Assembly: GCF_900103785.1 (NCBI RefSeq)
Contig: NZ_FNHE01000008.1
Coordinates: forward strand, 67,270-131,269
Direction: 5' to 3'
Length of the DNA: 64,000 nucleotides
From: Geodermatophilus siccatus
GTDB lineage: Bacteria > Actinomycetota > Actinomycetes > Mycobacteriales > Geodermatophilaceae
Part shown: in pieces, positions 1 through 64,000 of the stretch
How the letters are laid out: each line of letters begins with the position of its first letter
How positions within the stretch are numbered: the stretch's first letter is position 1
Notes under the pieces: generated by a model
Seen by the model: the letters and a program-made list of their open reading frames with translations, nothing else
What the model was told of the DNA's origin: nothing
The model's database searches: none
Program-made: the position numbers and the translations under genes

Positions 1-202
1 GCCCCTGCCCGCCGGCGATCCGGACGACGGCCGCGTCGTCGCCGTCGTCCAGGCCGATGACCAGCTCCGCGGCCGGGTCGACCGGGCCGGCCGCGGTCAG
101 GCCGGCCACCACGGCCTCCAGCTCGCCGGGCGGGATCTTGCAGGCGCAGCCGCCGCCGTGCGCGTACCGGGTCAGCCGGACCTTCTCCTGCGCGGTCGTC
201 AC
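1..202 (-). CDS. selD: Selenide, water dikinase (selenophosphate synthetase), N-terminal part
   Basis: SelD makes selenophosphate from selenide and ATP, the selenium donor used by SelA. Only the first 67 codons are in the window; the rest lies to the left. The start is GTG at 202. The N-terminus carries the family hallmark YAHGGGCACKIPPGE; Cys19 (TGC) occupies the catalytic position that is selenocysteine in some SelDs, so this copy is a Cys form. A DDGDDA metal/nucleotide segment follows. It is divergent from tRNA-Sec with 23 nt between them. The family assignment is firm from the motif and the selA/selB context. Confidence 0.93.
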   Translation of the reverse strand, partial: MTTAQEKVRLTRYAHGGGCACKIPPGELEAVVAGLTAAGPVDPAAELVIGLDDGDDAAVVRIAGGQG

Positions 203-225
203 AGCCCCACCGTAAGCTCCGCAGC

Positions 226-321
226 GGAGGCGTCAGGGCGCCTGGTGGCCCCCGCGGCCTCTAAAGCCGACGTGGCCGAGCACCTCGGTCAGGCGGGTTC
301 GATTCCCGTCCGCCTCCGCCA
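226..321 (+). tRNA. selC: tRNA-Sec with CUA anticodon (reads UAG)
   Basis: This is a 96-nt tRNA including an encoded CCA. Acceptor arm GGAGGCG pairs with CGCCTCC, followed by discriminator G. Acceptor plus T stem give a 13-bp stack, as in bacterial tRNA-Sec. The D arm is long, and the variable arm is an 8-bp stem (273-280 with 284-291) closed by CAC. The anticodon loop is CTCTAAA (259-265), so the anticodon is CUA at 261-263 rather than the standard UCA. It would therefore decode UAG. Position 8 is an apparent T-C mismatch. The tRNA lies inside the sel locus beside a gene with an in-frame UAG, which supports function. Confidence 0.95.
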
Positions 322-327
322 GCTCGT

Positions 328-361
328 CGTCCGGCCGGGGCGTCCCGTCCCCGGCCGGACG
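328..361 (+). terminator. Perfect 13-bp hairpin after tRNA-Sec
   Basis: The arms 328-340 (CGTCCGGCCGGGG) and 349-361 are exact inverse complements, with an 8-nt loop. It lies 6 nt after the tRNA CCA and 20 nt before the ribosome binding site of the selenoprotein gene. It probably ends or processes the tRNA transcript. There is no U tract, as is usual in this GC range. Confidence 0.6.
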
Positions 362-395
362 CCCGTGGACGACGACGTCCGAGGAGGCACCGGCG

Positions 396-1004
396 GTGGC
401 ACGCATCCCCCTGGTCTCGGGAGACGACCCGGACGCCGACCCCAGGGCCCGCGCCCTGCTGGCGATGGTCCGGGAGAGCCGCGGGCGCGAGGTGAACGTC
501 TACCGGGGTATCGCGAACCACCCGGACATCCTCGAGGCGGTCCTGAAGCTGGGGCAGGTCGCCTACTTCGGCAACAGCCTGGACCCGGTGCAGCGGGAGC
601 TGGCCTACTACACCTCCGCCGTCACCAACGAGTGCTTCTACTAGACGCCCACCCACGTGGTGCTCGGTCGGAGCGCCGGTATCAGTGACGAGCAGATGGC
701 CCACGTCCTCGACGACCCGCTGCCCGAGGGGCTGTTCACCCCGGACCAGGCGGCGATCGTGGTCTTCTGCCGGAAGTCGACGCTCATGCAGCCCATCGAC
801 GACGCGACGTGGGCAGCGCTGCGCGAGCACTTCACCACGCAGCAGGTCCTGGAGATCACCTTCACCTGCGGGCTGAACCAGATGATCAGCCGGTTCCACG
901 CCGCCGTCCGCACCGACGTCGACGCCGAGACGATGGACCAGCTGGGCACCTCCTGCCCCGTCCGGCTGCCGGACCTCCCGGCCGACGGTCCGGCGCCGGC
1001 CTGA
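396..1004 (+). CDS. Selenoprotein of the carboxymuconolactone decarboxylase/AhpD family, Sec encoded by UAG
   Basis: The reading frame runs from GTG 396 (ribosome binding site GAGGAG at 381-386) to TGA 1002-1004, with one in-frame TAG at 642-644. Reading that codon as Sec gives a 202-residue protein with the motif ECFYUTPTH: Cys80 and Sec83 form a CxxU redox pair where AhpD/CMD proteins have CxxC followed by a proton-relay His. The sequence on both sides of the TAG is one continuous CMD fold, with helix AYYTSAVTN before it and LGRSAGISDEQ after it. Members are often peroxidase or disulfide-reductase-like. The substrate is unknown. A standard annotation would break it into two ORFs (396-644 and 657-1004). 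Confidence 0.93.
642..678 (+). promoter_or_regulatory. Bacterial SECIS-like hairpin directing UAG to Sec
   Basis: Directly after the TAG (642-644), 660-665 (GTGCTC) pairs with 671-676 (GAGCGC), one pair being G-U, around a GGTCG loop at 666-670. Two further pairs extend the stem at 659/677 and 658/678. The GGU in the apical loop and its 21-nt distance from the recoded codon match bacterial SECIS elements bound by the SelB C-terminal domain. The hairpin is inside the coding sequence, as expected in bacteria. Confidence 0.78.
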
Positions 1005-1062
1005 CCTCCCGGTCGGACGGGACGCCGCACCCCGGCGTGCCGGCGACCTACGCTCGGCCCCG

Positions 1063-2388
1063 ATGAGCTCCCAGGCGACAGGCACCGACCCGCGGCGGCG
1101 CGTGCCCCGCACCGACACGCTGCTGGCCGATCCGCAGCTCGCCGCCGCCGCCGACCGGCTGGGCCGCGCCCTGGTCAAGGCCGCCGTGCAGGACGTCCAG
1201 CAGCGGGTCCGCACCGGCGCGCTCGCCCCCGCCGACGCCGTCCCCGCCGTCCTGGCCGCCCTGCGGACGACGGCCGGCAGCCTGCGCCCGGTGCTCAACG
1301 CGACCGGCGTCCTGGTGCACACCAACCTGGGCCGCGCACCGCTGTCCCCGGCCGCGGTGGAGGCGGTCGTCGCCGCCAGCGGCACCACCGACGTCGAGCT
1401 CGACCTGACCACCGGCCGGCGCGGTCCGCGGGGGGAGGCGGCGCTGGCCGCCCTGGTCGACGCCGTCCCGGCCGCGGAGGGGGCGCTCGTGGTCAACAAC
1501 TGCGCCGCCGCGTTGGCGCTGGTGGCCACCGCGCTCGGCGGGGAGCTGGTCATCGCCCGCGGCGAGCTGGTCGAGATCGGCGACGGCTTCCGCATCCCCG
1601 AGCTGCTCGAGGCCACCGGGGCCCGGCTCCGCGAGGTGGGGACGACGAACCGGGTCGCGCTCCACGACTACCGCCGCGCGCTGTCCGAGCGCACCGGCGC
1701 GGTGCTCAAGGTCCACCCGTCGAACTTCGTCGTCCGCGGGTTCACGCGGGCGGTGCCGGTGGCCGAGCTCGCCGCGGGGCTGGCCGGCAGCGGGATCCCG
1801 CTCGTGGCCGACGTCGGCTCCGGGCTGCTGCGCCCGCACCCGGTGCTGCCCGAGGAGCCGGACCTGCAGACCACCCTCGCCGACGGCGCCGACCTGGTGC
1901 TGGCCAGCGGCGACAAGCTGCTCGGCGGGCCGCAGGCAGGGCTGGTGCTCGGCCGCGCCGACCTCGTGCAGCGGCTGCGGCGGCACCCGCTCTACCGGGC
2001 GTTCCGCGTCGACAAGACGACGCTGGCCGCGCTGGAGGCCACGCTGCGCGGCCCGCAGCCGCCGGTGCAGCAGATGCTCGCCGCGGACGTCGACGACCTG
2101 CGCCGCCGCGCTGCCGCGCTCGCCGCCCGGCTGACGGCGGCCGGGCTGGACGCGGTCGCGGTGGAGTCCGAGGCCCGCGTCGGCGGGGGAGGGGCGCCGG
2201 AGCACCCGCTGCCCAGCGCCGCGGTGTCGCTGCCCGCGGAGTTCGCGGTGCCGCTGCGCACCGGCACGCCCCCCGTGGTCGGGTACGTGGCGGGCGACCG
2301 CACCCTGCTCGACGTGCGCAGCCTGCCGCCGGCGGACGACGAGACGCTGGCGACCGCGGTGCTGGAGGTGGCCCGCCGGTGGACGTGA
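1063..2388 (+). CDS. selA: L-seryl-tRNA(Sec) selenium transferase
   Basis: SelA is a PLP enzyme that converts Ser-tRNA-Sec to Sec-tRNA-Sec using selenophosphate. The 441-residue protein has the usual length. Residues near 85-97 read LNATGVLVHTNLG, and the PLP lysine lies in SGDKLLGGPQAG near residue 288. A -10-like TACGCT (1049-1054) lies 8 nt before the ATG, so the message is probably leaderless and selA may have its own promoter 58 nt after the selenoprotein gene. selB follows with overlapping or nearly overlapping ends. Confidence 0.96.
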   Translation: MSSQATGTDPRRRVPRTDTLLADPQLAAAADRLGRALVKAAVQDVQQRVRTGALAPADAVPAVLAALRTTAGSLRPVLNATGVLVHTNLGRAPLSPAAVEAVVAASGTTDVELDLTTGRRGPRGEAALAALVDAVPAAEGALVVNNCAAALALVATALGGELVIARGELVEIGDGFRIPELLEATGARLREVGTTNRVALHDYRRALSERTGAVLKVHPSNFVVRGFTRAVPVAELAAGLAGSGIPLVADVGSGLLRPHPVLPEEPDLQTTLADGADLVLASGDKLLGGPQAGLVLGRADLVQRLRRHPLYRAFRVDKTTLAALEATLRGPQPPVQQMLAADVDDLRRRAAALAARLTAAGLDAVAVESEARVGGGGAPEHPLPSAAVSLPAEFAVPLRTGTPPVVGYVAGDRTLLDVRSLPPADDETLATAVLEVARRWT

Positions 2389-2408
2389 CCGCTCCCGGCA
2401 CGTCCGGG

Positions 2409-4184
2409 ATGGACGTCATCGCGACTGCCGGCCACGTGGACCACGGCAAGTCGACGCTGGTCCGCGCGCTCACCGGCATGGAGCCCGACCGGTGGGAGGA
2501 GGAGCGCCGCCGCGGGCTGACCATCGACCTCGGCTTCGCCTGGACGACGCTGCCCTCGGGCCGCCGGCTCGCGGTCGTCGACGTGCCCGGCCACGAGCGC
2601 TTCGTGGGCAACATGCTCGCCGGGGTCGGCTCGGTGCCCGCCGCGCTGGTCGTGGTCGCGGCGGACGACGGGTGGTCGGCGCAGACCGCCGAGCACGTCG
2701 CCGTCCTCGACGCCCTCGGCGTGCGGCACGCGCTGCTCGCCGTCACCAAGGCCGACCTCGCCGACCCCGCGCCGGTGCTCGCCGACGTCCGGGAGCGGCT
2801 GGCCGCCACGTCCCTGGGGAGCGGGCCGACGGGTGAGGTGCCCGGGGTGGCGGTCAGCGCCGCCACCGGCGCGGGGGTGCCGGACGTCGTCGCCGCGCTC
2901 GAGTCGCTGCTCGCCGGGCTGCCCGCGCCGGACCGGGAGGCGCCGGTGCGGCTGTGGATCGACCGCGCCTTCCCGGTCAGGGGCGCCGGCACGGTGGTCA
3001 CCGGCACGCTCGCCGCGGGGCGCGTCGCCACCGGGGACCGGCTGCAGCTCGGCGGCCGGGAGGTCGGCGTCCGCGGCGTGCACTCGCTGGGGCAGCCGGT
3101 CGAGCGGGCCGAGGCCACCGCCCGGGTGGCGCTCAACCTGCGCGGCATCGCCGTCGAGGAGCTGTCCCGCGGTGACGCCCTGCTCACGCCGGGGGCGTTC
3201 CGCGGCACCGCCGAGCTCGACGTCACCCTGGCCCGGGGCGGGTGGGCTGCCGGGGACGATGCCCGGCTGCCCGCCGAGGTCGTCGTGCACGTCGGCTCGG
3301 CCGCGGTCGGCGCGCGGCTGCGCCCCCTGGAGGGGACGGCGGTGCGGCTGCGGCTGGCCACGCCGCTGCCGCTGCGGGTCGGCGACCGGCTGCTGCTGCG
3401 CGACCCCGGCGCCCGCCGCGTGTGCGGTGCCGACGTCCGGGACGTCGACCCGCCGGAGCTGCGCCGCCGCGGAGCCGCCCGCCGGCGGGCCGAGGAGCTG
3501 GCCGCCCAGCCCGTCGGCACGGCCGGGGCCGCCGCCGAGCTGGCGCGGCGCCGGTTCGTCCGGGCTGCCGACTTCACCGCGATGGGCTGGCCGGTGCCCG
3601 AGCAGGCGGCGGCGGTGGGGCCCTGGCTGCTCGCGCCCGGGCTGGTCGACGAGCTGGCCGCGGCCCTGCCCGGGATCGTCGCCCGCTACCGCAAGCTGCG
3701 CCCGCTCGAGCCGGGCCCGCCGGTGGCCGTCGCCCGCCGGGCGCTGGAGCTGCCCGACGACGACCTGGTGCCGGCCGTCGTCCGCGAGCCGCTGGCCCTG
3801 CGCGAGGGCCGGGTGGTCGCCGCGACCGCCGGCCTGCCCGCCCGGGTGCAGCAGGCGGTCGACCGGATCCGGGCCACGCTGGCCGCCGATCCGTTCGCCG
3901 CGCCGGACGCCGACCAGCTCCGCGCCGCCGGGCTGGGGCCGCGCGAGCTGGCCGCGGCCGTGCGCGACGGGCAGCTGGTCAGGATCGCCGACGGCGTCTA
4001 CCTCGCCCCCGGGATCGCCGAGCAGGCGCGGGCCCGGCTGGCCGCCGTCCCGGCGCCGTTCACGCTCAGCCAGGCCCGCTCGGCGTGGGGCACCAGCCGG
4101 CGGGTCGCCGTCCCGCTGATGGAGTGGCTGGACGCGCGCGGCGTCACCGAGCGGCTGCCCGACGACACCCGCCGGCTGCGGTGA
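2409..4184 (+). CDS. selB: Selenocysteine-specific elongation factor
   Basis: SelB is a GTPase that brings Sec-tRNA-Sec to the recoded codon and reads the SECIS hairpin. G1 is GHVDHGKST near residue 8, followed by G3 DVPGHERF and G4 TKAD. The C-terminal half contains winged-helix repeats that bind SECIS RNA. At 591 residues it is normal length. I start it at ATG 2409 (MDVIATAGHVDHGK, the family N-terminus); an in-frame GTG at 2379 overlapping the selA stop is possible and adds ten residues. A short hairpin just after the stop ends the unit. Confidence 0.95.
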   Translation: MDVIATAGHVDHGKSTLVRALTGMEPDRWEEERRRGLTIDLGFAWTTLPSGRRLAVVDVPGHERFVGNMLAGVGSVPAALVVVAADDGWSAQTAEHVAVLDALGVRHALLAVTKADLADPAPVLADVRERLAATSLGSGPTGEVPGVAVSAATGAGVPDVVAALESLLAGLPAPDREAPVRLWIDRAFPVRGAGTVVTGTLAAGRVATGDRLQLGGREVGVRGVHSLGQPVERAEATARVALNLRGIAVEELSRGDALLTPGAFRGTAELDVTLARGGWAAGDDARLPAEVVVHVGSAAVGARLRPLEGTAVRLRLATPLPLRVGDRLLLRDPGARRVCGADVRDVDPPELRRRGAARRRAEELAAQPVGTAGAAAELARRRFVRAADFTAMGWPVPEQAAAVGPWLLAPGLVDELAAALPGIVARYRKLRPLEPGPPVAVARRALELPDDDLVPAVVREPLALREGRVVAATAGLPARVQQAVDRIRATLAADPFAAPDADQLRAAGLGPRELAAAVRDGQLVRIADGVYLAPGIAEQARARLAAVPAPFTLSQARSAWGTSRRVAVPLMEWLDARGVTERLPDDTRRLR

Positions 4185-4188
4185 TGAC

Positions 4189-4207
4189 GGCCCCCTTCAG
4201 GGGGTCC
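4189..4207. terminator. Short hairpin between selB and a convergent small gene
   Basis: The sequence ggcccccttcagggggtcc is a tight stem-loop 4 nt after the selB stop and 2 nt before the stop of the convergent gene at 4210. It is the outer stem of the dispersed intergenic element described in the findings, without its middle part. It probably terminates both genes. Confidence 0.6.
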
Positions 4208-4209
4208 TC

Positions 4210-4359
4210 TCAGGCGCCGGCCTGGCGCAGGAACACCTCGCGCTCGTCGCTGGAGTCCGCAGCGGGGACGGGGGAGGTGTCGACACCCTCGACCGTGTCC
4301 TCCAGCCGCACGGGCTCGGGGAGGTGGCGGAACCGCTCGCGCTCGTCGGGCTCGGTCAT
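4210..4359 (-). CDS. Small acidic conserved-looking protein, 49 residues
   Basis: This short gene starts at ATG 4359 behind a good ribosome binding site (AGGAGG, about 10 nt upstream on the minus strand). It encodes a charged 49-residue protein, beginning MTEPDERERFRHLPEPV and ending VFLRQAGA, with a disordered middle. It has the look of the small EPDE..R.LP proteins common in actinobacteria. There is no membrane segment and no known domain. It is convergent with selB and divergent from the PH-domain gene. Function unknown. Confidence 0.65.
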   Translation of the reverse strand: MTEPDERERFRHLPEPVRLEDTVEGVDTSPVPAADSSDEREVFLRQAGA

Positions 4360-4447
4360 GCCCGGAGGGTCCTCCTGCCGGGAGGCCGGGGCAAGGACAC
4401 ACTTGGCGGACGCCGAGAGTGCGTGCTCGGCGACCTACCGTGATGTG

Positions 4448-4822
4448 GTGATCGACTTCAGCAACGGTTCCGTCTTCAAGCTCAACCCCGCCTCCCCGCA
4501 GGAGCTCGGCCCCGAGGTGGCGCCGCTGCTCGTCCCGGGCGAGCAGGTCGTCGCCTGCTTCAAGGCGGTGCGCGACTTCGTCGTCTTCACCGACAAGCGG
4601 CTGATCGCCGTCAACGTCCAGGGCATGACCGGCCGCAAGAAGGACTTCACCTCGCTGCCGTACAGCAAGGTGCAGGCCTTCTCGATCGAGACCGCAGGCA
4701 CCTTCGACCTCGACGCCGAGCTCGACCTGTGGTTCAGCGGGCTGGGCAAGGTCCGCCTGGAGTTCAAGGGGAGCGCCGACATCCGCGGCCTCGGGCAGAT
4801 GATCGCGGGCTTCGTGCTCTGA
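4448..4822 (+). CDS. Bacterial PH-domain protein (YvbH/DUF-type)
   Basis: The 124-residue soluble protein reads as one bacterial pleckstrin-homology domain: strands with FVVFTDKRLIAVNVQG, then TGRKKDFTSLPYSKV, and a final amphipathic helix. Such proteins form cytoplasmic oligomers of unknown role. A -10-like TACCGT at 4436-4441 lies 6 nt before GTG 4448 and there is no ribosome binding site, so it is probably leaderless. GTG 4445 is an alternative start. Confidence 0.82.
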   Translation: MIDFSNGSVFKLNPASPQELGPEVAPLLVPGEQVVACFKAVRDFVVFTDKRLIAVNVQGMTGRKKDFTSLPYSKVQAFSIETAGTFDLDAELDLWFSGLGKVRLEFKGSADIRGLGQMIAGFVL

Positions 4823-4838
4823 GGACCTCCCCGCCGGT

Positions 4839-4876
4839 GCTCAGCCCCTGCTCACCCGGGTGAGCAGGGGCTGAGC
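4839..4876. terminator. Bidirectional terminator, 19-bp perfect palindrome
   Basis: Arms 4839-4857 and 4858-4876 are exact inverse complements, with core CCCCTGCTCACCC meeting GGGTGAGCAGGGG. It lies between convergent genes (PH protein and enoyl-CoA hydratase). The same CCCCTGCTC core recurs in the hairpin at 35357-35398. Confidence 0.85.
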
Positions 4877-4886
4877 TTCCGGGCTC

Positions 4887-5666
4887 TCAACGGGCCGCGG
4901 GCACCCAGCGGGCCGGGCGCTTCTCCCGGAACGCCGCGATGCCCTCCTGGCCCTCCTCGCCGGCGAAGAAGCGCGCCGAGAGCTCCAGCAGCTCCTCGGC
5001 CGAGCCGCGCAGCCCGCCGGCGCGCAGCAGCCGCTTGGTCTCGGCGAGCGCCGCCGGCGCCCCGGCGGCGAGCGCGGTCACCTGGGCGGCCACGGCGGTG
5101 TCGACCTCGTCGTCGGGCACGCAGAGGTCCACCAGGCCGCCGGCGGCCGCGGTCGCCGCGTCGAACACCTCGCCGGTCAGCATCAGCCGGTGCGCCGTGT
5201 GCGGCAGCATCCGAGGCAGGACGACGGCGGAGATGACCGCCGGCACGATGCCCAGCCGCACCTCGGAGAAGGCGAAGGTCGCCGAGGCCGCGGCGACGAC
5301 GACGTCGCACGCGGCCGCCAGTCCCAGCCCGCCGGCCCGCGCCGGCCCGCGGAGGACGGCGACCACCGGCTTGGGCGAGCGCCACACGGTCTCCAACAGC
5401 TCGGGCAGCTCGCGCACCCCCTGGTCACCGGCCGCGCCGCCGGCCGCCTCGGTGAGGTCCATGCCCGAGCAGAAGACCCGGCCGGTGTGGTCGAGCACGA
5501 CCACCCGCACCGCGTCGTCGGCCAGCGCGTCGGCCAGGGCCGTGCGCAGCCGGGCGCGCATGGCACGGGAGAGCGCGTTGCGGTTGGCGGGGGAGTCCAG
5601 CGTGAGGGTCGCGACCCCCCGGGACGTCGAGACCTGCAGCACGGTGTCGTCGCTCACGTCCGGCAT
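4887..5666 (-). CDS. Enoyl-CoA hydratase/isomerase family protein
   Basis: Crotonase-fold protein of 259 residues starting at ATG 5666. The oxyanion-hole segments are visible: VFCSGMDL near residue 60 and GPARAGGLGLAAACDVVVAA near residue 105. Glu/Asp positions used by true hydratases are not obvious, so the exact reaction (hydratase, isomerase or other CoA ester chemistry) is open. The ORF continues upstream of 5666, but that would overlap hemW on the other strand. It is divergent from hemW with a 28-nt gap. Confidence 0.85.
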   Translation of the reverse strand: MPDVSDDTVLQVSTSRGVATLTLDSPANRNALSRAMRARLRTALADALADDAVRVVVLDHTGRVFCSGMDLTEAAGGAAGDQGVRELPELLETVWRSPKPVVAVLRGPARAGGLGLAAACDVVVAAASATFAFSEVRLGIVPAVISAVVLPRMLPHTAHRLMLTGEVFDAATAAAGGLVDLCVPDDEVDTAVAAQVTALAAGAPAALAETKRLLRAGGLRGSAEELLELSARFFAGEEGQEGIAAFREKRPARWVPAAR

Positions 5667-5694
5667 CCTGCCCGGAGCGGCACACTGGACCCAG

Positions 5695-6915
5695 ATGAAC
5701 ACCGTCCTGCCGCTGCTCGAGGCCCCGCCGCGGACTCTGCAGCTCCCCGACAGCGCCCGCGAGGGGCTCACCCGCACGCCCTTCGGGCTGTACGTGCACG
5801 TGCCCTTCTGCGCGACCCGCTGCGGCTACTGCGACTTCAACACCTACACCTCCGACGAGCTGGGGCCCGGCGCCACCCGCAGCGAGTACGCCGGCACCGC
5901 GATCGCCGAGCTGCGCCAGGCCGCCGAGACCCTGGGCCCGGACCTGCCGACGGTCACCACCGTCTTCGTCGGCGGCGGCACGCCCACGCTGCTGGCCGCC
6001 GACGACCTGGCCGCCGTCCTCGCCGCTGCCCGCGAGCTGTTCCCGGTCGCCGACGACGTCGAGGTCACCACCGAGGCCAACCCCGAGACCGTGACCCCGG
6101 CGTCCCTCGCCACCCTGCGCGCGGCCGGCTTCACCCGGGTCAGCCTCGGCATGCAGTCCGCGGCCGAGCACGTGCTCGCCGTCCTCGACCGGCGGCACAC
6201 CCCCGGCCGCGCCGTCGAGGCGGCACGCGAGGCCCGCGCGGCCGGCTTCGAGCACGTCAACCTGGACCTGATCTACGGGACGCCGGGGGAGACCGACGCC
6301 GACTGGGCCGCCTCGCTCGAGGCCGTCCTCGCCGCCCCGGTGGACCACGTCAGCGCCTACGCCCTCATCGTCGAGGAGGGCACCCGCCTGGCCCGCCGCA
6401 TCGACCGCGGCGAGCTGCCCGCGCCCGACGACGACGTCCTCGCCGACCGCTACGAGCAGGCCGACGCCACCCTGCGCGCCGCCGGCTTCGACTGGTACGA
6501 GGTCTCCAACTGGGCCCGCGACGAGGCCGCCCGCTGCCGGCACAACGAGCTGTACTGGGCCAACGCCAACTGGTGGGGCGTCGGGCCCGGCGCGCACAGC
6601 CACGTCGGCGGGCTGCGCTGGTGGAACGTCAAGCACCCGGCCGCGTACGCCGGCCGGCTGCTGCGCGGGGAGAGCCCGGTGCAGGACACCGAGCTGCTCG
6701 ACGACGACGACCGCGCGCTGGAGACCGTGATGCTCGGCCTGCGGCTGCGCGAGGGGCTGCCGCTGACCGCGCTGTCGGAGGTCGGCCGGGCCCGCGCCGC
6801 CGACGCCGTCGCCCGCGGGCTGCTCGAGCCGGCCGCGCACGCCGCCGGCCGCGCCGTCCTCACCGACCGCGGCCGCCTGCTCGCCGACGCCCTGGTGCGC
6901 GACCTCACCGACTGA
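5695..6915 (+). CDS. hemW: Radical SAM protein HemW (coproporphyrinogen III oxidase-like heme chaperone)
   Basis: The 406-residue protein has the radical SAM cluster motif CATRCGYCDFNTY near residue 40. The third Cys is followed by DF and the extra Cys of true HemN is missing, which points to HemW, a heme-binding chaperone, rather than the oxidase. GGGTPT (SAM binding) and the C-terminal HemN-type domain with HNELYW are present. The ATG at 5695 has no strong ribosome binding site. A hairpin element begins 2 nt after the stop. Confidence 0.9.
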   Translation: MNTVLPLLEAPPRTLQLPDSAREGLTRTPFGLYVHVPFCATRCGYCDFNTYTSDELGPGATRSEYAGTAIAELRQAAETLGPDLPTVTTVFVGGGTPTLLAADDLAAVLAAARELFPVADDVEVTTEANPETVTPASLATLRAAGFTRVSLGMQSAAEHVLAVLDRRHTPGRAVEAAREARAAGFEHVNLDLIYGTPGETDADWAASLEAVLAAPVDHVSAYALIVEEGTRLARRIDRGELPAPDDDVLADRYEQADATLRAAGFDWYEVSNWARDEAARCRHNELYWANANWWGVGPGAHSHVGGLRWWNVKHPAAYAGRLLRGESPVQDTELLDDDDRALETVMLGLRLREGLPLTALSEVGRARAADAVARGLLEPAAHAAGRAVLTDRGRLLADALVRDLTD

Positions 6916-6916
6916 A

Positions 6917-6972
6917 GGACCTCCCTGCCCCCCACCGCTCGAACGCTCCCGGCGGGACCCTGCAGGGAGGCC
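6917..6972. repeat. Dispersed intergenic hairpin element, copy after hemW
   Basis: The element opens GGACCTCCCTGC and closes GCAGGGAGGCC, which pair with each other, around a middle segment like CACCGCTCGnAnGCTC. It begins 2 nt after the hemW stop. Close relatives lie at 10461, 17661, 34872, 40974, 43561 and 50341. The likely role is transcription termination or 3' end protection. Confidence 0.7.
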
Positions 6973-6980
6973 GTTTCCCG

Positions 6981-7006
6981 TGGGATCTGACAGTTGTCAG
7001 GTCCCA
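6981..7006. promoter_or_regulatory. 26-bp dyad (putative operator) upstream of the ABC exporter operon
   Basis: Arms TGGGATCTGACA (6981-6992) and TGTCAGGTCCCA (6995-7006) are inverse complements with one mismatch, around a 2-bp centre. It lies 54 bp before the GTG of the ABC-exporter/two-component operon. It is the best candidate binding site for the NarL-type response regulator encoded at 9808-10413; that pairing is inference. Confidence 0.55.
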
Positions 7007-7059
7007 CTGGCGACGTCCCGCACTACTGCCGGCGGGGCCGTGACCAGCAGGCTCGTCGC

Positions 7060-7944
7060 GTGCCCCCTGACGCCGTCGCCCTCACCGACCTGACCGTCCG
7101 CCACGGCGACGTGCTCGCCGTCGACGGGCTCGACCTGCACGTCCGCCGCGGCGAGACCGTCGCGCTGCTCGGCCCCAACGGCGCGGGCAAGTCCACCACC
7201 GTCAGCGCCGTCCTCGGGCTGCTGCGCCCCGACGCGGGCACCGTCCGGGTGCTCGGCCGCGCCCCGGCCGACGCCGTCCGCGCGGGCTGCGTCGGCGCGA
7301 TGCTCCAGCACGGCGGCCTGCCCGGCGAGGCGCGCGTCGGCGAGGTGCTGCACCTGGTCCGCTGCAGCTACCCGGACCCGTGGCCGCTGGAGGACCTGGT
7401 CGCCACCACCGGCATCGGCGGGCTGCTCGGCCGCGACGTCGACGCGCTCTCCGGCGGCCAGCGGCAGCGGGTGCTGCTGGCGCTCGCGCTGGCCGGTCAG
7501 CCGCCGCTGCTGCTGCTCGACGAGCCGACCTCGGCCATGGACGTCGAGGGTCGCCGCGCCTTCTGGACGACGATGCGCGACCTCGCCGCCTTCGGCACCA
7601 CCGTGGTCTTCGCCACCCACCACCTCGAGGAGGCCGACGCGGTCGCCGACCGGGTCGTCGTCATGGCCGGGGGCCGGGTGGTCGCCGACGGACCCTCGGC
7701 GGCGGTCCGGTCGGCCGTCGCCGGGCGCACCGTCCGCTTCTCGGCCCCCGACGGCGCGGCCTTCGACCGCGTGCCCGGCGTCACCGGCGCCACCCGGCTG
7801 GGTGGCACGGTCGCCCTGGCCACCACCGACGTCGAGGCCACCCTGCGCGCGCTGCTCGCCGACGGGGTCGCGCTGACCGACCTCGAGGTCCGCGGCGCCA
7901 GCCTCGAGGACGCCGTCCTGTCCCTGGTGGGAGGCGTGCGGTGA
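7060..7944 (+). CDS. ABC transporter ATP-binding protein (drug/lipid export type)
   Basis: The 294-residue ATPase has Walker A GPNGAGKST, Q-loop MLQHGG, signature LSGGQRQRV, Walker B LLLLDEPTSAMD and H-loop ATHHLEEAD. A C-terminal extension resembles those of ABC-2 (DrrA/CcmA-like) exporters. I use GTG 7060 (VPPDAVALTDLTV), because an upstream start at 6994 would lie inside the dyad operator. It overlaps the permease by 4 nt (GTGA) and forms an operon with the kinase and regulator. Confidence 0.93.
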   Translation: MPPDAVALTDLTVRHGDVLAVDGLDLHVRRGETVALLGPNGAGKSTTVSAVLGLLRPDAGTVRVLGRAPADAVRAGCVGAMLQHGGLPGEARVGEVLHLVRCSYPDPWPLEDLVATTGIGGLLGRDVDALSGGQRQRVLLALALAGQPPLLLLDEPTSAMDVEGRRAFWTTMRDLAAFGTTVVFATHHLEEADAVADRVVVMAGGRVVADGPSAAVRSAVAGRTVRFSAPDGAAFDRVPGVTGATRLGGTVALATTDVEATLRALLADGVALTDLEVRGASLEDAVLSLVGGVR

Positions 7945-8681
7945 GCCCGCTGTTCGTCTTCCAGCTGCGCCGGGTGGCGCGCAACCGGCAGTTCCTCTTC
8001 TTCACCGTGCTGCTGCCGGCGCTCTTCACGGTCTTCTTCACCCAGGTCTTCGCCGGGACGCCGGGCGGCGTCAGCCCCGAGCAGGCCACCGCCACGATGG
8101 TGGCGATGATGTCCTACGGCGCGATCGGCGCGGCCCTGGGCGCCACCGTCCGGCCCTCCTTCGACCGGGCGTCGGGCTGGCTGCGGCAGCTGCGCGTCAC
8201 ACCGGTGCCGCAGACCTCCGTGGTGGCCGTCGACGTCGCCGTCGGCATGCTGCTGACCCTGCCGCCGCTGGCCGTCGTCGCGCTGACCGGCCGGTTCGCA
8301 GGCGGCGTGCGGCTGGCACCCGGCGAGTGGGCCGGCCTGGTCGGCGTCCTGTGGCTGGGCTCGGCGGTGTTCGTCGCGCTCGGCCTGCTGCTCGGCTGGG
8401 CGCTGGAGGAGAAGGCCGCCGGCGGGGCGATCGGCATCGTCGGGACCGTGCTGGCCGCGCTCGGCGGCCTGTGGGTGCCGGTCGAGCTGTTCCCCTCCGG
8501 CCTGCGCGCGGTGGCACACGGCCTGCCCTCGTACTGGTACGCCGAGACCGGCCGTGCCGCCGCCGGGGGAGCGCTGCCGCCCGCGCCGGCCATCGCCGCG
8601 CTGGTCGGGTTCGCCGCGGTGTTCGGCGGGCTGGCCGTCCTCGTCGCGCGGCGTCGTCCGTTGACCGCCGTCGCGGGCTGA
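7941..8681 (+). CDS. ABC-2 type permease
   Basis: The 246-residue membrane protein has about six hydrophobic segments typical of ABC-2 permeases, with an N-terminal FVFQLRRVARNRQFLFFTVLLPALF and a C-terminal LWVPVELFPSGLR loop. It partners with the preceding ATPase. Start GTG 7941 overlaps the ATPase stop, and its own TGA overlaps the ATG of the histidine kinase, so all four genes are translationally coupled. The exported substrate cannot be read from sequence. Confidence 0.9.
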   Translation: MSPLFVFQLRRVARNRQFLFFTVLLPALFTVFFTQVFAGTPGGVSPEQATATMVAMMSYGAIGAALGATVRPSFDRASGWLRQLRVTPVPQTSVVAVDVAVGMLLTLPPLAVVALTGRFAGGVRLAPGEWAGLVGVLWLGSAVFVALGLLLGWALEEKAAGGAIGIVGTVLAALGGLWVPVELFPSGLRAVAHGLPSYWYAETGRAAAGGALPPAPAIAALVGFAAVFGGLAVLVARRRPLTAVAG

Positions 8682-9811
8682 TGGAGCTACGGTCGGGCGC
8701 CGTGGACCCCCGCCCCCGCTGGTACCGCGTCGGCTGGGCGCTGCCCTGGCTGCTGTTCCAGTTCTTCCCGGCCGCCGACCTGGTGACCACCGACCGGCCG
8801 CTCGCCGTCCGGCTGGTCGCCGGCTCCGGCCTGCTGGTCTTCACCGCCGTCTACCTCGACGTCTTCCGGCGGGCCTTCGACCGCTGCTGGAGCGGGTCGG
8901 TGCTGGGCCGGCTGGCCGTCGTGGCCGCGCTCGGCGTCGCGCTGGCCGTCTGGCTGGGGCCGTCGTGGGCCGGGCTGCTGATCTACGTGTCGGCGGCCTC
9001 GGCCGTGGCGCTGCCGACGCGGTGGGTGTGGCCGGCCGTCGTCGCGGCGGCCGCCGTCTGCGCGGGGGTGCTCGTCCTCCACGGCGAGTCCGGGCTGCTC
9101 GTCCTGCCCGTGCTCTGCCTGCTGACCGCCTTCGCGCTGCGCGGCACGCGGCACCTGGTCTCGGTGAACGGCGAGCTGGCCGAGGCGCGGGAGGAGCTGG
9201 CCCGCAACGCCGTCGCCGAGGAGCGGCTGCGCTTCGCCCGCGACCTGCACGACCTGCTCGGCCACAGCCTGTCGCTCATCGCGCTCAAGAGCGAGCTGGC
9301 CGGCCGCCTGGCCGAGGCCGACCCCGCGCGGGCGCGGGCGGAGATGGCCGACGTCGAGGCCGCGGCCCGCCGGGCGCTGGCGGAGGTCCGGGACGCGGTC
9401 AGCGGTTACCGGCAGGTCAGCTGCGGCCAGGCGCTGGCCGAGGCCCGCGCGGCGCTGGCGGGTGCCGGCATCGCCGTCCGGCTGCCGGCCCGGGTGCCGA
9501 CGCTGCCGGGCCCGGTCGACGCGGCCCTGGGCTGGGTGGTCCGCGAGGCGACGACGAACGTGCTGCGGCACAGCGGCGCCCGCGCGGTGACCGTCACGCT
9601 CACCGAGGACGGCGGCGAGGCGGTGCTGACCGTCGCCGACGACGGCCGCGGTCCGGCCGACGACACCGAGCCCGGCTCCGGGCTCACCGGCCTGGCCGAG
9701 CGGGTGGGCGCGCTCGGTGGGGTCCTCACCGGCGGCGCGAGGCAGGACGGCGGCTACGAGCTGCGCGCGGTCCTGCCGCTGACGCCGGTGCCCGTCGGGG
9801 TGGCGCGGTGA
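8681..9811 (+). CDS. DesK-like sensor histidine kinase
   Basis: The 376-residue protein has several N-terminal transmembrane segments (roughly residues 20-160). A HisKA_3 dimerisation helix with the phospho-acceptor His is in FARDLHDLLGHSLSLI near residue 188. The C-terminal HATPase domain has an N box with REATTNVLRHS and a G box GSGLTGLAERVGALGG. Kinases of this type next to ABC-2 exporters usually sense membrane or drug stress. Start and stop overlap both neighbours. Confidence 0.93.
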   Translation: MELRSGAVDPRPRWYRVGWALPWLLFQFFPAADLVTTDRPLAVRLVAGSGLLVFTAVYLDVFRRAFDRCWSGSVLGRLAVVAALGVALAVWLGPSWAGLLIYVSAASAVALPTRWVWPAVVAAAAVCAGVLVLHGESGLLVLPVLCLLTAFALRGTRHLVSVNGELAEAREELARNAVAEERLRFARDLHDLLGHSLSLIALKSELAGRLAEADPARARAEMADVEAAARRALAEVRDAVSGYRQVSCGQALAEARAALAGAGIAVRLPARVPTLPGPVDAALGWVVREATTNVLRHSGARAVTVTLTEDGGEAVLTVADDGRGPADDTEPGSGLTGLAERVGALGGVLTGGARQDGGYELRAVLPLTPVPVGVAR

Positions 9812-10413
9812 TCCGGGTGCTCGTCGCCGAGGACCAGTCGATGGTCCGCGGCGCGCTCCGGGCGCTGCTGGAGCTGGAGGAGGACATCACCGTCGTCGCG
9901 GAGGTCGGCCGCGGCGACGAGGTGCTCGCGGCGGCGCGGGAACACGTGCCCGACGTCGCGCTGCTCGACATCGAGATGCCGGGGCAGGACGGGATCGAGG
10001 CCGCGCGCGAGCTGGCCGCGCAGCTGCCGGGCGTGCGCGCCGTCGTCCTCACCACGTTCGGCCGGCCGGGCTTCCTGCGCCGTGCCATGGAGGTCGGCGC
10101 GGCCGGGTTCCTGGTGAAGGACGCACCCGTCGCCGAGCTGGCCCGCGCCATCCGCGCGGTCGTCGCCGGGGAGCGGGTGATCGACCGGGATCTCGCCGCC
10201 GCGGCGCTGGCGCTCGGCGCCACGCCGCTGTCCACCCGCGAGGCCGACGTGCTGCGTGAGGCCGCCGACGGCGCGACCGTCGCCGACATCGCCCGCAGGC
10301 TGTTCCTCTCGGAGGGGACGGTGCGCAACTACCTGTCCTCGGCGATCGGCAAGACCGGCGCGCGCACCCGCGTCGAGGCCGCCCGGGTGGCCGCCGACAA
10401 GGGCTGGCTGTAG
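9808..10413 (+). CDS. NarL/DesR-family response regulator
   Basis: The 201-residue regulator has a receiver domain with phospho-acceptor Asp54 in LLDIEMPGQDG and conserved LTTFGRPGF and KDAP segments. A LuxR-type helix-turn-helix follows (LSTREADVLREAADG, then IARRLFLSEGTVRNYLS). It likely controls its own operon through the dyad at 6981-7006. The stop is TAG (10411-10413). UAG is also the Sec codon here, but no SECIS-like hairpin was seen after it. Confidence 0.93.
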   Translation: MIRVLVAEDQSMVRGALRALLELEEDITVVAEVGRGDEVLAAAREHVPDVALLDIEMPGQDGIEAARELAAQLPGVRAVVLTTFGRPGFLRRAMEVGAAGFLVKDAPVAELARAIRAVVAGERVIDRDLAAAALALGATPLSTREADVLREAADGATVADIARRLFLSEGTVRNYLSSAIGKTGARTRVEAARVAADKGWL

Positions 10414-10460
10414 CAGGCCCCCGTGCCCGACGGCCACCCACGAGTGGCGAGGACCGGGGC

Positions 10461-10516
10461 GGCCACCCTTCCGGGGCCCGCGCCGAGCGTGCGAGGCGTG
10501 GGGGGAAGGGGGGTCC
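10461..10516. repeat. Dispersed intergenic hairpin element, reverse orientation
   Basis: Read on the minus strand it opens GGACCCCCCTTCCCCCCAC and has a CGCACGCTCGG middle and GGGCCCCGGAAGGGTGGCC end, matching the hemW-distal copy. It lies between the convergent response-regulator gene and the gene at 10519, where a bidirectional terminator is expected. Confidence 0.65.
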
Positions 10517-10518
10517 TG

Positions 10519-10890
10519 CTACTGCTGGAGGTCGGGCAGCGGCCGCTGGGCGGGGATCGCCGCGGTCGTGGGGCCGGTCTGCTCGGCCGGGACCAGGGTG
10601 TCGAGGTCGAGGACCCGCACGTGGATCACGTTGCGCTGCTGCAGCGCGGCCCGCAGCGGGCGGTGCAGGCCGTCCTCGAGGTAGAGCTCGCCCCTCCACT
10701 GGACGGCGTGCGGGAACAGGTCGCCGTAGAAGGTGGAGTCGTCGGCGAGCAGGGTGTCCAGGGCCAGCTCGCGCTTGGTGGTGGTGAGGGTGTCCAGCCG
10801 GATCTGCCGCGGCGGGATCATCGCCCAGTCCCGTGTCGACAGCCCGTGGTCGGGATAGGGCCGGCCGTTCCGGACCGCCTTGAAGATCAG
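10519..10890 (-). CDS. Conserved actinobacterial protein beside hrcA (unknown function), probable CTG start
   Basis: The protein contains [15 protein letters not shown], then [21 protein letters not shown] and [17 protein letters not shown], a pattern recurrent in actinobacteria just upstream of hrcA and sometimes labelled a VapB-like antitoxin. The conserved part begins before the first ATG (10821). Reading back, the only credible start is CTG at 10890, with GGAGG at 10899-10903 and an 8-nt spacer, giving 123 residues beginning with [11 protein letters not shown]. The stop is TAG. No toxin partner lies beside it, so the antitoxin label is doubtful. It is divergent from hrcA. Confidence 0.8.
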
Positions 10891-11024
10891 GGGACCGACC
10901 TCCGCTCTGCGCTGCCTGCTGCGGGCACTGGACCGCCGCCCACCCTAACGGGGGCCGTCTGCGGACGGCGCCGCCCGCCCTCGTCGGCTCCGGGACGCCG
11001 ACGGCCGTCCCGACGTATGCTGAT

Positions 11025-11051
11025 CTGGCACTCTGTCCGTGCGAGTGCCAG
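11025..11051 (+). promoter_or_regulatory. CIRCE operator (HrcA binding site)
   Basis: CTGGCACTC, nine bases, then GAGTGCCAG is a perfect inverted repeat matching the CIRCE consensus. A -10-like TATGCT (11016-11021) lies immediately upstream, so the operator covers the start of transcription. It is 82 bp before the hrcA GTG and should make the hrcA-dnaJ2-rsmE operon self-repressed and heat inducible. Confidence 0.93.
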
Positions 11052-11133
11052 CGCCCGCGACCCGTCGTCCGGGCGCCGGGGGCTCCGGGAGGAGCGCCGC
11101 CCGACGCGTCGACCGGTACGGGGAGGTGTCACC

Positions 11134-12156
11134 GTGGCGCACGACGAACGCCGCCTGCAGGTCCTGCGGGCGATCGTCCAGGACTACGTCTCGACCAACG
11201 ACCCGGTGGGCAGCAAGGCCCTCGCCGAGCGGCACGACCTGGGCGTCTCGCCGGCCACCATCCGCAACGACATGGCCGTGCTCGAGGAGCAGGGCTACAT
11301 CACCCAGCCGCACACCAGCGCCGGCCGGGTGCCCACCGACAAGGGCTACCGGCTCTTCGTCGACCGGCTCTCGGCGCTCAAGCCGCTGTCGGTCGCGGAG
11401 AAGCGGGCGATCGAGCGGTTCCTCGACGGCGCGGTCGACCTGCACGACATCCTCAGCCGCACCGTGCGGCTGCTGGCCCAGCTGACCCACCAGGTCGCCG
11501 TCGTGCAGTACCCGACGCTCTCGCGCAGCGCCGTCCGCCACCTCGAGGTGGTGCAGGTGGCCACCGCCCGGCTGCTGCTGGTGCTCATCACCGACACCGG
11601 CCGGGTGGAGCAGCGGCTGGTCGACTGCCCGGTGGACGTCGACCGCGACGACGTCGCCGAGCTGCGCACGCTGCTCAACCAGACCTTCGCCGGGGCCAAG
11701 CTCGCCGACGCGGCCGCCCTGGTGCCCGACCTGCTGGAGACCGCGCCGCCGAACCTGCGCCGGCTGGTCGCCGCCATCGGCGCGGTCCTGGTCGAGACGT
11801 TGGTGGAGCCGGGGGACGACCGCCTGGTCGTCGGGGGGACGGCGAACCTCGCGCGGGTCGCGGTCGACTTCCCCGGCAGCCTGCGCCCGCTGCTGGAGGC
11901 GCTGGAAGAACAGGTCGTCGTGCTGCGGTTGATCAGCGAGGTGGACACCGGGGGAGCCGTGCTCGTGCGGATCGGCGAGGAGAACGCCCACGAGGCGCTC
12001 TCCGGTGCGTCGGTCGTGTCCGTGGGGTACGGCTCCGGTGACCGCGCCCTCGGTGGGTTGGGCATCGTCGGCCCCACCCGCATGGACTACCCGACCAACA
12101 TGGCCGCGGTGCGTGCCGTGGCCCGCTACGTCGGCCAGATCCTGGCCGAGAGCTGA
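11134..12156 (+). CDS. hrcA: Heat-inducible transcription repressor
   Basis: HrcA represses chaperone genes by binding CIRCE and is activated by GroEL. The 340-residue protein has the N-terminal winged helix ([18 protein letters not shown], then [16 protein letters not shown]) and the GAF-like C-terminal domain with [24 protein letters not shown] (shown here only in part). Start GTG 11134 has ribosome binding site GGGGAGG at 11120-11126. It is first gene of a heat-shock operon. Confidence 0.96.
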
Positions 12157-12172
12157 GGTAAGAGACTTCTCG

Positions 12173-13297
12173 ATGGCAACCGACTACTACGGCGTGCTGG
12201 GCCTGGCCCGCGGAGCCTCCGACAGCGACATCAAGAAGGCCTACCGGCGGCTGGCCCGGGACCTGCACCCGGACGTCAACCCCGACCCGGGGGCCAAGGA
12301 GCGCTTCCAGGAGGTCAGCCGCGCCTACCAGGCCCTGACCGACCCGGAGAAGCGCCGCATCGTCGACCTCGGCGGCGACCCGTTCGACAACGGCGCGGGG
12401 GCCGGGGCCGGCGGGTTCAGCGGGGCCGGCTTCGGCGGGCTCGGCGACATCATGGACGCCTTCTTCGGCGGCGGGGCCACCACGCGCGGTCCGCGCAGCC
12501 GCGTCCGCGCCGGCGGCGACGCGCTCATCCGGCTGGACCTCGACCTCGACGAGACGGTGTTCGGCACCACCAAGGACATCACCGTCGACACCGCCGTCCT
12601 CTGCGACGCGTGCACCGGCGCCGGCACCGCGCCCGGCACCCACCCGACCACCTGCACCACCTGCTCGGGCCGCGGCGAGGTGCAGAGCGTGCAGCGCTCC
12701 TTCCTCGGCCAGGTCGTGGCCAGCCGCCCCTGCCCGACCTGCGCCGGCACCGGGCAGGTGATCCCCGAGCCCTGTCCCAAGTGCGGTGGCGACGGGCGGG
12801 TGCGGGCCCGGCGGACCATCCCGGTCAAGGTCCCGGCCGGCGTCGAGGACGGCATGCGCATCCGGCTCACCGGCCACGGCGAGGTCGGCCCCGGCGGCGG
12901 GCCCGCCGGCGACCTGTACGTGGAGATCGCCGAGCGGCCGCACGACGTCTTCACCCGGGACGGCGAGGACCTGCACTGCCGGGTCACCCTGCCGATGACC
13001 GCCGCCGCGCTCGGCACCACCCTCACCCTCGAGACCCTCGACGGCCGGGAGGAGGTCGACATCCGGCCGGGCACCCAGTCGGGCAGCGTGCTCACCCTGC
13101 GCGCCAAGGGCGCTCCGCGGCTGCGCGCCACCGGCCGCGGCAACCTGATGGTGCACGTGGAGGTCGAGACGCCGACCCGCCTGGACGCCGAGCAGGAGAA
13201 GCTGCTGCGCGAGCTGGCCTCGCTGCGCGGCGAGGACCGCCCGGCGGCCGCTGGTGCCGAGGGCCACGGCGGGCTCTTCTCCCGGCTGTTCAAGTGA
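12173..13297 (+). CDS. dnaJ: Chaperone DnaJ (actinobacterial DnaJ2)
   Basis: This DnaK co-chaperone has 374 residues. The J domain (1-70) has the HPD motif in LHPDVNPD, followed by a Gly/Phe-rich linker ([10 protein letters not shown]). Four zinc-binding repeats follow: [24 protein letters not shown] and CPKCGGDG. The substrate-binding domain comes last. It follows hrcA by 16 nt and overlaps rsmE by 4 nt. The order hrcA-dnaJ-rsmE is usual in actinobacteria. Confidence 0.96.
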
Positions 13298-14061
13298 GTT
13301 CCGTCCCCACCGACGACCGGCTGCCCGAACGCGACGGGGCACCCCTGTTCCTGCTCGACGAGCTGCCCGACACCGCCGACCTGCTGGTCGACGGCGCCGA
13401 GGGCCGGCACGCCGTCGACGTGCTGCGGCTGACGCCGGGCGAGCGGGTGCGCGTCGGTGACGGGCGCGGCACCGTCGCCGAGGGCGAGGTGGTCGCGGCC
13501 GGGCCGCAGGGGCTGCGGGTGCAGGTCTCGGCCCGCCACGAGGTGCCGCCGCCGGCCCTGGAGCTGGTGCTCGTGCAGGCGCTGCCGAAGGGCGAGCGCG
13601 GGCCGCTGGCCGTCGAGCTGGCCACCGAGCTCGGCGTCGACCGGATCGTGCCGTGGGCGGCCTCCCGCTGCGTGACGCGCTGGCGGGAGGACCGCGCGGC
13701 CAAGGGCGTCGCCAGGTGGCGCGCGGCGGCGCGGGCGGCCAGCAAGCAGTCCCGCCGTCCACGCGTGCCCGAGGTGACCGACGTGCTGACCACCCGCCAG
13801 GTGTGCGGGGCGCTGGCCGACGTCGACCTGGCGCTGGTGCTGCACGAGCAGGCCCGCCACCCGATGGCGCGCGTCGACCTGCCGCGGTCGGGCTCGATCG
13901 CGGTCATCGTCGGTCCCGAGGGCGGGCTCAGCGACGGCGAGGTGGTCGCGCTGACCGCCGCCGGCGCGCGCCCGGTGCGGCTCGGTCCGGAGGTGCTGCG
14001 CACCTCGACCGCCGGCGCCGCCGCCCTCGCCGCGCTCTCGGTCCGCACCCGCTGGGCGTGA
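13294..14061 (+). CDS. rsmE: 16S rRNA (uracil1498-N3)-methyltransferase
   Basis: The 255-residue SPOUT methyltransferase has an N-terminal PUA-like domain ([21 protein letters not shown]) and the knotted SAM-binding C-terminus with [13 protein letters not shown] and [16 protein letters not shown]. It methylates U1498 in the ribosomal decoding centre. GTG 13294 overlaps the dnaJ stop, so it is translated in the heat-shock operon. Confidence 0.94.
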
Positions 14062-14092
14062 CGGCACCTCCGCGATGACCAGGTGAGCTGAT

Positions 14093-14140
14093 CGTCGCGG
14101 GTCCTGGCTCACCACCGGTCGCGAGCCAGGACCTGCGACG
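14093..14140. terminator. Large inverted repeat between rsmE and the ABC importer
   Basis: Arms 14093-14110 and 14123-14140 (18 nt each) match with one mismatch around a 12-nt loop. A third copy of the GTGAGCCAGGAC part follows at 14141-14152. It lies between convergent operons, so it is likely a bidirectional terminator. Confidence 0.7.
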
Positions 14141-14183
14141 GTGAGCCAGGACGGCCAGGGATGTCGGCCGGGCATGACAGCGC

Positions 14184-15797
14184 TCAGCGGAGGGCGGCGC
14201 GGGCGCGGTCGCTGACCACGTCGACCGCCCAGGTCAGGACGACGACCGCGGCGAGCACCGTCGTCCCCGCGGCCCAGTCGAAGGTCGCCAGCTCCGAGGC
14301 CAGCAGCGCACCGAGGCCGCCGGCGCCCAGCAGCCCGACCAGCACCGTGTCGCGGACGGCCACCTCCCACCGGCACAGCGCGTGGACCAGCACCGGCCCG
14401 GCCGCCCGCGGCAGCACCCCGTACAGCCACGCCCCCGCCGGCCGGGCGCCCAGCGCGGTGAGCGCCGCCCGAGGCCGCGGGTCGAGCTCCTCGGTGGCCT
14501 CCGCCGCCAGCCGGCCCAGCACCCCCAGCGTGTGGACGCCGAGCGCCAGCGCGCCGGGCAGCACCCCGGGCAGCAGCACGAAGAGCAGCACGAGCGCCCA
14601 CACCGGCGGCGGCACCGCGCGCAGCAGGAGCAGCCCGCCGCGCACCAGCGCCCCCGCGACCCGCCGTCCGGGGGACGACCTGCCCGCCGGCCGCGCCGCC
14701 GGACCGGCCAGCAGCACCGTGCCCAGCAGCGCGACCGCGATCGCGACCACCGACATCTGCACCGTGTCCACCGCGAGCACGCCGAGGCTGCGCAGCAGGT
14801 CCCCGTCGGTCGCCGGGGGCCAGGCCGCGCCCAGCAGGTGGCGCAGCTGCGTGACCGTGCGCTCCGACACCAGCGACGCCGGCGACAGCGCCAGGTACCA
14901 GCACGACCACCCGACCAGGACGACGGTGCCGACGACCGCCGCGGTGAGCACCGGGTCCCGGCGGGCGGACGCCGGCGGCGCGGCCACCCGCCGGCGCAGC
15001 GCCCGCCCGGCGACGTCGGCGACCAGGCAGAGCAGCGACAGCGCGTAGACCGCGCTCCACACCTGCTCCCAGCGCAGCGACGCGAACGACAGCGCCAGCT
15101 GGTAGCCCAGCCCGCCGGCGCCGACCATCCCGAGGACGACGGCCGACCGGACGGCGCACTCCAGCCGGTAGAGGGCGTAGGACAGCAGCCCGCCCGCGGC
15201 CGGCGGCAGCAGCCCGTAGAGCGCGGCCGCCGTCCGCCCGGCCCCGGCCGCCCGCAGCGCCCGGTACGCCCCGCGCGGCACCTCGTCGACCAGGTCGGCG
15301 AACACCTTGGCGGATCCCGCGCCGTAGGGGATCCCGATGGCCAGCACGCCCACCCACGGGTCCAGGCCGAGCACGTTGACCAGCAGCAGGCCCCACACCG
15401 CCTCGTGCAGACCGCGCGGGACGGCGAGCACGCCGCGGGCGGCCAGCCAGCCGGCGCGGCGCCGTCCCCACGTGGTGCGGGCGACCAGCGGCGCCCCGAC
15501 CGCGCCCAGCAGCAGCGCCAGCGCGGTGCCGGCCGCGGCGTAGGCGACGGTGACCAGCGCCGACCGGGCGAGCAGACCGAGGAACGCCGCGTCGGCCGCC
15601 GGGTCCAGCGCCGCGGCGGCGAACCGGCCGAACTGCGCCGACCCGCCGGGGTTGAGCACGTCGCCGCTGAACAACCCGGCGCCCGCCAGCGACCAGGCCA
15701 CCACCACCGCAGCACCCAGGCCCCAGGCCCACCGGCGCCGGTCGCGACGCAGCGGAGGGGCGGTCGGCCGGGTCGGGTGGTCGGCGGTCAGCGTCAC
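14184..15797 (-). CDS. Phosphonate/phosphite-type ABC permease, two PhnE domains fused
   Basis: The 537-residue membrane protein contains two PhnE-like permease halves. Each has the coupling-loop signature (EAVWGLLLVNVLG and ECAVRSAVVLGMVGAGGLG in the first; VWALVLLFVLLPG and EVAVRDTVLVGLLGAGGLG in the second). Most PhnE proteins have one half and dimerise, so this is a tandem fusion. The GTG start at 15797 has GAGGAA ribosome binding site. It is downstream of the ATPase and binding-protein genes in a minus-strand importer operon. Confidence 0.88.
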   Translation of the reverse strand: MTLTADHPTRPTAPPLRRDRRRWAWGLGAAVVVAWSLAGAGLFSGDVLNPGGSAQFGRFAAAALDPAADAAFLGLLARSALVTVAYAAAGTALALLLGAVGAPLVARTTWGRRRAGWLAARGVLAVPRGLHEAVWGLLLVNVLGLDPWVGVLAIGIPYGAGSAKVFADLVDEVPRGAYRALRAAGAGRTAAALYGLLPPAAGGLLSYALYRLECAVRSAVVLGMVGAGGLGYQLALSFASLRWEQVWSAVYALSLLCLVADVAGRALRRRVAAPPASARRDPVLTAAVVGTVVLVGWSCWYLALSPASLVSERTVTQLRHLLGAAWPPATDGDLLRSLGVLAVDTVQMSVVAIAVALLGTVLLAGPAARPAGRSSPGRRVAGALVRGGLLLLRAVPPPVWALVLLFVLLPGVLPGALALGVHTLGVLGRLAAEATEELDPRPRAALTALGARPAGAWLYGVLPRAAGPVLVHALCRWEVAVRDTVLVGLLGAGGLGALLASELATFDWAAGTTVLAAVVVLTWAVDVVSDRARAALR

Positions 15798-15870
15798 GGC
15801 GCTTCCTCGCTGGCGCTCGTCAGCGCCGTGCCGGAGCGCGCTCCACCAGCGCGTGACCTCGCGAGCTCGG

Positions 15871-16617
15871 TCACGTGGTCACCCCGTAGAACTCCGCGAG
15901 GTCGGCGTCCGACAGCGTGGCGACCGGCCGGTCGAGCACGACCCGGCCCTCGGCGAGGCCGACCACCCGGTCGCAGTGCCGGCGCACCAGCCCGGGGTCG
16001 TGCAGCGCCGCGACCAGCGCGCCGCCCCGGGCCGGCGCCAGCTCGCCGAGCAACGTCAGCGCCCGGTCGGCGAGCACCGGGTCGAGGGCGGACGCCGGCT
16101 CGTCGGCCAGCACGAGGTCCGGCTGCTGCACCAGCAGTCGCGCGATGGCCACCCGCTGCCGCTGGCCACCGGAGAGCCGCTCGGTGCGCTCGAAGGCGCG
16201 GTCGGCCAGGCCCACCCGGTCCAGCGCGGCCAGCGCCTCGGGCAGGCCCTGCGGGCGCACCAGCGACCAGGCCGCCCGGGCCCCCGACCAGTCCGCCAGC
16301 CGGCCGGCGTTGACGTTGTGCACCACGCGCAGCCGGCCGACCAGCTCCAGCGACTGGTGCACCGTGCCCACCCGCGCCCACAGCCGGCGCCGGTCCCGCG
16401 CGGACAGCCCCGCGGGGTCGGCGCCGAGCACCCGCACGGTCCCGGCGCTGGGCGGCACCGAGCCGTTGGCCAGTGCGAGCAGCGTGGACTTGCCCGCCCC
16501 GGAGGCGCCGACGAGGGCGACCCGCTCGCCGGGACCGACCTCGAGGTCGACCCCGGCCAGCGCCGTCGTCCCGCCGTACCGGACCGTGACGTCGTCCAGC
16601 CGCAGGACGGCGGTCAG
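15871..16617 (-). CDS. Phosphonate-type ABC importer ATPase (PhnC-like)
   Basis: The 248-residue ATPase has Walker A GASGAGKST, signature LSGGQRQRVAIARLL and Walker B LVLADEPASALD, with PhnC-like TVRYGGTTALAGVDLEVGPG at the N-terminus. No ATG/GTG/TTG is available before the conserved start. The frame opens at CTG 16617, which overlaps the stop of the binding-protein gene (CTGA), analogous to ATGA coupling, so I take CTG as the start. A later CTG is possible. The partner permease lies 73 nt downstream. Confidence 0.87.
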   Translation of the reverse strand: MTAVLRLDDVTVRYGGTTALAGVDLEVGPGERVALVGASGAGKSTLLALANGSVPPSAGTVRVLGADPAGLSARDRRRLWARVGTVHQSLELVGRLRVVHNVNAGRLADWSGARAAWSLVRPQGLPEALAALDRVGLADRAFERTERLSGGQRQRVAIARLLVQQPDLVLADEPASALDPVLADRALTLLGELAPARGGALVAALHDPGLVRRHCDRVVGLAEGRVVLDRPVATLSDADLAEFYGVTT

Positions 16618-17549
16618 CTGACCAGCCCCAGGTCGCGGCCGATCTCCTCGATCCGGTCGTAGTGCGACGAACGCGCCGGCACGAACGCGCCCGCACCGAA
16701 GAGCTCCAGCACCGGGTCGCCGGGCGGCAGGCCGGTGAAGAGGTCCCGCAGCCGGTCGGCGAGGTCGGGGACGCCGGTCCGCTCGGCGGCCTGCGGGCCG
16801 AGCAGCCAGTGGTAGTCGTGGTACGGCGGGCTCTCGGCGTAGCGCACGACCGCCGGGTCGACCGCGCCCTGCTCGCTGCGGGAGCGCCAGACCTGGGAGT
16901 TGAGCACCCCGGCCTGGTAGCTGCCGGAGGCGACCAGCGCCAGCGTCGCGTCGTGCGAGCCGGAGAAGCCGGGGCCGCCGGGGAAGCCCTGCGGGTCGAC
17001 GCCGGCCTCGCGGAGGAACCACGCGGGCATCAGCCGGCCCGACGTCGAGGTCTCGCTGCCGTAGGTGAAGCGCAGCGGGGCCAGCGCGGTCAGCTCGCCG
17101 GACGGCGCGAGCCCGGTGGCGGCGTTGACCACGAACACCGAGGTGAAGGCCTGGTCGATGTCGCGCTGGGCGATCGGCTCGGCGCCGGGGGTCTGCAGCC
17201 GGGCCTGGACGCCGGTGAGCCCGCCGAACCAGACCAGGTCGAGGTCGCCGGTGCGGAAGAGGGAGACGGCCGCGGCGTAGTCGGTGACCGGCGTGTACTC
17301 GACCTCGAGGTCGAGCGCCGCGGACACCGCGTCGGCGACGGTGCCGTACAGGCGCTGCAGGACCTCGGGGTCCTGGTCGGGGATGGCGCCGACGTGCAGC
17401 GGACCCGACGGGGCCGAGGCGGCGGAGCGGCCGCACCCGGTCACCGCGGCGGCGAGGGCGACGCCGGCGCCGGCCAGCAGGCTGCGGCGGGAGAGCGGGG
17501 GGAGCAGGGCATCGGGGCCACCCGACCGGGCGGCGCGGCGGGTGCTCAC
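16614..17549 (-). CDS. Phosphonate/phosphite-type substrate-binding lipoprotein (PhnD-like)
   Basis: The protein begins with a twin-arginine-like segment (LSRRSLLAGAGVALAAA) ending in a lipobox Cys (VTGC). It is thus a membrane-anchored binding protein, possibly Tat-exported. The mature part has PhnD features: VGAIPDQDPEVLQRLYG, DLVWFGGLTGVQA and GSHDATLALVASGSYQAG. I start at GTG 17549 (MSTRRAARSGG); GTG 17588 adds 13 residues. The ligand may be phosphonate, phosphite or another oxyanion; no phosphonate-degrading genes are adjacent. Confidence 0.86.
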   Translation of the reverse strand: MSTRRAARSGGPDALLPPLSRRSLLAGAGVALAAAVTGCGRSAASAPSGPLHVGAIPDQDPEVLQRLYGTVADAVSAALDLEVEYTPVTDYAAAVSLFRTGDLDLVWFGGLTGVQARLQTPGAEPIAQRDIDQAFTSVFVVNAATGLAPSGELTALAPLRFTYGSETSTSGRLMPAWFLREAGVDPQGFPGGPGFSGSHDATLALVASGSYQAGVLNSQVWRSRSEQGAVDPAVVRYAESPPYHDYHWLLGPQAAERTGVPDLADRLRDLFTGLPPGDPVLELFGAGAFVPARSSHYDRIEEIGRDLGLVS

Positions 17550-17660
17550 TACGTCCGCGCGTGGGGGACGGGGACGGGCACGGGACACCTCCGGCGGGAG
17601 AGGAACGGGTGCCCGCCATCCTGACCGACGCCGCGTCGGCCTGCCCCACAGGGCGTGGCC

Positions 17661-17730
17661 GGGCCCCCTCGCCGGCCCCCTTCGCCGGGGCCCGCGCCGA
17701 GCTCGCGGGCCGTGGGGGGCGAGGGGGTCC
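17661..17730. repeat. Dispersed intergenic hairpin element between divergent genes
   Basis: On the minus strand it reads GGACCCCCTCGCCCCCCAC, a GCGAGCTCGGCGCGGGCCCC middle, then GGCGAAGGGGGCC. It belongs to the same family as the copies at 10461 and 50341. Unlike the others it sits upstream of a gene (HIT protein) and between divergent genes, so termination cannot be its only role. Confidence 0.65.
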
Positions 17731-17746
17731 TTATAGGGTCGAGGAC

Positions 17747-18106
17747 GTGACCGACTGCCTGTTCTGCCGCATGGTCGCCGGCGAGATCCCGGCCGACGTC
17801 GTGCACGAGACCGACCGGACGCTGGCCTTCCGGGACATCAACCCGCAGGCGCCCACCCACGTGCTGGTCGTGCCCAAGGAGCACCACCCGACCGTGGCCG
17901 CGCTGGCGCACGCCGACCCCGACCTGCTGGGCGCCGTCGTCCGCACGGCCGAGGCGGTCGCCCTCCAGGAGGGTCTGGCCACCGCGGACGGCGTCGAGCC
18001 CGGCTACCGCGTCGTCACCAACACCGGCCCCGCGGCCGGGCAGACCGTGCCGCACGTGCACCTGCACGTGCTGGGCGGCCGCGACCTGCGCTGGCCGCCC
18101 GGCTGA
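17747..18106 (+). CDS. HIT-family nucleotide hydrolase/transferase
   Basis: The 119-residue protein has the N-terminal CLFCRMVAGEIPADVV segment and the HVHLHVLGG histidine triad near residue 107. HIT proteins hydrolyse AMP-lysine or AMP-amide type conjugates. A -10-like TATAGG at 17732-17737 lies 9 nt before GTG 17747 and there is no ribosome binding site, so the mRNA is probably leaderless. Confidence 0.94.
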   Translation: MTDCLFCRMVAGEIPADVVHETDRTLAFRDINPQAPTHVLVVPKEHHPTVAALAHADPDLLGAVVRTAEAVALQEGLATADGVEPGYRVVTNTGPAAGQTVPHVHLHVLGGRDLRWPPG

Positions 18107-18171
18107 GTCCCGCCTCGGCGCGGGTCGCGCCGGAGCGGGGCCGGGTCCCCGGGCGTGCGGGCCCGCCCCCG

Positions 18172-19005
18172 TCAGGCCTGCCCGAGCCCGGTGACGCTCA
18201 GTTCGACGAACTCACCGTTGCGGCGGGAGTTGCCGCGCAGCCCCCGCCCGGCGATCCGGGTGATGATGCGGGTGCGGTCGGCGCGGAAGAGGTCCCCGGA
18301 GAACTCGAAGGGCGCCCCCTCGCTGTCGTAGGTCGTCCGGGAGATGCTGAGCAGCGGCGCGCCGGTCTCGACCGACAGGAGTGCCGCCTCGTCATCGGTG
18401 GCGTGGACGACCTCGATGAGCTCCTCGGCGTCGGCAGGAGTCGTGTCGAACTCCTGCTCGAGCAGCTCGTACAGCGAACCGCCCAGGGGCATCTCGAGCA
18501 GCCCGGGGAAGCGGTCGGCGGGGAAGCGCGCGTGGTCCAGGGAGATCGGCGTCCCGTCGGCCAGCCGGATCCGGCGGATGTCGACCACCAGGGAGTCCGG
18601 CTTCAACTGCAGGGCCGAGCACGTCTGGTGGTCGGCGACGGTCATCCCGGTCGACAGGACGCGGGTCCCGGCGACGTAGCCCTGCCGGGCCAGGTAGGCC
18701 GGGACGCCGGCGATCCGGCTCAGGTCGCGCTCCACCTTGGCGTGGTTGACGAACGTGCCGCCGCCGCGTCCCGGCACGCGTCGCACCAGACCGGCCTCCT
18801 GCAGCGCGGCGAGGACCTGTCGCAGCGTCGCCCGGCTGACGCCGTAGTGCTCGGCGAGCTCCCGCTCACTCCCCAGCCGCGACCCGGGCGCCAGGGTGCC
18901 GGACCCCATCTCGGCGAGCATCCTGCGCTGCAGGTTCTCGGCCACCGCCTGCTCCATCGCCACGACAGCCCCTGCGCCTTCCCCCGTGAGTACCGGTGTT
19001 CCCAC
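18172..19005 (-). CDS. GntR-family (HutC subfamily) transcriptional regulator of the microcompartment locus
   Basis: The 277-residue protein has an N-terminal winged helix (GSRLGSERELAEHYGVS, then RATLRQVLAALQEAGLVRR) and a UTRA effector domain with RIRLADGTPISLDHARFPA. It is the last gene of the minus-strand operon and is the obvious candidate for binding the three GGTCnGACC sites at 26308-26379. GTG 19005 is the longest sensible start; ATG 18957 is an alternative. The effector is probably the amine or a pathway intermediate (inference). Confidence 0.93.
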   Translation of the reverse strand: MGTPVLTGEGAGAVVAMEQAVAENLQRRMLAEMGSGTLAPGSRLGSERELAEHYGVSRATLRQVLAALQEAGLVRRVPGRGGGTFVNHAKVERDLSRIAGVPAYLARQGYVAGTRVLSTGMTVADHQTCSALQLKPDSLVVDIRRIRLADGTPISLDHARFPADRFPGLLEMPLGGSLYELLEQEFDTTPADAEELIEVVHATDDEAALLSVETGAPLLSISRTTYDSEGAPFEFSGDLFRADRTRIITRIAGRGLRGNSRRNGEFVELSVTGLGQA

Positions 19006-19050
19006 GTACCCCGCTGACGACGAGCGTATCGACGCAGGGCCCCGTCCAGG

Positions 19051-19830
19051 TCACATCTCCTGCAGCGCCATCAACGACTCCGGCAGGACCTGCCCGCCGT
19101 CGACGACGATCGACTGGCCGGTGATGTACTCGGCCTCGTCGGTGGCGAGGAACAGCGCCGCGTGCGCGATGTCGTCGACGTGCCCGAGGCGACCCTGGGG
19201 GACCGTCGCGGCCATCTGCTGCAGGTAGTCCTCGCCGAGGTCGTCCAGCCCCTCGGTGCGGATGTTCCCCGGCAGGACCGCGTTGATCGTGATCCGCCGT
19301 CCCGCCAGCTCCATGGCCGCGGAGCGGATGAACCCGAGCTGGGCGGCCTTGCTCGCGCCGTAGTGCGACCAACCCGGGTACCCCGTCATCGGGCCGGTGA
19401 TCGAGGAGACGACCACGATGCGGCCGTGACCGCTCTCCTGCAGCGGGGGGAGGCACGCCTGCACCGCGTACACCATCCCCTTGAAGTTCGTGGCGAGGAC
19501 GTCCTCGAGGTCCTCCGGCGTCATCGCCTCGAGTCGCGCGGAGGGGAAGATCCCCGCGTTCGCGCAGAGCACGTCCACGCCGCCGTACCGCTCGACGGCG
19601 GTCCGCACCATCTCCTGGCAGCCCTGGACGTCGGCGACGTCGGCCTGCAGCCCGGAGACCTCCCCGGGCAACGCGGCCATCTCCTTGACCGCCGCGTCCA
19701 GGGCCTCCGCGCCCCGCCCGACGATCAGCACGTTGGCGCCCGCGGACGCGAAGACCCTCGCGATGCCGCGGCCGATGCCCTTGCTCCCCCCGGTCACGAC
19801 GACGGACCGACCCGAGACTGGTGTGAACAC
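19051..19830 (-). CDS. Short-chain dehydrogenase (probable 1-amino-2-propanol dehydrogenase of an RMM microcompartment)
   Basis: This 259-residue SDR has the NAD(P) motif TGGSKGIG, the NAG motif CANAGIF, catalytic Ser in VVVSSITG and YxxxK in YGASKAAQ. In the mycobacterial RMM locus the equivalent enzyme interconverts aminoacetone and 1-amino-2-propanol. The assignment to that reaction rests on the neighbours (kinase, phospholyase, aldehyde dehydrogenase, shell genes). Gap to the kinase gene is 29 nt. Confidence 0.9.
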
Positions 19831-19859
19831 GACGACTCCGTTCTCTCAGAGGACGCTGT

Positions 19860-20879
19860 CTAGAGCAGCGAGTGACCACCCGAAGCGAGGTAGCGCCGGG
19901 CGAGTTCGCAGGACGCCGCCGTGTAGCTCGGGCCCTTGACCTGGCACTCACGGGAGTGGGAGTGGGAACCCATCCACGCCACCAGGAGCAGCCGCCGGAG
20001 CATGACGAAGGTGGCGAGCATGTCCTCGTCCTCGGCGGGAACCGGTGCGATGTCGCGATAGCCGCGCAGCCACGCGTCCTGCCACTGCGGCAGGCGGGGG
20101 TCGTCCTCGAGGAAGGAGACCGCCGTGCCGAAGTCGTACAGGTACCAGGTGAAGCCGCAGTCGTCGAAGTCGATGACCGTCACCTGGTCGTCGTGCACGA
20201 GGAGGTTGGCCAGTCGCAGGTCGGCGTGCGCCAGCCCGTACCGGTCCGGTTCCTGCCCGTAGGCCTCCAGTCGCTGCCGCACCAGGTCCGCGGCCGCGCC
20301 GAGGATGCGCTCCTCCTCGCCGCCCACCCCGATCCCGTCCTGCCAGCGGCCCCATCGCGGGTCCTCGCCGAGCGAGGACGACCAGTCCCAGGAGAACCTG
20401 GTGAACCCGGCGGGACGCTGCCAGGACCGAGCGTGCTGGTGCATGCGAGCGGTGATCCGGCCCAGTGTCTCGAAGCTCTCCAGCGGGACCTTGAGCTCGT
20501 CGGGCTCGATCCCGGGGGCGACCTCGAAGAGCACGGCGTGGCGCTCCACACCGTCGACCTCGGCGGTGACCACGCGCTCGCCGTCCTCGGAGGGGAGCAC
20601 GACCGGCGTGGCGACGCCGGCCTCCTCCCGGAGGGCGGTGACCCAGTCCAGCTCGGACTCGATCGCCGGTCGCGTGTGGTAGTCCTCCCGGTGGACCCGC
20701 AGGACGCCGCTGCGCCCGGTGCCGGGGTCGTGGACGAGGTAGGTGGCGTTCTCGGAGAGGTTGATCATCCGGCAGCTCACCTGGTCGGACAGCCCGTACC
20801 TGGTCAGCGCGACAGCGGCCACCCGGTCGTCCCCGCGGTCGACCTCGCCCTCCCGGGTCGCCGTCTCCTGCTCCGCCAT
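19860..20879 (-). CDS. APH-fold kinase, probable 1-amino-2-propanol kinase
   Basis: The 339-residue aminoglycoside phosphotransferase/choline-kinase fold protein has the Brenner-type motif GLAHADLRLANLLVHDD with the catalytic Asp and the metal-binding VIDFDDCGF. In RMM loci this kinase makes the amino-alcohol phosphate that the PLP enzyme then cleaves. It overlaps the BMC-T gene by 3 nt. The stop is TAG (19860-19862), one of the genes here still ending at the Sec codon. Confidence 0.9.
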   Translation of the reverse strand: MAEQETATREGEVDRGDDRVAAVALTRYGLSDQVSCRMINLSENATYLVHDPGTGRSGVLRVHREDYHTRPAIESELDWVTALREEAGVATPVVLPSEDGERVVTAEVDGVERHAVLFEVAPGIEPDELKVPLESFETLGRITARMHQHARSWQRPAGFTRFSWDWSSSLGEDPRWGRWQDGIGVGGEEERILGAAADLVRQRLEAYGQEPDRYGLAHADLRLANLLVHDDQVTVIDFDDCGFTWYLYDFGTAVSFLEDDPRLPQWQDAWLRGYRDIAPVPAEDEDMLATFVMLRRLLLVAWMGSHSHSRECQVKGPSYTAASCELARRYLASGGHSLL

Positions 20880-21526
20880 CAGTGCTCCCGCCCCTCGATC
20901 GACTCGAGAACGCTGGTGATCCGGTCGCGGGCCGTCACGACGTCCTTGGCGCTCCCGCTCATGTAGATGCGCCCCGCGGCGCCGATCATCTGCACGTCGA
21001 CCAGCGTGGTGTCCGGTGCCGCCCGCTCCGCCTCGTTGGCCGCGACCGCGGCGAACAACGCCGGCGTCATCTCGTAGACGAGCAACGCCTCTCCCGGCAT
21101 CACCATGGAGCCCTGCCGGTTGCGGTTCAGGATCACGGCGTGCTGGTCGGTGATGTCCTCGATGACGTCCTGGTAGAGCACCCGCGGACGCAGCTGGTCG
21201 TTGGCCGAGGCACCGGTCCCGTCGAGGACCGCCTGCCCGGCCCGGACGACGTCCTCCAGGACGCGCGAGTGCAGCTCGAGGATGCCGAACTGCCTCTCGA
21301 CGTACAGGATCCCCGGTTCCACGGTGGGCACCGACTTGAGCGCCAGGTCGATCACGCGCTCGATCGCCAGCGCCGGCGACACCTCGATGATCAGGGCGTG
21401 GTCCCGCTCGAACGGCGGGTACCCGCGGGCGCGGGTGGGCGTGCCCATGTACGCGGCGAACTGCTTCTGCAGGTCCTCCACGAGCAGGTACACCCGTAGC
21501 TCGGTGCGCGGCGTGCTCTCGCTCAC
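20879..21526 (-). CDS. Microcompartment shell protein, tandem-domain (BMC-T), first copy
   Basis: The 215-residue protein consists of two BMC-like halves. The second half shows AAVAANEAERAAPDTTLVDVQMIGAAGRIYMSG. Tandem BMC proteins form pseudo-hexameric trimers and may carry a gated pore for larger substrates. It is clearly related to the second BMC-T at 22757 (both have the ILxVERQFGxLExH and NRNxxGSM segments). Start GTG 21526 has ribosome binding site GGAGGTGAG. Confidence 0.92.
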   Translation of the reverse strand: MSESTPRTELRVYLLVEDLQKQFAAYMGTPTRARGYPPFERDHALIIEVSPALAIERVIDLALKSVPTVEPGILYVERQFGILELHSRVLEDVVRAGQAVLDGTGASANDQLRPRVLYQDVIEDITDQHAVILNRNRQGSMVMPGEALLVYEMTPALFAAVAANEAERAAPDTTLVDVQMIGAAGRIYMSGSAKDVVTARDRITSVLESIEGREH

Positions 21527-21567
21527 CTCGGTCTCACCTCCGGTCCGTGCGCGACGCGAGGGGTGCG

Positions 21568-21849
21568 TCAGGGGGCGGCGACGTCGAAGTGACTGCCGAG
21601 GTCCGGGTGCGGGCGCGGGATCACGTGGACGCTGACGAGCTCACCGACCTGGGAGGCGCTCTCGGCACCTGCCTCCGTGGCCGCCTTGACGGCGCCCACC
21701 TCCCCGGTGATGACCACGGAGACCAGCCCGTCCCCGACCTCCTGCCGGCTGCTGATCGTCACGTTGGCGGCCTTGACCATCGCGTCCGCGGCGGCGAGGG
21801 CGGCGACGTAACCCTTGGTCTCGATCATGCCGATCGCGCTGCTTGCCAT
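21568..21849 (-). CDS. Microcompartment shell protein, single-domain hexamer (BMC-H)
   Basis: The 93-residue protein is a canonical BMC-H: AIGMIETKGYVAALAAADAM at the start, then TGEVGAVKAATEAG and the HVIPRPH tail. Hexamers tile the facets of the shell. The N-terminal IGMIETKG and pore-loop region are well conserved. It is the only BMC-H in the locus. It lies 60 nt downstream of BMC-P, with a hairpin spanning the BMC-P stop. Confidence 0.96.
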   Translation of the reverse strand: MASSAIGMIETKGYVAALAAADAMVKAANVTISSRQEVGDGLVSVVITGEVGAVKAATEAGAESASQVGELVSVHVIPRPHPDLGSHFDVAAP

Positions 21850-21906
21850 GTCTGGTTGCTCCTTCTGGTGTCCGCTCGCACGGTGCGAGACGTCGGTGAC
21901 CGGGGC

Positions 21907-21948
21907 GCTCTACCGCCGGCCGGGGATCCTCGAACCGGCCGGTAGAGC
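21907..21948 (-). promoter_or_regulatory. Hairpin across the BMC-P stop codon
   Basis: GCTCTACCG (21907-21915) and CGGTAGAGC (21940-21948) are exact inverse complements. In the mRNA the UAG stop of BMC-P lies in the 3' arm. A smaller stem (CTCGCA, loop CCG, TGCGAG on the minus strand) follows about 20 nt later. Possible roles are mRNA stabilisation or setting BMC-P to BMC-H ratio. Confidence 0.4.
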
Positions 21949-22206
21949 GGCCTCGCCGTCGTCGCCCGGCGCGTCGATCGAGCCGATGATCAGCGCGTCC
22001 ACCGGAGGTGGCGTGCCGGGGAACCACGCAGCCGCGACCGAGCCCTGGACGACCAGGACGGACTCACCGACGCCGCTGCCCAGGACGTCGAAGGCCACCA
22101 GCCTCGAGCCGCCCCCCGCGACCTCGACCTCGAGGAACGCCCCGCTGGGCAGCCCGTCGATGCGCCTGGTGGACCACACGTTGCCGGTGACGACCGCTCG
22201 CAGCAT
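21910..22206 (-). CDS. Microcompartment vertex protein, pentamer (BMC-P, EutN/CcmL family)
   Basis: The 98-residue protein shows the EutN/CcmL pattern: LRAVVTGNVWSTRRIDGLP at the start, LVAFDVLGSGVGESVLVVQGS and VDALIIGSID. Pentamers cap the shell vertices. The ATG overlaps the previous stop (TAATG), so it is translationally coupled to the upstream 184-residue protein. The stop is TAG; the frame stays open through the 60-nt gap into BMC-H. Confidence 0.95.
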   Translation of the reverse strand: MLRAVVTGNVWSTRRIDGLPSGAFLEVEVAGGGSRLVAFDVLGSGVGESVLVVQGSVAAAWFPGTPPPVDALIIGSIDAPGDDGEAALPAGSRIPGRR

Positions 22207-22760
22207 TACCGCTCCTTCTCCACGTGGACGCCGAGCTTGCGGGCCTTGTCCCGGGCGAGCGGGGTGAGCACCGCGCGCCGGCCGAGGACCAGGCGTTCAC
22301 CGGCCGCAGCCGCGGCGGCCACCGTCTTCTCCGTGACCGCGCCCTGCTCGACCCGCCGCGCCGGCCCCGGGCCCGCCGGGGACGACCGCGGCTCCGGGGC
22401 CAGGGAGAACCGGTAGCGACCGGCGCGCAGCTCCTGCCGGCTGCGAGGGTCCTCGAACACCGTCAGCAGGTGGCGCACGAACACGTTCAGGTCCGCGTCG
22501 GTGCGGATCCGCACCGACTCCACCCGCCCGGGGCCGCCGCCCGGGGCAGGGGCGTGACCGTTGCCGGTGCCCCCTCCGTGCGCACCGGGGGGGAACGGCA
22601 GGGCGGCGGCGACCCGGTCGACGCGCGAGGACGGGGAGCCGTCGACGCGCAGACCGTCCGGGACGGCGTCCCGGGCGGAGGCGGCGACGAGGTCGCGCAC
22701 GACCTCGCGGACCGTCTCGGCGACGAGCGCCCGCAGGCCCTCCGGGAGCGGCGGGCTCAC
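22206..22760 (-). CDS. Microcompartment-associated protein of unknown function, 184 residues
   Basis: The N-terminus (LPEGLRALVAETVREVVRDL) is an amphipathic helix resembling encapsulation peptides. The middle is Gly/Pro-rich and disordered. The segment VRIRTDADLNVFVRHLL follows. The C-terminus (GRRAVLTPLARDKARKLGV) carries the TPxAR motif seen in several microcompartment accessory proteins such as EutT. This suggests a cargo or scaffold protein linking shell and enzymes, but the function is not known to me. GTG 22760 overlaps the BMC-T stop (GTGA). Confidence 0.8.
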   Translation of the reverse strand: MSPPLPEGLRALVAETVREVVRDLVAASARDAVPDGLRVDGSPSSRVDRVAAALPFPPGAHGGGTGNGHAPAPGGGPGRVESVRIRTDADLNVFVRHLLTVFEDPRSRQELRAGRYRFSLAPEPRSSPAGPGPARRVEQGAVTEKTVAAAAAAGERLVLGRRAVLTPLARDKARKLGVHVEKER

Positions 22761-23359
22761 GTCCGGCTGCCCAGGACCTCGTGGGCAGCCTCGGCGGCCT
22801 GCCGGACGTCGGCCTCCCGGCCGGACAGGTAGACCCGTCCGGTCGCCCCGATCATGCGGTAGTCGACGACCTTGATCTCCGCGGCCTTCTCCGCCTCGTT
22901 CGTGGCGAGGATGGCGTAGGAGGCGGGCTGCACCTCGAGCACGAACAGCGACTCGCCGGGCAGCGCCATGGAACCGATCTTGTTGCGGTTGATCAGGAAC
23001 GCCTGCTGGTGGTCGATGGACGAGATGATCGTGCTGGCCAGGATCTGCGGCCGGGTCGCGTCCTCCTCGAGAGCCCCGAGGTCGTCGAGGACGGCGGCAG
23101 CGGCAGCCTTCACCGAGCCGGTGTCGCCGTGGAACTCCAGGTAGCCGAACTGTCGCTCCACGACCAGGATCCCCGCCTGGACCTCGGCGTGCTTGAGCGC
23201 CACGTCGGTCAGCGGCTCGATGTCCAGGCCCGGGGCGACCTCGATGACCTGGGCCGCCATGTCCGCCCGGGGGAGGGAACCGCGGATCCACGTGCCCAGG
23301 TAGCACATGGTCTGCGGCTGCAGCCGGTCGATGAAGATGAAGGAGCGCAGCTCAGCCAC
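22757..23359 (-). CDS. Microcompartment shell protein, tandem-domain (BMC-T), second copy
   Basis: The 200-residue BMC-T paralogue begins MAELRSFIFIDRLQPQTMCY and has IEVAPGLDIEPLTDVALKH in the first half and VDYRMIGATGRVYLSG in the second. Together with the copy at 20879 it gives two trimeric shell types, a hallmark of RMM loci. It is 3 nt downstream of the aldehyde dehydrogenase gene. Confidence 0.92.
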   Translation of the reverse strand: MAELRSFIFIDRLQPQTMCYLGTWIRGSLPRADMAAQVIEVAPGLDIEPLTDVALKHAEVQAGILVVERQFGYLEFHGDTGSVKAAAAAVLDDLGALEEDATRPQILASTIISSIDHQQAFLINRNKIGSMALPGESLFVLEVQPASYAILATNEAEKAAEIKVVDYRMIGATGRVYLSGREADVRQAAEAAHEVLGSRT

Positions 23360-23362
23360 GGA

Positions 23363-24955
23363 TCAGCCCTTGCGGAGTTGGGAGAGTTCTTCGAGGACGA
23401 GCCGGCGGATCTCCGCCCGGAACCTCTCGTCGTCGCCGTTGTGCCGGGTGCCACGGAACTGCAGGGCGTCGGCGACGATCCGCTCGGTGCGCAGCGTCCG
23501 CCCGGGTGCGGGTGCAGCCGTGGCGGACCGGTCGTTCGAGGCCACGGGATAGCCGGGCACCGGTCCGGTCTGGTCCCGCCAGGGGCTCAGGCCGGCGAAG
23601 TCACCCATCGGCACCGAGGCGTCGGCGTTGTAGGCGATCTTCGTCCAGTTGACCAGGTGGCGCGGGTGCAGGTTCTCCCCGAGCGAGCTGCGGCCGACGA
23701 AACCCGTGCCGACGGTCATCGTGGGAGCGAGGTTCGTGTCGAGCCCCGAGCTGCCGGTGCTGCTGCCGACGTTGACCGCCACTCGCAGGACGGGCACCGT
23801 CGCGGCGTACTCCATGATCGTCCCGGGGTCGGTCGAGTGGATCGCCGCGGAGTGGCCGGCGCCTGCGATCCGCACGACGGCCCGTGCTGCCTCGATCCCC
23901 CGCTGCGCGTCCGGGACGCGCAGCACGCCGAGGACCGGCGAGAGCTTCTCGTGGGTCATCGGCTCCTCGGGGACCGCCACGTCGAAGGACCCGAGGAGGA
24001 CCGTGGTGCGAGGCCCTGCCCGCACGCCGGCCTGCTGGGCGATCCAGGATGCGCTCCTGCCGACGACGTCCACGTTGAGCCGGCCGTCGGGGAACACGTA
24101 GGCGCTGAGCCGGGCCGTGTCCGCACGATCGAGCACGGCGGCTCCGCAACGCTCCATCTCGCGCAACAGCCGGTCGGCCACCGCGTCCTCGACGATGAGC
24201 ACCGACTCGTTCGTGCAGAGCACGGAGTTGTCGAACGCCTTGCTCTCGACGATGCGCCGGGCGGCTGCCTTGAGATCGGCACTGGCGTCGACGAGGACGG
24301 GCACGTTCCCGGGGCCCACTCCGATCGCCGGGTTGCCCGAGCTGTACGCCGCGCGGACCATCGCCGTGCCGCCCGTGGCGAGGATGACGTCGGTGCGGGG
24401 GTCCTCCATGAGCGCGGTGACCATCGGGACGGTCGGCTCGGCCACGCACTGGACCACCCCGTCGGGCGCGCCCGCGGCCACTGCGGCCTCGGCCAGCGCC
24501 GCCGCTGCGGCGTTGCAGCACTCCCGGGCCATCGGGTGCGGGCTGATGACGACCGCGTTCCGCGTCATCAGGCTCAGGAGCACCTTGAAGTAGACGGTGG
24601 CGACCGGGTTGGTCGACGGGGTCAGCGCGAGGACGACGCCGGCCGGACGCGGCACCTCGACGATCTTGCGCGCCGCGTCGATCCGGGGGGTGGCGAAGTC
24701 CTCCCCGGCGTACTCGGCCACGATGCCGCGCGAGCACGCCTCGTTCTTCAGGGTCTTGTGCTCCACCACACCGAAGCCGGTCTCCCGCACCGCCCACTCC
24801 GCGTAGTGCCGGGCGTCGCGGTGCCCGGCCTCGGCCACGGCCGCGACGATCCGCTGCACGTCCGCCGCCGAGTAGCGCGCGAACGCGCGAGCGGCCCAGC
24901 GGGCCCGCTCCAGGACGTGACCGGCCGTCTGCACCTGCGGGGTCCCCTCGCTCAT
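23363..24955 (-). CDS. CoA-acylating aldehyde dehydrogenase (PduP/EutE-like) with C-terminal encapsulation helix
   Basis: The 530-residue aldehyde dehydrogenase has the catalytic Cys in NSVLCTNESVLIVE and the nucleotide segment GVGPGNVPVLVD. It lacks the usual Glu of hydrolytic enzymes, as in CoA-acylating forms. A disordered Ala/Pro linker (residues about 480-500) leads to the helix RAEIRRLVLEELSQL at the C-terminus, a typical encapsulation peptide. The predicted reaction is propionaldehyde to propionyl-CoA inside the shell. ATG 24955 overlaps the aminotransferase-family stop. Confidence 0.93.
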   Translation of the reverse strand: MSEGTPQVQTAGHVLERARWAARAFARYSAADVQRIVAAVAEAGHRDARHYAEWAVRETGFGVVEHKTLKNEACSRGIVAEYAGEDFATPRIDAARKIVEVPRPAGVVLALTPSTNPVATVYFKVLLSLMTRNAVVISPHPMARECCNAAAAALAEAAVAAGAPDGVVQCVAEPTVPMVTALMEDPRTDVILATGGTAMVRAAYSSGNPAIGVGPGNVPVLVDASADLKAAARRIVESKAFDNSVLCTNESVLIVEDAVADRLLREMERCGAAVLDRADTARLSAYVFPDGRLNVDVVGRSASWIAQQAGVRAGPRTTVLLGSFDVAVPEEPMTHEKLSPVLGVLRVPDAQRGIEAARAVVRIAGAGHSAAIHSTDPGTIMEYAATVPVLRVAVNVGSSTGSSGLDTNLAPTMTVGTGFVGRSSLGENLHPRHLVNWTKIAYNADASVPMGDFAGLSPWRDQTGPVPGYPVASNDRSATAAPAPGRTLRTERIVADALQFRGTRHNGDDERFRAEIRRLVLEELSQLRKG

Positions 24956-26241
24956 CAGCTGGCCCTCCGCCGCCCGTAGCCGGCCGCCGCCTCGGCGCGG
25001 GCGATGCCGACCGCCGTCCGGTCCAACAGCTCCTCGCACAGGTCGGGCGGCATGAGGATCCCGGGCTTGTACTGCAGCACCCGGGGGTCGAGAGTCGAGA
25101 AGATCGCCCAGACGCCGAGCTCGTACAGCTCTCGCATGACGTACTTCGCGCCCTCGGGGTGGTCGAACTCCAGCCCGAACACCACGCCGTTCTGCCGGAT
25201 GCCGGTGAACCAGGCCGGGTGGCGCGCCTGGATGGCCTCCAACCCGCGCCCGATCAGGTCCGCGATGTAGTGGACCATCGACCGGACCTCCGGTCGGGTG
25301 GTGATCTCCAGCGTCTTCAGGGCGACGACGCAACCGAGCTCCGCGCCGCCGAAGGTCGAGATGTGCCCGAACCCGTCCTCGTACAGCCAGGCGCCCGCGC
25401 GCTCGCTGAGCAGGACCGCGGCGATGGGGTAGACGCCGCCGGAGATCCCCTTGCCGACCACCATGACGTCGGGCTCGATGCCGTGCTTGGTGATCCCCCA
25501 GAGCTCACCGGTCCGCATGAGGCCGGTCTGCACCTCGTCCGCGATGTACAGCGCGTCGTACTTCTCGCACAGGTGCTTCACCGCCTCCAGGTAGCCCGGC
25601 TCGGGGAGCGGGAAGCCGTAGGTGGCGGGGATGGTCTCCATGATCACCGCAGCGACGTCCCTGCCGCGCAGCGCCTGCTCCATCGCGCCGAGGTCGTTGA
25701 AGGGGACCTGGGTGAACTCCTCAGGCCGGTCGGCGAGGAACATCCGCGAGAACCGGTCGTCCCCGGTCGCCACCGCCAGCCCGGTGTGGCCGTGGTACGC
25801 CTTGACGATCGACACGATCCTGCGCTTCTTGGTCGCGTGCCTGGCGCTCTTCAGGGCGATGTCGATCGCCTCGCCACCTCCCGACGCGTAGGCGACCTTG
25901 GTCAGCGAGGCAGGTGCGCTCGAGACCAGGGCCTCGGCCAGTGCCGTCCTCGCCACCGACGGGAAGTGGTGGTTGCCGATGTCGAACCTCGCCATGGCGT
26001 CGGAGAGGGCGGCCACCACCTCGGGATTGCGGTGCCCCAGGTTGTAGGTGCCGCCGTTGAGGTGGACGTCGATCAGGCGCCGGCCGTCCATGTCCCACAG
26101 CAGGTAGCCCTCGCGGCGGTCGATCACCAGGTCGACCCCGGAGTCCGACCAGAACTGGGTCTTGTCGGGGTTCCAGAACTGCTTCGACTTCGCCAGCACG
26201 TCCTGCTTGGAGTCGAACTCGAACGAGCCGTAGTCGTGCAT
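24955..26241 (-). CDS. Class-III aminotransferase-fold PLP enzyme, probable amino-alcohol-phosphate phospholyase
   Basis: The 428-residue PLP enzyme has YASGGGEAIDIALKSAR, the cofactor Asp region ALYIADEVQTGL and the Schiff-base lysine in VVGKGISGGVYPIAA. In RMM pathways this family member removes phosphate and ammonia from 1-amino-2-propanol phosphate to give propionaldehyde, like ethanolamine-phosphate phospholyase. A plain transamination cannot be excluded from sequence. It is the first gene of the operon, about 50 nt after the predicted promoter. Confidence 0.9.
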   Translation of the reverse strand: MHDYGSFEFDSKQDVLAKSKQFWNPDKTQFWSDSGVDLVIDRREGYLLWDMDGRRLIDVHLNGGTYNLGHRNPEVVAALSDAMARFDIGNHHFPSVARTALAEALVSSAPASLTKVAYASGGGEAIDIALKSARHATKKRRIVSIVKAYHGHTGLAVATGDDRFSRMFLADRPEEFTQVPFNDLGAMEQALRGRDVAAVIMETIPATYGFPLPEPGYLEAVKHLCEKYDALYIADEVQTGLMRTGELWGITKHGIEPDVMVVGKGISGGVYPIAAVLLSERAGAWLYEDGFGHISTFGGAELGCVVALKTLEITTRPEVRSMVHYIADLIGRGLEAIQARHPAWFTGIRQNGVVFGLEFDHPEGAKYVMRELYELGVWAIFSTLDPRVLQYKPGILMPPDLCEELLDRTAVGIARAEAAAGYGRRRAS

Positions 26242-26298
26242 GCGCCACCCGGGCTGTTCGGGCCCGGCGTACCAGGCGGTCCTGTGGTCGGTGAATCG

Positions 26299-26393
26299 AT
26301 CGTGTTTGGTCAGACCGTTTGTGTCAAGGGTTCAGCTCGCGCGCCGATTGGTCCGACCGGGCATTGACTCGGCCAGACCGTCGCTGCCACCAT
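26299..26393. promoter_or_regulatory. Divergent promoters with three phased GGTCnGACC operators
   Basis: Minus-strand promoter: TTGACA (26322-26327), 17-nt spacer, CACGAT (26299-26304). Plus-strand promoter: TTGACT (26364-26369), then CACCAT (26388-26393) with an 18-nt spacer. Operators: GGTCAGACC (26308-26316) inside the first spacer, GGTCCGACC (26350-26358) between the promoters, GGCCAGACC (26371-26379) inside the second spacer. Spacings of 42 and 21 bp keep them on one face of the helix. The likely repressor is the GntR protein at 18172. Confidence 0.75.
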
Positions 26394-26471
26394 GCCGCCC
26401 GGTGTGGCACGGGCCACACCTCATCCCGCTCGCTCGGCACCGGCTCCACCCGACCGGAAGGTGACAGGCGT

Positions 26472-28082
26472 ATGTCCACTGCAGGCAGCCCGCGACGGAG
26501 CGAGGGCACCGACGCACCGCAACAGGTCCAGCGGCTCAAGCCCAACGCGGTCGGGATCGTCGGCGTGCTGTTCATGGCCGTCGCGACCGCTGCTCCGATC
26601 ACCGCCATGGTCGGCAACGTGCCGATCGCGATCGGCTTCGGCAACGGCGCCGGGGCGCCGGCGGGCTACCTCGTCGCCACCATCGTGCTCGGCCTGTTCG
26701 CCCTGGGGTACTCCGCGATGGCCCGGCACATCACCGCGACCGGGGCCTTCTACGGCTACATCTCCCACGGGCTCGGCCGGGTCGTCGGCATGGGGGCGGG
26801 CGCGCTGACCACCCTGGCCTACGTGGTGTTCGAGGCCTCCCTCGTCGGCATCTTCTCCTTCTTCGCGAGCAGCTTCGCGTCCAACCACCTCGGTCTGGAC
26901 GTCTCGTGGATCTTCTTCGCGATCCTGATGCTCGCCGCGAACGCCGCGCTGACCTACTTCGACGTCAACCTGACCGCGAAGGTCCTCGGCGTCTTCCTGA
27001 TCACCGAGATCTTCATGCTGGCGCTCATGGCGGTGACCGTCCTCGTCACCGGCGGAGGGCCCGAGGGCTGGTCGCTGGGCTCGCTGAACCCCCTCAACGC
27101 CTTCCGGAACCTCGACGCGACGGTGGCCGACCCCAGCGGCGCGGGCACCCTCGCGGTCGCCGGCTCGGCGGGCATCGGGTTGTTCTTCGCGTTCTGGTCC
27201 TGGGTCGGGTTCGAGTCCACAGCCATGTACGGCGAGGAGTCGCGCAACCCCAAGCGGATCATCCCGCGGGCCACCATGATCGCGGTCCTCGGCATCGGCG
27301 CCTTCTACGTGTTCGTGTCCTGGACGGCGATCGTCGGCACCGGACCGCAGCGGTCCATCGCCCTGGCCCAGAGCGGCGACACCGCCGGTCAGGTCTTCTT
27401 CGGGCCCGTCGAGCAGCACCTCGGGTCGTGGGCGGTCGTGCTGTTCGAGTTCCTCCTCATGACCGGCTCGTACGCCTGCGGCATGGCCTTCCACAACTGC
27501 GCCTCGCGCTACATGTACGCGATCGGGCGAGAGGACCTGATCCCGGGGCTCGGCCGGACGCTGGGCGCGACCCACGAGAAGCACGGCTCGCCCTACATCG
27601 CCGGCTTCGTGCAGACCGCGATCGCGACCCTGATCGTCTTCTGGTTCTTCTTCACCGACCGCGACCCCTACGCCCAGCTCTACGCGCTGATGGCCATCAT
27701 GGGGACCACCGCGATCCTGATCGTGCAGGCCCTCGCCGCCTTCGCCTCCGTCAGCTACTTCCACGTCCACAAGAAGCACCCGGAGACGGCGAACTGGTTC
27801 CGGACGTTCCTGGCCCCGCTCGCGGGCGGGATCGGCATGCTCTACGTGATCTGGCTGCTGGTCGAGAACGCGAGCTTCGCTGCCGGGGCCGCGGCCACCG
27901 ACATCGTGTTCAAGCTGTCGCCCTGGATCGTCGGGCTCGCGGGCCTCGGGGGAGTCGCCTTCGCCCTGTACGCCAAGTACTTCTCACCGGAGCGGTACCA
28001 GGTCATCGGCCGGGTGGTCCTCGAGGACACCCAGGAGCGCGAGGCGGCCGAGCCGGACGCGGACGGGCTCCCCTCACGGTGA
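26472..28082 (+). CDS. APC-family amino acid/amine permease
   Basis: The 536-residue membrane protein has about twelve hydrophobic segments. The first is the APC-family start (LKPNAVGIVGVLFMAVATAA) and GFESTAMYGEE is the conserved loop after segment 6. Divergent from the microcompartment operon and sharing its operators, it probably imports the amine or amino alcohol. ATG 26472 has ribosome binding site GGAAGGTGA. A longer frame from 26319 would include the operators and is rejected. Confidence 0.92.
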   Translation: MSTAGSPRRSEGTDAPQQVQRLKPNAVGIVGVLFMAVATAAPITAMVGNVPIAIGFGNGAGAPAGYLVATIVLGLFALGYSAMARHITATGAFYGYISHGLGRVVGMGAGALTTLAYVVFEASLVGIFSFFASSFASNHLGLDVSWIFFAILMLAANAALTYFDVNLTAKVLGVFLITEIFMLALMAVTVLVTGGGPEGWSLGSLNPLNAFRNLDATVADPSGAGTLAVAGSAGIGLFFAFWSWVGFESTAMYGEESRNPKRIIPRATMIAVLGIGAFYVFVSWTAIVGTGPQRSIALAQSGDTAGQVFFGPVEQHLGSWAVVLFEFLLMTGSYACGMAFHNCASRYMYAIGREDLIPGLGRTLGATHEKHGSPYIAGFVQTAIATLIVFWFFFTDRDPYAQLYALMAIMGTTAILIVQALAAFASVSYFHVHKKHPETANWFRTFLAPLAGGIGMLYVIWLLVENASFAAGAAATDIVFKLSPWIVGLAGLGGVAFALYAKYFSPERYQVIGRVVLEDTQEREAAEPDADGLPSR

Positions 28083-28088
28083 CGCGGC

Positions 28089-28125
28089 GTGGGCGCGGAG
28101 GTCCGGCAGGTCCTGCCGCGCCCAC
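28089..28125 (+). terminator. Hairpin after the permease gene
   Basis: GTGGGCGCGG (28089-28098) pairs with CCGCGCCCAC (28116-28125) over a 17-nt loop, 6 nt after the permease stop. It probably ends the permease transcript before the amine oxidase gene, although read-through is possible because both genes share orientation. Confidence 0.65.
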
Positions 28126-28244
28126 ACCCGCGGGCTCGCGTCCCCGGTGGACGGACGCGGGAACGGCTCGCTCACGCCGAGCGGGTCCCGAGCAGGTGCA
28201 GCGTCAGGGATGACGACGACGATCGACACACCATGGAGGAACCG

Positions 28245-30278
28245 ATGACGATGACCGCGAGCACGGCCCGGGGCCAGGGCACCGCCGGGTCCCGGCCGGG
28301 GCACCCGTTGGAGCCGCTGACCCCCGAGGAGCTGTCAGCGGCAGCCGCGCTGCTGCGTGGTCAGGAGCAGTTCCCGGAGGGGACCCGCTTCGTCTACCTC
28401 GAGCTCGCCGAGCCCCCGAAGGACGTGGTCCTCTGCTGGACGCCCGGGGCGAGCTGGGACCGGCAGGCGCGGGCGGTGCTGCGCAACCCCCGGGAGCGCG
28501 CCACGTACGAGGCCGTCGTCTCCCTGGACACCGGGAGCCTGCTGTCCTGGCGGCACGTGGAGGGCGTGCAGCCGCCGATGACGGCCGAGGAGTTCATGGC
28601 CTGCGAGGACGTCGTCCGGGCCGACGAGCGGTGGCAGGCCGCGATGCGGGCCCGCGGGGTCGAGGACTTCTCGCTGGTGATGCTCGACCCGTGGGCCTCG
28701 GGTTACACCGGGCCCGACGACGACCCCAGCGGGCGCAGGCTGGCCCGCCCGCTGACCTTCGTGCGGTCCAAGCCCGAAGACAACGGCTACGCCCGTCCGG
28801 CCGAGGGCCTCATCGTCACCGTGGACCTCGACACGATGACCGTCCTCGACGTCGCGGACCACGGCGTGGTGCCGCTGCCGCCCCAGCCGGGCAACTACCT
28901 GCCCGAGCTGCTGACCGAGCCGGGCAACGTGCCGGCGTTTCCCGAGCTGCGCGCGCCGATGAAGCCGATCAGCATCACGCAGCCCGACGGGCCGAGCTTC
29001 ACCGTCGTCGGGCACGCCGTCGAGTGGGGACCGTGGCGGCTGCGCATCGGCTTCACCCCGCGCGAGGGGCTGGTGCTCCACGACGTCGGCTACGTCGACA
29101 AGGGCGTGCTGCGCCCGGTGCTCTACCGCGCCTCGCTGTCGGAGATGTTCGTCCCCTACGGCGACCCCCGCCCGACGCACTGGAACAAGAACGTGTTCGA
29201 CGAGGGGGAGTACGGCCTGGGCTGGCTGGCCAACCCGCTGGAGCTCGGCTGCGACTGCCTCGGCGAGATCCGCTACTTCGACGGGTACGTCAACGACCAG
29301 GACGGCGAACCCGTCACGATCGGCAACGCCGTGTGCATGCACGAGGAGGACGCCTCGATCGGCTGGAAGCACACCGACTTCCGCACCGGCCGCGCCGAGG
29401 TCCGCCGCAACCGCCGGCTGGTCGTCTCGATGATCGCCACGGTCGGCAACTACGACTACGGCTTCTACTGGAACCTCTACCTCGACGGCACCATCGAGTT
29501 CGAGATCAAGTTGACCGGCATCCTGTCCACCGGCGCGCTGCCGGTGGGGGAGGACCCGGTCTGGGGGACGACGGTCGCCCCTGGCCTCATGGCCCCCAAC
29601 CACGAGCACTACTTCAGCGTCCGGCTGGACATGCAGGTCGACGGGCAGCGCAACAACCTCTACGAGGTCGACTCGGTGTCCGACCCGGCCGGCCCGGACA
29701 ACCCGCACGGCAACGCGTGGCGGACGCGCAAGCGGCACCTGACCAGTGAGCTGGAGGCGCAGCGCCTGCCCGACTCGCTCAGCGGGCGGTCGTGGCTGGT
29801 CAGCAGCGCCGACACCGAGACCGCGCTGGGCGCCCGGCCCAGCTACAAGATCGAGCCCGGGCCGTACACGGCCCCGCTGTGGCGGGAGGGCTCCGAGCAG
29901 GCCGAGCGGGGAGGGTTCGCCACCCGGCAGCTGTGGGCCACGCCGTACGACCCCACCCAGCGGTTCGCCGCCGGTGAGTACGTGGCGCAGAACCCCGGGC
30001 CCGACGGGCTGGTCGCCTACACCGCCGGCGACCGATCGCTCGTGGACGCCGACCTGGTGCTCTGGTACACCGCTGGCGCCCACCACGTGGTCCGGCCCGA
30101 GGACTGGCCGGTCATGCCGGTGTCGCGGGTCGGCTTCCACATGCGGCCGTTCGGCTTCTTCGACGGCAACCCCATGCTCGACCTGCCGGCCGAGGGCCGT
30201 CACTGCGCCCCCACGGTCGCCGACGGGACCGATCGCGGCTGCGCCTGCGGAGACGCCTGCGGCTGCGGCGGGCACTGA
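28245..30278 (+). CDS. Copper-containing primary amine oxidase
   Basis: This 677-residue enzyme oxidises primary amines to aldehydes with ammonia and H2O2. The topaquinone precursor Tyr lies in VGNYDYGFYW near residue 402. Copper ligands are the two His of NHEHYFSVRLDM and a later His in HHVVRPEDWPVMP. No signal peptide is seen. The C-terminus is an unusual Cys-rich tail (GCACGDACGCGGH). ATG 28245 is preferred (GGAGG at 28235-28239). It follows the microcompartment permease, suggesting amine catabolism as the shared theme. Confidence 0.94.
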   Translation: MTMTASTARGQGTAGSRPGHPLEPLTPEELSAAAALLRGQEQFPEGTRFVYLELAEPPKDVVLCWTPGASWDRQARAVLRNPRERATYEAVVSLDTGSLLSWRHVEGVQPPMTAEEFMACEDVVRADERWQAAMRARGVEDFSLVMLDPWASGYTGPDDDPSGRRLARPLTFVRSKPEDNGYARPAEGLIVTVDLDTMTVLDVADHGVVPLPPQPGNYLPELLTEPGNVPAFPELRAPMKPISITQPDGPSFTVVGHAVEWGPWRLRIGFTPREGLVLHDVGYVDKGVLRPVLYRASLSEMFVPYGDPRPTHWNKNVFDEGEYGLGWLANPLELGCDCLGEIRYFDGYVNDQDGEPVTIGNAVCMHEEDASIGWKHTDFRTGRAEVRRNRRLVVSMIATVGNYDYGFYWNLYLDGTIEFEIKLTGILSTGALPVGEDPVWGTTVAPGLMAPNHEHYFSVRLDMQVDGQRNNLYEVDSVSDPAGPDNPHGNAWRTRKRHLTSELEAQRLPDSLSGRSWLVSSADTETALGARPSYKIEPGPYTAPLWREGSEQAERGGFATRQLWATPYDPTQRFAAGEYVAQNPGPDGLVAYTAGDRSLVDADLVLWYTAGAHHVVRPEDWPVMPVSRVGFHMRPFGFFDGNPMLDLPAEGRHCAPTVADGTDRGCACGDACGCGGH

Positions 30279-30344
30279 CCGGTCCGGCGGTGACCGGCTC
30301 CGTCGGTCACCGCCGGTCGTCGGCCGCGCTGAGCGCGGTCCCGC

Positions 30345-30815
30345 TCAGCGCGGGTTGCGGCGGGCGATGGCCCCGCTCAGCGCCGCCGCGAACGACGTCC
30401 ACGCCGCGTAGGGCACCAGCGCCGCGCCGGCCCGGCGGTCGACCGCCCACGACCGGCGGGCCAGGTCGGCCGTCGACGCCGCCAGCAGGACGGCCTCGGC
30501 GGTGGCGGCCACCGGTCGCCGGGCGCGGAAGAAGACCCAGGTCCAGCCGGTGTTGAGCGCCAGGTTGGCCAGGTAGGCGCGCAGGTACGCGCGCCGTGCC
30601 GGCCCGCCGGACCCGGCCAGCGACCGGCCGCCGGCGAGGGCGAGCAGGACGTACAGCGCCGTCCACACCGGCCCGAACGCGGACGCCGGCGGCTGCCACG
30701 GCGGCTTGTCGAGCCCGCGGTACCAGCGGGTGCCGGTCGCCGTGCCGATCCCGCCCAGGACGGCGGTGGCGGTGACGGCCGCCGAGGTGAGGACGTAGGG
30801 CGAGCGGTCGGTCAT
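30345..30815 (-). CDS. TspO/MBR-family membrane protein
   Basis: The 156-residue protein has five hydrophobic segments and the family motif WYRGLDKPPWQPPASAFGPVW, shown in part here, plus NLALNTGWTWVFF. TspO proteins bind porphyrins and may act in oxidative stress; the role here is open. The gene is convergent with the amine oxidase and divergent from the next gene with 44 nt between starts. Confidence 0.93.
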   Translation of the reverse strand: MTDRSPYVLTSAAVTATAVLGGIGTATGTRWYRGLDKPPWQPPASAFGPVWTALYVLLALAGGRSLAGSGGPARRAYLRAYLANLALNTGWTWVFFRARRPVAATAEAVLLAASTADLARRSWAVDRRAGAALVPYAAWTSFAAALSGAIARRNPR

Positions 30816-30859
30816 GCGACCCCGCGTACCCGGGTCCGGCGTCTGCCAGGCTGCCGGGC

Positions 30860-31738
30860 ATGACCGACACCCCCACCGGCGGCACGAGGACCAGCGGCAC
30901 GACGACCAGCGGCACGACGACCAGCGGCACGATGCCCGTGCGCATCGAACGGGACGGCGACGTCGCCGTCGTCGTCCTGGACAACCCGCCGCTGAACCTC
31001 TTCGACGCCCCGGTGTTCGACGCGATCGAGGCGGTCGCCGACGAGCTGGTCCGGCTCACCGACCCGACCGACCCCGCGCGGGCCCGGGCGGTGCTGGTCG
31101 AGGCGCGGGGCAGGGTGGTCTCCGGCGGCGTCGACGTCACGGTGTTCCGCGACATCGCCGAGGGCCCCGAGCCCGCCGAGCGCGGCGCCGACCTGTGGCG
31201 GCGGCTGCTGCGGGTGGCGCAGACGTTCGAGGACCTCCCGGTGCCCACCGTCTTCGCCGCGCACGGGCTGACCCTCACCGCCGCGTTCGAGCTGGCGCTG
31301 GCCTGCGACGTGCTGCTGGCCGCGGAGCGGGCGTCGTTCGGGCTGGTCGAGATCGTCGTCGGGCTGACCCCGTCGATGGGCGGGCCGCAGCGACTGGCCG
31401 AGCGGGCCGGGTCCGCGCGGGCCAAGGAGCTGGTGTTCACCGGCGAGCGCTACCCGGCCGCCGTCCTCGAGCGGTGGGACGTGGTCAACCGGGTGCTGCC
31501 CGACGAGGGCTTCGCCGAGGCCGCCCGCGCCTACGCCCGCCAGGTCGCGGCCGGCCCGACCGTGGCGCACGCGGCCACCAAGACGCTGGTCACCACCGCC
31601 GTCCGGCAGGGCGCGCGGGCCGCGGACGACCTGGTGCCCGACGTCTCCGGTGCGCTGTTCGCCACCGACGACCTGCGCGGGGCGGTCTCCTCCTTCCTGG
31701 CTGACGGACCGGGGAAGGCGACGTACTCGGGCAGGTGA
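30860..31738 (+). CDS. Enoyl-CoA hydratase/isomerase family protein with repeat-encoded N-terminus
   Basis: The 292-residue crotonase-fold protein has VLDNPPLNLFDAPVFDA, SGGVDVTVFRD and LTLTAAFELALACDVLLAAE. The oxyanion segment HGLTLTAAFELALACD deviates from the usual AxGGG pattern, so activity is uncertain. Residues 6-24 (roughly GGTRTSGTTTSGTTTSGT) come from a 15-bp tandem repeat. If translation starts instead at ATG 30932 (MPVRIERDG) this tail is absent. No strong ribosome binding site supports either start. Confidence 0.82.
   Translation: MTDTPTGGTRTSGTTTSGTTTSGTMPVRIERDGDVAVVVLDNPPLNLFDAPVFDAIEAVADELVRLTDPTDPARARAVLVEARGRVVSGGVDVTVFRDIAEGPEPAERGADLWRRLLRVAQTFEDLPVPTVFAAHGLTLTAAFELALACDVLLAAERASFGLVEIVVGLTPSMGGPQRLAERAGSARAKELVFTGERYPAAVLERWDVVNRVLPDEGFAEAARAYARQVAAGPTVAHAATKTLVTTAVRQGARAADDLVPDVSGALFATDDLRGAVSSFLADGPGKATYSGR
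30875..30934 (+). repeat. 15-bp tandem repeat, four copies
   Basis: The unit accagcggcacgacg occurs at 30890, 30905 and 30920 (the last ending gatg), preceded by a diverged copy accggcggcacgagg at 30875. The unit length is a multiple of three, so copy-number change would keep the frame of the hydratase-family gene. It encodes repeated TSGTT. Confidence 0.9.
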
Positions 31739-31830
31739 GCGACGGTCCGGACGGCGGTTCCGGGGCTCCGCGCGCGGGTAGACTCGAACGGTCCACACCT
31801 CCTCTCGCAGGAAGGCAGGGTCGAGGGTTC

Positions 31831-32976
31831 TTGCCCGACTCGTCCCCGAACGTCCCCGTGCCCGGAGCGCCCACGTCCCGTGAGGCCTCGGCGCAAGCCG
31901 CAGCCGCCGACGGCCACCCCGGACAGCCCGGCCTGGGGGACGTCGCCCCGGCCGCCGTCCGGACCACCATCACCGTCCCCGACTCCGTCCCGATGGTCTC
32001 GCTGCTCGGCTCCGGCGACGAGCTGCTGCGCCTGGTCGAGAACGAGGTCGACACCGACGTCCACGTGCGCGGCAACGAGATCGCCGTGACCGGGCAGCCG
32101 GCCGACAACGCCTTCGCCGTCGCGGTGTTCGACGAGCTGATCGCGCTGCTCGGCACCGGCCAGGTGCTGCGCCCGGACTCGGTGCGCCGGGTCATCGGGA
32201 TGCTGCGCGCCGGCGGCTCAGAGCGGCCGGCCGACGTCCTCAGCCTCGACATCATCAGCCGCCGCGGGCGCACGATCCGGCCCAAGACGCTGAACCAGAA
32301 GCGCTACGTCGACGCCATCGACGCGCACACCATCGTCTTCGGCATCGGCCCCGCCGGCACCGGCAAGACCTACCTGGCGATGGCCAAGGCCGTGCAGGCG
32401 CTGCAGACCAAACAGGTCAACCGGATCATCCTCACCCGCCCGGCCGTGGAGGCCGGCGAGCGGCTCGGGTACCTGCCCGGCACGCTCAGCGAGAAGATCG
32501 ACCCGTACCTGCGGCCGCTGTACGACGCGCTGCACGACATGGTCGACCCCGAGTCGATCCCGCGGCTGATGCAGTCGGGGACGATCGAGGTCGCCCCGCT
32601 GGCCTACATGCGCGGGCGCACGCTCAACGACGCGTTCGTCATCCTCGACGAGGCGCAGAACACCACCGCCGAGCAGATGAAGATGTTCCTCACCCGGCTC
32701 GGCTTCGGCTCCAAGATCGTCGTGACCGGTGACGTCACCCAGGTCGACCTGCCCGGCGGCGCGCAGAGCGGGCTGCGGATCGTGCGGGAGATCCTCGACG
32801 GCATCGAGGACGTGCACTTCGCCAACCTGACCAGCTCCGACGTCGTCCGCCACCGGCTGGTCGGCGACATCGTCGACGCCTACGAGCGCTGGGACGCCAG
32901 CAACAGCCAGAACCGCCCGACGGCCGGCCAGCCGCAGCCGGCCCGGCCGTCACGGCCGCGCCGCCAGGGGAGCTGA
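31831..32976 (+). CDS. PhoH-family ATPase
   Basis: The 381-residue protein has an N-terminal KH-like part (residues about 40-110), then the PhoH ATPase domain with Walker [16 protein letters not shown] and Walker [11 protein letters not shown]. PhoH proteins are linked to RNA metabolism, consistent with ybeY directly downstream. A TTG at 31831 with GAGGG nearby gives a sensible start ([11 protein letters not shown]) and follows a -10-like TAGACT at 31779-31784. An upstream GTG at 31735 would overlap the promoter. Confidence 0.93.
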
Positions 32977-32981
32977 GCGCC

Positions 32982-33485
32982 GTGCCCGTCGAGGTCGCCA
33001 ACGAGTCCGAGATCGCCGTCGACGAGTCCTCCCTCGCCGCCATCTGCACGTACGTGCTGGGCGAGATGGGCGTGAACCCGATGGCCGAGCTGTCGGTGCT
33101 CTGCGTCGACCCGGACTACATGAGCACGCTGCACGAGCGCTGGATGGGGGAGAAGGGGCCGACCGACGTCCTCGCCTTCCCGATGGACGAGCTGGACACC
33201 GGCCGTCCCGACGAGCCGGACCCCGGCCCGGCGCTGCTCGGGGACGTCGTCCTGTGCCCCTCGGTGGCCATCAAGCAGGCCCGCGCGGCCGGCCACACGA
33301 TGGACGACGAGCTGGTCCTGCTCGCCACGCACGGCGTGCTGCACCTCCTGGGCTACGACCACATGGAGCCCGAGGAGGAGAAGGAGATGTTCGGCCTGCA
33401 GACCAAGCTGCTCGACGGCTGGCGGGCCGCCCCCCGGGCCCCGATGACCGGTGCGGCCGTCCCCCGGGGACCGGTCGACCGATGA
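32982..33485 (+). CDS. ybeY: Endoribonuclease YbeY (16S rRNA maturation factor)
   Basis: The 167-residue metalloenzyme has the zinc motif [11 protein letters not shown] near residue 112 and the [10 protein letters not shown] strand. It processes the 16S rRNA 3' end and takes part in ribosome quality control. It starts 6 nt after phoH and overlaps the next gene by 4 nt (ATGA), giving the conserved phoH-ybeY-corC operon. Confidence 0.96.
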
Positions 33486-34867
33486 CCTCCGGCGAGATCA
33501 CCCTGCTGGTGATCGCCGTCTGCCTGATCCCGTTCGCCGGCCTGTTCGGTGCCATGGACGCCGCGCTGCAGCGGGTGTCCAAGGCGCGCGTCGACGAGAT
33601 GCGCCGGGACGGCGTGAAGCGGGCCGGCGTGCTCTCCGACGTCGTGGCCGAGCGCGCCCGGCACGTGGCGCTGCTGCTCCTGCTGCGGATCGCCTGCGAG
33701 ATGGTGGCCGCCACCCTGGTCGCGGTGATCCTCTACCGCATCTGGGGCGGGGGCTGGCAGGCGGTGCTGGTCGCGGCCGGGGTGATGACCGTCGTCAGCT
33801 ACGTGCTGGTCGGGGTCGGCCCGCGCACGCTCGGCCGCCAGCACGCCTACGGCACCGCACTGGCCGGCGCGGGCGTGGTCCGGCTGCTGGGCCGGGTGCT
33901 CGGGCCGATCGCCACGCTGCTCATCCTGATCGGCAACATGATCACGCCCGGGCGCGGCTTCCGGGACGGGCCGTTCTCCTCCGAGGTCGAGCTGCGCGAG
34001 CTGGTCGACATGGCCGAGGAGCGCGGCGTCGTCGAGTCCGGCGAGCGCAACATGATCCACTCGGTGTTCGAGCTGGGTGACACCATCGCCCGCGAGGTCA
34101 TGGTCCCGCGCACCGACGTCGTCTGGATCGAGCGGAACAAGACCCTGCGCCAGGCCCTGGCGCTGGCCATGCGCAGCGGGTTCAGCCGCATCCCGGTCAT
34201 CGGCGAGAACGTCGACGACGTCGTCGGGGTCATCTACCTCAAGGACCTCATCCGCCGGACCCAGGGCGGGCAGGACCCGAAGAACACCGTCAAGGTCGAG
34301 GACCTCATGCGCCCGCCGACGTTCGTGCCGGAGTCCAAGCCGGTCGACGAGCTGCTGCGGGACATGCAGGCCCAGCGCATCCACATCGCGATCGTGGTCG
34401 ACGAGTACGGCGGCTTCGCCGGCCTGGTGACGATCGAGGACATCCTCGAGGAGATCGTCGGCGAGATCGCCGATGAGCACGACCGCTTCCAGCGCCCGCC
34501 GGTCGAGGAGCTGGCCGACGGCTCGGTGCGGATCACCGCCCGGCTGCCGGTCGAGGACCTCGCCGCCCTCTTCGACGTCGAGCTGCCCGAGGACGACGAC
34601 GTCGAGACCGTCGGCGGGCTGCTCGCCCGCGAGCTCGGCGTGGTGCCGATCGAGGGCTCGGAGGCCGAGGTCGCCGGGCTCAAGCTGGTCGCCGAGAGCA
34701 CCGGCGGACGGCGCAACCGGATCGACACCATCCTGGTCTGCCGGGCGCCCGAGCCCTCCGAGCCCGCGGACGACGGGGAGCCGCAGCCGCACGGGGCGAC
34801 CGCCTCGGGCGCCACGGCCGCCGGGGCCACCCGCGTCGAGGAGCCCGCCGGCGCCCTGGAAGGGTGA
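33482..34867 (+). CDS. CNNM/CorC-family transporter-associated protein (hemolysin C-like) with CBS domains
   Basis: The 461-residue protein has an N-terminal CNNM/DUF21 membrane domain (about residues 5-140, four hydrophobic segments). Two CBS domains follow ([14 protein letters not shown] and [21 protein letters not shown]), then a C-terminal CorC_HlyC domain ([18 protein letters not shown]). Such proteins are implicated in Mg2+/Co2+ efflux. The Ala/Gly-rich tail is low complexity. It overlaps ybeY and is followed by a hairpin element. Confidence 0.92.
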
Positions 34868-34871
34868 GGAA

Positions 34872-34926
34872 GGACCCTCCCGCCCCCGTCGCTCGCAGGC
34901 TCGCGCCGGGCCCCTGCGGGAGGGCC
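34872..34926. repeat. Dispersed intergenic hairpin element after the CorC-like gene
   Basis: It opens GGACCCTCCCGCCCCCGTCG, has CGCTCGCAGGCTCG in the middle and ends GGGCCCCTGCGGGAGGGCC. It starts 4 nt after the stop and is the same family as 6917 and 50341. It separates this operon from the next small gene. Confidence 0.7.
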
Positions 34927-34952
34927 GGATCCCCCGGTAGGAGACTGGTCCT

Positions 34953-35285
34953 GTGCCCGACCTGCAGCCCGAGGACGCCAAGCTCGTCACCCTGGCCCGC
35001 TCCGCGCGCGGCCGCACCGGCGCTCCGGAGGGCGCGGCGGTCCGCGACACCGACGGCCGCACCTACCTGGCCGCCACCGTCTCGCTGCCCTCGCTGCAGC
35101 TGTCCGCGCTGCAGGCCGCCGTCGCCGCCGCCGTCTCCAGCGGGGTCGAGGGGCTGGAGGCGGCCGCCGTCGTCTCGGCCGCCGACGGCGTCGAGGAGGC
35201 CGGGCTGGCCGCCGTCCACGACCTCACCCCGTCCGCCCCGGTGCACCTCGCCGGCCCGGACGGCGCCCTGCGCACGACCGTGTGA
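34953..35285 (+). CDS. Cytidine deaminase-like protein lacking catalytic residues
   Basis: The 110-residue protein resembles a cytidine-deaminase fold (LVTLARSARGRTGAPEGAAV, then TDGRTYLAATVSLPSLQLSALQAAV). It has neither the HAE nor the PCxxC zinc motif, so it should be catalytically dead. A gene of this kind between corC and era is conserved in actinobacteria. GTG 34953 has AGGAG at 34939-34943. The role is unknown. Confidence 0.85.
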   Translation: MPDLQPEDAKLVTLARSARGRTGAPEGAAVRDTDGRTYLAATVSLPSLQLSALQAAVAAAVSSGVEGLEAAAVVSAADGVEEAGLAAVHDLTPSAPVHLAGPDGALRTTV

Positions 35286-35356
35286 CCTGCGGTCCGCGGC
35301 TGGCCGCTCGTCCGCGCACAGCCCGCCGGCGCCGGGCTCAGCGGGTGTCCTCCGCC

Positions 35357-35398
35357 GTCCTCCGCCCCTGCTCCCACCTGTGAGCAGGGGCGGAGGAC
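35357..35398. terminator. Bidirectional terminator, 17-bp perfect stem
   Basis: GTCCTCCGCCCCTGCTC (35357-35373) pairs exactly with 35382-35398 over an 8-nt loop, between two convergent genes. It shares the CCCCTGCTC core with the palindrome at 4839-4876. Confidence 0.88.
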
Positions 35399-35428
35399 CG
35401 CCGGGGGACCTGCTGGACCGGCCCCGGC

Positions 35429-36025
35429 TCAGCCCAGCGGCCGGCCGAGGGCCGCGGCGAACGCCTCCGGGTCGCGGACGCGGGTGGTGAAGGCCCGCTC
35501 CGTCGTGCCGTCGTCCGACAGGTGCCGGACGACGACCGGCGTCCGCCCCGGCCACCGGCCCCCGCGCCGGGCGGCCTCCGGCCAGTCCGCCGGTGGGGTG
35601 CCGCGGCGCACCTCCAGCACCTGGCTGGTGCCGAGCACGTGCCGGGACGACGCCCCGAGGAGGCCGGCGACGTCGGAGGAGACCCCGGCGTCCGAGACGG
35701 TCAGCCGGGTCGTCGACAGGACCAGGACGGCCAGCCCGGCGAGGACGGCGACCGGTGCCTCACCGGCCACGGTCGACGGTCCACCGACCCAGGCGGCGGT
35801 GCCGAGCCAGGCCACGACGACGGCCAGCACCGTGACCACCAGCCACGGCCGCGCCGGGTCGTACTGCCAGTAGCGCAGCGGCGCGGGTGTCACCGTGGCC
35901 GAGCGTCGGGTGCCGCGTGCCGGGGAGAAGCGGTACGCGCCGACCTGCAGCTGGTGCCGCTGGCGCTCCCGCGCCGTCCGCTCGGCCGTCGACTCGCCCG
36001 GCTCCCGCCGTCTGCGTCCCGCCAC
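35429..36025 (-). CDS. Two-helix membrane protein of unknown function (DUF3093-like)
   Basis: The 198-residue protein starts at GTG 36025 and has a basic N-terminus and a hydrophobic hairpin (WLVVTVLAVVVAWLGTAAWV and PVAVLAGLAVLVLS). A cytoplasmic PH-like tail follows (RLTVSDAGVSSD, RTPVVVRHLSDDGTTERAFTTRVRDPEAF). This layout resembles actinobacterial DUF3093 proteins, but I am not certain. The frame continues upstream over era on the other strand, which is not credible. Confidence 0.75.
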   Translation of the reverse strand: MAGRRRREPGESTAERTARERQRHQLQVGAYRFSPARGTRRSATVTPAPLRYWQYDPARPWLVVTVLAVVVAWLGTAAWVGGPSTVAGEAPVAVLAGLAVLVLSTTRLTVSDAGVSSDVAGLLGASSRHVLGTSQVLEVRRGTPPADWPEAARRGGRWPGRTPVVVRHLSDDGTTERAFTTRVRDPEAFAAALGRPLG

Positions 36026-36101
36026 GGACCCGATCCTCCCAGCCGTCCCGGACGGCACGGGCGGCGCGGAGGTGTCGTCCCCGGGTGGGAGGATGGCGGG
36101 C

Positions 36102-37019
36102 GTGACACCACCGGACCAGCCGCCGTACCGGAGCGGTTTCGCCTGTCTGGTGGGCCGCCCGAACGCGGGCAAGACCACGCTGACCAACGCCCTGGTCGGC
36201 GAGAAGGTCGGCATCGTCAGCAACCGCCCGCAGACCACCCGGCACGCCATCCGCGGCGTGGTCCACCGCCCGGGCGGGCAGCTGGTGCTGGTCGACACCC
36301 CGGGCCTGCACAAGCCCAGGAGCCTGCTGGGCCGCCGGCTCAACGACGTCGTCCGCGACACCCTGTCCGAGGTCGACGTCGTCGTCTTCTGCGTGCCGGC
36401 CGACCAGCCCGTCGGCACCGGCGACCGGTTCATCGCCCGGCAGCTGCGGGAGGTCACGGCGCCGGTCGTCGTCGTGGTCACCAAGACCGACGCCGCGAGC
36501 AGGAAGCAGGTCGCCGAGCAGCTGCTGGCCGCCAGCCAGCTGGTCGAGGCCGCCGAGGTCGTGCCGGTGAGCGCCGTGCGCGGCGACCAGGTCGAGCTGC
36601 TCGAGGACCTGCTGGTCGGCCTGCTCCCCGAGGGCCCGCCGCTCTACCCGGAGGAGCAGACCACCGACGAGGACGTCGAGCGGCAGATCGCCGAGCTGGT
36701 CCGCGAGGCCGCCCTGGAGAAGGTGTTCCAGGAGGTGCCGCACTCGCTGGCGGTCACCGTCGAGGAGATGACCCGCCGTCCCGACCCCAAGCGGGACGGC
36801 GGCGAGCTGGTCGAGGTCCACGCGCTGCTGCACTGCGAGCGCCCCAGCCAGAAGCCGATGCTGCTCGGCCGAGGCGGCCAGGTCATCAAGGCGATCGGCA
36901 GTGAGGCGCGCCAGGGCATCGAGGCGCTGCTCGGCGCCCGCGTGCACCTCGATCTCCACGTCACGGTGCTCGGTGAGTGGCAGGACGACCCCAAGAAGCT
37001 CAACCGGCTGGGCTACTGA
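36102..37019 (+). CDS. era: GTPase Era (30S ribosome assembly)
   Basis: The 305-residue GTPase has G1 [11 protein letters not shown]3 [10 protein letters not shown]4 VTKTD and G5 VSAVRG, plus the C-terminal KH domain ([19 protein letters not shown]) that binds the 16S rRNA 3' end. GTG 36102 has GGGAGG at 36087-36092. An in-frame ATG at 36093 abuts that site and is less likely. The stop overlaps the recO ATG. Confidence 0.96.
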
Positions 37020-37810
37020 TGTCCACCACACCGCAGTCGCTGTACCGCGACGAGGGCGTCGTCCTGCGCACCCAGAAGCTGGGCGAGGCCGACCGCATCG
37101 TCACGGTGCTCACCCGCCGGCACGGCAAGGTCCGCGCGGTGGCCAAGGGCGTGCGCCGCACCAAGAGCAAGTTCGGCGCCCGCCTGGAACCCTTCAGCCA
37201 CGTCGACCTGCAGCTCTACACCGGCCGCACCCTCGACATCGTCAGCCAGGCCGAGTCGATCCGCTCCTACGGGCAGCCGATCGTCGCCGACTACCCGGCC
37301 TACACCGCCGGCACCGCGGTGCTGGAGACCGCCGACCGGCTCACCGCCGAGGAGAGGGAGCCCTCGCTGCGGCTGTTCCTCCTCGTCATCGGGGCGCTGC
37401 GGGCGCTGGCCGAGCGCACCCACCCCGCGCCGCTGGTGCTCGACGCCTTCCTGCTGCGCGCCATGTCGGTCGCCGGGTGGGAGCCGGCGCTGGGCGGCTG
37501 CGCCCGCTGCGGCGAGGAGGGCCCGCACCGGCACTTCTCGGTGCCCGCCGGCGGCATGGTGTGCCCGCCCTGCCGCCCGACCGGCTCGGCGATGCCGAAC
37601 CCGGCCACCGTCGAGCTGCTCGACGCGCTGCTCACCGGCGACTGGGACGCCGCCGAGGCCAGCCAGCACGCCAACCGCCGTGAGGGCAGCGGGCTGGTCG
37701 CCGCGCTGCTGCAGTGGCACCTGGAGCGCGGGCTGCGCTCGCTGCCGCTGGTCGACCGGTCCGATCCGACGGCGCCGCGCCGGGAAGCAGGTCTGCTGAG
37801 TGAGGCGTGA
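37019..37810 (+). CDS. recO: DNA repair protein RecO
   Basis: RecO loads RecA through RecFOR. The 263-residue protein has the N-terminal OB fold ([20 protein letters not shown], then [20 protein letters not shown]) and a zinc site (CARCGEEG with later CPPC). ATG 37019 overlaps the era stop, and the end overlaps uppS by 11 nt. Context era-recO-uppS is standard for actinobacteria. Confidence 0.95.
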
Positions 37811-38579
37811 GGTCCCGCGTCGAGAGGTGAAGGCCCCGAACCCGCACCCCTCGGGCGCCCGTCCACCGCAGCTGCCCCCGGACAAGGTGCCCGGCCACGT
37901 CGCGATCGTGATGGACGGCAACGGCCGCTGGGCCGAGCAGCGCGGGTTGCCGCGCACCGCCGGGCACGAGGCGGGGGAGTCCTCGCTGTTCGACTGCGTC
38001 GAGGGCGCCATCGAGCTGGGCGTCAAGGCGATCAGCGCCTACGCGTTCTCCACCGAGAACTGGCGGCGCAGCCCCGAGGAGGTCCGCTTCCTCATGGGCT
38101 TCAACCGCGACGTCATCCGCCGCCGCCGCGACGAGATGCACGAGCTCGGCGTGCGGGTGCGCTGGGCCGGCCGCCGTCCCCGGCTGTGGCGCAGCGTCGT
38201 CAAGGAGCTCGAGGTCGCCGAGGAGCTCACCCGGGACAACGACGTCCTCACGCTCACCATGTGCGTCAACTACGGCGGCCGGGCCGAGATCGCCGACGCC
38301 GCCGCGGCCATCGCGCGCGAGGTCGCCGCCGGCCGGCTCGACCCCGCGAGGGTCGACGAGCGCACCGTCGCCCGGTTCCTCGACGAGCCCGACATGCCCG
38401 ACGTGGACTTGTTCGTGCGCAGCTCGGGGGAGAACCGCACCAGCAACTTCCTGCTGTGGCAGTCGGCCTACGCCGAGTTCGTCTTCCTCGACACCCTCTG
38501 GCCGGACTTCGACCGCCGGCACCTGTGGGCCGCGTGCGAGGAGTACGCCTCGCGGCAGCGCCGCTTCGGCAGCGCTTGA
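37800..38579 (+). CDS. uppS: cis-Isoprenyl (undecaprenyl/decaprenyl) diphosphate synthase
   Basis: The 259-residue cis-prenyltransferase has the catalytic Asp in [15 protein letters not shown], then [11 protein letters not shown] and the C-terminal [21 protein letters not shown], shown in part. It makes the lipid carrier for cell-wall synthesis. GTG 37800 overlaps recO. Chain length cannot be predicted from sequence by eye. Confidence 0.95.
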
Positions 38580-38594
38580 GCCGGGGACGACGCC

Positions 38595-38873
38595 GTGTTC
38601 GCGGTGACCCGGATGCGGGTGCCCGAGGCCGACGCCGACGGGTTCGCCGCCGCCGTCGACGTCCTGCTGGCCGCGCTCGCCGCCCGTCCCGGCTTCCGGG
38701 ACGGTGAGCTCGGCCGCTGCGCCGACGACGACGGGCTGTGGGCGCTGGTCACCCGGTGGGACGGCGTCGGCGCCTACCGCCGGGCGCTGTCGGCGGCCGA
38801 GGTCAAGCTCGCCGGGGCGCCGGTGTGGGTGCACGCGCTGGACGAGCCGGGCGTCTACCTGCCCGAGGGGTGA
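38595..38873 (+). CDS. Antibiotic-biosynthesis-monooxygenase (ABM) domain protein
   Basis: The 92-residue ferredoxin-like ABM fold protein shows FAVTRMRVPEADADGF, then ALAARPGFRDGELGR and WALVTRWDGVGAYRRALS. Such small dimers range from heme- or quinone-acting enzymes to orphan proteins. It starts with GTG 38595, 16 nt after uppS, probably in the same transcript. Confidence 0.85.
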   Translation: MFAVTRMRVPEADADGFAAAVDVLLAALAARPGFRDGELGRCADDDGLWALVTRWDGVGAYRRALSAAEVKLAGAPVWVHALDEPGVYLPEG

Positions 38874-38933
38874 TCCGCCGCCCGGGTGGGCATCCCCCGT
38901 GCAGGCCGGGGCCCCGAGCACGGAGGACGCGCG

Positions 38934-39368
38934 ATGAGCGAGCCCAGGCGGGACGACGCGACGCCACCGGCGGCAGAACCCACCATGAGGGTCCAACCGC
39001 CGCCGGTACCGGGACGTGCGGTGCGCGAGCAGCTCGCGCGGGGCGAGCTCGCCACGCCACCGGTCCGCCCGGACGAGCAGACCGTCCACCTCGACGGCCC
39101 GGCGCCGAGGGACCCGGACCGCACGCTGGAGCTCGACGGCACGCTGCGCGGCGGCGTCGTCGTCGGGCCGAGGCCCGGGCCGCGACGGCGCCGGCGCACC
39201 TGGCCGTGGATCCTCGCCGTCGCGCTCCTGCTGCTCGTCCTCGGCGTGGTCCTGCTGGTCATGCTGTGGCGGGGCGCGACGCTCCCGGGCGACGTCCGGT
39301 TCCTGGGCGCGCAGCTGCGGGTGGCCGGCGAGGTCGGCGGGTGGTCCGGCGGGACGGTCCCGCGCTGA
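38934..39368 (+). CDS. Single-pass membrane protein with disordered N-terminus
   Basis: The 144-residue protein has a Pro/charge-rich N-terminal 80 residues, then basic RRRRRTWP, one hydrophobic helix (WILAVALLLLVLGVVLLVML) and a short outside tail. ATG 38934 has ribosome binding site GGAGGA at 38922-38927. I recognise no domain. It lies between uppS and glyS as an unremarkable lineage-specific gene. Confidence 0.75.
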   Translation: MSEPRRDDATPPAAEPTMRVQPPPVPGRAVREQLARGELATPPVRPDEQTVHLDGPAPRDPDRTLELDGTLRGGVVVGPRPGPRRRRRTWPWILAVALLLLVLGVVLLVMLWRGATLPGDVRFLGAQLRVAGEVGGWSGGTVPR

Positions 39369-39530
39369 CCTCCACCGCTGCCCCGCACCGTGGGCAGGGG
39401 GCGAGGTCCGCAGGGGAGGACCAGCCGTCCGCGCCGGGACGTCCGGCCGGGCGGCGGGGGAGCAGCCGAGCGGCGGCAACTACCGTGGACGGGTCAGCCG
39501 CCGACCGCCAGCCGGATGGAGCCCCTCGCC

Positions 39531-40934
<1,404 letters not shown>

Positions 40935-40973
40935 GTGATCCGTCGGCCCACCGGCCGACACCGCGGCAGTGGA

Positions 40974-41023
40974 AGGGCCCCGTCCTCCCACCCTGCGCAC
41001 GCTCAGGACGGGACCCGGGACGG
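40974..41023. repeat. Dispersed intergenic hairpin element after glyS
   Basis: AGGGCCCCGTCCTCCCACC, a GCGCACGCTCAGG middle, and GACGGGACCCGGGACGG. It is a diverged member of the same family, nearly identical in its 3' part to the copy at 43561 (GGGACCCGGGACGG). It lies 40 nt after glyS. Confidence 0.6.
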
Positions 41024-41172
41024 CACCACCGGCGTGGAGCCATCGGTGTCCCGGTCGGGGACCCTCCGGGCCCCGCGCCGACGCCCGGCCGACCGTCGGT
41101 GCGCCCGGCGCCGACCGGGCGGTTGCGGTCGCCGGCACGGCCGGACACGCCGACCGGGACGGCGGCGACTGC

Positions 41173-41811
41173 TCACTCGGCGGCGGGCCTGTGCCAGAGG
41201 AGCAGGTACCGCCAGAACAGCAGCCGCCGCACCCGGGCGCCGGGCAGCAGGCGGGCGGCCTCGGCGCGGACCTGCCGGGCGGTGCGGTCGGGCTCGGCCA
41301 CCGGCATGGCGGCGTGCGTGGCCTCCGGGCGGAACAGGTCCGCGCCGGTGAGCGGCCGCAGCGCGGCGAACCCCAGCCCCAGCGCGGAGTGCGCCACCGC
41401 CGCCGCCAGCTCCACCCCGAGCTCGCGGGGCAGGTCGGTGCGGGGCAGGGCCACCGCGGCGAGGACACCTCCCGGGCGCACCCAGCGGGCCATCCGCGGC
41501 AGGACGTCGGACAGCGGCAGGTGGTGGAGCAGGGCCGAGCTCAGGACGGCGTCGTAGCGCCCGGCGGGGAGGTCGGCCGTCCGCAGGTCGGCCAGGTGCA
41601 CCCTCAGGTCGGGCGGAGCCGCGCGCGCGGCGGCGGTCACCATCCCGGGCGAGCGGTCGACCGCGTCGACGTGCTCGACCCGCCCGGCGAGCCGGCGGGC
41701 CAGCGTCCCGGCGCCACAGCCGACGTCCAGCACGCAGGTGGCGTCCGGGGGGACCTGGGCGAGCAGCAGGCGGTGGTACCAGCGGTTGTGGTCCCAGTCG
41801 GTTCCCCGCAC
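41173..41811 (-). CDS. SAM-dependent methyltransferase (class I)
   Basis: The 212-residue protein has the SAM motif VLDVGCGAGTLARRL near residue 30, VDAVDRSPGMV, and motif post-I YDAVLSSALLHHLPL. Preceding residues (WDHNRWYHRLLLAQVP) are typical of small-molecule methyltransferases. GTG 41811 has GGGGGTG upstream. A longer frame would overlap the dihydrouridine synthase start. The substrate is unknown. Confidence 0.88.
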   Translation of the reverse strand: MRGTDWDHNRWYHRLLLAQVPPDATCVLDVGCGAGTLARRLAGRVEHVDAVDRSPGMVTAAARAAPPDLRVHLADLRTADLPAGRYDAVLSSALLHHLPLSDVLPRMARWVRPGGVLAAVALPRTDLPRELGVELAAAVAHSALGLGFAALRPLTGADLFRPEATHAAMPVAEPDRTARQVRAEAARLLPGARVRRLLFWRYLLLWHRPAAE

Positions 41812-41869
41812 GGGGCACCCCCTGCCGTCGAGCGCCGGGTGACCTGCCTCGCCACCTACCCTGGAGATC

Positions 41870-43042
41870 GTGAGCAGCAGCGTCCTCGAGCGGCCGTCGT
41901 CCCCCGCGACCGGCCCGGCTCCGCTGCGCCTGGGCGCGCTCACCGTCGACCCCGCCGTGGTGCTCGCGCCGATGGCCGGCATCACCAACCCGGCGTTCCG
42001 CACGCTGTGCCGGGAGTTCGGCGCCGGGCTCTACGTCTGCGAGATGATCACCACGCGGGCGCTGGTCGAGCGCAACGAGAAGACGCTGCAGATGGTGCGC
42101 GCCACCCCCGACGAGAAGGACGCCTTCTCCGTGCAGCTCTACGGCGTCGACCCGGGCACCGTCGGCCGCGCCGTGGAGATGCTCGTCGACGAGGGCGTCG
42201 CCGGTACCCGCCCGGCGCACGTCGACCTGAACTTCGGCTGCCCGGTGCCCAAGGTGACCCGCAAGGGCGGCGGGTCGGCGCTGCCGTGGCGGCGGGTGCT
42301 CCTCCGCGACATCGTGCGGGCCGCCGTCCGCGCCGCCGGGGACGTCCCGGTCACGGTGAAGACCCGCATCGGCATCGACACCGACCACGTCACCTACCTC
42401 GACGCCGGGCGGATCGCCCAGGACGAGGGCGCCGCGGCGATCACCCTGCACGGGCGCACCGCCGACCAGCTCTACAGCGGCACGGCCGACTGGGCGCCGA
42501 TCGCCCGGCTGGTCGAGGCCGTCGACATCCCGGTGCTCGGCAACGGCGACATCTGGGAGGCCGACGACGCGCTGCGGATGGTCACCGAGACCGGTTGCGC
42601 CGGCGTCGTCATCGGCCGCGGCTGCCTGGGCCGGCCGTGGCTGTTCGGTGACCTCGCGGCCGCCTTCGCCGGGCGGACCCGCCGCGCGCTGCCCACGCTG
42701 CGCGAGGTGGCCGCGGTGATGCACCGGCACGCCACCCTGCTGTCCGAGGAGCAGGGCGAGCTGCACGGCTGCACCGACTTCCGCAAGCACGTCGCCTGGT
42801 ACCTCAAGGGGTTCTCCGTCGGCTCCGACGTCCGCCGGGCGCTGGCGATGGTCAGCTCGCTGGACGAGCTGGCCGAGCTGCTGGCCGGCATCCCCGACCA
42901 GCCCTACCCGACGGCGGTGCTCGGCGGGCCACGCGGACGCACCAGCCCGCCGCGGCCGGTCGCGCTGCCCGAGGGCTGGCTGGCCGACCGCGACGACCCC
43001 CGGCCGCCGGCCGGGGCCGAGCTGCTGGTGAGCGGCGGATGA
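41870..43042 (+). CDS. dus: tRNA-dihydrouridine synthase (DusB-like)
   Basis: The 390-residue flavoenzyme has the N-terminal APMAGITNPAFRTLCREFGA, the catalytic Cys in LNFGCPVPKVTRKGGGSAL and FMN-binding VKTRIGIDTD and GNGDIWEADDA. It reduces uridines in tRNA D-loops. A -10-like TACCCT (41856-41861) lies just before GTG 41870, suggesting a leaderless message. Confidence 0.95.
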   Translation: MSSSVLERPSSPATGPAPLRLGALTVDPAVVLAPMAGITNPAFRTLCREFGAGLYVCEMITTRALVERNEKTLQMVRATPDEKDAFSVQLYGVDPGTVGRAVEMLVDEGVAGTRPAHVDLNFGCPVPKVTRKGGGSALPWRRVLLRDIVRAAVRAAGDVPVTVKTRIGIDTDHVTYLDAGRIAQDEGAAAITLHGRTADQLYSGTADWAPIARLVEAVDIPVLGNGDIWEADDALRMVTETGCAGVVIGRGCLGRPWLFGDLAAAFAGRTRRALPTLREVAAVMHRHATLLSEEQGELHGCTDFRKHVAWYLKGFSVGSDVRRALAMVSSLDELAELLAGIPDQPYPTAVLGGPRGRTSPPRPVALPEGWLADRDDPRPPAGAELLVSGG

Positions 43043-43083
43043 GCGTCGACGAGCGCGGCGGGCACACAGACCGGAGTCGAGCC

Positions 43084-43530
43084 ATGAGTGACGGCCCCCA
43101 TCTCTACGACGACGACCCGGCGCCGCTGCACACCGGCACCCCCCGCCCCGCGCGGGCGCTGATCCTCGCGGTGATCGGCGGGACCGTCGCCGTCGCCGTC
43201 GGCATGGCCGTCGGCCTGCCGCTGGTCAAGGGCAGCCCGGAGGAGCAGGCCCGCGAGGTCTCCGGGGTCTTCCTCGCCGCGCTCGCCCAGGACGACCTCG
43301 AGACGGCCTACGGGCTGCTCTGCGCGGAGGAGCAGGCGCGGCTGGCACCGCAGGCGGTGCCCGCGGAGTACGCCCCCGGCGGAGCCGGTGAGGTCACCGG
43401 CACGACCGCCGACGAGGTGGACGGCACACCGGTGCAGCGCGTCGAGGTCGCGTGGAGCGACGGGAGCACCTCCACCCTCACCGTCGTCAGCCAGCAGGGC
43501 CCCCGCGTCTGCGGGACCGCCGCCGGCTGA
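43084..43530 (+). CDS. Single-pass membrane protein with extracytoplasmic domain (DUF4878-like)
   Basis: The 148-residue protein has one N-terminal hydrophobic helix (ARALILAVIGGTVAVAVGMAV) and an outside domain with EEQAREVSGVFLAALAQDDLETAYGLLC, the pattern of NTF2-like/DUF4878 proteins. ATG 43084 has GGAG 8 nt upstream; ATG 43039 overlapping the dus stop is an alternative. Function unknown. Confidence 0.75.
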   Translation: MSDGPHLYDDDPAPLHTGTPRPARALILAVIGGTVAVAVGMAVGLPLVKGSPEEQAREVSGVFLAALAQDDLETAYGLLCAEEQARLAPQAVPAEYAPGGAGEVTGTTADEVDGTPVQRVEVAWSDGSTSTLTVVSQQGPRVCGTAAG

Positions 43531-43871
43531 ACGAGGACCCTTCCCTCCACGCCTCGTGGGAGGACCCCGTCCTCCCCGCCCTCCGCAGGTTCAGGGCGGG
43601 ACCCGGGACGGGGCCGGAGGAACTCCGGAGGGTGGGCCGTTCCAGCACCTCGCGAGCTCGCGGCGGGAGCCTGCGGCCCCTTCCAGTCGCCGTCGGTCTG
43701 GCGCGTTCCGGGCGGGTGGGCCACCATCGCTGTCTGGTCCCGGGATGACGTATGAGACGTCTACCCGTGGCGGCGTCTCGGGACCGTGCTCGCCGGGGCG
43801 GCGACGGGAGACCCCGGGACGCCGTCCCCGGCAGGCAGGGACCAGCCGGCGGACGAGCGCGGAGGTGCACG
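43531..43871. other. Intergenic region before ppdK
   Basis: These 341 bases hold a hairpin element (43561-43613) and no credible gene. A candidate -10 is weak. The last 10 bases contain GGAGGTG (43861-43867), the ribosome binding site of ppdK. Confidence 0.6.
43561..43613. repeat. Dispersed intergenic hairpin element before ppdK
   Basis: AGGACCCCGTCCTCCCCGCC, a CTCCGCAGGTTCAGG middle, and GCGGGACCCGGGACGGGG; outer parts pair. It is closest to the copy after glyS (40974) and lies 30 nt after the preceding stop. Confidence 0.65.
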
Positions 43872-46583
43872 GTGGGCAGCGGTACCGGGACGGCCACGTG
43901 GGTCTACGACTTCAGCGAGGGGAGCAAGGACCAGAAGGACCTGCTGGGCGGCAAGGGCGCCAACCTGGCCGAGATGACCAACCTCGGGCTGCCGGTGCCC
44001 CCCGGGTTCACCATCACCACCGACGCCTGCCGCTTCTACCTCGAGCACGGCAGCACCCCGCCGGAGCTGGCCGACCAGGTGACCGAGCACCTGACGGCGC
44101 TGGAGAAGGCGATGGGCAAGACCCTCGGCGACCCGACGGACCCGCTGCTGGTCTCCGTGCGCTCCGGCGCCGCCGCCTCGATGCCCGGGATGATGGAGAC
44201 CGTCCTCAACGTCGGCCTCAACGACGAGTCGGTCCGCGGGCTGGCCGCCCAGTCCGGCAGCGAGCGCTTCGCCTGGGACTCCTACCGCCGGCTGATCCAG
44301 ATGTTCGGCAAGACCGTCCTCGACATCGACGGCGAGCTGTTCGAGCACGCCCTCGACGAGGCCAAGCGCGAGCAGGGCACCGAGTCCGACCTGGACCTCG
44401 ACGCCGAGCACCTCGAGGACGTCGTCGACCGGTTCAAGGCCATCGTCCGCGAGCAGTGCGGCCGCGACTTCCCGCAGGACCCGCGCGAGCAGCTCGACCT
44501 GGCGATCAACGCCGTCTTCGACTCGTGGAACTCCGAGCGGGCCATCCTCTACCGCCGCCGCGAGCGCATCCCCAGCGACGCCGGCACCGCGGTCAACGTC
44601 GTCGCCATGGTCTTCGGCAACCTGGGCATGGACTCCGGCACCGGCGTCGCCTTCACCCGCGACCCCGGCACCGGCGAGCAGGGCGTGTACGGCGACTACC
44701 TGCAGAACGCGCAGGGCGAGGACGTCGTCGCCGGCATCCGCAACACCGTGCCGCTGCCCGACCTGGAGCGGATCGACCAGGGCGCCTACCGCGAGCTGCT
44801 GTCGATCATGAGCACCCTCGAGTCGCACTACCGCGACCTGTGCGACATCGAGTTCACCGTCGAGCGCAACAAGCTCTGGATGCTGCAGACCCGCGTCGGC
44901 AAGCGGACGGCGGCGGCCGCCTTCCGGATCGCCACCCAGCTGGTCGACGAGGGCCTCATCGACATGGACGAGGCGGTCCGGCGGGTCACCGGCGACCAGC
45001 TGGCCCAGCTGATGTTCCCGCGGTTCGTCTCCGGTGGCGACGCCACCCAGCTCACCCAGGGCATGAACGCCTCGCCCGGCGCCGCCGTCGGCAAGGCGGT
45101 GTTCTCCTCGGAGACCGCCGTCCAGTGGGCCGACCGGGGCGAGAAGGTGGTGCTCGTCCGGCGGGAGACCAACCCCGACGACCTCTCCGGGATGATCGCC
45201 GCCGAGGGCGTGCTCACCAGCCGCGGCGGGAAGACCTCGCACGCCGCCGTCGTCGCCCGTGGCATGGGCAAGACCTGCGTCTGCGGCGCGGAGGAGCTGC
45301 AGGTCGACACGAAGAACCGCCGCTTCACCGCGCCCGGTGGCACGGTGGTCGAGGAGGGCGACGTCATCTCGATCGACGGCTCCACCGGCCGGGTGTGGCT
45401 GGGCGAGGTGCCGGTCGAGGACTCCGCCGTCGTCCGCTACTTCGAGGGCGAGATCGACCCGGACTCCGCCGAGGCCGACGACCTGGTGCGCAGCGTGCAC
45501 CGGGTCCTCACCCACGCCGACGAGGTGCGGCGGCTGGACGTGCGCACCAACGCCGACACCCCCGAGGACTCCGCCCGCGCCCGGCGCTTCGGCGCCCGCG
45601 GCATCGGCCTGTGCCGGACCGAGCACATGTTCCTCGGCGACCGGCGGCAGCTGGTGGAGAGGCTGATCCTCGCCGAGGACGACGAGGGCAAGCAGACCGC
45701 CCTCGACGCGCTCGCGCCGCTGCAGGAGCAGGACTTCCTGGAGATCTTCGAGGCGATGGACGGCCTGCCGGTGACCGTGCGGCTGCTCGACCCGCCGCTG
45801 CACGAGTTCCTGCCCGACCTCACCGACCTCTCGGTGCGCGTCGCCGTCGCCGAGGCCCAGGGGCACCCGGACGAGGCCAACCTCCGGCTGCTGGCCGCCG
45901 TCCGCCGGCTGCACGAGCAGAACCCCATGCTCGGCCTGCGCGGCGTGCGGCTGGGCCTGGTGGTCAAGGGGCTGTTCGCCATGCAGGTGCGGGCGATCGC
46001 CGAGGCGGCCTGCGAGCGCAAGCTGGCCGGCGGCGACCCGCGGCCGGAGATCATGATCCCGCTCGTCGGGGCGGTGCAGGAACTGGAGGCGATCCGCGAG
46101 GAGTCCGAGCAGGTCCTCGCGTCGGTGTTCGAGGAGCGCGGCGTGGAGCTCGAGGTCCTCATCGGCACGATGATCGAGGTGCCGCGCGCGGCGCTCACCG
46201 CCGCCGAGATCGCCCAGTCGGCCGCGTTCTTCTCCTTCGGCACCAACGACCTCACCCAGATGACCTGGGGCTTCTCGCGGGACGACGTCGAGGCCGCGTT
46301 CTTCCACGCCTACCTGGACAAGGGCATCTTCGGCGTCTCGCCGTTCGAGTCGCTGGACCGGCCCGGCGTCGGCCGGCTGGTCGAGGTCGCCGTCGGGGAG
46401 GGCCGGGCGGCGCGGCCGGAGCTCAAGCTCGGCGTCTGCGGCGAGCACGGCGGCGACCCGGACTCGGTGCACTTCTTCCACGAGGTGGGGCTGGACTACG
46501 TGTCCTGCTCGCCGTTCCGCGTGCCGGTGGCCCGGCTCGAGGCCGGCCGGGCGGCGCTGGGGGCGGACCGCGCCGGCTCCTGA
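43872..46583 (+). CDS. ppdK: Pyruvate, phosphate dikinase
   Basis: The 903-residue enzyme interconverts pyruvate, ATP and Pi with PEP, AMP and PPi. The N-terminal ATP-grasp domain begins GGKGANLAEMTNLGLPVPPG, the phospho-carrier His lies in GGKTSHAAVVARGMG near residue 455, and the C-terminal barrel has the proton-donor Cys in GVCGEHGGDP. GTG 43872 follows GGAGGTG. The length matches bacterial PPDKs. Confidence 0.96.
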   Translation: MGSGTGTATWVYDFSEGSKDQKDLLGGKGANLAEMTNLGLPVPPGFTITTDACRFYLEHGSTPPELADQVTEHLTALEKAMGKTLGDPTDPLLVSVRSGAAASMPGMMETVLNVGLNDESVRGLAAQSGSERFAWDSYRRLIQMFGKTVLDIDGELFEHALDEAKREQGTESDLDLDAEHLEDVVDRFKAIVREQCGRDFPQDPREQLDLAINAVFDSWNSERAILYRRRERIPSDAGTAVNVVAMVFGNLGMDSGTGVAFTRDPGTGEQGVYGDYLQNAQGEDVVAGIRNTVPLPDLERIDQGAYRELLSIMSTLESHYRDLCDIEFTVERNKLWMLQTRVGKRTAAAAFRIATQLVDEGLIDMDEAVRRVTGDQLAQLMFPRFVSGGDATQLTQGMNASPGAAVGKAVFSSETAVQWADRGEKVVLVRRETNPDDLSGMIAAEGVLTSRGGKTSHAAVVARGMGKTCVCGAEELQVDTKNRRFTAPGGTVVEEGDVISIDGSTGRVWLGEVPVEDSAVVRYFEGEIDPDSAEADDLVRSVHRVLTHADEVRRLDVRTNADTPEDSARARRFGARGIGLCRTEHMFLGDRRQLVERLILAEDDEGKQTALDALAPLQEQDFLEIFEAMDGLPVTVRLLDPPLHEFLPDLTDLSVRVAVAEAQGHPDEANLRLLAAVRRLHEQNPMLGLRGVRLGLVVKGLFAMQVRAIAEAACERKLAGGDPRPEIMIPLVGAVQELEAIREESEQVLASVFEERGVELEVLIGTMIEVPRAALTAAEIAQSAAFFSFGTNDLTQMTWGFSRDDVEAAFFHAYLDKGIFGVSPFESLDRPGVGRLVEVAVGEGRAARPELKLGVCGEHGGDPDSVHFFHEVGLDYVSCSPFRVPVARLEAGRAALGADRAGS

Positions 46584-46589
46584 GCGCCC

Positions 46590-46653
46590 CCGCGAGATCT
46601 GCACACCGGCGCCCATCAGCGCCCCGATGACGGCGGGTGTGCAGATCTCGCGG
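46590..46653. terminator. Long perfect inverted repeat with 28-nt loop
   Basis: CCGCGAGATCTGCACACC (46590-46607) and its exact inverse complement (46636-46653) enclose a loop that can itself fold (GGCGC, CCATCA, GCGCC). It lies 6 nt after ppdK. It probably terminates ppdK; the arm sequence, with a BglII-like AGATCT centre, is unlike the other terminators here. Confidence 0.65.
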
Positions 46654-46717
46654 AGGTGGCCCGGCACACCGGTCGCACCGGCTCCGGACCGACGGCCTCG
46701 CGTGGTACCCATGACGG

Positions 46718-47347
46718 GTGGGCGTGCGCGCGGGGAGCCTGGTGGGCCGGGTGGTGGGCGCCGTGGTGCTCGCCGTCGTCCTGCTGGTCGTCTCCACCGC
46801 GACGGCGATCTGGTGGACGGCGCGGCAGGACTCGCAGCCGCACTCCGACGCGATCGTGGTGCTCGGGTCGGCGCAGTACAACGGCGTCCCGTCGTCCATC
46901 TTCGAGGCGCGGCTGGAGCACGCGCTGCAGTTGTTCGAGGCCGGGGTCGCGCCGGTGGTGGTGACCGTCGGCGGCAAGGCCGACGGTGACCAGTTCACCG
47001 AGGCGGCGTCCGGGCAGGCCTACCTGGCCGAGGCCGGGGTCCCGGAGGAGGCGCTGCTGGCCGTCGAGGAGGGCGTCGACACGCTGGAGAGCATGCGGGC
47101 CGTCGGCACCGCCTTCGACGAGCGCGGCTGGGACTCGGCGGTGCTGGTCACCGACCCGTGGCACGCGATGCGCGCCGAGCGGATGGCCGAGGACGCCGGC
47201 ATCACCGCGGACAGCTCGCCGACCCGGCAGGGCCCGGCAGTGCAGACCCGCACCACGCAGTTCCGCTACATCCTCCGCGAGACGGCCGCCTACCTGCTCT
47301 ACCGCGCGACCGGCGAGAGCGTCGCCGGGGCGCCGGGGATCGGCTGA
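46718..47347 (+). CDS. YdcF/SanA-type DUF218 membrane-anchored protein
   Basis: The 209-residue protein has one N-terminal transmembrane helix (VVLAVVLLVVSTATAIWW) and the DUF218 domain: SDAIVVLGSAQYNGVPS, then VVVTVGGKA and AVLVTDPWHAMRAERMAED. The family is linked to envelope or vancomycin-related phenotypes in other bacteria; the substrate is unknown. It probably starts a transcript with the next gene and dnaG. Confidence 0.88.
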   Translation: MGVRAGSLVGRVVGAVVLAVVLLVVSTATAIWWTARQDSQPHSDAIVVLGSAQYNGVPSSIFEARLEHALQLFEAGVAPVVVTVGGKADGDQFTEAASGQAYLAEAGVPEEALLAVEEGVDTLESMRAVGTAFDERGWDSAVLVTDPWHAMRAERMAEDAGITADSSPTRQGPAVQTRTTQFRYILRETAAYLLYRATGESVAGAPGIG

Positions 47348-47359
47348 ACGGAGGAGCCC

Positions 47360-47872
47360 GTGCTCGTACTGGGCAAGGCCGGCACGGCCGGCACCGAGAA
47401 GCGCGTCCTGCCCGTGCTGCGCGGCGGCGTCGTCGTCGCCACGCTGCGGGCATCGAACTGGAAGGAGGCGGCCACGGCCGTCGTCGGCAACCGCGAGTGG
47501 GTGCTCGCGAAGGCCAGGCGCGAGCTCACCGGCCGGTGGGCGGCCGACCCCGAGGGGACGGCGCGGCTGCGCGCCCGCCAGACCTCCTTCTGGAGGGGGA
47601 CCTGGGAGGCCGACCTGGAGGGGACGCCGGTGCAGGCCGAGGTGGTCTCGCGGTGGAAGGGCGGCCACCGCTACCGGTCCGGCGGGCGGGTGATCGCCGA
47701 GACCGGGACCACCGGCGGATGGTCGCCCCGCCCCACCCTGACCGCGGACGAGTCGATGCCGCTGGACCACCAGGTCTACCTGCTCTGGTTGGCGCTGGTC
47801 ATGAGCCGCCGCGACGAGGCGGCGACGATGGCCGCGGTCGCCGGCGGCGCAGCCGCGGCGGGAGGCAGCTGA
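47360..47872 (+). CDS. Actinobacterial protein of unknown function next to dnaG
   Basis: The 170-residue soluble protein contains VLRGGVVVATLRASNWKEAAT, REWVLAKARRELTGRW and HQVYLLWLALVMSRRDEAATM. The tail is Ala/Gly-rich. I recognise no domain with a known activity. It starts 12 nt after the DUF218 gene and its stop overlaps the dnaG ATG (TGATG), so it is co-translated with primase. Confidence 0.8.
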   Translation: MLVLGKAGTAGTEKRVLPVLRGGVVVATLRASNWKEAATAVVGNREWVLAKARRELTGRWAADPEGTARLRARQTSFWRGTWEADLEGTPVQAEVVSRWKGGHRYRSGGRVIAETGTTGGWSPRPTLTADESMPLDHQVYLLWLALVMSRRDEAATMAAVAGGAAAAGGS

Positions 47873-49758
47873 TGGCCGGCCGGGGACGCATCCGCGCCGC
47901 CGACATCGCCCTGGTCCGCGAGCGGTCGCGGATCGACGAGGTCGTCGGCGACCACCTGCAGCTCAAGCGCGCCGGCGGCGGCAGCCTCAAGGGCCTCTGC
48001 CCGTTCCACGACGAAAAGTCGCCGTCCTTCCACGTCACGCCCAGCCGGGGGCTCTACCACTGCTTCGGCTGCGGGGTGGGCGGTGACGTCATCCGCTTCG
48101 TGCAGGAGATGGACCACCTGTCGTTCACCGAGGCGGTCGAGCTGCTGGCCGGTCGGGCCGGCGTCGAGCTGCACTACGAGGACGACGGCGGCCGGCCCAC
48201 CGGCGCCCCGGACCGCTCGCAGGCCGGGCAGCGGGCCCGGCTGGTGGCGGCCAACACCGCGGCGGCGGCCTTCTACGCCGAGCAGCTGCGCAGCCCGGAG
48301 GCCGCGCCGGCCCGGCAGTTCCTCGCCGACCGCGGCTTCGACCGGCAGGTGGCGCTGGACTTCGGCTGCGGCTTCGCCCCCGGCGGCTGGGACACGCTGA
48401 CCCGGCACCTGCGCGGCAACGGGTTCACCCAGCAGGAGCTGGTGACGGCGGGGCTGGCCAAGGAGTCCAGCCGCGGCACGCTCATCGACCGCTTCCACCG
48501 TCGGCTGGTCTGGCCGATCAAGGACATCACCGGCGACGTCATCGGCTTCGGCGCCCGCAAGCTGATGGACGACGACCAGGGGCCCAAGTACCTCAACACC
48601 CCCGAGACGCCGCTCTACAAGAAGAGCAGCGTGCTCTACGGCATCGACCGGGCCAAGCGGGACATCGCCCGCCGTCACCAGGCCGTCGTCGTCGAGGGCT
48701 ACACCGACGTGATGGCCTGCCACCTGGCCGGCGTCACCACCGCCGTCGCCTCCTGCGGGACCGCGTTCGGGCCCGAGCACATCAGCGTGCTGCGCCGGCT
48801 GCTCATGGACCAGGACGAGTTCCGCGGCGAGGTCGTCTACACCTTCGACGGCGACGCCGCCGGGCAGGCCGCAGCGATGAAGACCTTCGCCGAGGACCAG
48901 CGCTTCGTCGGCCAGACCTTCGTCGCCGTGGAGCCCGACGGCCGCGACCCCTGCGAGCTGCGGCAGGCGCACGGCGACGCCGCCGTCCGCGACCTGGTGG
49001 GCCGCCGGACGCCGCTGATCGCGTTCGTCCTGAAGACCACGCTGGCCGGCTACGACCTCGACACCGTCGAGGGCCGGGTGGCCGCGCTGGAGAAGACCGC
49101 CCCGCTGGTCGCCCAGATCAAGGACCACGCGCTGCGCCCGGCCTACGCCCGCCAGCTGGCCGGGATGATCGGCAACACCGACGAGGCCGAGGTGCTCGAG
49201 CGGGTCCGCCGGATCACCGGGGACACCGGTGGACCGCCGCAGCGGGGCCGGGCGCGGACGCCGCAGAAGAGCCCGGACGACGTCGCGGTCGAGGTCGAGC
49301 GGGAGGCGCTGAAGGCCGCGCTGCAGAGCCCGGAGCTGGCCGGGCCGTCGTTCGACGCGATCCCGGTCGAGGCCTACACCGACCCGGACTACGCGGCCGT
49401 CGCCGCCGCGGTCGCACGGGCCGGGGGAGCGGCCGCCACCCGCGTCACCGGCCCGGCCTGGCTGGACGAGGTGGCCGCCCACTGCACCCGGGAGAGCGCG
49501 ACCGCGCTGCTGACCGCGCTGGCCGTCGAGCCGATGCGCTCGGTCGGCGAGGCCGACGCCGGCTACGTCAACGCGGTGCTGGCCCGGTTGGAGGAGATGC
49601 ACACCGTCCGGCAGGTGGCCGCGCTCAAGGGCCGGTTGCAGCGGATGAACCCGGTCGAGGCCGGCGACGAGTACATGAAGGCGTTCGGCCAGCTCATGGC
49701 GCTGGAGCAGCAGGCGATCTCGCTGCGCAAGCGCGCGATGGGTGGGCTGGGCGCGTGA
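47872..49758 (+). CDS. dnaG: DNA primase
   Basis: DnaG makes RNA primers for replication. The 628-residue protein has an N-terminal zinc finger (CPFHDEKSPSFHV, then YHCFGCGVGGD), TOPRIM core (VVVEGYTDVMACHLAG and TFDGDAAGQAA) and the C-terminal DnaB-interaction domain. ATG 47872 has ribosome binding site GGAGG. It overlaps the following gene by 4 nt (GTGA). Confidence 0.97.
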   Translation: MAGRGRIRAADIALVRERSRIDEVVGDHLQLKRAGGGSLKGLCPFHDEKSPSFHVTPSRGLYHCFGCGVGGDVIRFVQEMDHLSFTEAVELLAGRAGVELHYEDDGGRPTGAPDRSQAGQRARLVAANTAAAAFYAEQLRSPEAAPARQFLADRGFDRQVALDFGCGFAPGGWDTLTRHLRGNGFTQQELVTAGLAKESSRGTLIDRFHRRLVWPIKDITGDVIGFGARKLMDDDQGPKYLNTPETPLYKKSSVLYGIDRAKRDIARRHQAVVVEGYTDVMACHLAGVTTAVASCGTAFGPEHISVLRRLLMDQDEFRGEVVYTFDGDAAGQAAAMKTFAEDQRFVGQTFVAVEPDGRDPCELRQAHGDAAVRDLVGRRTPLIAFVLKTTLAGYDLDTVEGRVAALEKTAPLVAQIKDHALRPAYARQLAGMIGNTDEAEVLERVRRITGDTGGPPQRGRARTPQKSPDDVAVEVEREALKAALQSPELAGPSFDAIPVEAYTDPDYAAVAAAVARAGGAAATRVTGPAWLDEVAAHCTRESATALLTALAVEPMRSVGEADAGYVNAVLARLEEMHTVRQVAALKGRLQRMNPVEAGDEYMKAFGQLMALEQQAISLRKRAMGGLGA

Positions 49759-50336
49759 CCCTGCTCGACCGCGTGCGGCAGCGGTTCACCCGGCCGCCGG
49801 AACTCGTCCGCGCGGTGGTGCTCGCCTCGTCCGACCCCGACGAGCGGCTGCTGGCCTGGGGGACGCTCGTGCGTGGCGAGGGCTGGCTGGTCGCGACCTC
49901 CCGCGGGCTGCGCCGCGTGCCGGCCGACCTGGCGCTGCCGCAGGCCGGCGAGGTCGGCGTCCTGCCGTGGCACGAGGTCGGCACCGCCCGGTGGACGGCG
50001 ACCGGCGACGGCGGCGGCCGCTTCGAGGTGACGCCGCTGACCGAGGTCGAGCCCGGGGTGCAGGCGCGGCTGCCGGTGGAGCGGCACGCGCTGGCCGACG
50101 CGGGGGGCCTGCCGCCCGTCGTCCGCCGGCGGGTGGACCAGACGGTGGTCGCCAGCCGGCGCGCTCCGCTGCCGGGCGGGGGAGGGGTCGTGCTGGTCGC
50201 CCGGCGGCTGCCCGGTCAGGCGGAGCGGGAATGGACCGTCGTCTTCGACGACGACGCCGACCGCGACGACCCGACCGCGCGCGAGGTCGCCCGGCAGAGG
50301 CTGGCCGAGGCGGTCGCGGCCGACCAGCCGGGCTGA
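49755..50336 (+). CDS. Protein of unknown function downstream of dnaG
   Basis: The 193-residue soluble protein has VVLASSDPDERLLAWGTLVRGE, then WLVATSRGLRRVP and LPWHEVGTARW, resembling a short PH-like beta domain with a helical C-terminus. It is coupled to dnaG by GTGA overlap and followed 4 nt later by a hairpin element. No known domain is recognised. Confidence 0.78.
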   Translation: MTLLDRVRQRFTRPPELVRAVVLASSDPDERLLAWGTLVRGEGWLVATSRGLRRVPADLALPQAGEVGVLPWHEVGTARWTATGDGGGRFEVTPLTEVEPGVQARLPVERHALADAGGLPPVVRRRVDQTVVASRRAPLPGGGGVVLVARRLPGQAEREWTVVFDDDADRDDPTAREVARQRLAEAVAADQPG

Positions 50337-50340
50337 AGGA

Positions 50341-50394
50341 GGACCCCCTGCCTCCCACCGCTCGCAGGCTCGCGGCGGGACCCTGCAGGGGGCC
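50341..50394. repeat. Dispersed intergenic hairpin element after the dnaG operon
   Basis: GGACCCCCTGCCTCCCACC, CGCTCGCAGGCTCGCGG middle, GCGGGACCCTGCAGGGGGCC end; the outer 10-11 bases pair. It is the clearest copy of the family and lies between convergent genes, 4 nt after a stop. Confidence 0.72.
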
Positions 50395-50415
50395 TGACCA
50401 GCGACCGCCGGGGGC

Positions 50416-50736
50416 TCAGAGCCCGCCGGAGGTGTCCGGCGGCGGCAGCGGCGTGTCCGACGCCGGGGTGGTGCCGGGGGCGGTGCGGGCCCGCGGGACC
50501 GAGCCCGGGCGGGACGCCGTCGAGCGGTCGCTGGAGCCACCGAGGCCGACCCGGGCGCGGGCCGAGTTGAGCACGCCGTCGGCTCGGGCCTGCGCCATGC
50601 CGGCCAGCCCCTGCAGCTGTGGGTTGTCCTTGGCCTGCTCCCAGGCCCGGCGGATCTGCTCGTAGCGCTCCGTGCCTGCCCTGGCGCCGAGCACGTAGCC
50701 GGCGCCGAAGCCGACGAGGAAGGACAGCTTCGCCAT
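50416..50736 (-). CDS. YtxH-like small protein
   Basis: The 106-residue protein starts with a glycine-zipper-like hydrophobic stretch (LSFLVGFGAGYVLGARAG) followed by ERYEQIRRAWEQAKDNPQ. This is the layout of YtxH-type envelope or stress proteins in actinobacteria. The C-terminal third is disordered and Pro/Thr-rich. ATG 50736 is preceded by GGAGG on the minus strand. Confidence 0.82.
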   Translation of the reverse strand: MAKLSFLVGFGAGYVLGARAGTERYEQIRRAWEQAKDNPQLQGLAGMAQARADGVLNSARARVGLGGSSDRSTASRPGSVPRARTAPGTTPASDTPLPPPDTSGGL

Positions 50737-50876
50737 GGAGAACCTCCAGGTGAGACGAGGGGGACCGGACGATCACGGTAGTCGCGTTCCGGTGTGGCGC
50801 GCGACGCAGAGGGCCCTGCGCGGCTGCGGGGACGGCGTGGGGTAACCTCGTCCCTGCGCGCGGGCACGCCCGCCGA

Positions 50877-50949
50877 TCCCCCGTAGCTCAATTGGCAGAG
50901 CATGCGACTGTTAATCGCAGGGTTATTGGTTCGAGTCCAATCGGGGGAG
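50877..50949 (+). tRNA. tRNA-Asn (anticodon GTT)
   Basis: The 73-nt cloverleaf has acceptor TCCCCCG pairing with CGGGGGA and discriminator G; CCA is not encoded. The anticodon loop is CTGTTAA, giving GTT (Asn), and the T arm is TTGGTTCGAGTCCAA. A -10-like TAACCT lies at 50843-50848. The 3' half is the integration target of a decayed element, because an imperfect copy lies at 52171. Confidence 0.97.
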
Positions 50950-50950
50950 C
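50915..50950 (+). other. Attachment site within the tRNA-Asn 3' end
   Basis: These 36 bases match 52171-52206 at 31 positions. Integrative elements of actinobacteria often recombine at tRNA 3' ends and leave such direct repeats. Integrase remnants between the copies support this reading. Confidence 0.6.
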
Positions 50951-51188
50951 AACACCGCAGGTCAGCGGCTCGTGAGCGCCTCCAGGCGGAACCAATTGTC
51001 GCTGGAGTCGCAAGAAACCCGTGACATTGGGGCGCGTGACGGCGCTGGGTGGCACCTCTGACGGGCTCTCGACGCTGGCTCGGCCGACGTCGCGGGGCCG
51101 CTGTCTGAGAGCTGGCCGGGTAGTGGCTGCGGTCCTCGGGGTGCCCAGCAGCGCGAGGTTGTGAAGAAGCCCTCGCGGATTCGAGGCG

Positions 51189-51893
51189 CTACAGGGCCCG
51201 CCGGATGACCGCAGCGGTCCTCGGGCTGGCGGTGCCGCGGCCGAGGTAGACGTCCTGGGTCAGGCTGGGCCGGCTGTGGCCGAGGTGGTCGGCGATCTGG
51301 CGAGCGGACAACCCGGCCTCGTCCAGCCGGGTGGCCACGGTCTTGCGGAACGTGTGCGAGGTGGCCCAGGGGAAGCCGGCCCGGTCGAGGGCCTGGCGCA
51401 GGTCGCCGTTGGTGTTGCTCGGATCGCGGAGCCGTCCCTGCGGGCTGGGGAAGAGCACCGGGTCGTCCCCAACGGTGGCCAGAATGGTGATGCGGCGCTG
51501 GAGCAGCTCAACCGTCCGCGGTGGGAGGGTGATGGTGCGCCGCCCGGCGGTGGTCTTCGGCACGTCCTGGATGAGCAGGCCGCGACCTCGCTCGCGGATG
51601 ACGGTGCCGGTCACGGTCAGCGTGCCGGCGTCGAGGTCCACGTCCAAGGGGCGGAGCGCGCAGGCCTCGCCGATGCGCAGGCCGGTGCCGAGCAGGAAAG
51701 CGACGAGGTCGGGCAGGTCCTGGCGGGCCGCCGCGGCGTCGACGACCAGCCGTTCCTGCAGCGAGCGGGCTTCCTCGACGGTGAGCGCCCGGGGGCCGCG
51801 GGCGGTGCGGGCCGTGCGCCGGGCGGTGGCGTGTTCGAGGGATCGCGCCAGCCGCCCATGGGAGCGGGAGAGACTGGATGGTGACCGTGACCT
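51189..51893 (-). pseudogene. Tyrosine recombinase (phage-type integrase), 5'-truncated
   Basis: The open frame of 234 codons ends at TAG 51189-51191. It holds the integrase catalytic domain: GTGLRIGEACALRPLDVDLD (first Arg), KTTAGRRTITLP, the HTFRKTVATRLDEAG box and ADHLGHSRPSLTQDVYLG with the Tyr. The N-terminal arm and most of the SAM-like domain are missing: a stop lies at 51894-51896 and no good start exists. The fragment next to the tRNA-Asn suggests a relic of an integrative element. Confidence 0.82.
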
Positions 51894-52170
51894 TCATCCG
51901 GGTGCAGGCGGGGGTCCCGCGCGCGCAGCATTCCGACGTGCCAGCGTGGCAGCACCGCGGCCGCCCGCAATTCGATCGTCCCCGCCTGCAGGTCCACGGC
52001 GTTCCAGGGCAGTCCGCAGGCCTCGCCGATGCGCAGCCCGGTGGCCATCAGGAAGGCGCCAGGTCGGGCAGGTCCCGGGCGATCACCTTCTCGTCGTAGG
52101 ACAGGGCGGCCCGCAGCTGCCGGAGCTGGGGCTCGGTCAGCGCGCGTTGCCTTCTTGGCCCGGACGGTCG
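51894..52170 (-). pseudogene. Second, frameshifted integrase fragment
   Basis: One frame gives RALTEPQLRQLRAALSYDEK and continues VIARDLPDLAP. After a one-base shift near 52050 another frame gives FLMATGLRIGEACGLPWNAV and LQAGTIELRAAAVLPRW. This is the same recombinase segment as the neighbouring remnant but clearly different in sequence, so it derives from a second integrase rather than a recent duplication. Confidence 0.72.
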
Positions 52171-52206
52171 TCGCAGGGTTATCGGATTGAGTCCCCTCGG
52201 GGGAGC
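52171..52206 (+). other. Imperfect copy of the tRNA-Asn 3' end (relic att site)
   Basis: The 36-base segment starts tcgcagggttatcgg and ends ctcgggggagc; it differs from 50915-50950 at five positions. The two copies bracket 1.2 kb of integrase debris on the minus strand, as expected for an old integrated element that has mostly been lost. Confidence 0.6.
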
Positions 52207-52239
52207 GGAGCTCCAGTTCAGCCGCTTGTAGTGATCGGG

Positions 52240-52512
52240 GGGATCCACGGCGCAGCACGAGGGCCGAACCCGATCGATCGGGGCACGCGCGGCGGCAAGT
52301 ACCACCTGCTCGGCGACGTGCACGGCCTGCCGCTGGACGTGCTCGTCTCGGCGGCCAACCGGCACGACAGCCTGTTCGTCGAGTTGATCCTGGACTCGAT
52401 GCTGGCGATCAAGCGCGGCGGCCGCGGCCCCCCCGCCGACGGTCCGGTCGAGCTGCTGATCCGCCGCCATCGACGGTTCACCGGGGCCAGAGGGCTTGTG
52501 ACGTCACGGTGA
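52240..52512 (+). pseudogene. IS5-family transposase fragment
   Basis: The frame contains GPNPIDRGTRGGKYHLLGD (from 52261), then GLPLDVLVSAANRHDS and LFVELILDSMLAIK. This is the region around the first catalytic Asp of IS5-group DDE transposases. Upstream and downstream catalytic parts are missing and the reading breaks down after about 52440. No terminal inverted repeats were found by eye. Confidence 0.75.
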
Positions 52513-52759
52513 TGACGCGGTGACGCAGGACCACGATCCTGAAAGTGATCGAGCGAATCCACACCGACGAACGCTGTGGCTTGCATGTGGCCGGGGACAC
52601 CACCCCTCATGCCCTTGTCCCGACCAGCCGCGTCCCGCATCGCCTCGATCCGTGCTGGCCGGCTGCCGAGGGACCCGATCAGCTCGTCCGACCTCGTAGC
52701 TAGCCGTCCAGGAGCGGACCTCAGCCGCCTTTCCGTCACACCATCTTGAGGAGCCCCGC

Positions 52760-54922
52760 ATGCCGATGCAGGACATCCACCTGACCACGAACGCTCCACT
52801 GGGCGAGGATCAGGTCCACCGATTGGAAGACCTGGGGCTACGCCTCGTCAGCCGGTTGTCCGAGAGCTCCTACCGGCTTCGGGGCGACAGCGGCGCCACC
52901 GCCGCCGACCTCGTGGGGCTCGACTTCGTCGACACGGCCTCGGCCTACGCTGCAACGGACAAGCTCGACCCGTCGCTCAGCGCGGCGTCGGCTATCGCGG
53001 CCACAACGGTGGCAGATGCTGGAGCCGCACCCTTGGTCACCGGCCTGGTGTCCCTCGACCCGGCCGTCGACCCGGCCGTCACCAAGGAGCAACTGGCGGA
53101 GCTGGGCAACGTCGTCACGGCCACGCCCCGGCGAGCGGTCGTGAGCACCTCGACCGACCGGCTGGCAGACATCGCCTCGTTGGACGGCGTCCTGAGTGTC
53201 GAGATCGAGCCCGATCCCCACACCCAGAACGACGTCGCCCGCACGCTCGCCAAGGTCGAGCCCATCGCCACGACCCTCGGTCTCGACGGCACAGGCGAGA
53301 TCGTCGGCGTCGCCGACAGTGGCCTGGACACCGGGGTCGCGGCCACGGTGCTGGCCGACTTCGCCGGTCGCGTCGTCAACATCCGGGCCACCGTCGTCAA
53401 GGCACCGGCCAACGGCGCGGACCTGAACAACCACGGCACCCACGTGTCCGGGAGCATCCTCGGTGACGGAGCCAACTCCAACGGCCGTCTCCGGGGCATG
53501 GCGCCAGGGGCGCGCCTGACGATGTTGGCGATGGGCCCCGACAACTCGACCCGCCTGATTGTTCCTGCTGACCTGGTCGCCGGGGTGTTCACGGACGCGT
53601 ACGCCGACGGCGCCCGTATCCACTCCAACAGTTGGGGGTCGAACAACACCCCGGGCCGGTACACCGCGTTCTCCGAGGACGTCGACGACTTCGTGTTCCA
53701 CCACCCCGACATGCTGGTGGTGATCGCGGCGGGGAACGCGGGACCTGGAGCGTCGACCGTCCAGGCACCGGGAACGGCCAAGAACTGCTTGACTGTGGGA
53801 GCGTCGGAAAGTGTGCGGCCGCTGCCGGCGGCGATCAGCATCAACCCGAACATGCAGGACCACGATCACAATCCCGCTACTCCGAAGACCAACGTGCCCG
53901 TGACGCGGAACAACTTCAGTCAGCAAGCGGACGACGCCGACGACATCGCCGGCTTCTCGGGGCGTGGCCCAGTGAACGACATCGGGGATACCCGCACGAA
54001 GCCGGACATCGTCGCACCGGGCACGTTCATCCTGTCCTGTCGCTCGACGGTGAGCACTGCGGATGTCGGACCTGACGGTGTGCGGCACTCGGCCGACATC
54101 GATGCGCTCTACGCCGACGACGCCGACGGCGTGGCGACGCACGCGGAGGCCGTCGGCCGAGGACTGCCTGGCGCGCCCTTCTTCGGCACGTGGAACCAGA
54201 ACACCCCCGCAGCGCCAGCCGGGTCAGGAGCGCTGGCACAGCAGAACTACTTCTACAGCTCCGGCACCAGCATGGCCACCCCGATCACCAGTGGGACGGC
54301 GGCACTGCTACGGCAGTACCTTCGGGAGCGCCGCGGCGTTGCCACCCCGTCGGCCGCCCTGATGAAAGCGATGATCGTCAACGCCGCAACCGTGCCGGCC
54401 GGCGTCTCCACCGCACCCGACAACACCCGCGGCTTCGGCTGGCTCGACCTCGAGCAGCTGCTGTCACCGCCACCCACCGGCCAGCAGGCGATCAGCGACG
54501 ACGTGCACCTGGCCGTCGCCACTGGCGAGGTCCGTCGGCTGACGGTGCAGGTAGCCGCTCCCAACCTGCCGCTCCGCGTCACGCTGGCGTGGACCGATTC
54601 GCCGGGCAAGGGACTACAGAACCGGCTGTACCTCCGGCTTCTCCCGCCCGGTGGCGGTGCCCCCATCGACGGCGACGTCACCGCGTTCCCCAACCCCACC
54701 AACAACGTGCAACGCGTCCACGTGGCCGCGCCGACCGCGGGCACCTGGACGATTGAGGTGCACGGAATCGACGTGCCGTTCGGTATTCCGACATTAGCTC
54801 CAGCTTTGCGCCAGGACTTCGCGCTCGCCGTCTCCAACGGTACCGGTTTCTCGGCCGCGCCCGTTGACATCAGTCAGGTCATCGACCACGGCGGCAGCAT
54901 GGGGACTCAGCTCGCCATTTGA
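52760..54922 (+). CDS. S8 (subtilisin-like) serine peptidase, cytoplasmic-looking
   Basis: The 720-residue protein has the triad in order: Asp in VGVADSGLDTG (about residue 187), His in NNHGTHVSGSI (about 225) and Ser in SSGTSMATPITSGTAA (about 503). A C-terminal beta domain follows (LPLRVTLAWTDSPGKGLQN). There is no signal peptide or propeptide-like secretion signal; the N-terminus (MPMQDIHLTTNAPLGEDQV) looks cytosolic. ATG 52760 has GAGGAG at 52748-52753. It has fewer extreme GC codons than the core genes, consistent with acquisition beside the tRNA-Asn site. Confidence 0.92.
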   Translation: MPMQDIHLTTNAPLGEDQVHRLEDLGLRLVSRLSESSYRLRGDSGATAADLVGLDFVDTASAYAATDKLDPSLSAASAIAATTVADAGAAPLVTGLVSLDPAVDPAVTKEQLAELGNVVTATPRRAVVSTSTDRLADIASLDGVLSVEIEPDPHTQNDVARTLAKVEPIATTLGLDGTGEIVGVADSGLDTGVAATVLADFAGRVVNIRATVVKAPANGADLNNHGTHVSGSILGDGANSNGRLRGMAPGARLTMLAMGPDNSTRLIVPADLVAGVFTDAYADGARIHSNSWGSNNTPGRYTAFSEDVDDFVFHHPDMLVVIAAGNAGPGASTVQAPGTAKNCLTVGASESVRPLPAAISINPNMQDHDHNPATPKTNVPVTRNNFSQQADDADDIAGFSGRGPVNDIGDTRTKPDIVAPGTFILSCRSTVSTADVGPDGVRHSADIDALYADDADGVATHAEAVGRGLPGAPFFGTWNQNTPAAPAGSGALAQQNYFYSSGTSMATPITSGTAALLRQYLRERRGVATPSAALMKAMIVNAATVPAGVSTAPDNTRGFGWLDLEQLLSPPPTGQQAISDDVHLAVATGEVRRLTVQVAAPNLPLRVTLAWTDSPGKGLQNRLYLRLLPPGGGAPIDGDVTAFPNPTNNVQRVHVAAPTAGTWTIEVHGIDVPFGIPTLAPALRQDFALAVSNGTGFSAAPVDISQVIDHGGSMGTQLAI

Positions 54923-55157
54923 TCTCAGGCGGCGGCCTGGTGAATGGCCGGATGGCGTGGTGCCGGTCCTCGTCGGTTGCCTTCTGGGCGTCCGGGTGAG
55001 CGTCCGCAGGGTTTCGGTGGGCTGGCAGGGGTGTCAAGGATCTGCAGGTTCTGGGAGGAAGCGTGGAGCGTGCGGGTTGGAGTCAACCGGACTGGGGGCA
55101 GTCCCAGCTGGCCGCTCGATCAGTCCAGGGCCGGCATCCAGAAGGCACCGCACCCGG

Positions 55158-55541
55158 TCAGACGGTGAAGGACTCGGGGCCGAAGCGGCCGAACGCCACG
55201 AAGACGGCCATGGCGAGATAGGTCACGTCCACCAGCACGTGAGTGGACTCCTGACGGCGGTAGGTCACGATCGCCGCGCCCGCCATGATCGTCGCCAGAC
55301 CGACAGCGGCCAGCGGCACCAGAACCGGCGCTATGCCGAGCAGGGCGGGCAGGATCAGGCCGACGGCACCCAGGATCTCGACGGCTCCGAGAGCCTTAAC
55401 GAAGCCGGCGCTGACGTCCAGGACCCATCCACCGCCGGGAGCCTGGGCCAGTTTCTCCCGGGACATGAACAACTTGGTGGAGCCGGCGAAGAGGAACACG
55501 GCGGCCAGGAGTCCGGCGATGATCCACAGAGCGAGGTTCAT
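55158..55541 (-). CDS. DoxX-family membrane protein
   Basis: The 127-residue protein has four hydrophobic segments and the DoxX-like start ALWIIAGLLAAVFLFAGSTK, then VKALGAVEILGAVGLILP. DoxX-like proteins accompany oxidoreductases and ECF41 sigma factors, which fits the ECF41 gene 231 nt upstream. ATG 55541 has GGAGAG ribosome binding site. Confidence 0.87.
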   Translation of the reverse strand: MNLALWIIAGLLAAVFLFAGSTKLFMSREKLAQAPGGGWVLDVSAGFVKALGAVEILGAVGLILPALLGIAPVLVPLAAVGLATIMAGAAIVTYRRQESTHVLVDVTYLAMAVFVAFGRFGPESFTV

Positions 55542-55772
55542 GAGGTCTCTCCTTGCACTCCCGATTGGCGCTGGAGGTGTCGAGGCAGTGGAGGTGTCGT
55601 GGGCGAGGTCCTGACCCGGATCGGTTGAGCTGGAGGTCGCCGCGCCCGGTTCCGGCACTTCATCGCGTGAGGCCGGGTGGCGCGGTGAGGGAAGGGGAGT
55701 TTCTGCTGCGGGGGGCACTCCCGGCTGTCGTCCTCGGGAGCTCTTCGACAGGCCCGCCGGAGGTCGCGGTTG

Positions 55773-56720
55773 CTAGCTCGGCGCTGACCCGTTCCGTTCT
55801 CGAGTCGATCGGCGAGCCCGGCTCACCTCGCGGGTGACGGACCAGGCGTCCGCCACCGGACCCAGGTGCCCGAGCTTGTCGGGGTTGATCAGCGAGTGGA
55901 TCGTCTGGATCCGCCCGTCGAGGATGTCGAGCGTCCAGGTGAAGAGGACCCTGTCGTTCCGATCGCGGAAGATCGCGCCCGCCTGGCCGTTCATCTCGTG
56001 CGGCTCGAACGTCACGTCGATCCGGACCAACGGAGGGGCGATCGAGGCGAGCAGCCGGGCCACCTTCGCGGCACCGATGACGGCCCTGGCCAGCTGCGGG
56101 GCCTTCCCGCCGCCGTCCCCGACCAACTGGACGTCGGCGGCGAGCAGTTCTTGCAGACCGTCGACGTCCCCTTCCCTGAAGGCGTCGAAGAAGCGCTTGG
56201 CGAGTTCCTCGCGCTCCCTCCGGTCGGCCTCGAACCGCGGGCGCCCAGCGTCCATGTGGCGGCGCGCCCGCACCGCGAGCTGGCGGCACGCCGCCTCCGA
56301 CCTCCCCACCGCCGAGGCGACCTCGGGGAAACCGAACCCGAACACCTCCCGCAGCACGAAGACCGCGCGCTCGAGCGGGCTGAGCCGCTCGAGCAGGAGC
56401 AGGGCCGCCATCGACACCGAGTCGGCCAACTCCGCCGAGCGCGCCGGATCCTCGTAGGGGTCGTCGAGCAGCGGCTCGGGGAGCCATTGCCCGACGTACT
56501 CCTCCCGCCGCACGCGGGCGGAGCGCAGCACGTCGATCGAGATCCGGGTGACGACGGCCGAGAGGAAGGCCTTGGTCGACGTGGGTCGTGTCGGGGAGGA
56601 CTCGAAGCGCAGCCAGGTCTCCTGGACCGCGTCCTCGGCCTCGCTGACACTGCCGAGGATCCGGTAGGCGATCGCGAACAGCAGCGACCGCAGCTCCTCG
56701 AACTCCTCGGCCAGGGTCAC
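55773..56720 (-). CDS. ECF41-type sigma factor with C-terminal SnoaL-like domain
   Basis: The 315-residue protein has region 2 (FAIAYRILGSVSEAEDAVQE) and region 4 (LSPLERAVFVLREVFGFGFP). A SnoaL/NTF2-like domain follows, ending INPDKLGHLG, the NPDKL-type motif of ECF41. In this family the C-terminal domain modulates activity instead of an anti-sigma factor. GTG 56720 overlaps the upstream gene (GTGA). The stop is TAG. It likely controls the neighbouring epimerase and DoxX genes. Confidence 0.92.
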   Translation of the reverse strand: MTLAEEFEELRSLLFAIAYRILGSVSEAEDAVQETWLRFESSPTRPTSTKAFLSAVVTRISIDVLRSARVRREEYVGQWLPEPLLDDPYEDPARSAELADSVSMAALLLLERLSPLERAVFVLREVFGFGFPEVASAVGRSEAACRQLAVRARRHMDAGRPRFEADRREREELAKRFFDAFREGDVDGLQELLAADVQLVGDGGGKAPQLARAVIGAAKVARLLASIAPPLVRIDVTFEPHEMNGQAGAIFRDRNDRVLFTWTLDILDGRIQTIHSLINPDKLGHLGPVADAWSVTREVSRARRSTRERNGSAPS

Positions 56721-57646
56721 GCCAACCCTTCCCTGAAGCCCTGCCGCCACGACGGATAGCGCAGCTCCCAGCCGAGCTCGCGCTTGGCCTTGGCGTTGGA
56801 GAAACCGCGCCCCTCGGTCATCATCGTCACCGCCACGTCCCCGGCCAACAGCCTGGCGAGCCACGTGGGGACCCGCATCGGCCGCTTCGCGCCCGTGCAC
56901 GCAGCCAGGTAGGGCAGCCACTCCCTGGCCGGCGCCGGTTCGTCGTCGACGATGTTGAACACGCCGGTCGCCTTCTGCTCCACGGCCAGGACGGTGGCGC
57001 TCGCCGCGTCGTCGAGGTGTACCCACGAGCTGTAGCCGGTGCCGCCCCCGACGAGGGGGAACTGCCGCCTGCGCACGAGCTCGACCACGTCGTCGGTGGC
57101 GCCCGGCCCGTAGAACCCGCCGTATCGCAGGACCGCGCCACCGGCCTCGACGACCACGTCCTCGACGTGGCGCATCGCCGCCATGCCCTTGCGCATGCTC
57201 GGCGGGCCCGGGTCCAGCGGGTCCTCCTCGGTCTTGACCCATCCGCCCTCGCGGATCCCGTTCCAACTGGCGTGGCCCTGGGCGACGACGTGGGAGACGC
57301 CGGCCGCCTCGGCCGCGGCCAGCAGGTGGTCGGTCCCCTCGGTGCGCAGCTGGTTGGTGGTGGCGAAGAACCGGTCCATGTGCCTCATGTCGGGCTTGCC
57401 GGCGTGGGCGGGGCTGATCGCGGTCATCTGGTGCACGATCGCGTCGGGCCGGGCGGCCGCCACGGCTGCACCGACCGACACCGCATCCAGCCCGTCCATC
57501 ACGACACCGGCGGCGCCCAGCTGCTCCAGCAGGCCCAACTTGCCCGAGCCCGTCGTCGTAGCGGTCACCTGGTGGCCCCGGGCCACCAGCTGCGGCACCA
57601 GCCGCCGTCCCATCGCCCCGGTGCCACCGGCCACGAACACCCGCAT
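56717..57646 (-). CDS. NAD(P)-dependent epimerase/dehydratase-like protein
   Basis: The 309-residue extended SDR begins MRVFVAGGTGAMGRRLVPQL (NAD-binding GGTGAMG), with VLRYGGFYGPGATDDVVE and VHLDDAASATVLAVE. The active-site YxxxK is not evident, so it may be an NAD-binding regulator or atypical enzyme. ATG 57646 has GGAAGG upstream. It is translationally coupled to the ECF41 gene, a common ECF41 arrangement. Confidence 0.88.
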   Translation of the reverse strand: MRVFVAGGTGAMGRRLVPQLVARGHQVTATTTGSGKLGLLEQLGAAGVVMDGLDAVSVGAAVAAARPDAIVHQMTAISPAHAGKPDMRHMDRFFATTNQLRTEGTDHLLAAAEAAGVSHVVAQGHASWNGIREGGWVKTEEDPLDPGPPSMRKGMAAMRHVEDVVVEAGGAVLRYGGFYGPGATDDVVELVRRRQFPLVGGGTGYSSWVHLDDAASATVLAVEQKATGVFNIVDDEPAPAREWLPYLAACTGAKRPMRVPTWLARLLAGDVAVTMMTEGRGFSNAKAKRELGWELRYPSWRQGFREGLA

Positions 57647-57978
57647 GACCATCACCTTCCTGATCGCAGGATCGGCTCTCGGTCCGGTGACGAGACAGCC
57701 CCGGCCATCTGTGACATCGAGGTCCCGGCGCACCCCTCTCCCGAGACGAGGGCTGCGCGGCCGCCCCGGTCCGAAGGCTGCCGGCTCGCGGTGCGCCGCA
57801 GCGTCGGCGTGGTCGAGGCCGCACCGGCGACGTTCGACGGACAGCGACTGACGAGCCCCCCGCCGTCGAGACCACGACCAGCGCGGCACCCGGCGGGATC
57901 AGCACGGAGCCGCTGTGCGGCTCGACGGTTCCCACCAGCCGGCCGCCGGCGGCGCGGCGCCTGCCGTTGCTCGTGCTG
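57647..57978. other. Intergenic region between the epimerase and TetR genes
   Basis: No intact gene is seen in these 332 bases. On the minus strand around 57935-57840 a short open stretch (GTVEPHSGSVLIPPGAALVV) looks like the end of a decayed sugar-active enzyme, but this is too short to assign. The promoter of the epimerase-ECF41 unit should lie here. Confidence 0.5.
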
Positions 57979-58617
57979 CTACGCCAGCAGTGACGCAGCC
58001 GCCATCCGCTGCAGGTTCCCGACGTAGGTCTCGAACGTCCAGCCCCACGTGCCGACCAGGCGCTGGTAGAGCGTCGGGTCGATCAGGGCGTCGGCGATGG
58101 CGGCAGCCTGTTCGCGATCGAGTCCGGGCGGAAGCCCGCCGAGGTCGGCGACGCGGCCGACGACATCTCGGGCGCCCTCGGCCCGCTGGTCGTCGGTCGT
58201 GGCGAGGAGGGCTGCAGCCTCGGGGTCGGCGTCGGCTGCCACGACGAGGACGTGGTGCAGCGTGGCGAGCCGCTGGTTGATGGCGGCGTTCATCGCCATC
58301 CACGCGGCGAGCAGTTCGGCAGGGTCCTCGCCCTGCATCATCCGCTGCACCTCCGGCCGGTCCGCGATGGCCACCGGTTCCTCGTCGCCGGCGAGCGTCC
58401 AGTCGAAGGCGAGCTTCAGGACGGCGGCCTTCGCGCCGACCGAGGTGAAGACGGTCCTGCGGCTGACCCCTGCACGCTCGGCGATGGCGTCGATCGTGGT
58501 CGGGACATAGCCGCTCTCCACGAACAGCGCGGCTCCGGCGTCGACGATCCGCCGGCGCGTGACCCGTGACTGCTCGTCACGCAGGGCGGAGCGGTACGGG
58601 CGGCCGCCGGCCGTCAT
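57979..58617 (-). CDS. TetR-family transcriptional regulator
   Basis: The 212-residue protein has an N-terminal helix-turn-helix (RRIVDAGAALFVESGYVPTT, then IAERAGVSRRTVFTSVGAK) and a variable ligand domain. It is divergent from the flavin monooxygenase and probably represses it through the operator between them. The stop is TAG (57979-57981). Confidence 0.92.
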   Translation of the reverse strand: MTAGGRPYRSALRDEQSRVTRRRIVDAGAALFVESGYVPTTIDAIAERAGVSRRTVFTSVGAKAAVLKLAFDWTLAGDEEPVAIADRPEVQRMMQGEDPAELLAAWMAMNAAINQRLATLHHVLVVAADADPEAAALLATTDDQRAEGARDVVGRVADLGGLPPGLDREQAAAIADALIDPTLYQRLVGTWGWTFETYVGNLQRMAAASLLA

Positions 58618-58655
58618 GCGCGCGGCTCCGCAGGCCGCATCGATCGACTTGACAG

Positions 58656-58689
58656 CACTACTAGTGTAATCAACACATTTTCAGTGTAA
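58656..58689. promoter_or_regulatory. Putative TetR operator region, AT-rich
   Basis: CACTACTAGTG (58656-58666) is a perfect 11-bp palindrome. The heptamer agtgtaa occurs at 58663 and again at 58683, 20 bp apart. A TTGACA at 58649-58654 precedes them. The low GC of this stretch stands out, and its position between the divergent TetR and monooxygenase genes fits a shared operator. Confidence 0.55.
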
Positions 58690-58703
58690 CGGATGGTGGA
58701 ACC

Positions 58704-60062
58704 ATGGACGTCGTCATCGTCGGCGCCGGACCCACAGGACTGACCCTCGGCGCGGCCCTCGCCCGGCGCGGCCATCGAGTCGTGGCCGTCGACAGGGACC
58801 CCGGCCCCGCACTGGACGGCTCGTGGCGGCGCCGGGGTGTGATGCAGTTCCAGCAGGCGCACGGGTTCCGCCCGCAGGTGCGTGACCTGCTGCTCGCCGA
58901 GTGGCCCGAGGCGTGGCGCGCGTGGCTCGACCTCGGTGCGGAACCGATCGACCTGCCCGCCCCCGACGCCTGCACGCCAGCGGTCGGGGTGCGGTCCCGC
59001 CGCGTCACCTACGAGCGAGCCCTCCGCCGGGCGGCAGCAGAAGCCGACGGGCTGACCGTCGCGGTCGGTCACGTCGACGGCCTCGCCGAGCGGGGCGGTC
59101 GGGTCGTGGGTGCAGTCGTGGACGGATCGACCGTGAGCGCCGACCTGGTCGTCGACGCGAGCGGCCGCCTCTCCCGGCTGACGCCGCCGCAGATCCGCGG
59201 GGACGCCGGCATGGCCTATGTGTCCCGGACCTACCGCCGGCACCCGGGCGAGCCGCCGGGTGCCCCGGCCACGCCGTTCGCGTGGAGCGCCCGGTTCCAC
59301 GGATACGACAGCTACGCCTTTCCGCACGAACACGGCCACGTCTCGATCGTGATCATCCGGCCCAGCGCCGACGCCGGCCTGGGTGCCCTGCGTCACCCGA
59401 GCGCCTTCGAGGCCGCCTGCCGGGCGATTCCCGGGCTGGCCGAATGGACCGACGCCCGCGTCGCCACGCCCACCAGCGGCGTCATCGTCGGTGGTGGATT
59501 GCTCAACACCTACCGGCGGCAGCTCGAACGGCCCGGTCTGGTCGCCGTCGGTGACGCAGTCGCGACCACGGCGCCCACGGCTGGCCGAGGGCTCGCCATG
59601 GCCAGCATGCAGATCGGCGCACTCCTGCAGCTGCTCGACGCCGGCGCCGACCCCGCCACCATCGCAGCGCCCTTCGGCGCTTGGTGCGACACGTGGATCC
59701 TCCCGTGGGTCGAGGACCACCTCGCCTTCGACGCCGAGTCGGTACGCCGCTGGCAGGGCCACGACCTCGACCTCACCCAGCCCCTGACCTCGGCAGCCAT
59801 CGTCGCGGCTGCTCGAGCCGACCCCCGGATCGAACCCCACGTCGCCGGCTTCCTGGCCATGACCGCGTTGCCGGCGTCGCTGGCTGCCGCCGAGCCGCTG
59901 GCCCGCGCCGTCTACGAGACCGGCTGGCGTCAGCCGACGGCTCAGGGCCCCACGCGCGACGAGCTCGTCTCGATCGCCGAGTGGGCGCGAGCCATTCCGG
60001 GCGCCCGCCTCGAGACGGCGGTGGCCCCAATCCCCAGCTACCTCGAGAGGAGCGCATCATGA
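58704..60062 (+). CDS. FAD-dependent monooxygenase/oxidoreductase
   Basis: The 452-residue protein has the FAD motif VVIVGAGPTGLTLGAALARRG, a second DASGRLSR motif and GDAVATTAPTAGRGLAMA, the pattern of class-A flavoprotein monooxygenases. Regulation by the divergent TetR protein suggests induction by an aromatic or hydrophobic substrate. The substrate cannot be named. Confidence 0.9.
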   Translation: MDVVIVGAGPTGLTLGAALARRGHRVVAVDRDPGPALDGSWRRRGVMQFQQAHGFRPQVRDLLLAEWPEAWRAWLDLGAEPIDLPAPDACTPAVGVRSRRVTYERALRRAAAEADGLTVAVGHVDGLAERGGRVVGAVVDGSTVSADLVVDASGRLSRLTPPQIRGDAGMAYVSRTYRRHPGEPPGAPATPFAWSARFHGYDSYAFPHEHGHVSIVIIRPSADAGLGALRHPSAFEAACRAIPGLAEWTDARVATPTSGVIVGGGLLNTYRRQLERPGLVAVGDAVATTAPTAGRGLAMASMQIGALLQLLDAGADPATIAAPFGAWCDTWILPWVEDHLAFDAESVRRWQGHDLDLTQPLTSAAIVAAARADPRIEPHVAGFLAMTALPASLAAAEPLARAVYETGWRQPTAQGPTRDELVSIAEWARAIPGARLETAVAPIPSYLERSAS

Positions 60063-60384
60063 ACGGCCGCCGTCCTGCGATCGCGCAGGCTCCCGAAGGT
60101 CGACGTTGCAGGGGTCGTCGAGCCGCTGCCGCGTGAGTGCGTGGCGCGGACCGCCGCGCAGCTGCTGGAGCACGGCGTCCGCCTCGACGACGAGGTCGGC
60201 GCCGTCGAAGCGCACCACGCCGCCTTCCGGGAGGTACCCGACCACTGGGGCCGAGGGACGCGGTCAGCCCGGTCGAGCGGATGGCGGCGACGTGTTGAGC
60301 CGGGGACTGTAGCCCTTGGGGGCAAACAGGTGGTCGGGACGGGTCCTGGTCGACCTGAAGCGTGCGATGCGCATCTTCTGCCGA
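60063..60384. other. Region without a recognisable gene
   Basis: These 322 bases lie between the monooxygenase and the RTX-repeat gene. Short frames exist on both strands (for example 60057-60245 minus) but none has a ribosome binding site or family motif. It may hold the terminators of both convergent genes. Confidence 0.5.
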
Positions 60385-61002
60385 TCAATCCTGCTGTACC
60401 ACCTCGCACTCCTCGAACGTATCGGCACCAGGGCCGCCGACGCAGGTGTCATTGCCCGGACCACCGTCGATGAGGTCGTTCCCCGGGCCGCCGTGGAGCG
60501 TGTCGTTGTTGGCGTCGCCGAAGATGGTGTCGCTGTCCTGCTGACCGTGTATCGTGTCGTTTCCTTGATCGCCGATCAGAACATCGCCGAAGGTGCCGCC
60601 GAAGAGCGTGTCATTGCCGGGGCCACCATTGAGGAAGTCGATCTGGGATTCTCCGATGAGCGTGTCGTTGCCCATCCCACCACGGAATCCGTTGTTGCTC
60701 TCGTTGCCCCAGATCGTGTCGTTACCGGCGCTACCGCAGACCTGGTTACCGCTGCCCAGGTCGTAGATGGTGTCGTTGCCGTCCAATCCGTCGATCCTGC
60801 TGTTGCTCGTCACGATGCTGATCGTGATGGTGTCGTTGCCGCCGGTGCCGGTTATGGTCGCCGGCGCACACTGGGGGTCTTGGACCTGGGCTGCGGCCGG
60901 TGAGGTGGTGAGGAACACCACGAGCAAGGCCGCAACGCCTACGAGCGCCATCCGGAAGAGGCGACGCAGATCCTTGCATTGCAGACCGGAGATCGAAGTC
61001 AT
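60385..61002 (-). CDS. Secreted RTX-type calcium-binding repeat protein
   Basis: The 205-residue protein starts at ATG 61002 (AGGAG 7 nt upstream) with a signal peptide: basic DLRRLFRM, then ALVGVAALLVVFLTTSPAAA before the likely cleavage site. About ten nonapeptides of GGxGNDTxx type follow (GTGGNDTITI, GLDGNDTIYD, GMGNDTLIGES, GGPGNDTLFGG, GGPGNDLIDGG), forming a calcium-binding beta-roll. No catalytic domain is attached, so it is a stand-alone beta-roll. Two Cys near each end may form disulfides. Confidence 0.9.
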   Translation of the reverse strand: MTSISGLQCKDLRRLFRMALVGVAALLVVFLTTSPAAAQVQDPQCAPATITGTGGNDTITISIVTSNSRIDGLDGNDTIYDLGSGNQVCGSAGNDTIWGNESNNGFRGGMGNDTLIGESQIDFLNGGPGNDTLFGGTFGDVLIGDQGNDTIHGQQDSDTIFGDANNDTLHGGPGNDLIDGGPGNDTCVGGPGADTFEECEVVQQD

Positions 61003-61099
61003 GGCTACGCTCCTGTGACAGTCGGAATACCGATCGAGTCCTCGACCGGTCGGCCCGGTTGACCCCCGTCGGTGCCCATCTCCGGGCCGGGCGGAGAGG

Positions 61100-61458
61100 C
61101 CGGCAGCTCGGACTTCAGATGGCAGGTGAGCAGATCGATCGGCCGCCCGCTCCGGCGGAGAGCCGGTGACCTCCGCGACGTCGGTCAGCGGCGGTCGGGA
61201 CAGGAAGCCGACCCGGATCGGCCGCTGGCTCGGCTCCACGCCGGCGGTCACACAGTGCCACGCGCCGCCGGCCCGCTCGGCCACGTCCGCGAGAGCATCG
61301 GGGTTGCCGACCTCCTGCACCGCCAGCACGTCGGGCGCCGTCCGCACGACGACCTCGGCCAGGGCTGCCGGCTCGGCCCCGTACCCGGCCGGATCGCCGG
61401 GCCCGGCCTCGTCCTCGGGGCGGAGCAGGTTCTCCAGATCCCACGTGCCGATCCGCAC
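61100..61458 (-). pseudogene. Truncated endonuclease/exonuclease/phosphatase-family fragment
   Basis: From GTG 61458 the frame reads VRIGTWDLENLLRPEDEAGP, then VVVRTAPDVLAVQEVGNPDALAD and RPIRVGFLSRPPLTDVAEV. This is the N-terminal third of an EEP-fold nuclease, with the metal-binding Asn and Glu (QEV). The remaining two thirds, including the catalytic His, are missing. The frame stays open into the RTX gene without a stop. Confidence 0.72.
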
Positions 61459-61651
61459 GTCGCCGCACCTCCCCAGGCTGCGGAGTCCACCTCGGGCTGC
61501 AGGTCGCGCCGCCCTGTGCGCGCGACCACGAGAGGGTTCCTCTCGCCGGAGCTCCTCCTCGAGGGCGGCAGGGATGGACTCGCCGGCCTTCGGGGCCACC
61601 AGGCGATGAACCTCGCTGTGAGGCGAGCCGGTGCGACGAGATGTGTCTGTG

Positions 61652-62065
61652 TCAGCTGCCGGCCGATGCCGCCGCTGGCCCGCTCGCGGCCGCTGCGTCC
61701 GGCTCCCGGCTCGCGAACGGATGATCGAGGACGTAGAGCCAGCCGCCGTCGGGCTGGCGCCGGGCGACCTCGGCGGTGACCGCCGACATCGCCTCGTCGC
61801 CGGCCGTGAGCTTCCACTCGAGGCTCAACAGGGCCAGCTCGCCTGACTCGATCACGTACCGGGTCCGCACGGCCATGTGACCGTTCGCTCCGAGAACGCC
61901 GGCGAGATGCTGACGGATGGCGTCGGGCCCGGTGGCGAGGGACCCGTCGGGCTGCGCCATGACGGCGTCCGGCTCGTACAGGGCCACCAGGGCCTCGAGG
62001 TCCTGTCGGTTGAAGGCGGCCTCGAAGGCCGCATGGAGCCCCTGGGGAGTGCTGACGGTCGTCAC
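61652..62065 (-). CDS. SnoaL-like (NTF2-fold) protein
   Basis: The 137-residue protein has the NTF2 pattern: GLHAAFEAAFNRQDLEALVA, LYEPDAVMAQPDG, then ARRQPDGGWLYVLDHPFA. GTG 62065 has GGGAGG 7-8 nt upstream. Such proteins act on small polar substrates or as orphan folds. The Ala-rich tail is disordered. Confidence 0.86.
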   Translation of the reverse strand: MTTVSTPQGLHAAFEAAFNRQDLEALVALYEPDAVMAQPDGSLATGPDAIRQHLAGVLGANGHMAVRTRYVIESGELALLSLEWKLTAGDEAMSAVTAEVARRQPDGGWLYVLDHPFASREPDAAAASGPAAASAGS

Positions 62066-62793
62066 GAGATCGCCTCCCTGGCCTCCGGTGACGCCAGCGC
62101 CGGGACCGTCGACCACGCTATGCGGAGGACGTCACAGCAACGTCACCGCGGTGTCACCTGACCAGCGCCACCCGAGGACCGATCAACCCACGACCGACGC
62201 ATCACCCACGACGCAGGGATCGACCACCGGTGTCCGACGAGCTGCTCCAGGGCTGACCTGCCCGTTCAGCGTCGGCCGACGGTTCGCAACGACGCCAGGA
62301 CCAGCTCGCAGGGGCATCGGCCCGAGTCCGATGGAGGGCAGCACCGCAGGTGGAGGCGGCAAGCCCCCGGGCAGGCCGTGACGAACCCCTGGGTGTCGCG
62401 GTCCCGGTCCCCGGTGTGGACGTCCTGGGCACCGGGAGAGCTGAGGCGGGTGGCGGAGCGCTGCGAGTCGCCGGCATGGCCGTCGGGACGCCTGGGGGTG
62501 AGCCCGCCACCGTGGTGAGCGTGGCCCGGATGTGCTGCTCCCCATGCCTGCGGGTGAGCCCGTGACCGGAGCAGGCACCGCCCGACGTCACCCTGACCGG
62601 GGTGCTCCCCGCGGCCGCGGGTCGGCTCGGCCACCCGGCGCTGATGTCTCGGACGTCACTATCGGGGAGCGAGTCGAGGATGCCGACCGCTGCACCGGAA
62701 ACGGCCAGGAGGACACCGGGAAACGGCCAGGAGGGCACCTGAGGAACGGTCGAGCGGGGTCGGCCGGCGCACCGCGGGCCGCGAACGGCCGGC
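62066..62793. other. 728-base region without a recognisable gene
   Basis: Long open frames exist on both strands because of the base composition, but none shows a family motif, a good ribosome binding site or sensible protein composition. The segment ggtgagcccg recurs near 62496 and 62552. This is probably eroded accessory DNA plus the SnoaL promoter. Confidence 0.5.
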
Positions 62794-64000
62794 TCACACG
62801 GTGGTGGCGAGGCTGTCGGTGTAGCCGTCGTAGGGGAGTGTCGTGGTGGCCACCGTCTCACCGTCCACGATCCGGTTGATCCGGAAGGCGGCGATGTCGG
62901 CCTTGTGCACGACCCGGTCGCCGGCGGCCGTGCACACCTCGTTGAAGACCACCGACGGCACGTTGCCGGCGCGTAGGCAGGCGGTGATGCTCTCGCCGTC
63001 CCGGGTCTGCACGTCGATCGAGTACTCACCCCGGGGCGCCGCCCCCCACTGCAGGGCGACGGTGTTGATCGTGTGCAGGGAGCCGTCGGCCTTGAACACC
63101 AGCGGCTGGACGTAGACGTCGCGGCCGGCGAAGACGCCGGCGGAGGTGAACCGGCCGACGTGGTACAGCGTGTAGAACTGGCCGTGCCGGTCGGTGACGG
63201 TGTTGTGCCCCTGGTTCTCGATCAGCTGCCCGTCGTGCGTCTCGAGCGGCGACGAGAGGGAATACCGCTCGCGCTCGCGGGTCAGGTCCCTCACCTGGGC
63301 AGCCATCACGTAGCTCATCGCGTACTGGCTCCGGTAGTGCCCCTGGCTGTAGACGAGGTAGTGCCGGCCGTCACGGCCGAAGAGGGTGGGCGCCTCGTTG
63401 ACGTCCTCCTCGGCCGGCGTCGTCGGCCGGGTCACCTCGAAGAGCTCCTCCGGCGCGTCGAGTGGATAGGCCGACACCACGTTGCCGCCCTCCGGGAGGA
63501 ACCAGGTGTAGTGCATCCACCGGCGGGAGCCGTCGAAGTACACCGACGGGTCCAGCCGCATCGCCTTGTCGCACCCGTCGGCCGGGCAGTCCGCCGTCAC
63601 GTGGGTGCGGGGATGTCCCGTGTCCCCGTCGATCGTCTGCGGTGCACCGAACTGCATGTCGCCGTCCGCCGCCGGCGCCGTCGCGTAGAAGATCGTCGGC
63701 GCGCTGTCGTCCGAGGGGCAGGGCTCGCCCTTGGACACGCGGTTGGCCACGAAGTAGAGGACGTAGTCGTCGCCCTGCTTGTCCAGGTCCGGCGCCCACG
63801 TGGCGCAGTAGTGGTAGAGGGGGTCGTGCTCGCTGGGGTCGTAGCGGCGCAGCAGGCTGAACGTGCGCAGATCGGTCGAGGTGTAGATCGGCAGGTCGTC
63901 CTGGGGTGACGTCCCGGACAGGAAGTACAGGTCGTCGTCGACCTTGTAGACGTCGGGGTCGGCGAGCCCCTCGACGGCGAGCTGCCGGCCGTACGGCGAG
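62794..64000 (-). CDS. GH43-like glycoside hydrolase (five-bladed beta-propeller), partial
   Basis: The open frame runs from TGA 62794-62796 off the right edge, so the N-terminus is missing. At the visible beginning ADPDVYKVDDDLYFLSGTS has the catalytic-base Asp position of GH43/GH62 propellers, followed by ATWAPDLDKQGDDYVLYF. Later RLDPSVYFDGSRRWMHYTWF, NEAPTLFGRDGRHYLVYS (proton-donor Glu candidate) and ENQGHNTVTDRHGQFYTLYH fit the family. Likely an extracellular arabinan/xylan-type enzyme; the substrate is open. Confidence 0.85.
   Translation of the reverse strand, partial: SPYGRQLAVEGLADPDVYKVDDDLYFLSGTSPQDDLPIYTSTDLRTFSLLRRYDPSEHDPLYHYCATWAPDLDKQGDDYVLYFVANRVSKGEPCPSDDSAPTIFYATAPAADGDMQFGAPQTIDGDTGHPRTHVTADCPADGCDKAMRLDPSVYFDGSRRWMHYTWFLPEGGNVVSAYPLDAPEELFEVTRPTTPAEEDVNEAPTLFGRDGRHYLVYSQGHYRSQYAMSYVMAAQVRDLTRERERYSLSSPLETHDGQLIENQGHNTVTDRHGQFYTLYHVGRFTSAGVFAGRDVYVQPLVFKADGSLHTINTVALQWGAAPRGEYSIDVQTRDGESITACLRAGNVPSVVFNEVCTAAGDRVVHKADIAAFRINRIVDGETVATTTLPYDGYTDSLATTV

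Follow-up and report, generated by a model that had tools for sequence, protein, structure and literature searches.

A predicted UAG-encoded selenocysteine in an AhpD-like gene of Geodermatophilus siccatus, with orthologues spelled UAG or UGA

Recoding of UAG as selenocysteine (Sec) would place the decoding machinery in competition with release factor 1, as the canonical recoding of UGA competes with release factor 2. The 2016 work of Mukai et al. on UAG-Sec reportedly included 75Se labelling or mass spectrometry. In the passages of PMC5330540 that deal with it, this work is cited for tRNA-Sec(CUA) in Geodermatophilaceae and for UAG in formate dehydrogenase and in proteins with the UGSC motif; three Geodermatophilaceae with tRNA-Sec(CUA) are reported there, and the UAG-containing AhpC of Blastococcus saxobsidens DD2 is added to the set. 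This is the published survey to which an earlier note on the present DNA had pointed, and UAG-Sec in Blastococcus is also cited, in the relevant passage, by PMC5133445. The principle of UAG-Sec is already known for Geodermatophilaceae, and selenoproteins of the AhpD-like or CMD-like type with a CxxU motif, spelled with UGA, have long been known, as the corresponding sections of PMC2398784 and PMC13188914 describe.

The DNA analysed here (the window) is a stretch of 64,000 nucleotides from Geodermatophilus siccatus, in which selD (minus strand), a tRNA-Sec gene, an AhpD-like frame with an internal TAG, selA and selB follow one another in this order. The tRNA-Sec gene (selC; 226–321, plus strand, with an encoded G73-CCA) is matched by the covariance model RF01852 (tRNA-Sec) at 226–317 with 64.2 bits (E 9e-11; gathering score 47) over model positions 1–91 of 91, and the G-CCA occupies bases 318–321, directly 3′ of this match. 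The usual UCA anticodon of bacterial tRNA-Sec, which RF01852 does not require, is absent; the covariance-model alignment and ARAGORN both put CUA at 261–263 (plus strand), within the anticodon loop CU-CUA-AA, so that the anticodon proposed in the earlier note is confirmed and in no other register. Seven further RF01852 matches occur in the same genome at E <= 0.001, all of them ordinary tRNAs according to ARAGORN, the strongest (48.2 bits, just above the cut-off) being called as tRNA-Ser(UGA). The sel genes reported around the tRNA and the UAG gene were also recovered, all above their NCBIfam cut-offs: selA, encoding L-seryl-tRNA(Sec) selenium transferase (1063–2388, plus strand), scores 421.2 bits with TIGR00474 (cut-off 267.9), and selB, encoding the Sec-specific elongation factor (2379–4184, plus strand), scores 277.3 bits with TIGR00475 (cut-off 242.25). 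The 5′ part of selD (selenide, water dikinase, in the Cys form GGGCACK) lies at 1–202 on the minus strand and the gene extends past the left edge of the window; its full product of 335 aa (L198:1665-2672) scores 386.1 bits with TIGR00476 (cut-off 125).

ARAGORN calls the tRNA over the same bases, 226–321, with anticodon cta, and labels it tRNA-Pyl, which would have the UAG encode pyrrolysine. Against this label stand the fit of the tRNA to the Sec model along its full length, the adjoining sel genes and the position of the UAG at a Cys of CxxC paralogues, and we assign the pyrrolysine reading a vanishingly small probability. A search of the genome for PylS returned a single PylS_Cterm match, whose 24.4 bits lie below the cut-off of 178.15; matches of this kind arose in 13 of 14 control genomes too, with one genome above the cut-off. 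With PylS above the cut-off absent from the genome, pyrrolysine was ruled out.

The AhpD-like gene itself, encoding a CMD/AhpD-family protein, occupies 396–1004 on the plus strand, a frame of 609 bases with a GTG start and GAGGAGG upstream at 381–387. Its sole internal stop is the TAG at 642–644 (plus strand), in the context NECFY-UAG-TPTH; read as Sec, it gives a product of 202 residues with the motif NECFYUTPTH, in which C-F-Y-U runs from Cys80 to Sec83. Membership of the CMD/AhpD family, assigned earlier from the translation, is upheld by PF02627 (CMD family), which matches with 45.1 bits against a cut-off of 23. Four NCBIfam models fall below their cut-offs: NF041238 (AhpD_rel_CFYUT) reaches 22.6 bits against a cut-off of 175, though the CFYUT motif is common to both, TIGR01926 (peroxid_rel) reaches 36.9 bits against 81.8, and the (seleno)protein families NF053654 and NF041047 match only far below their cut-offs. 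An AlphaFold model built from 9 sequences, of middling confidence (mean pLDDT 69.9), finds its best PDB match in the Pseudomonas aeruginosa AhpD 7xw1 (target TM 0.86, rmsd 1.8, 131 columns). Among paralogues of the protein (23 loci given), 19 alignments cover the Sec83 site; the UAG lies opposite the second Cys of CxxC, as had been claimed for it, in three of these, all CxxC proteins, and the other 16, which are without CxxC, carry Glu there.

Protein databases hold the AhpD-like gene mostly as split halves, listed as separate proteins of 132–133 aa for the N-terminal part and ~111–124 aa for the C-terminal part, as would be expected if UAG 642 were a plain stop, with the gene either a pseudogene of recent origin or encoding two short proteins independently. 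We consider this very improbable, given that TAG stands at the same site in 9/9 close orthologues of the family, down to 53% identity, that genomes with tRNA-Sec(UCA) have TGA at that site, and that the match to AhpD 7xw1, which the model shares, crosses the UAG, spanning residues 43 to 167. Selection is also similar on both sides, dN/dS being 0.17 and 0.15 before the UAG and 0.12 and 0.23 after it; by these estimates purifying selection acts downstream of the UAG. Close relatives, in which a plain stop followed by unconserved sequence had been named as the outcome that would overturn the reading, keep the TAG and conserved sequence after it. A pseudogene or sequencing error was likewise considered, and was ruled out by the nine TAG orthologues together with selection on both sides. 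In a scan of both strands of the window (ends left out; 60 open codons each side), TAG 642 alone among 279 TAG triplets has a coding log-odds of >0.36 bits/codon on both sides. Two TGA triplets, at 47345 and 38577, outscore it, the former apparently marking where one gene ends and its neighbour begins in the same frame. Two metagenome homologues that span the site, P0009 and P0018, have Trp in the position of Sec; a gene with TGA there, translated with a code in which TGA stands for Trp, would give this result.

Elsewhere in the window TAG ends ORFs with ordinary Pfam domains, namely an APH-family phosphotransferase (19860–20879), a TetR regulator (57979–58617) and an integrase (51189–51647), and 8/49 window ORFs end in TAG by a rough ORF call in which some are probably not genes. 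Because UAG also ends such ordinary genes, its recoding must depend on context, and on the sequence evidence UAG must be reassigned only by context and not genome-wide; SelB and a hairpin would supply that context. The integrase ORF, of the phage type, follows a tRNA-Asn gene within ~240 bases (50877–51647), an arrangement that is a typical sign of an integrated element.

A candidate SECIS hairpin is predicted by centroid folding at 659–677 (plus strand), with a 7-bp stem and the loop GGUCG at 666–670. The loop lies 21 nt after the UAG, within the range of 16–37 nt after the Sec codon that PMC10778597 gives, in the passage concerned, for bacterial SECIS loops. Folded as a single sequence, the 69 nt from the UAG onwards show no greater stability than shuffled versions (z 0.80), so that support for the hairpin comes from conservation and covariation. 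Ten copies with the 5-base loop form the set A3, in which 98.6% of cells are paired under a structure taken from the fold of one member sequence, which favours that structure, and shifting the partners by 1–3 columns lowers pairing to 26–54%. Variation is confined to few pairs, with changes on both sides at 2/7; the covariation score of A3 was reached by 1/500 shuffles and its percentage of paired cells likewise lay above nearly all of them, its doubly changed pairs were matched by 107/500 and its pair types by 497/500. In the other 5/15 copies, which stand outside A3, the loop is the 4-base GGUC and the 3′ side of the stem is shifted by one base. Across all 15 aligned copies, UAG and UGA alike, the loop region CTCGGTCG does not vary, and by a rough ORF call GGT accounts for just 10.7% of the Gly codons in the window's ORFs (204/1904).

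Sequence evidence establishes the tRNA with its CUA anticodon, the in-frame UAG, the sel genes and a conserved stretch able to form a hairpin, in which paired changes occur; it also establishes that the orthologues have codons matching the anticodons of their hosts. The mechanism that would unite them, and which we regard as very probably correct, is that tRNA-Sec(CUA) delivers Sec, via SelA, SelD and SelB, to UAG 642–644 of the AhpD-family gene. The CUA tRNA would be charged with Sec through SelA and SelD and carried by SelB, and Sec would be delivered to this codon because SelB would be brought to it by the predicted hairpin 21 nt further on before release factor 1, its competitor, could act; UAG without such a hairpin elsewhere in the genome would remain a stop. 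The product would have the CMD/AhpD fold and act as a CxxU thiol/selenol peroxidase or reductase, with a predicted active site of Cys80, Sec83 and His87. Readthrough of the UAG might instead take some different route, placing Cys, Ser or Gln at residue 83, with incorporation of Sec partial or absent; an engineered E. coli UAG-Sec system is indeed described, in part of PMC10778597, as misincorporating Gln and Lys at UAG. Such readthrough is very unlikely here, since codon and anticodon change together over the gene tree and the loop region is invariant over the 15 UAG and UGA copies, as decoding by Sec and SelB predicts.

Decoding of UAG as Sec by this tRNA would also serve further genes of the same genome. 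A formate dehydrogenase carries TAG at its Sec position (NF041513, 1877.5 bits; cut-off 1400), and two UGSC-type genes have TAG as the U of UGSC, one scoring above (138.3) and one below (99.3) the NF041046 cut-off of 125, which with the AhpD-like gene makes four TAG genes. Across the family, formate dehydrogenase matches were obtained at E <= 1e-150 in 100/112 genomes, and among the matches listed every one that spans residue 149 has TAG. TAG stands exactly at the formate dehydrogenase Sec site in 46/48 loci examined, L218 included; the two exceptions come from G034 and G079, which have no match spanning residue 149, the locus of G034 being cut by a contig end and the match of G079 starting after the site and containing TGA. 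G079 has two formate dehydrogenase matches (G079:C12:812343-814946, L213, and G079:C4:95-2365), both starting past the Sec site; an in-frame TGA is present in one and a TAG in the other, and the gene is possibly damaged, split or differently spelled. The predicted hairpin of formate dehydrogenase has the loop GGUCU (AGUCU in one sequence) 18 nt after the codon, and 99.0% of cells are paired over 28 distinct sequences (set A1). Its ten double changes all fall at one of the seven pairs; the covariation score was reached by 0/500 shuffles, with the percentage paired likewise above nearly all of them, the doubly changed pairs by 496/500 and the pair types by 156/500. The pattern CYCGGTCKGRG occurs at 154 places in the G. 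siccatus genome, against 60 for a reversed-pattern control, and among the first 30 of the 154 loci a TAG 13–35 nt before the loop was found in two already known genes alone.

Close orthologues of the AhpD-like gene, at 53–100% identity, are present in 9/112 Geodermatophilaceae genomes, and the gene is thus accessory in the family. All nine have TAG at the site (the match in G004 also contains a TGA, which is the gene's own stop codon), and all nine genomes carry a CUA tRNA-Sec, which adjoins the gene in four of them, namely G. siccatus, G064, G057 and G093. Records of Geodermatophilus tzadiensis (DSM 45416) and Geodermatophilus sp. TF02-6 carry the gene, and the other family matches listed are paralogues at <=38% identity, some with TGA or TAG inside the aligned stretch. 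A search of 396 genomes of the phylum returned an orthologue at E <= 1e-30 in four genomes beyond that of G. siccatus, all of one family and each with TGA at the Sec site; G187 contains a second copy, damaged upstream of residue 61, where its match begins, and this copy too has TGA at the site, as does that of an Acidimicrobiia MAG (L019, 64% identity). Outside Geodermatophilaceae the site is TGA in 6 copies of 5 genomes, and 5/5 of these genomes have tRNA-Sec(UCA). Codon and anticodon agree in 14/14 genomes with an orthologue, and this pairing of orthologue codons with matching host anticodons supports the central claim of the earlier note, that UAG is recoded to Sec. The predicted SECIS hairpin, the further UAG selenoprotein genes of the genome, the orthologues spelled with UGA and the stop function that UAG retains elsewhere are additions to that note.

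A protein tree of 15 copies, with the Sec residue entered as X and the duplicates L020 and L021 (two strains) left out, needs two codon changes, and still two without the long row L022. The TGA copy L019 groups with the window's own clade and G093, with support of 100/99 for the five, and forcing the UAG rows into one clade is rejected (log-likelihood 43.16 lower, p-AU 2.6e-6), in a test chosen after inspection of the tree and with a warning from the tree program about long branches, L019 included. Because L019 sits among the UAG rows and a single UAG clade is rejected, the Sec codon of the AhpD-like gene seems to follow the tRNA-Sec of its host.

The anticodon is nearly uniform within the family. 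At E <= 1e-9, 108/112 genomes of the family have a tRNA-Sec, and the other four are 72–82% complete; of the 110 family tRNA-Sec genes, all with their anticodons scored, 102 have CUA and 8 have UCA. CUA is carried by 101/108 genomes with tRNA-Sec; of the UCA genes, seven belong to genomes that have no other tRNA-Sec and that fall in three genera (g5, g6 and g7; assemblies of 190–550 contigs), and one is additional to the CUA gene of G058. A search of the class found tRNA-Sec in 101/394 genomes, two of these being family members, and outside the family no CUA was seen in the 70 of 100 genes that were scored, 69 of which have UCA and one ACA. Because CUA is present in 101/108 family genomes and in none of these 70 genes, the anticodon counts are most simply explained by a single switch from UCA to CUA inside the family.

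A few genomes carry more than one tRNA-Sec. G058, of the same genus as G. siccatus, has a native CUA tRNA-Sec (L079 4933–5028) and a second, divergent UCA tRNA-Sec (81.8 bits; 1169–1263 of L080, G058:C17:1-9000), the latter on a segment that also carries transposase-like ORFs (HTH_38 in one of them) and an operon of low GC3 with a JAB domain; by its two anticodons it is a possible two-codon organism. The actinomycete G745 has two tRNA-Sec genes, one with UCA and one with the anticodon ACA (L307/L329; G745:C1:117033-117124), the latter directly upstream of selB and with selA ~2 kb beyond. ACA would read the Cys codon UGU, and in the seven ORFs examined TGT at a CxxC-type site was absent. The fragmented genome G037 has two different CUA tRNA-Sec genes (L077 and L086), one of them identical to copies of another genus, probably through assembly contamination.

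Taken over the Actinomycetota, the comparisons make it probable that the host anticodon sets the Sec codon, that movement of the AhpD-like gene between bacteria with UGA-Sec and those with UAG-Sec was accompanied by at least two re-spellings of the Sec codon alone, its SECIS loop staying the same, and that the UAG code is fixed in nearly all Geodermatophilaceae except the three UCA genera. As far as the literature was searched, the AhpD-like UAG gene, the near-fixation of CUA in the family (101/108) and the re-spelling of the codon with the host are new; no report of a UAG-spelled AhpD-like gene was found in the open-licence literature, the 2016 report being known via the papers that cite it. 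Since this gene is stored as two halves in the databases and its tRNA is labelled tRNA-Pyl by ARAGORN, selenoproteins of this sort are easily missed. The locus offers a clear example from nature of a stop codon with, it seems, two meanings within a single genome. The same selenoprotein gene has UGA or UAG according to its host and an identical loop, and this cross-codon comparison makes it possible to test whether SelB and SECIS heed the codon or are independent of its identity.

Set beside the described Geodermatophilaceae UAG-Sec system (Mukai et al. 2016, Angew. Chem., doi 10.1002/anie.201511657), the locus belongs to the same bacterial family and shares with it tRNA-Sec(CUA) and UAG in formate dehydrogenase and UGSC proteins; it differs in its AhpD-like gene, which is absent among the UAG selenoproteins named in the relevant parts of PMC5330540 and PMC5133445, namely formate dehydrogenase, UGSC and AhpC. 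The UGA-spelled AhpD-like and CMD-like selenoproteins, as portrayed in the corresponding parts of PMC2398784 and PMC13188914, are of the same protein family and likewise have a CxxU motif with Sec second, whereas the codon here is UAG and NF041238, NF053654, NF041047 and TIGR01926 are all far below their cut-offs. With the canonical bacterial recoding of UGA by SelB and SECIS, finally, the locus has in common selA, selB, selD, a tRNA-Sec and a hairpin within range of the codon.
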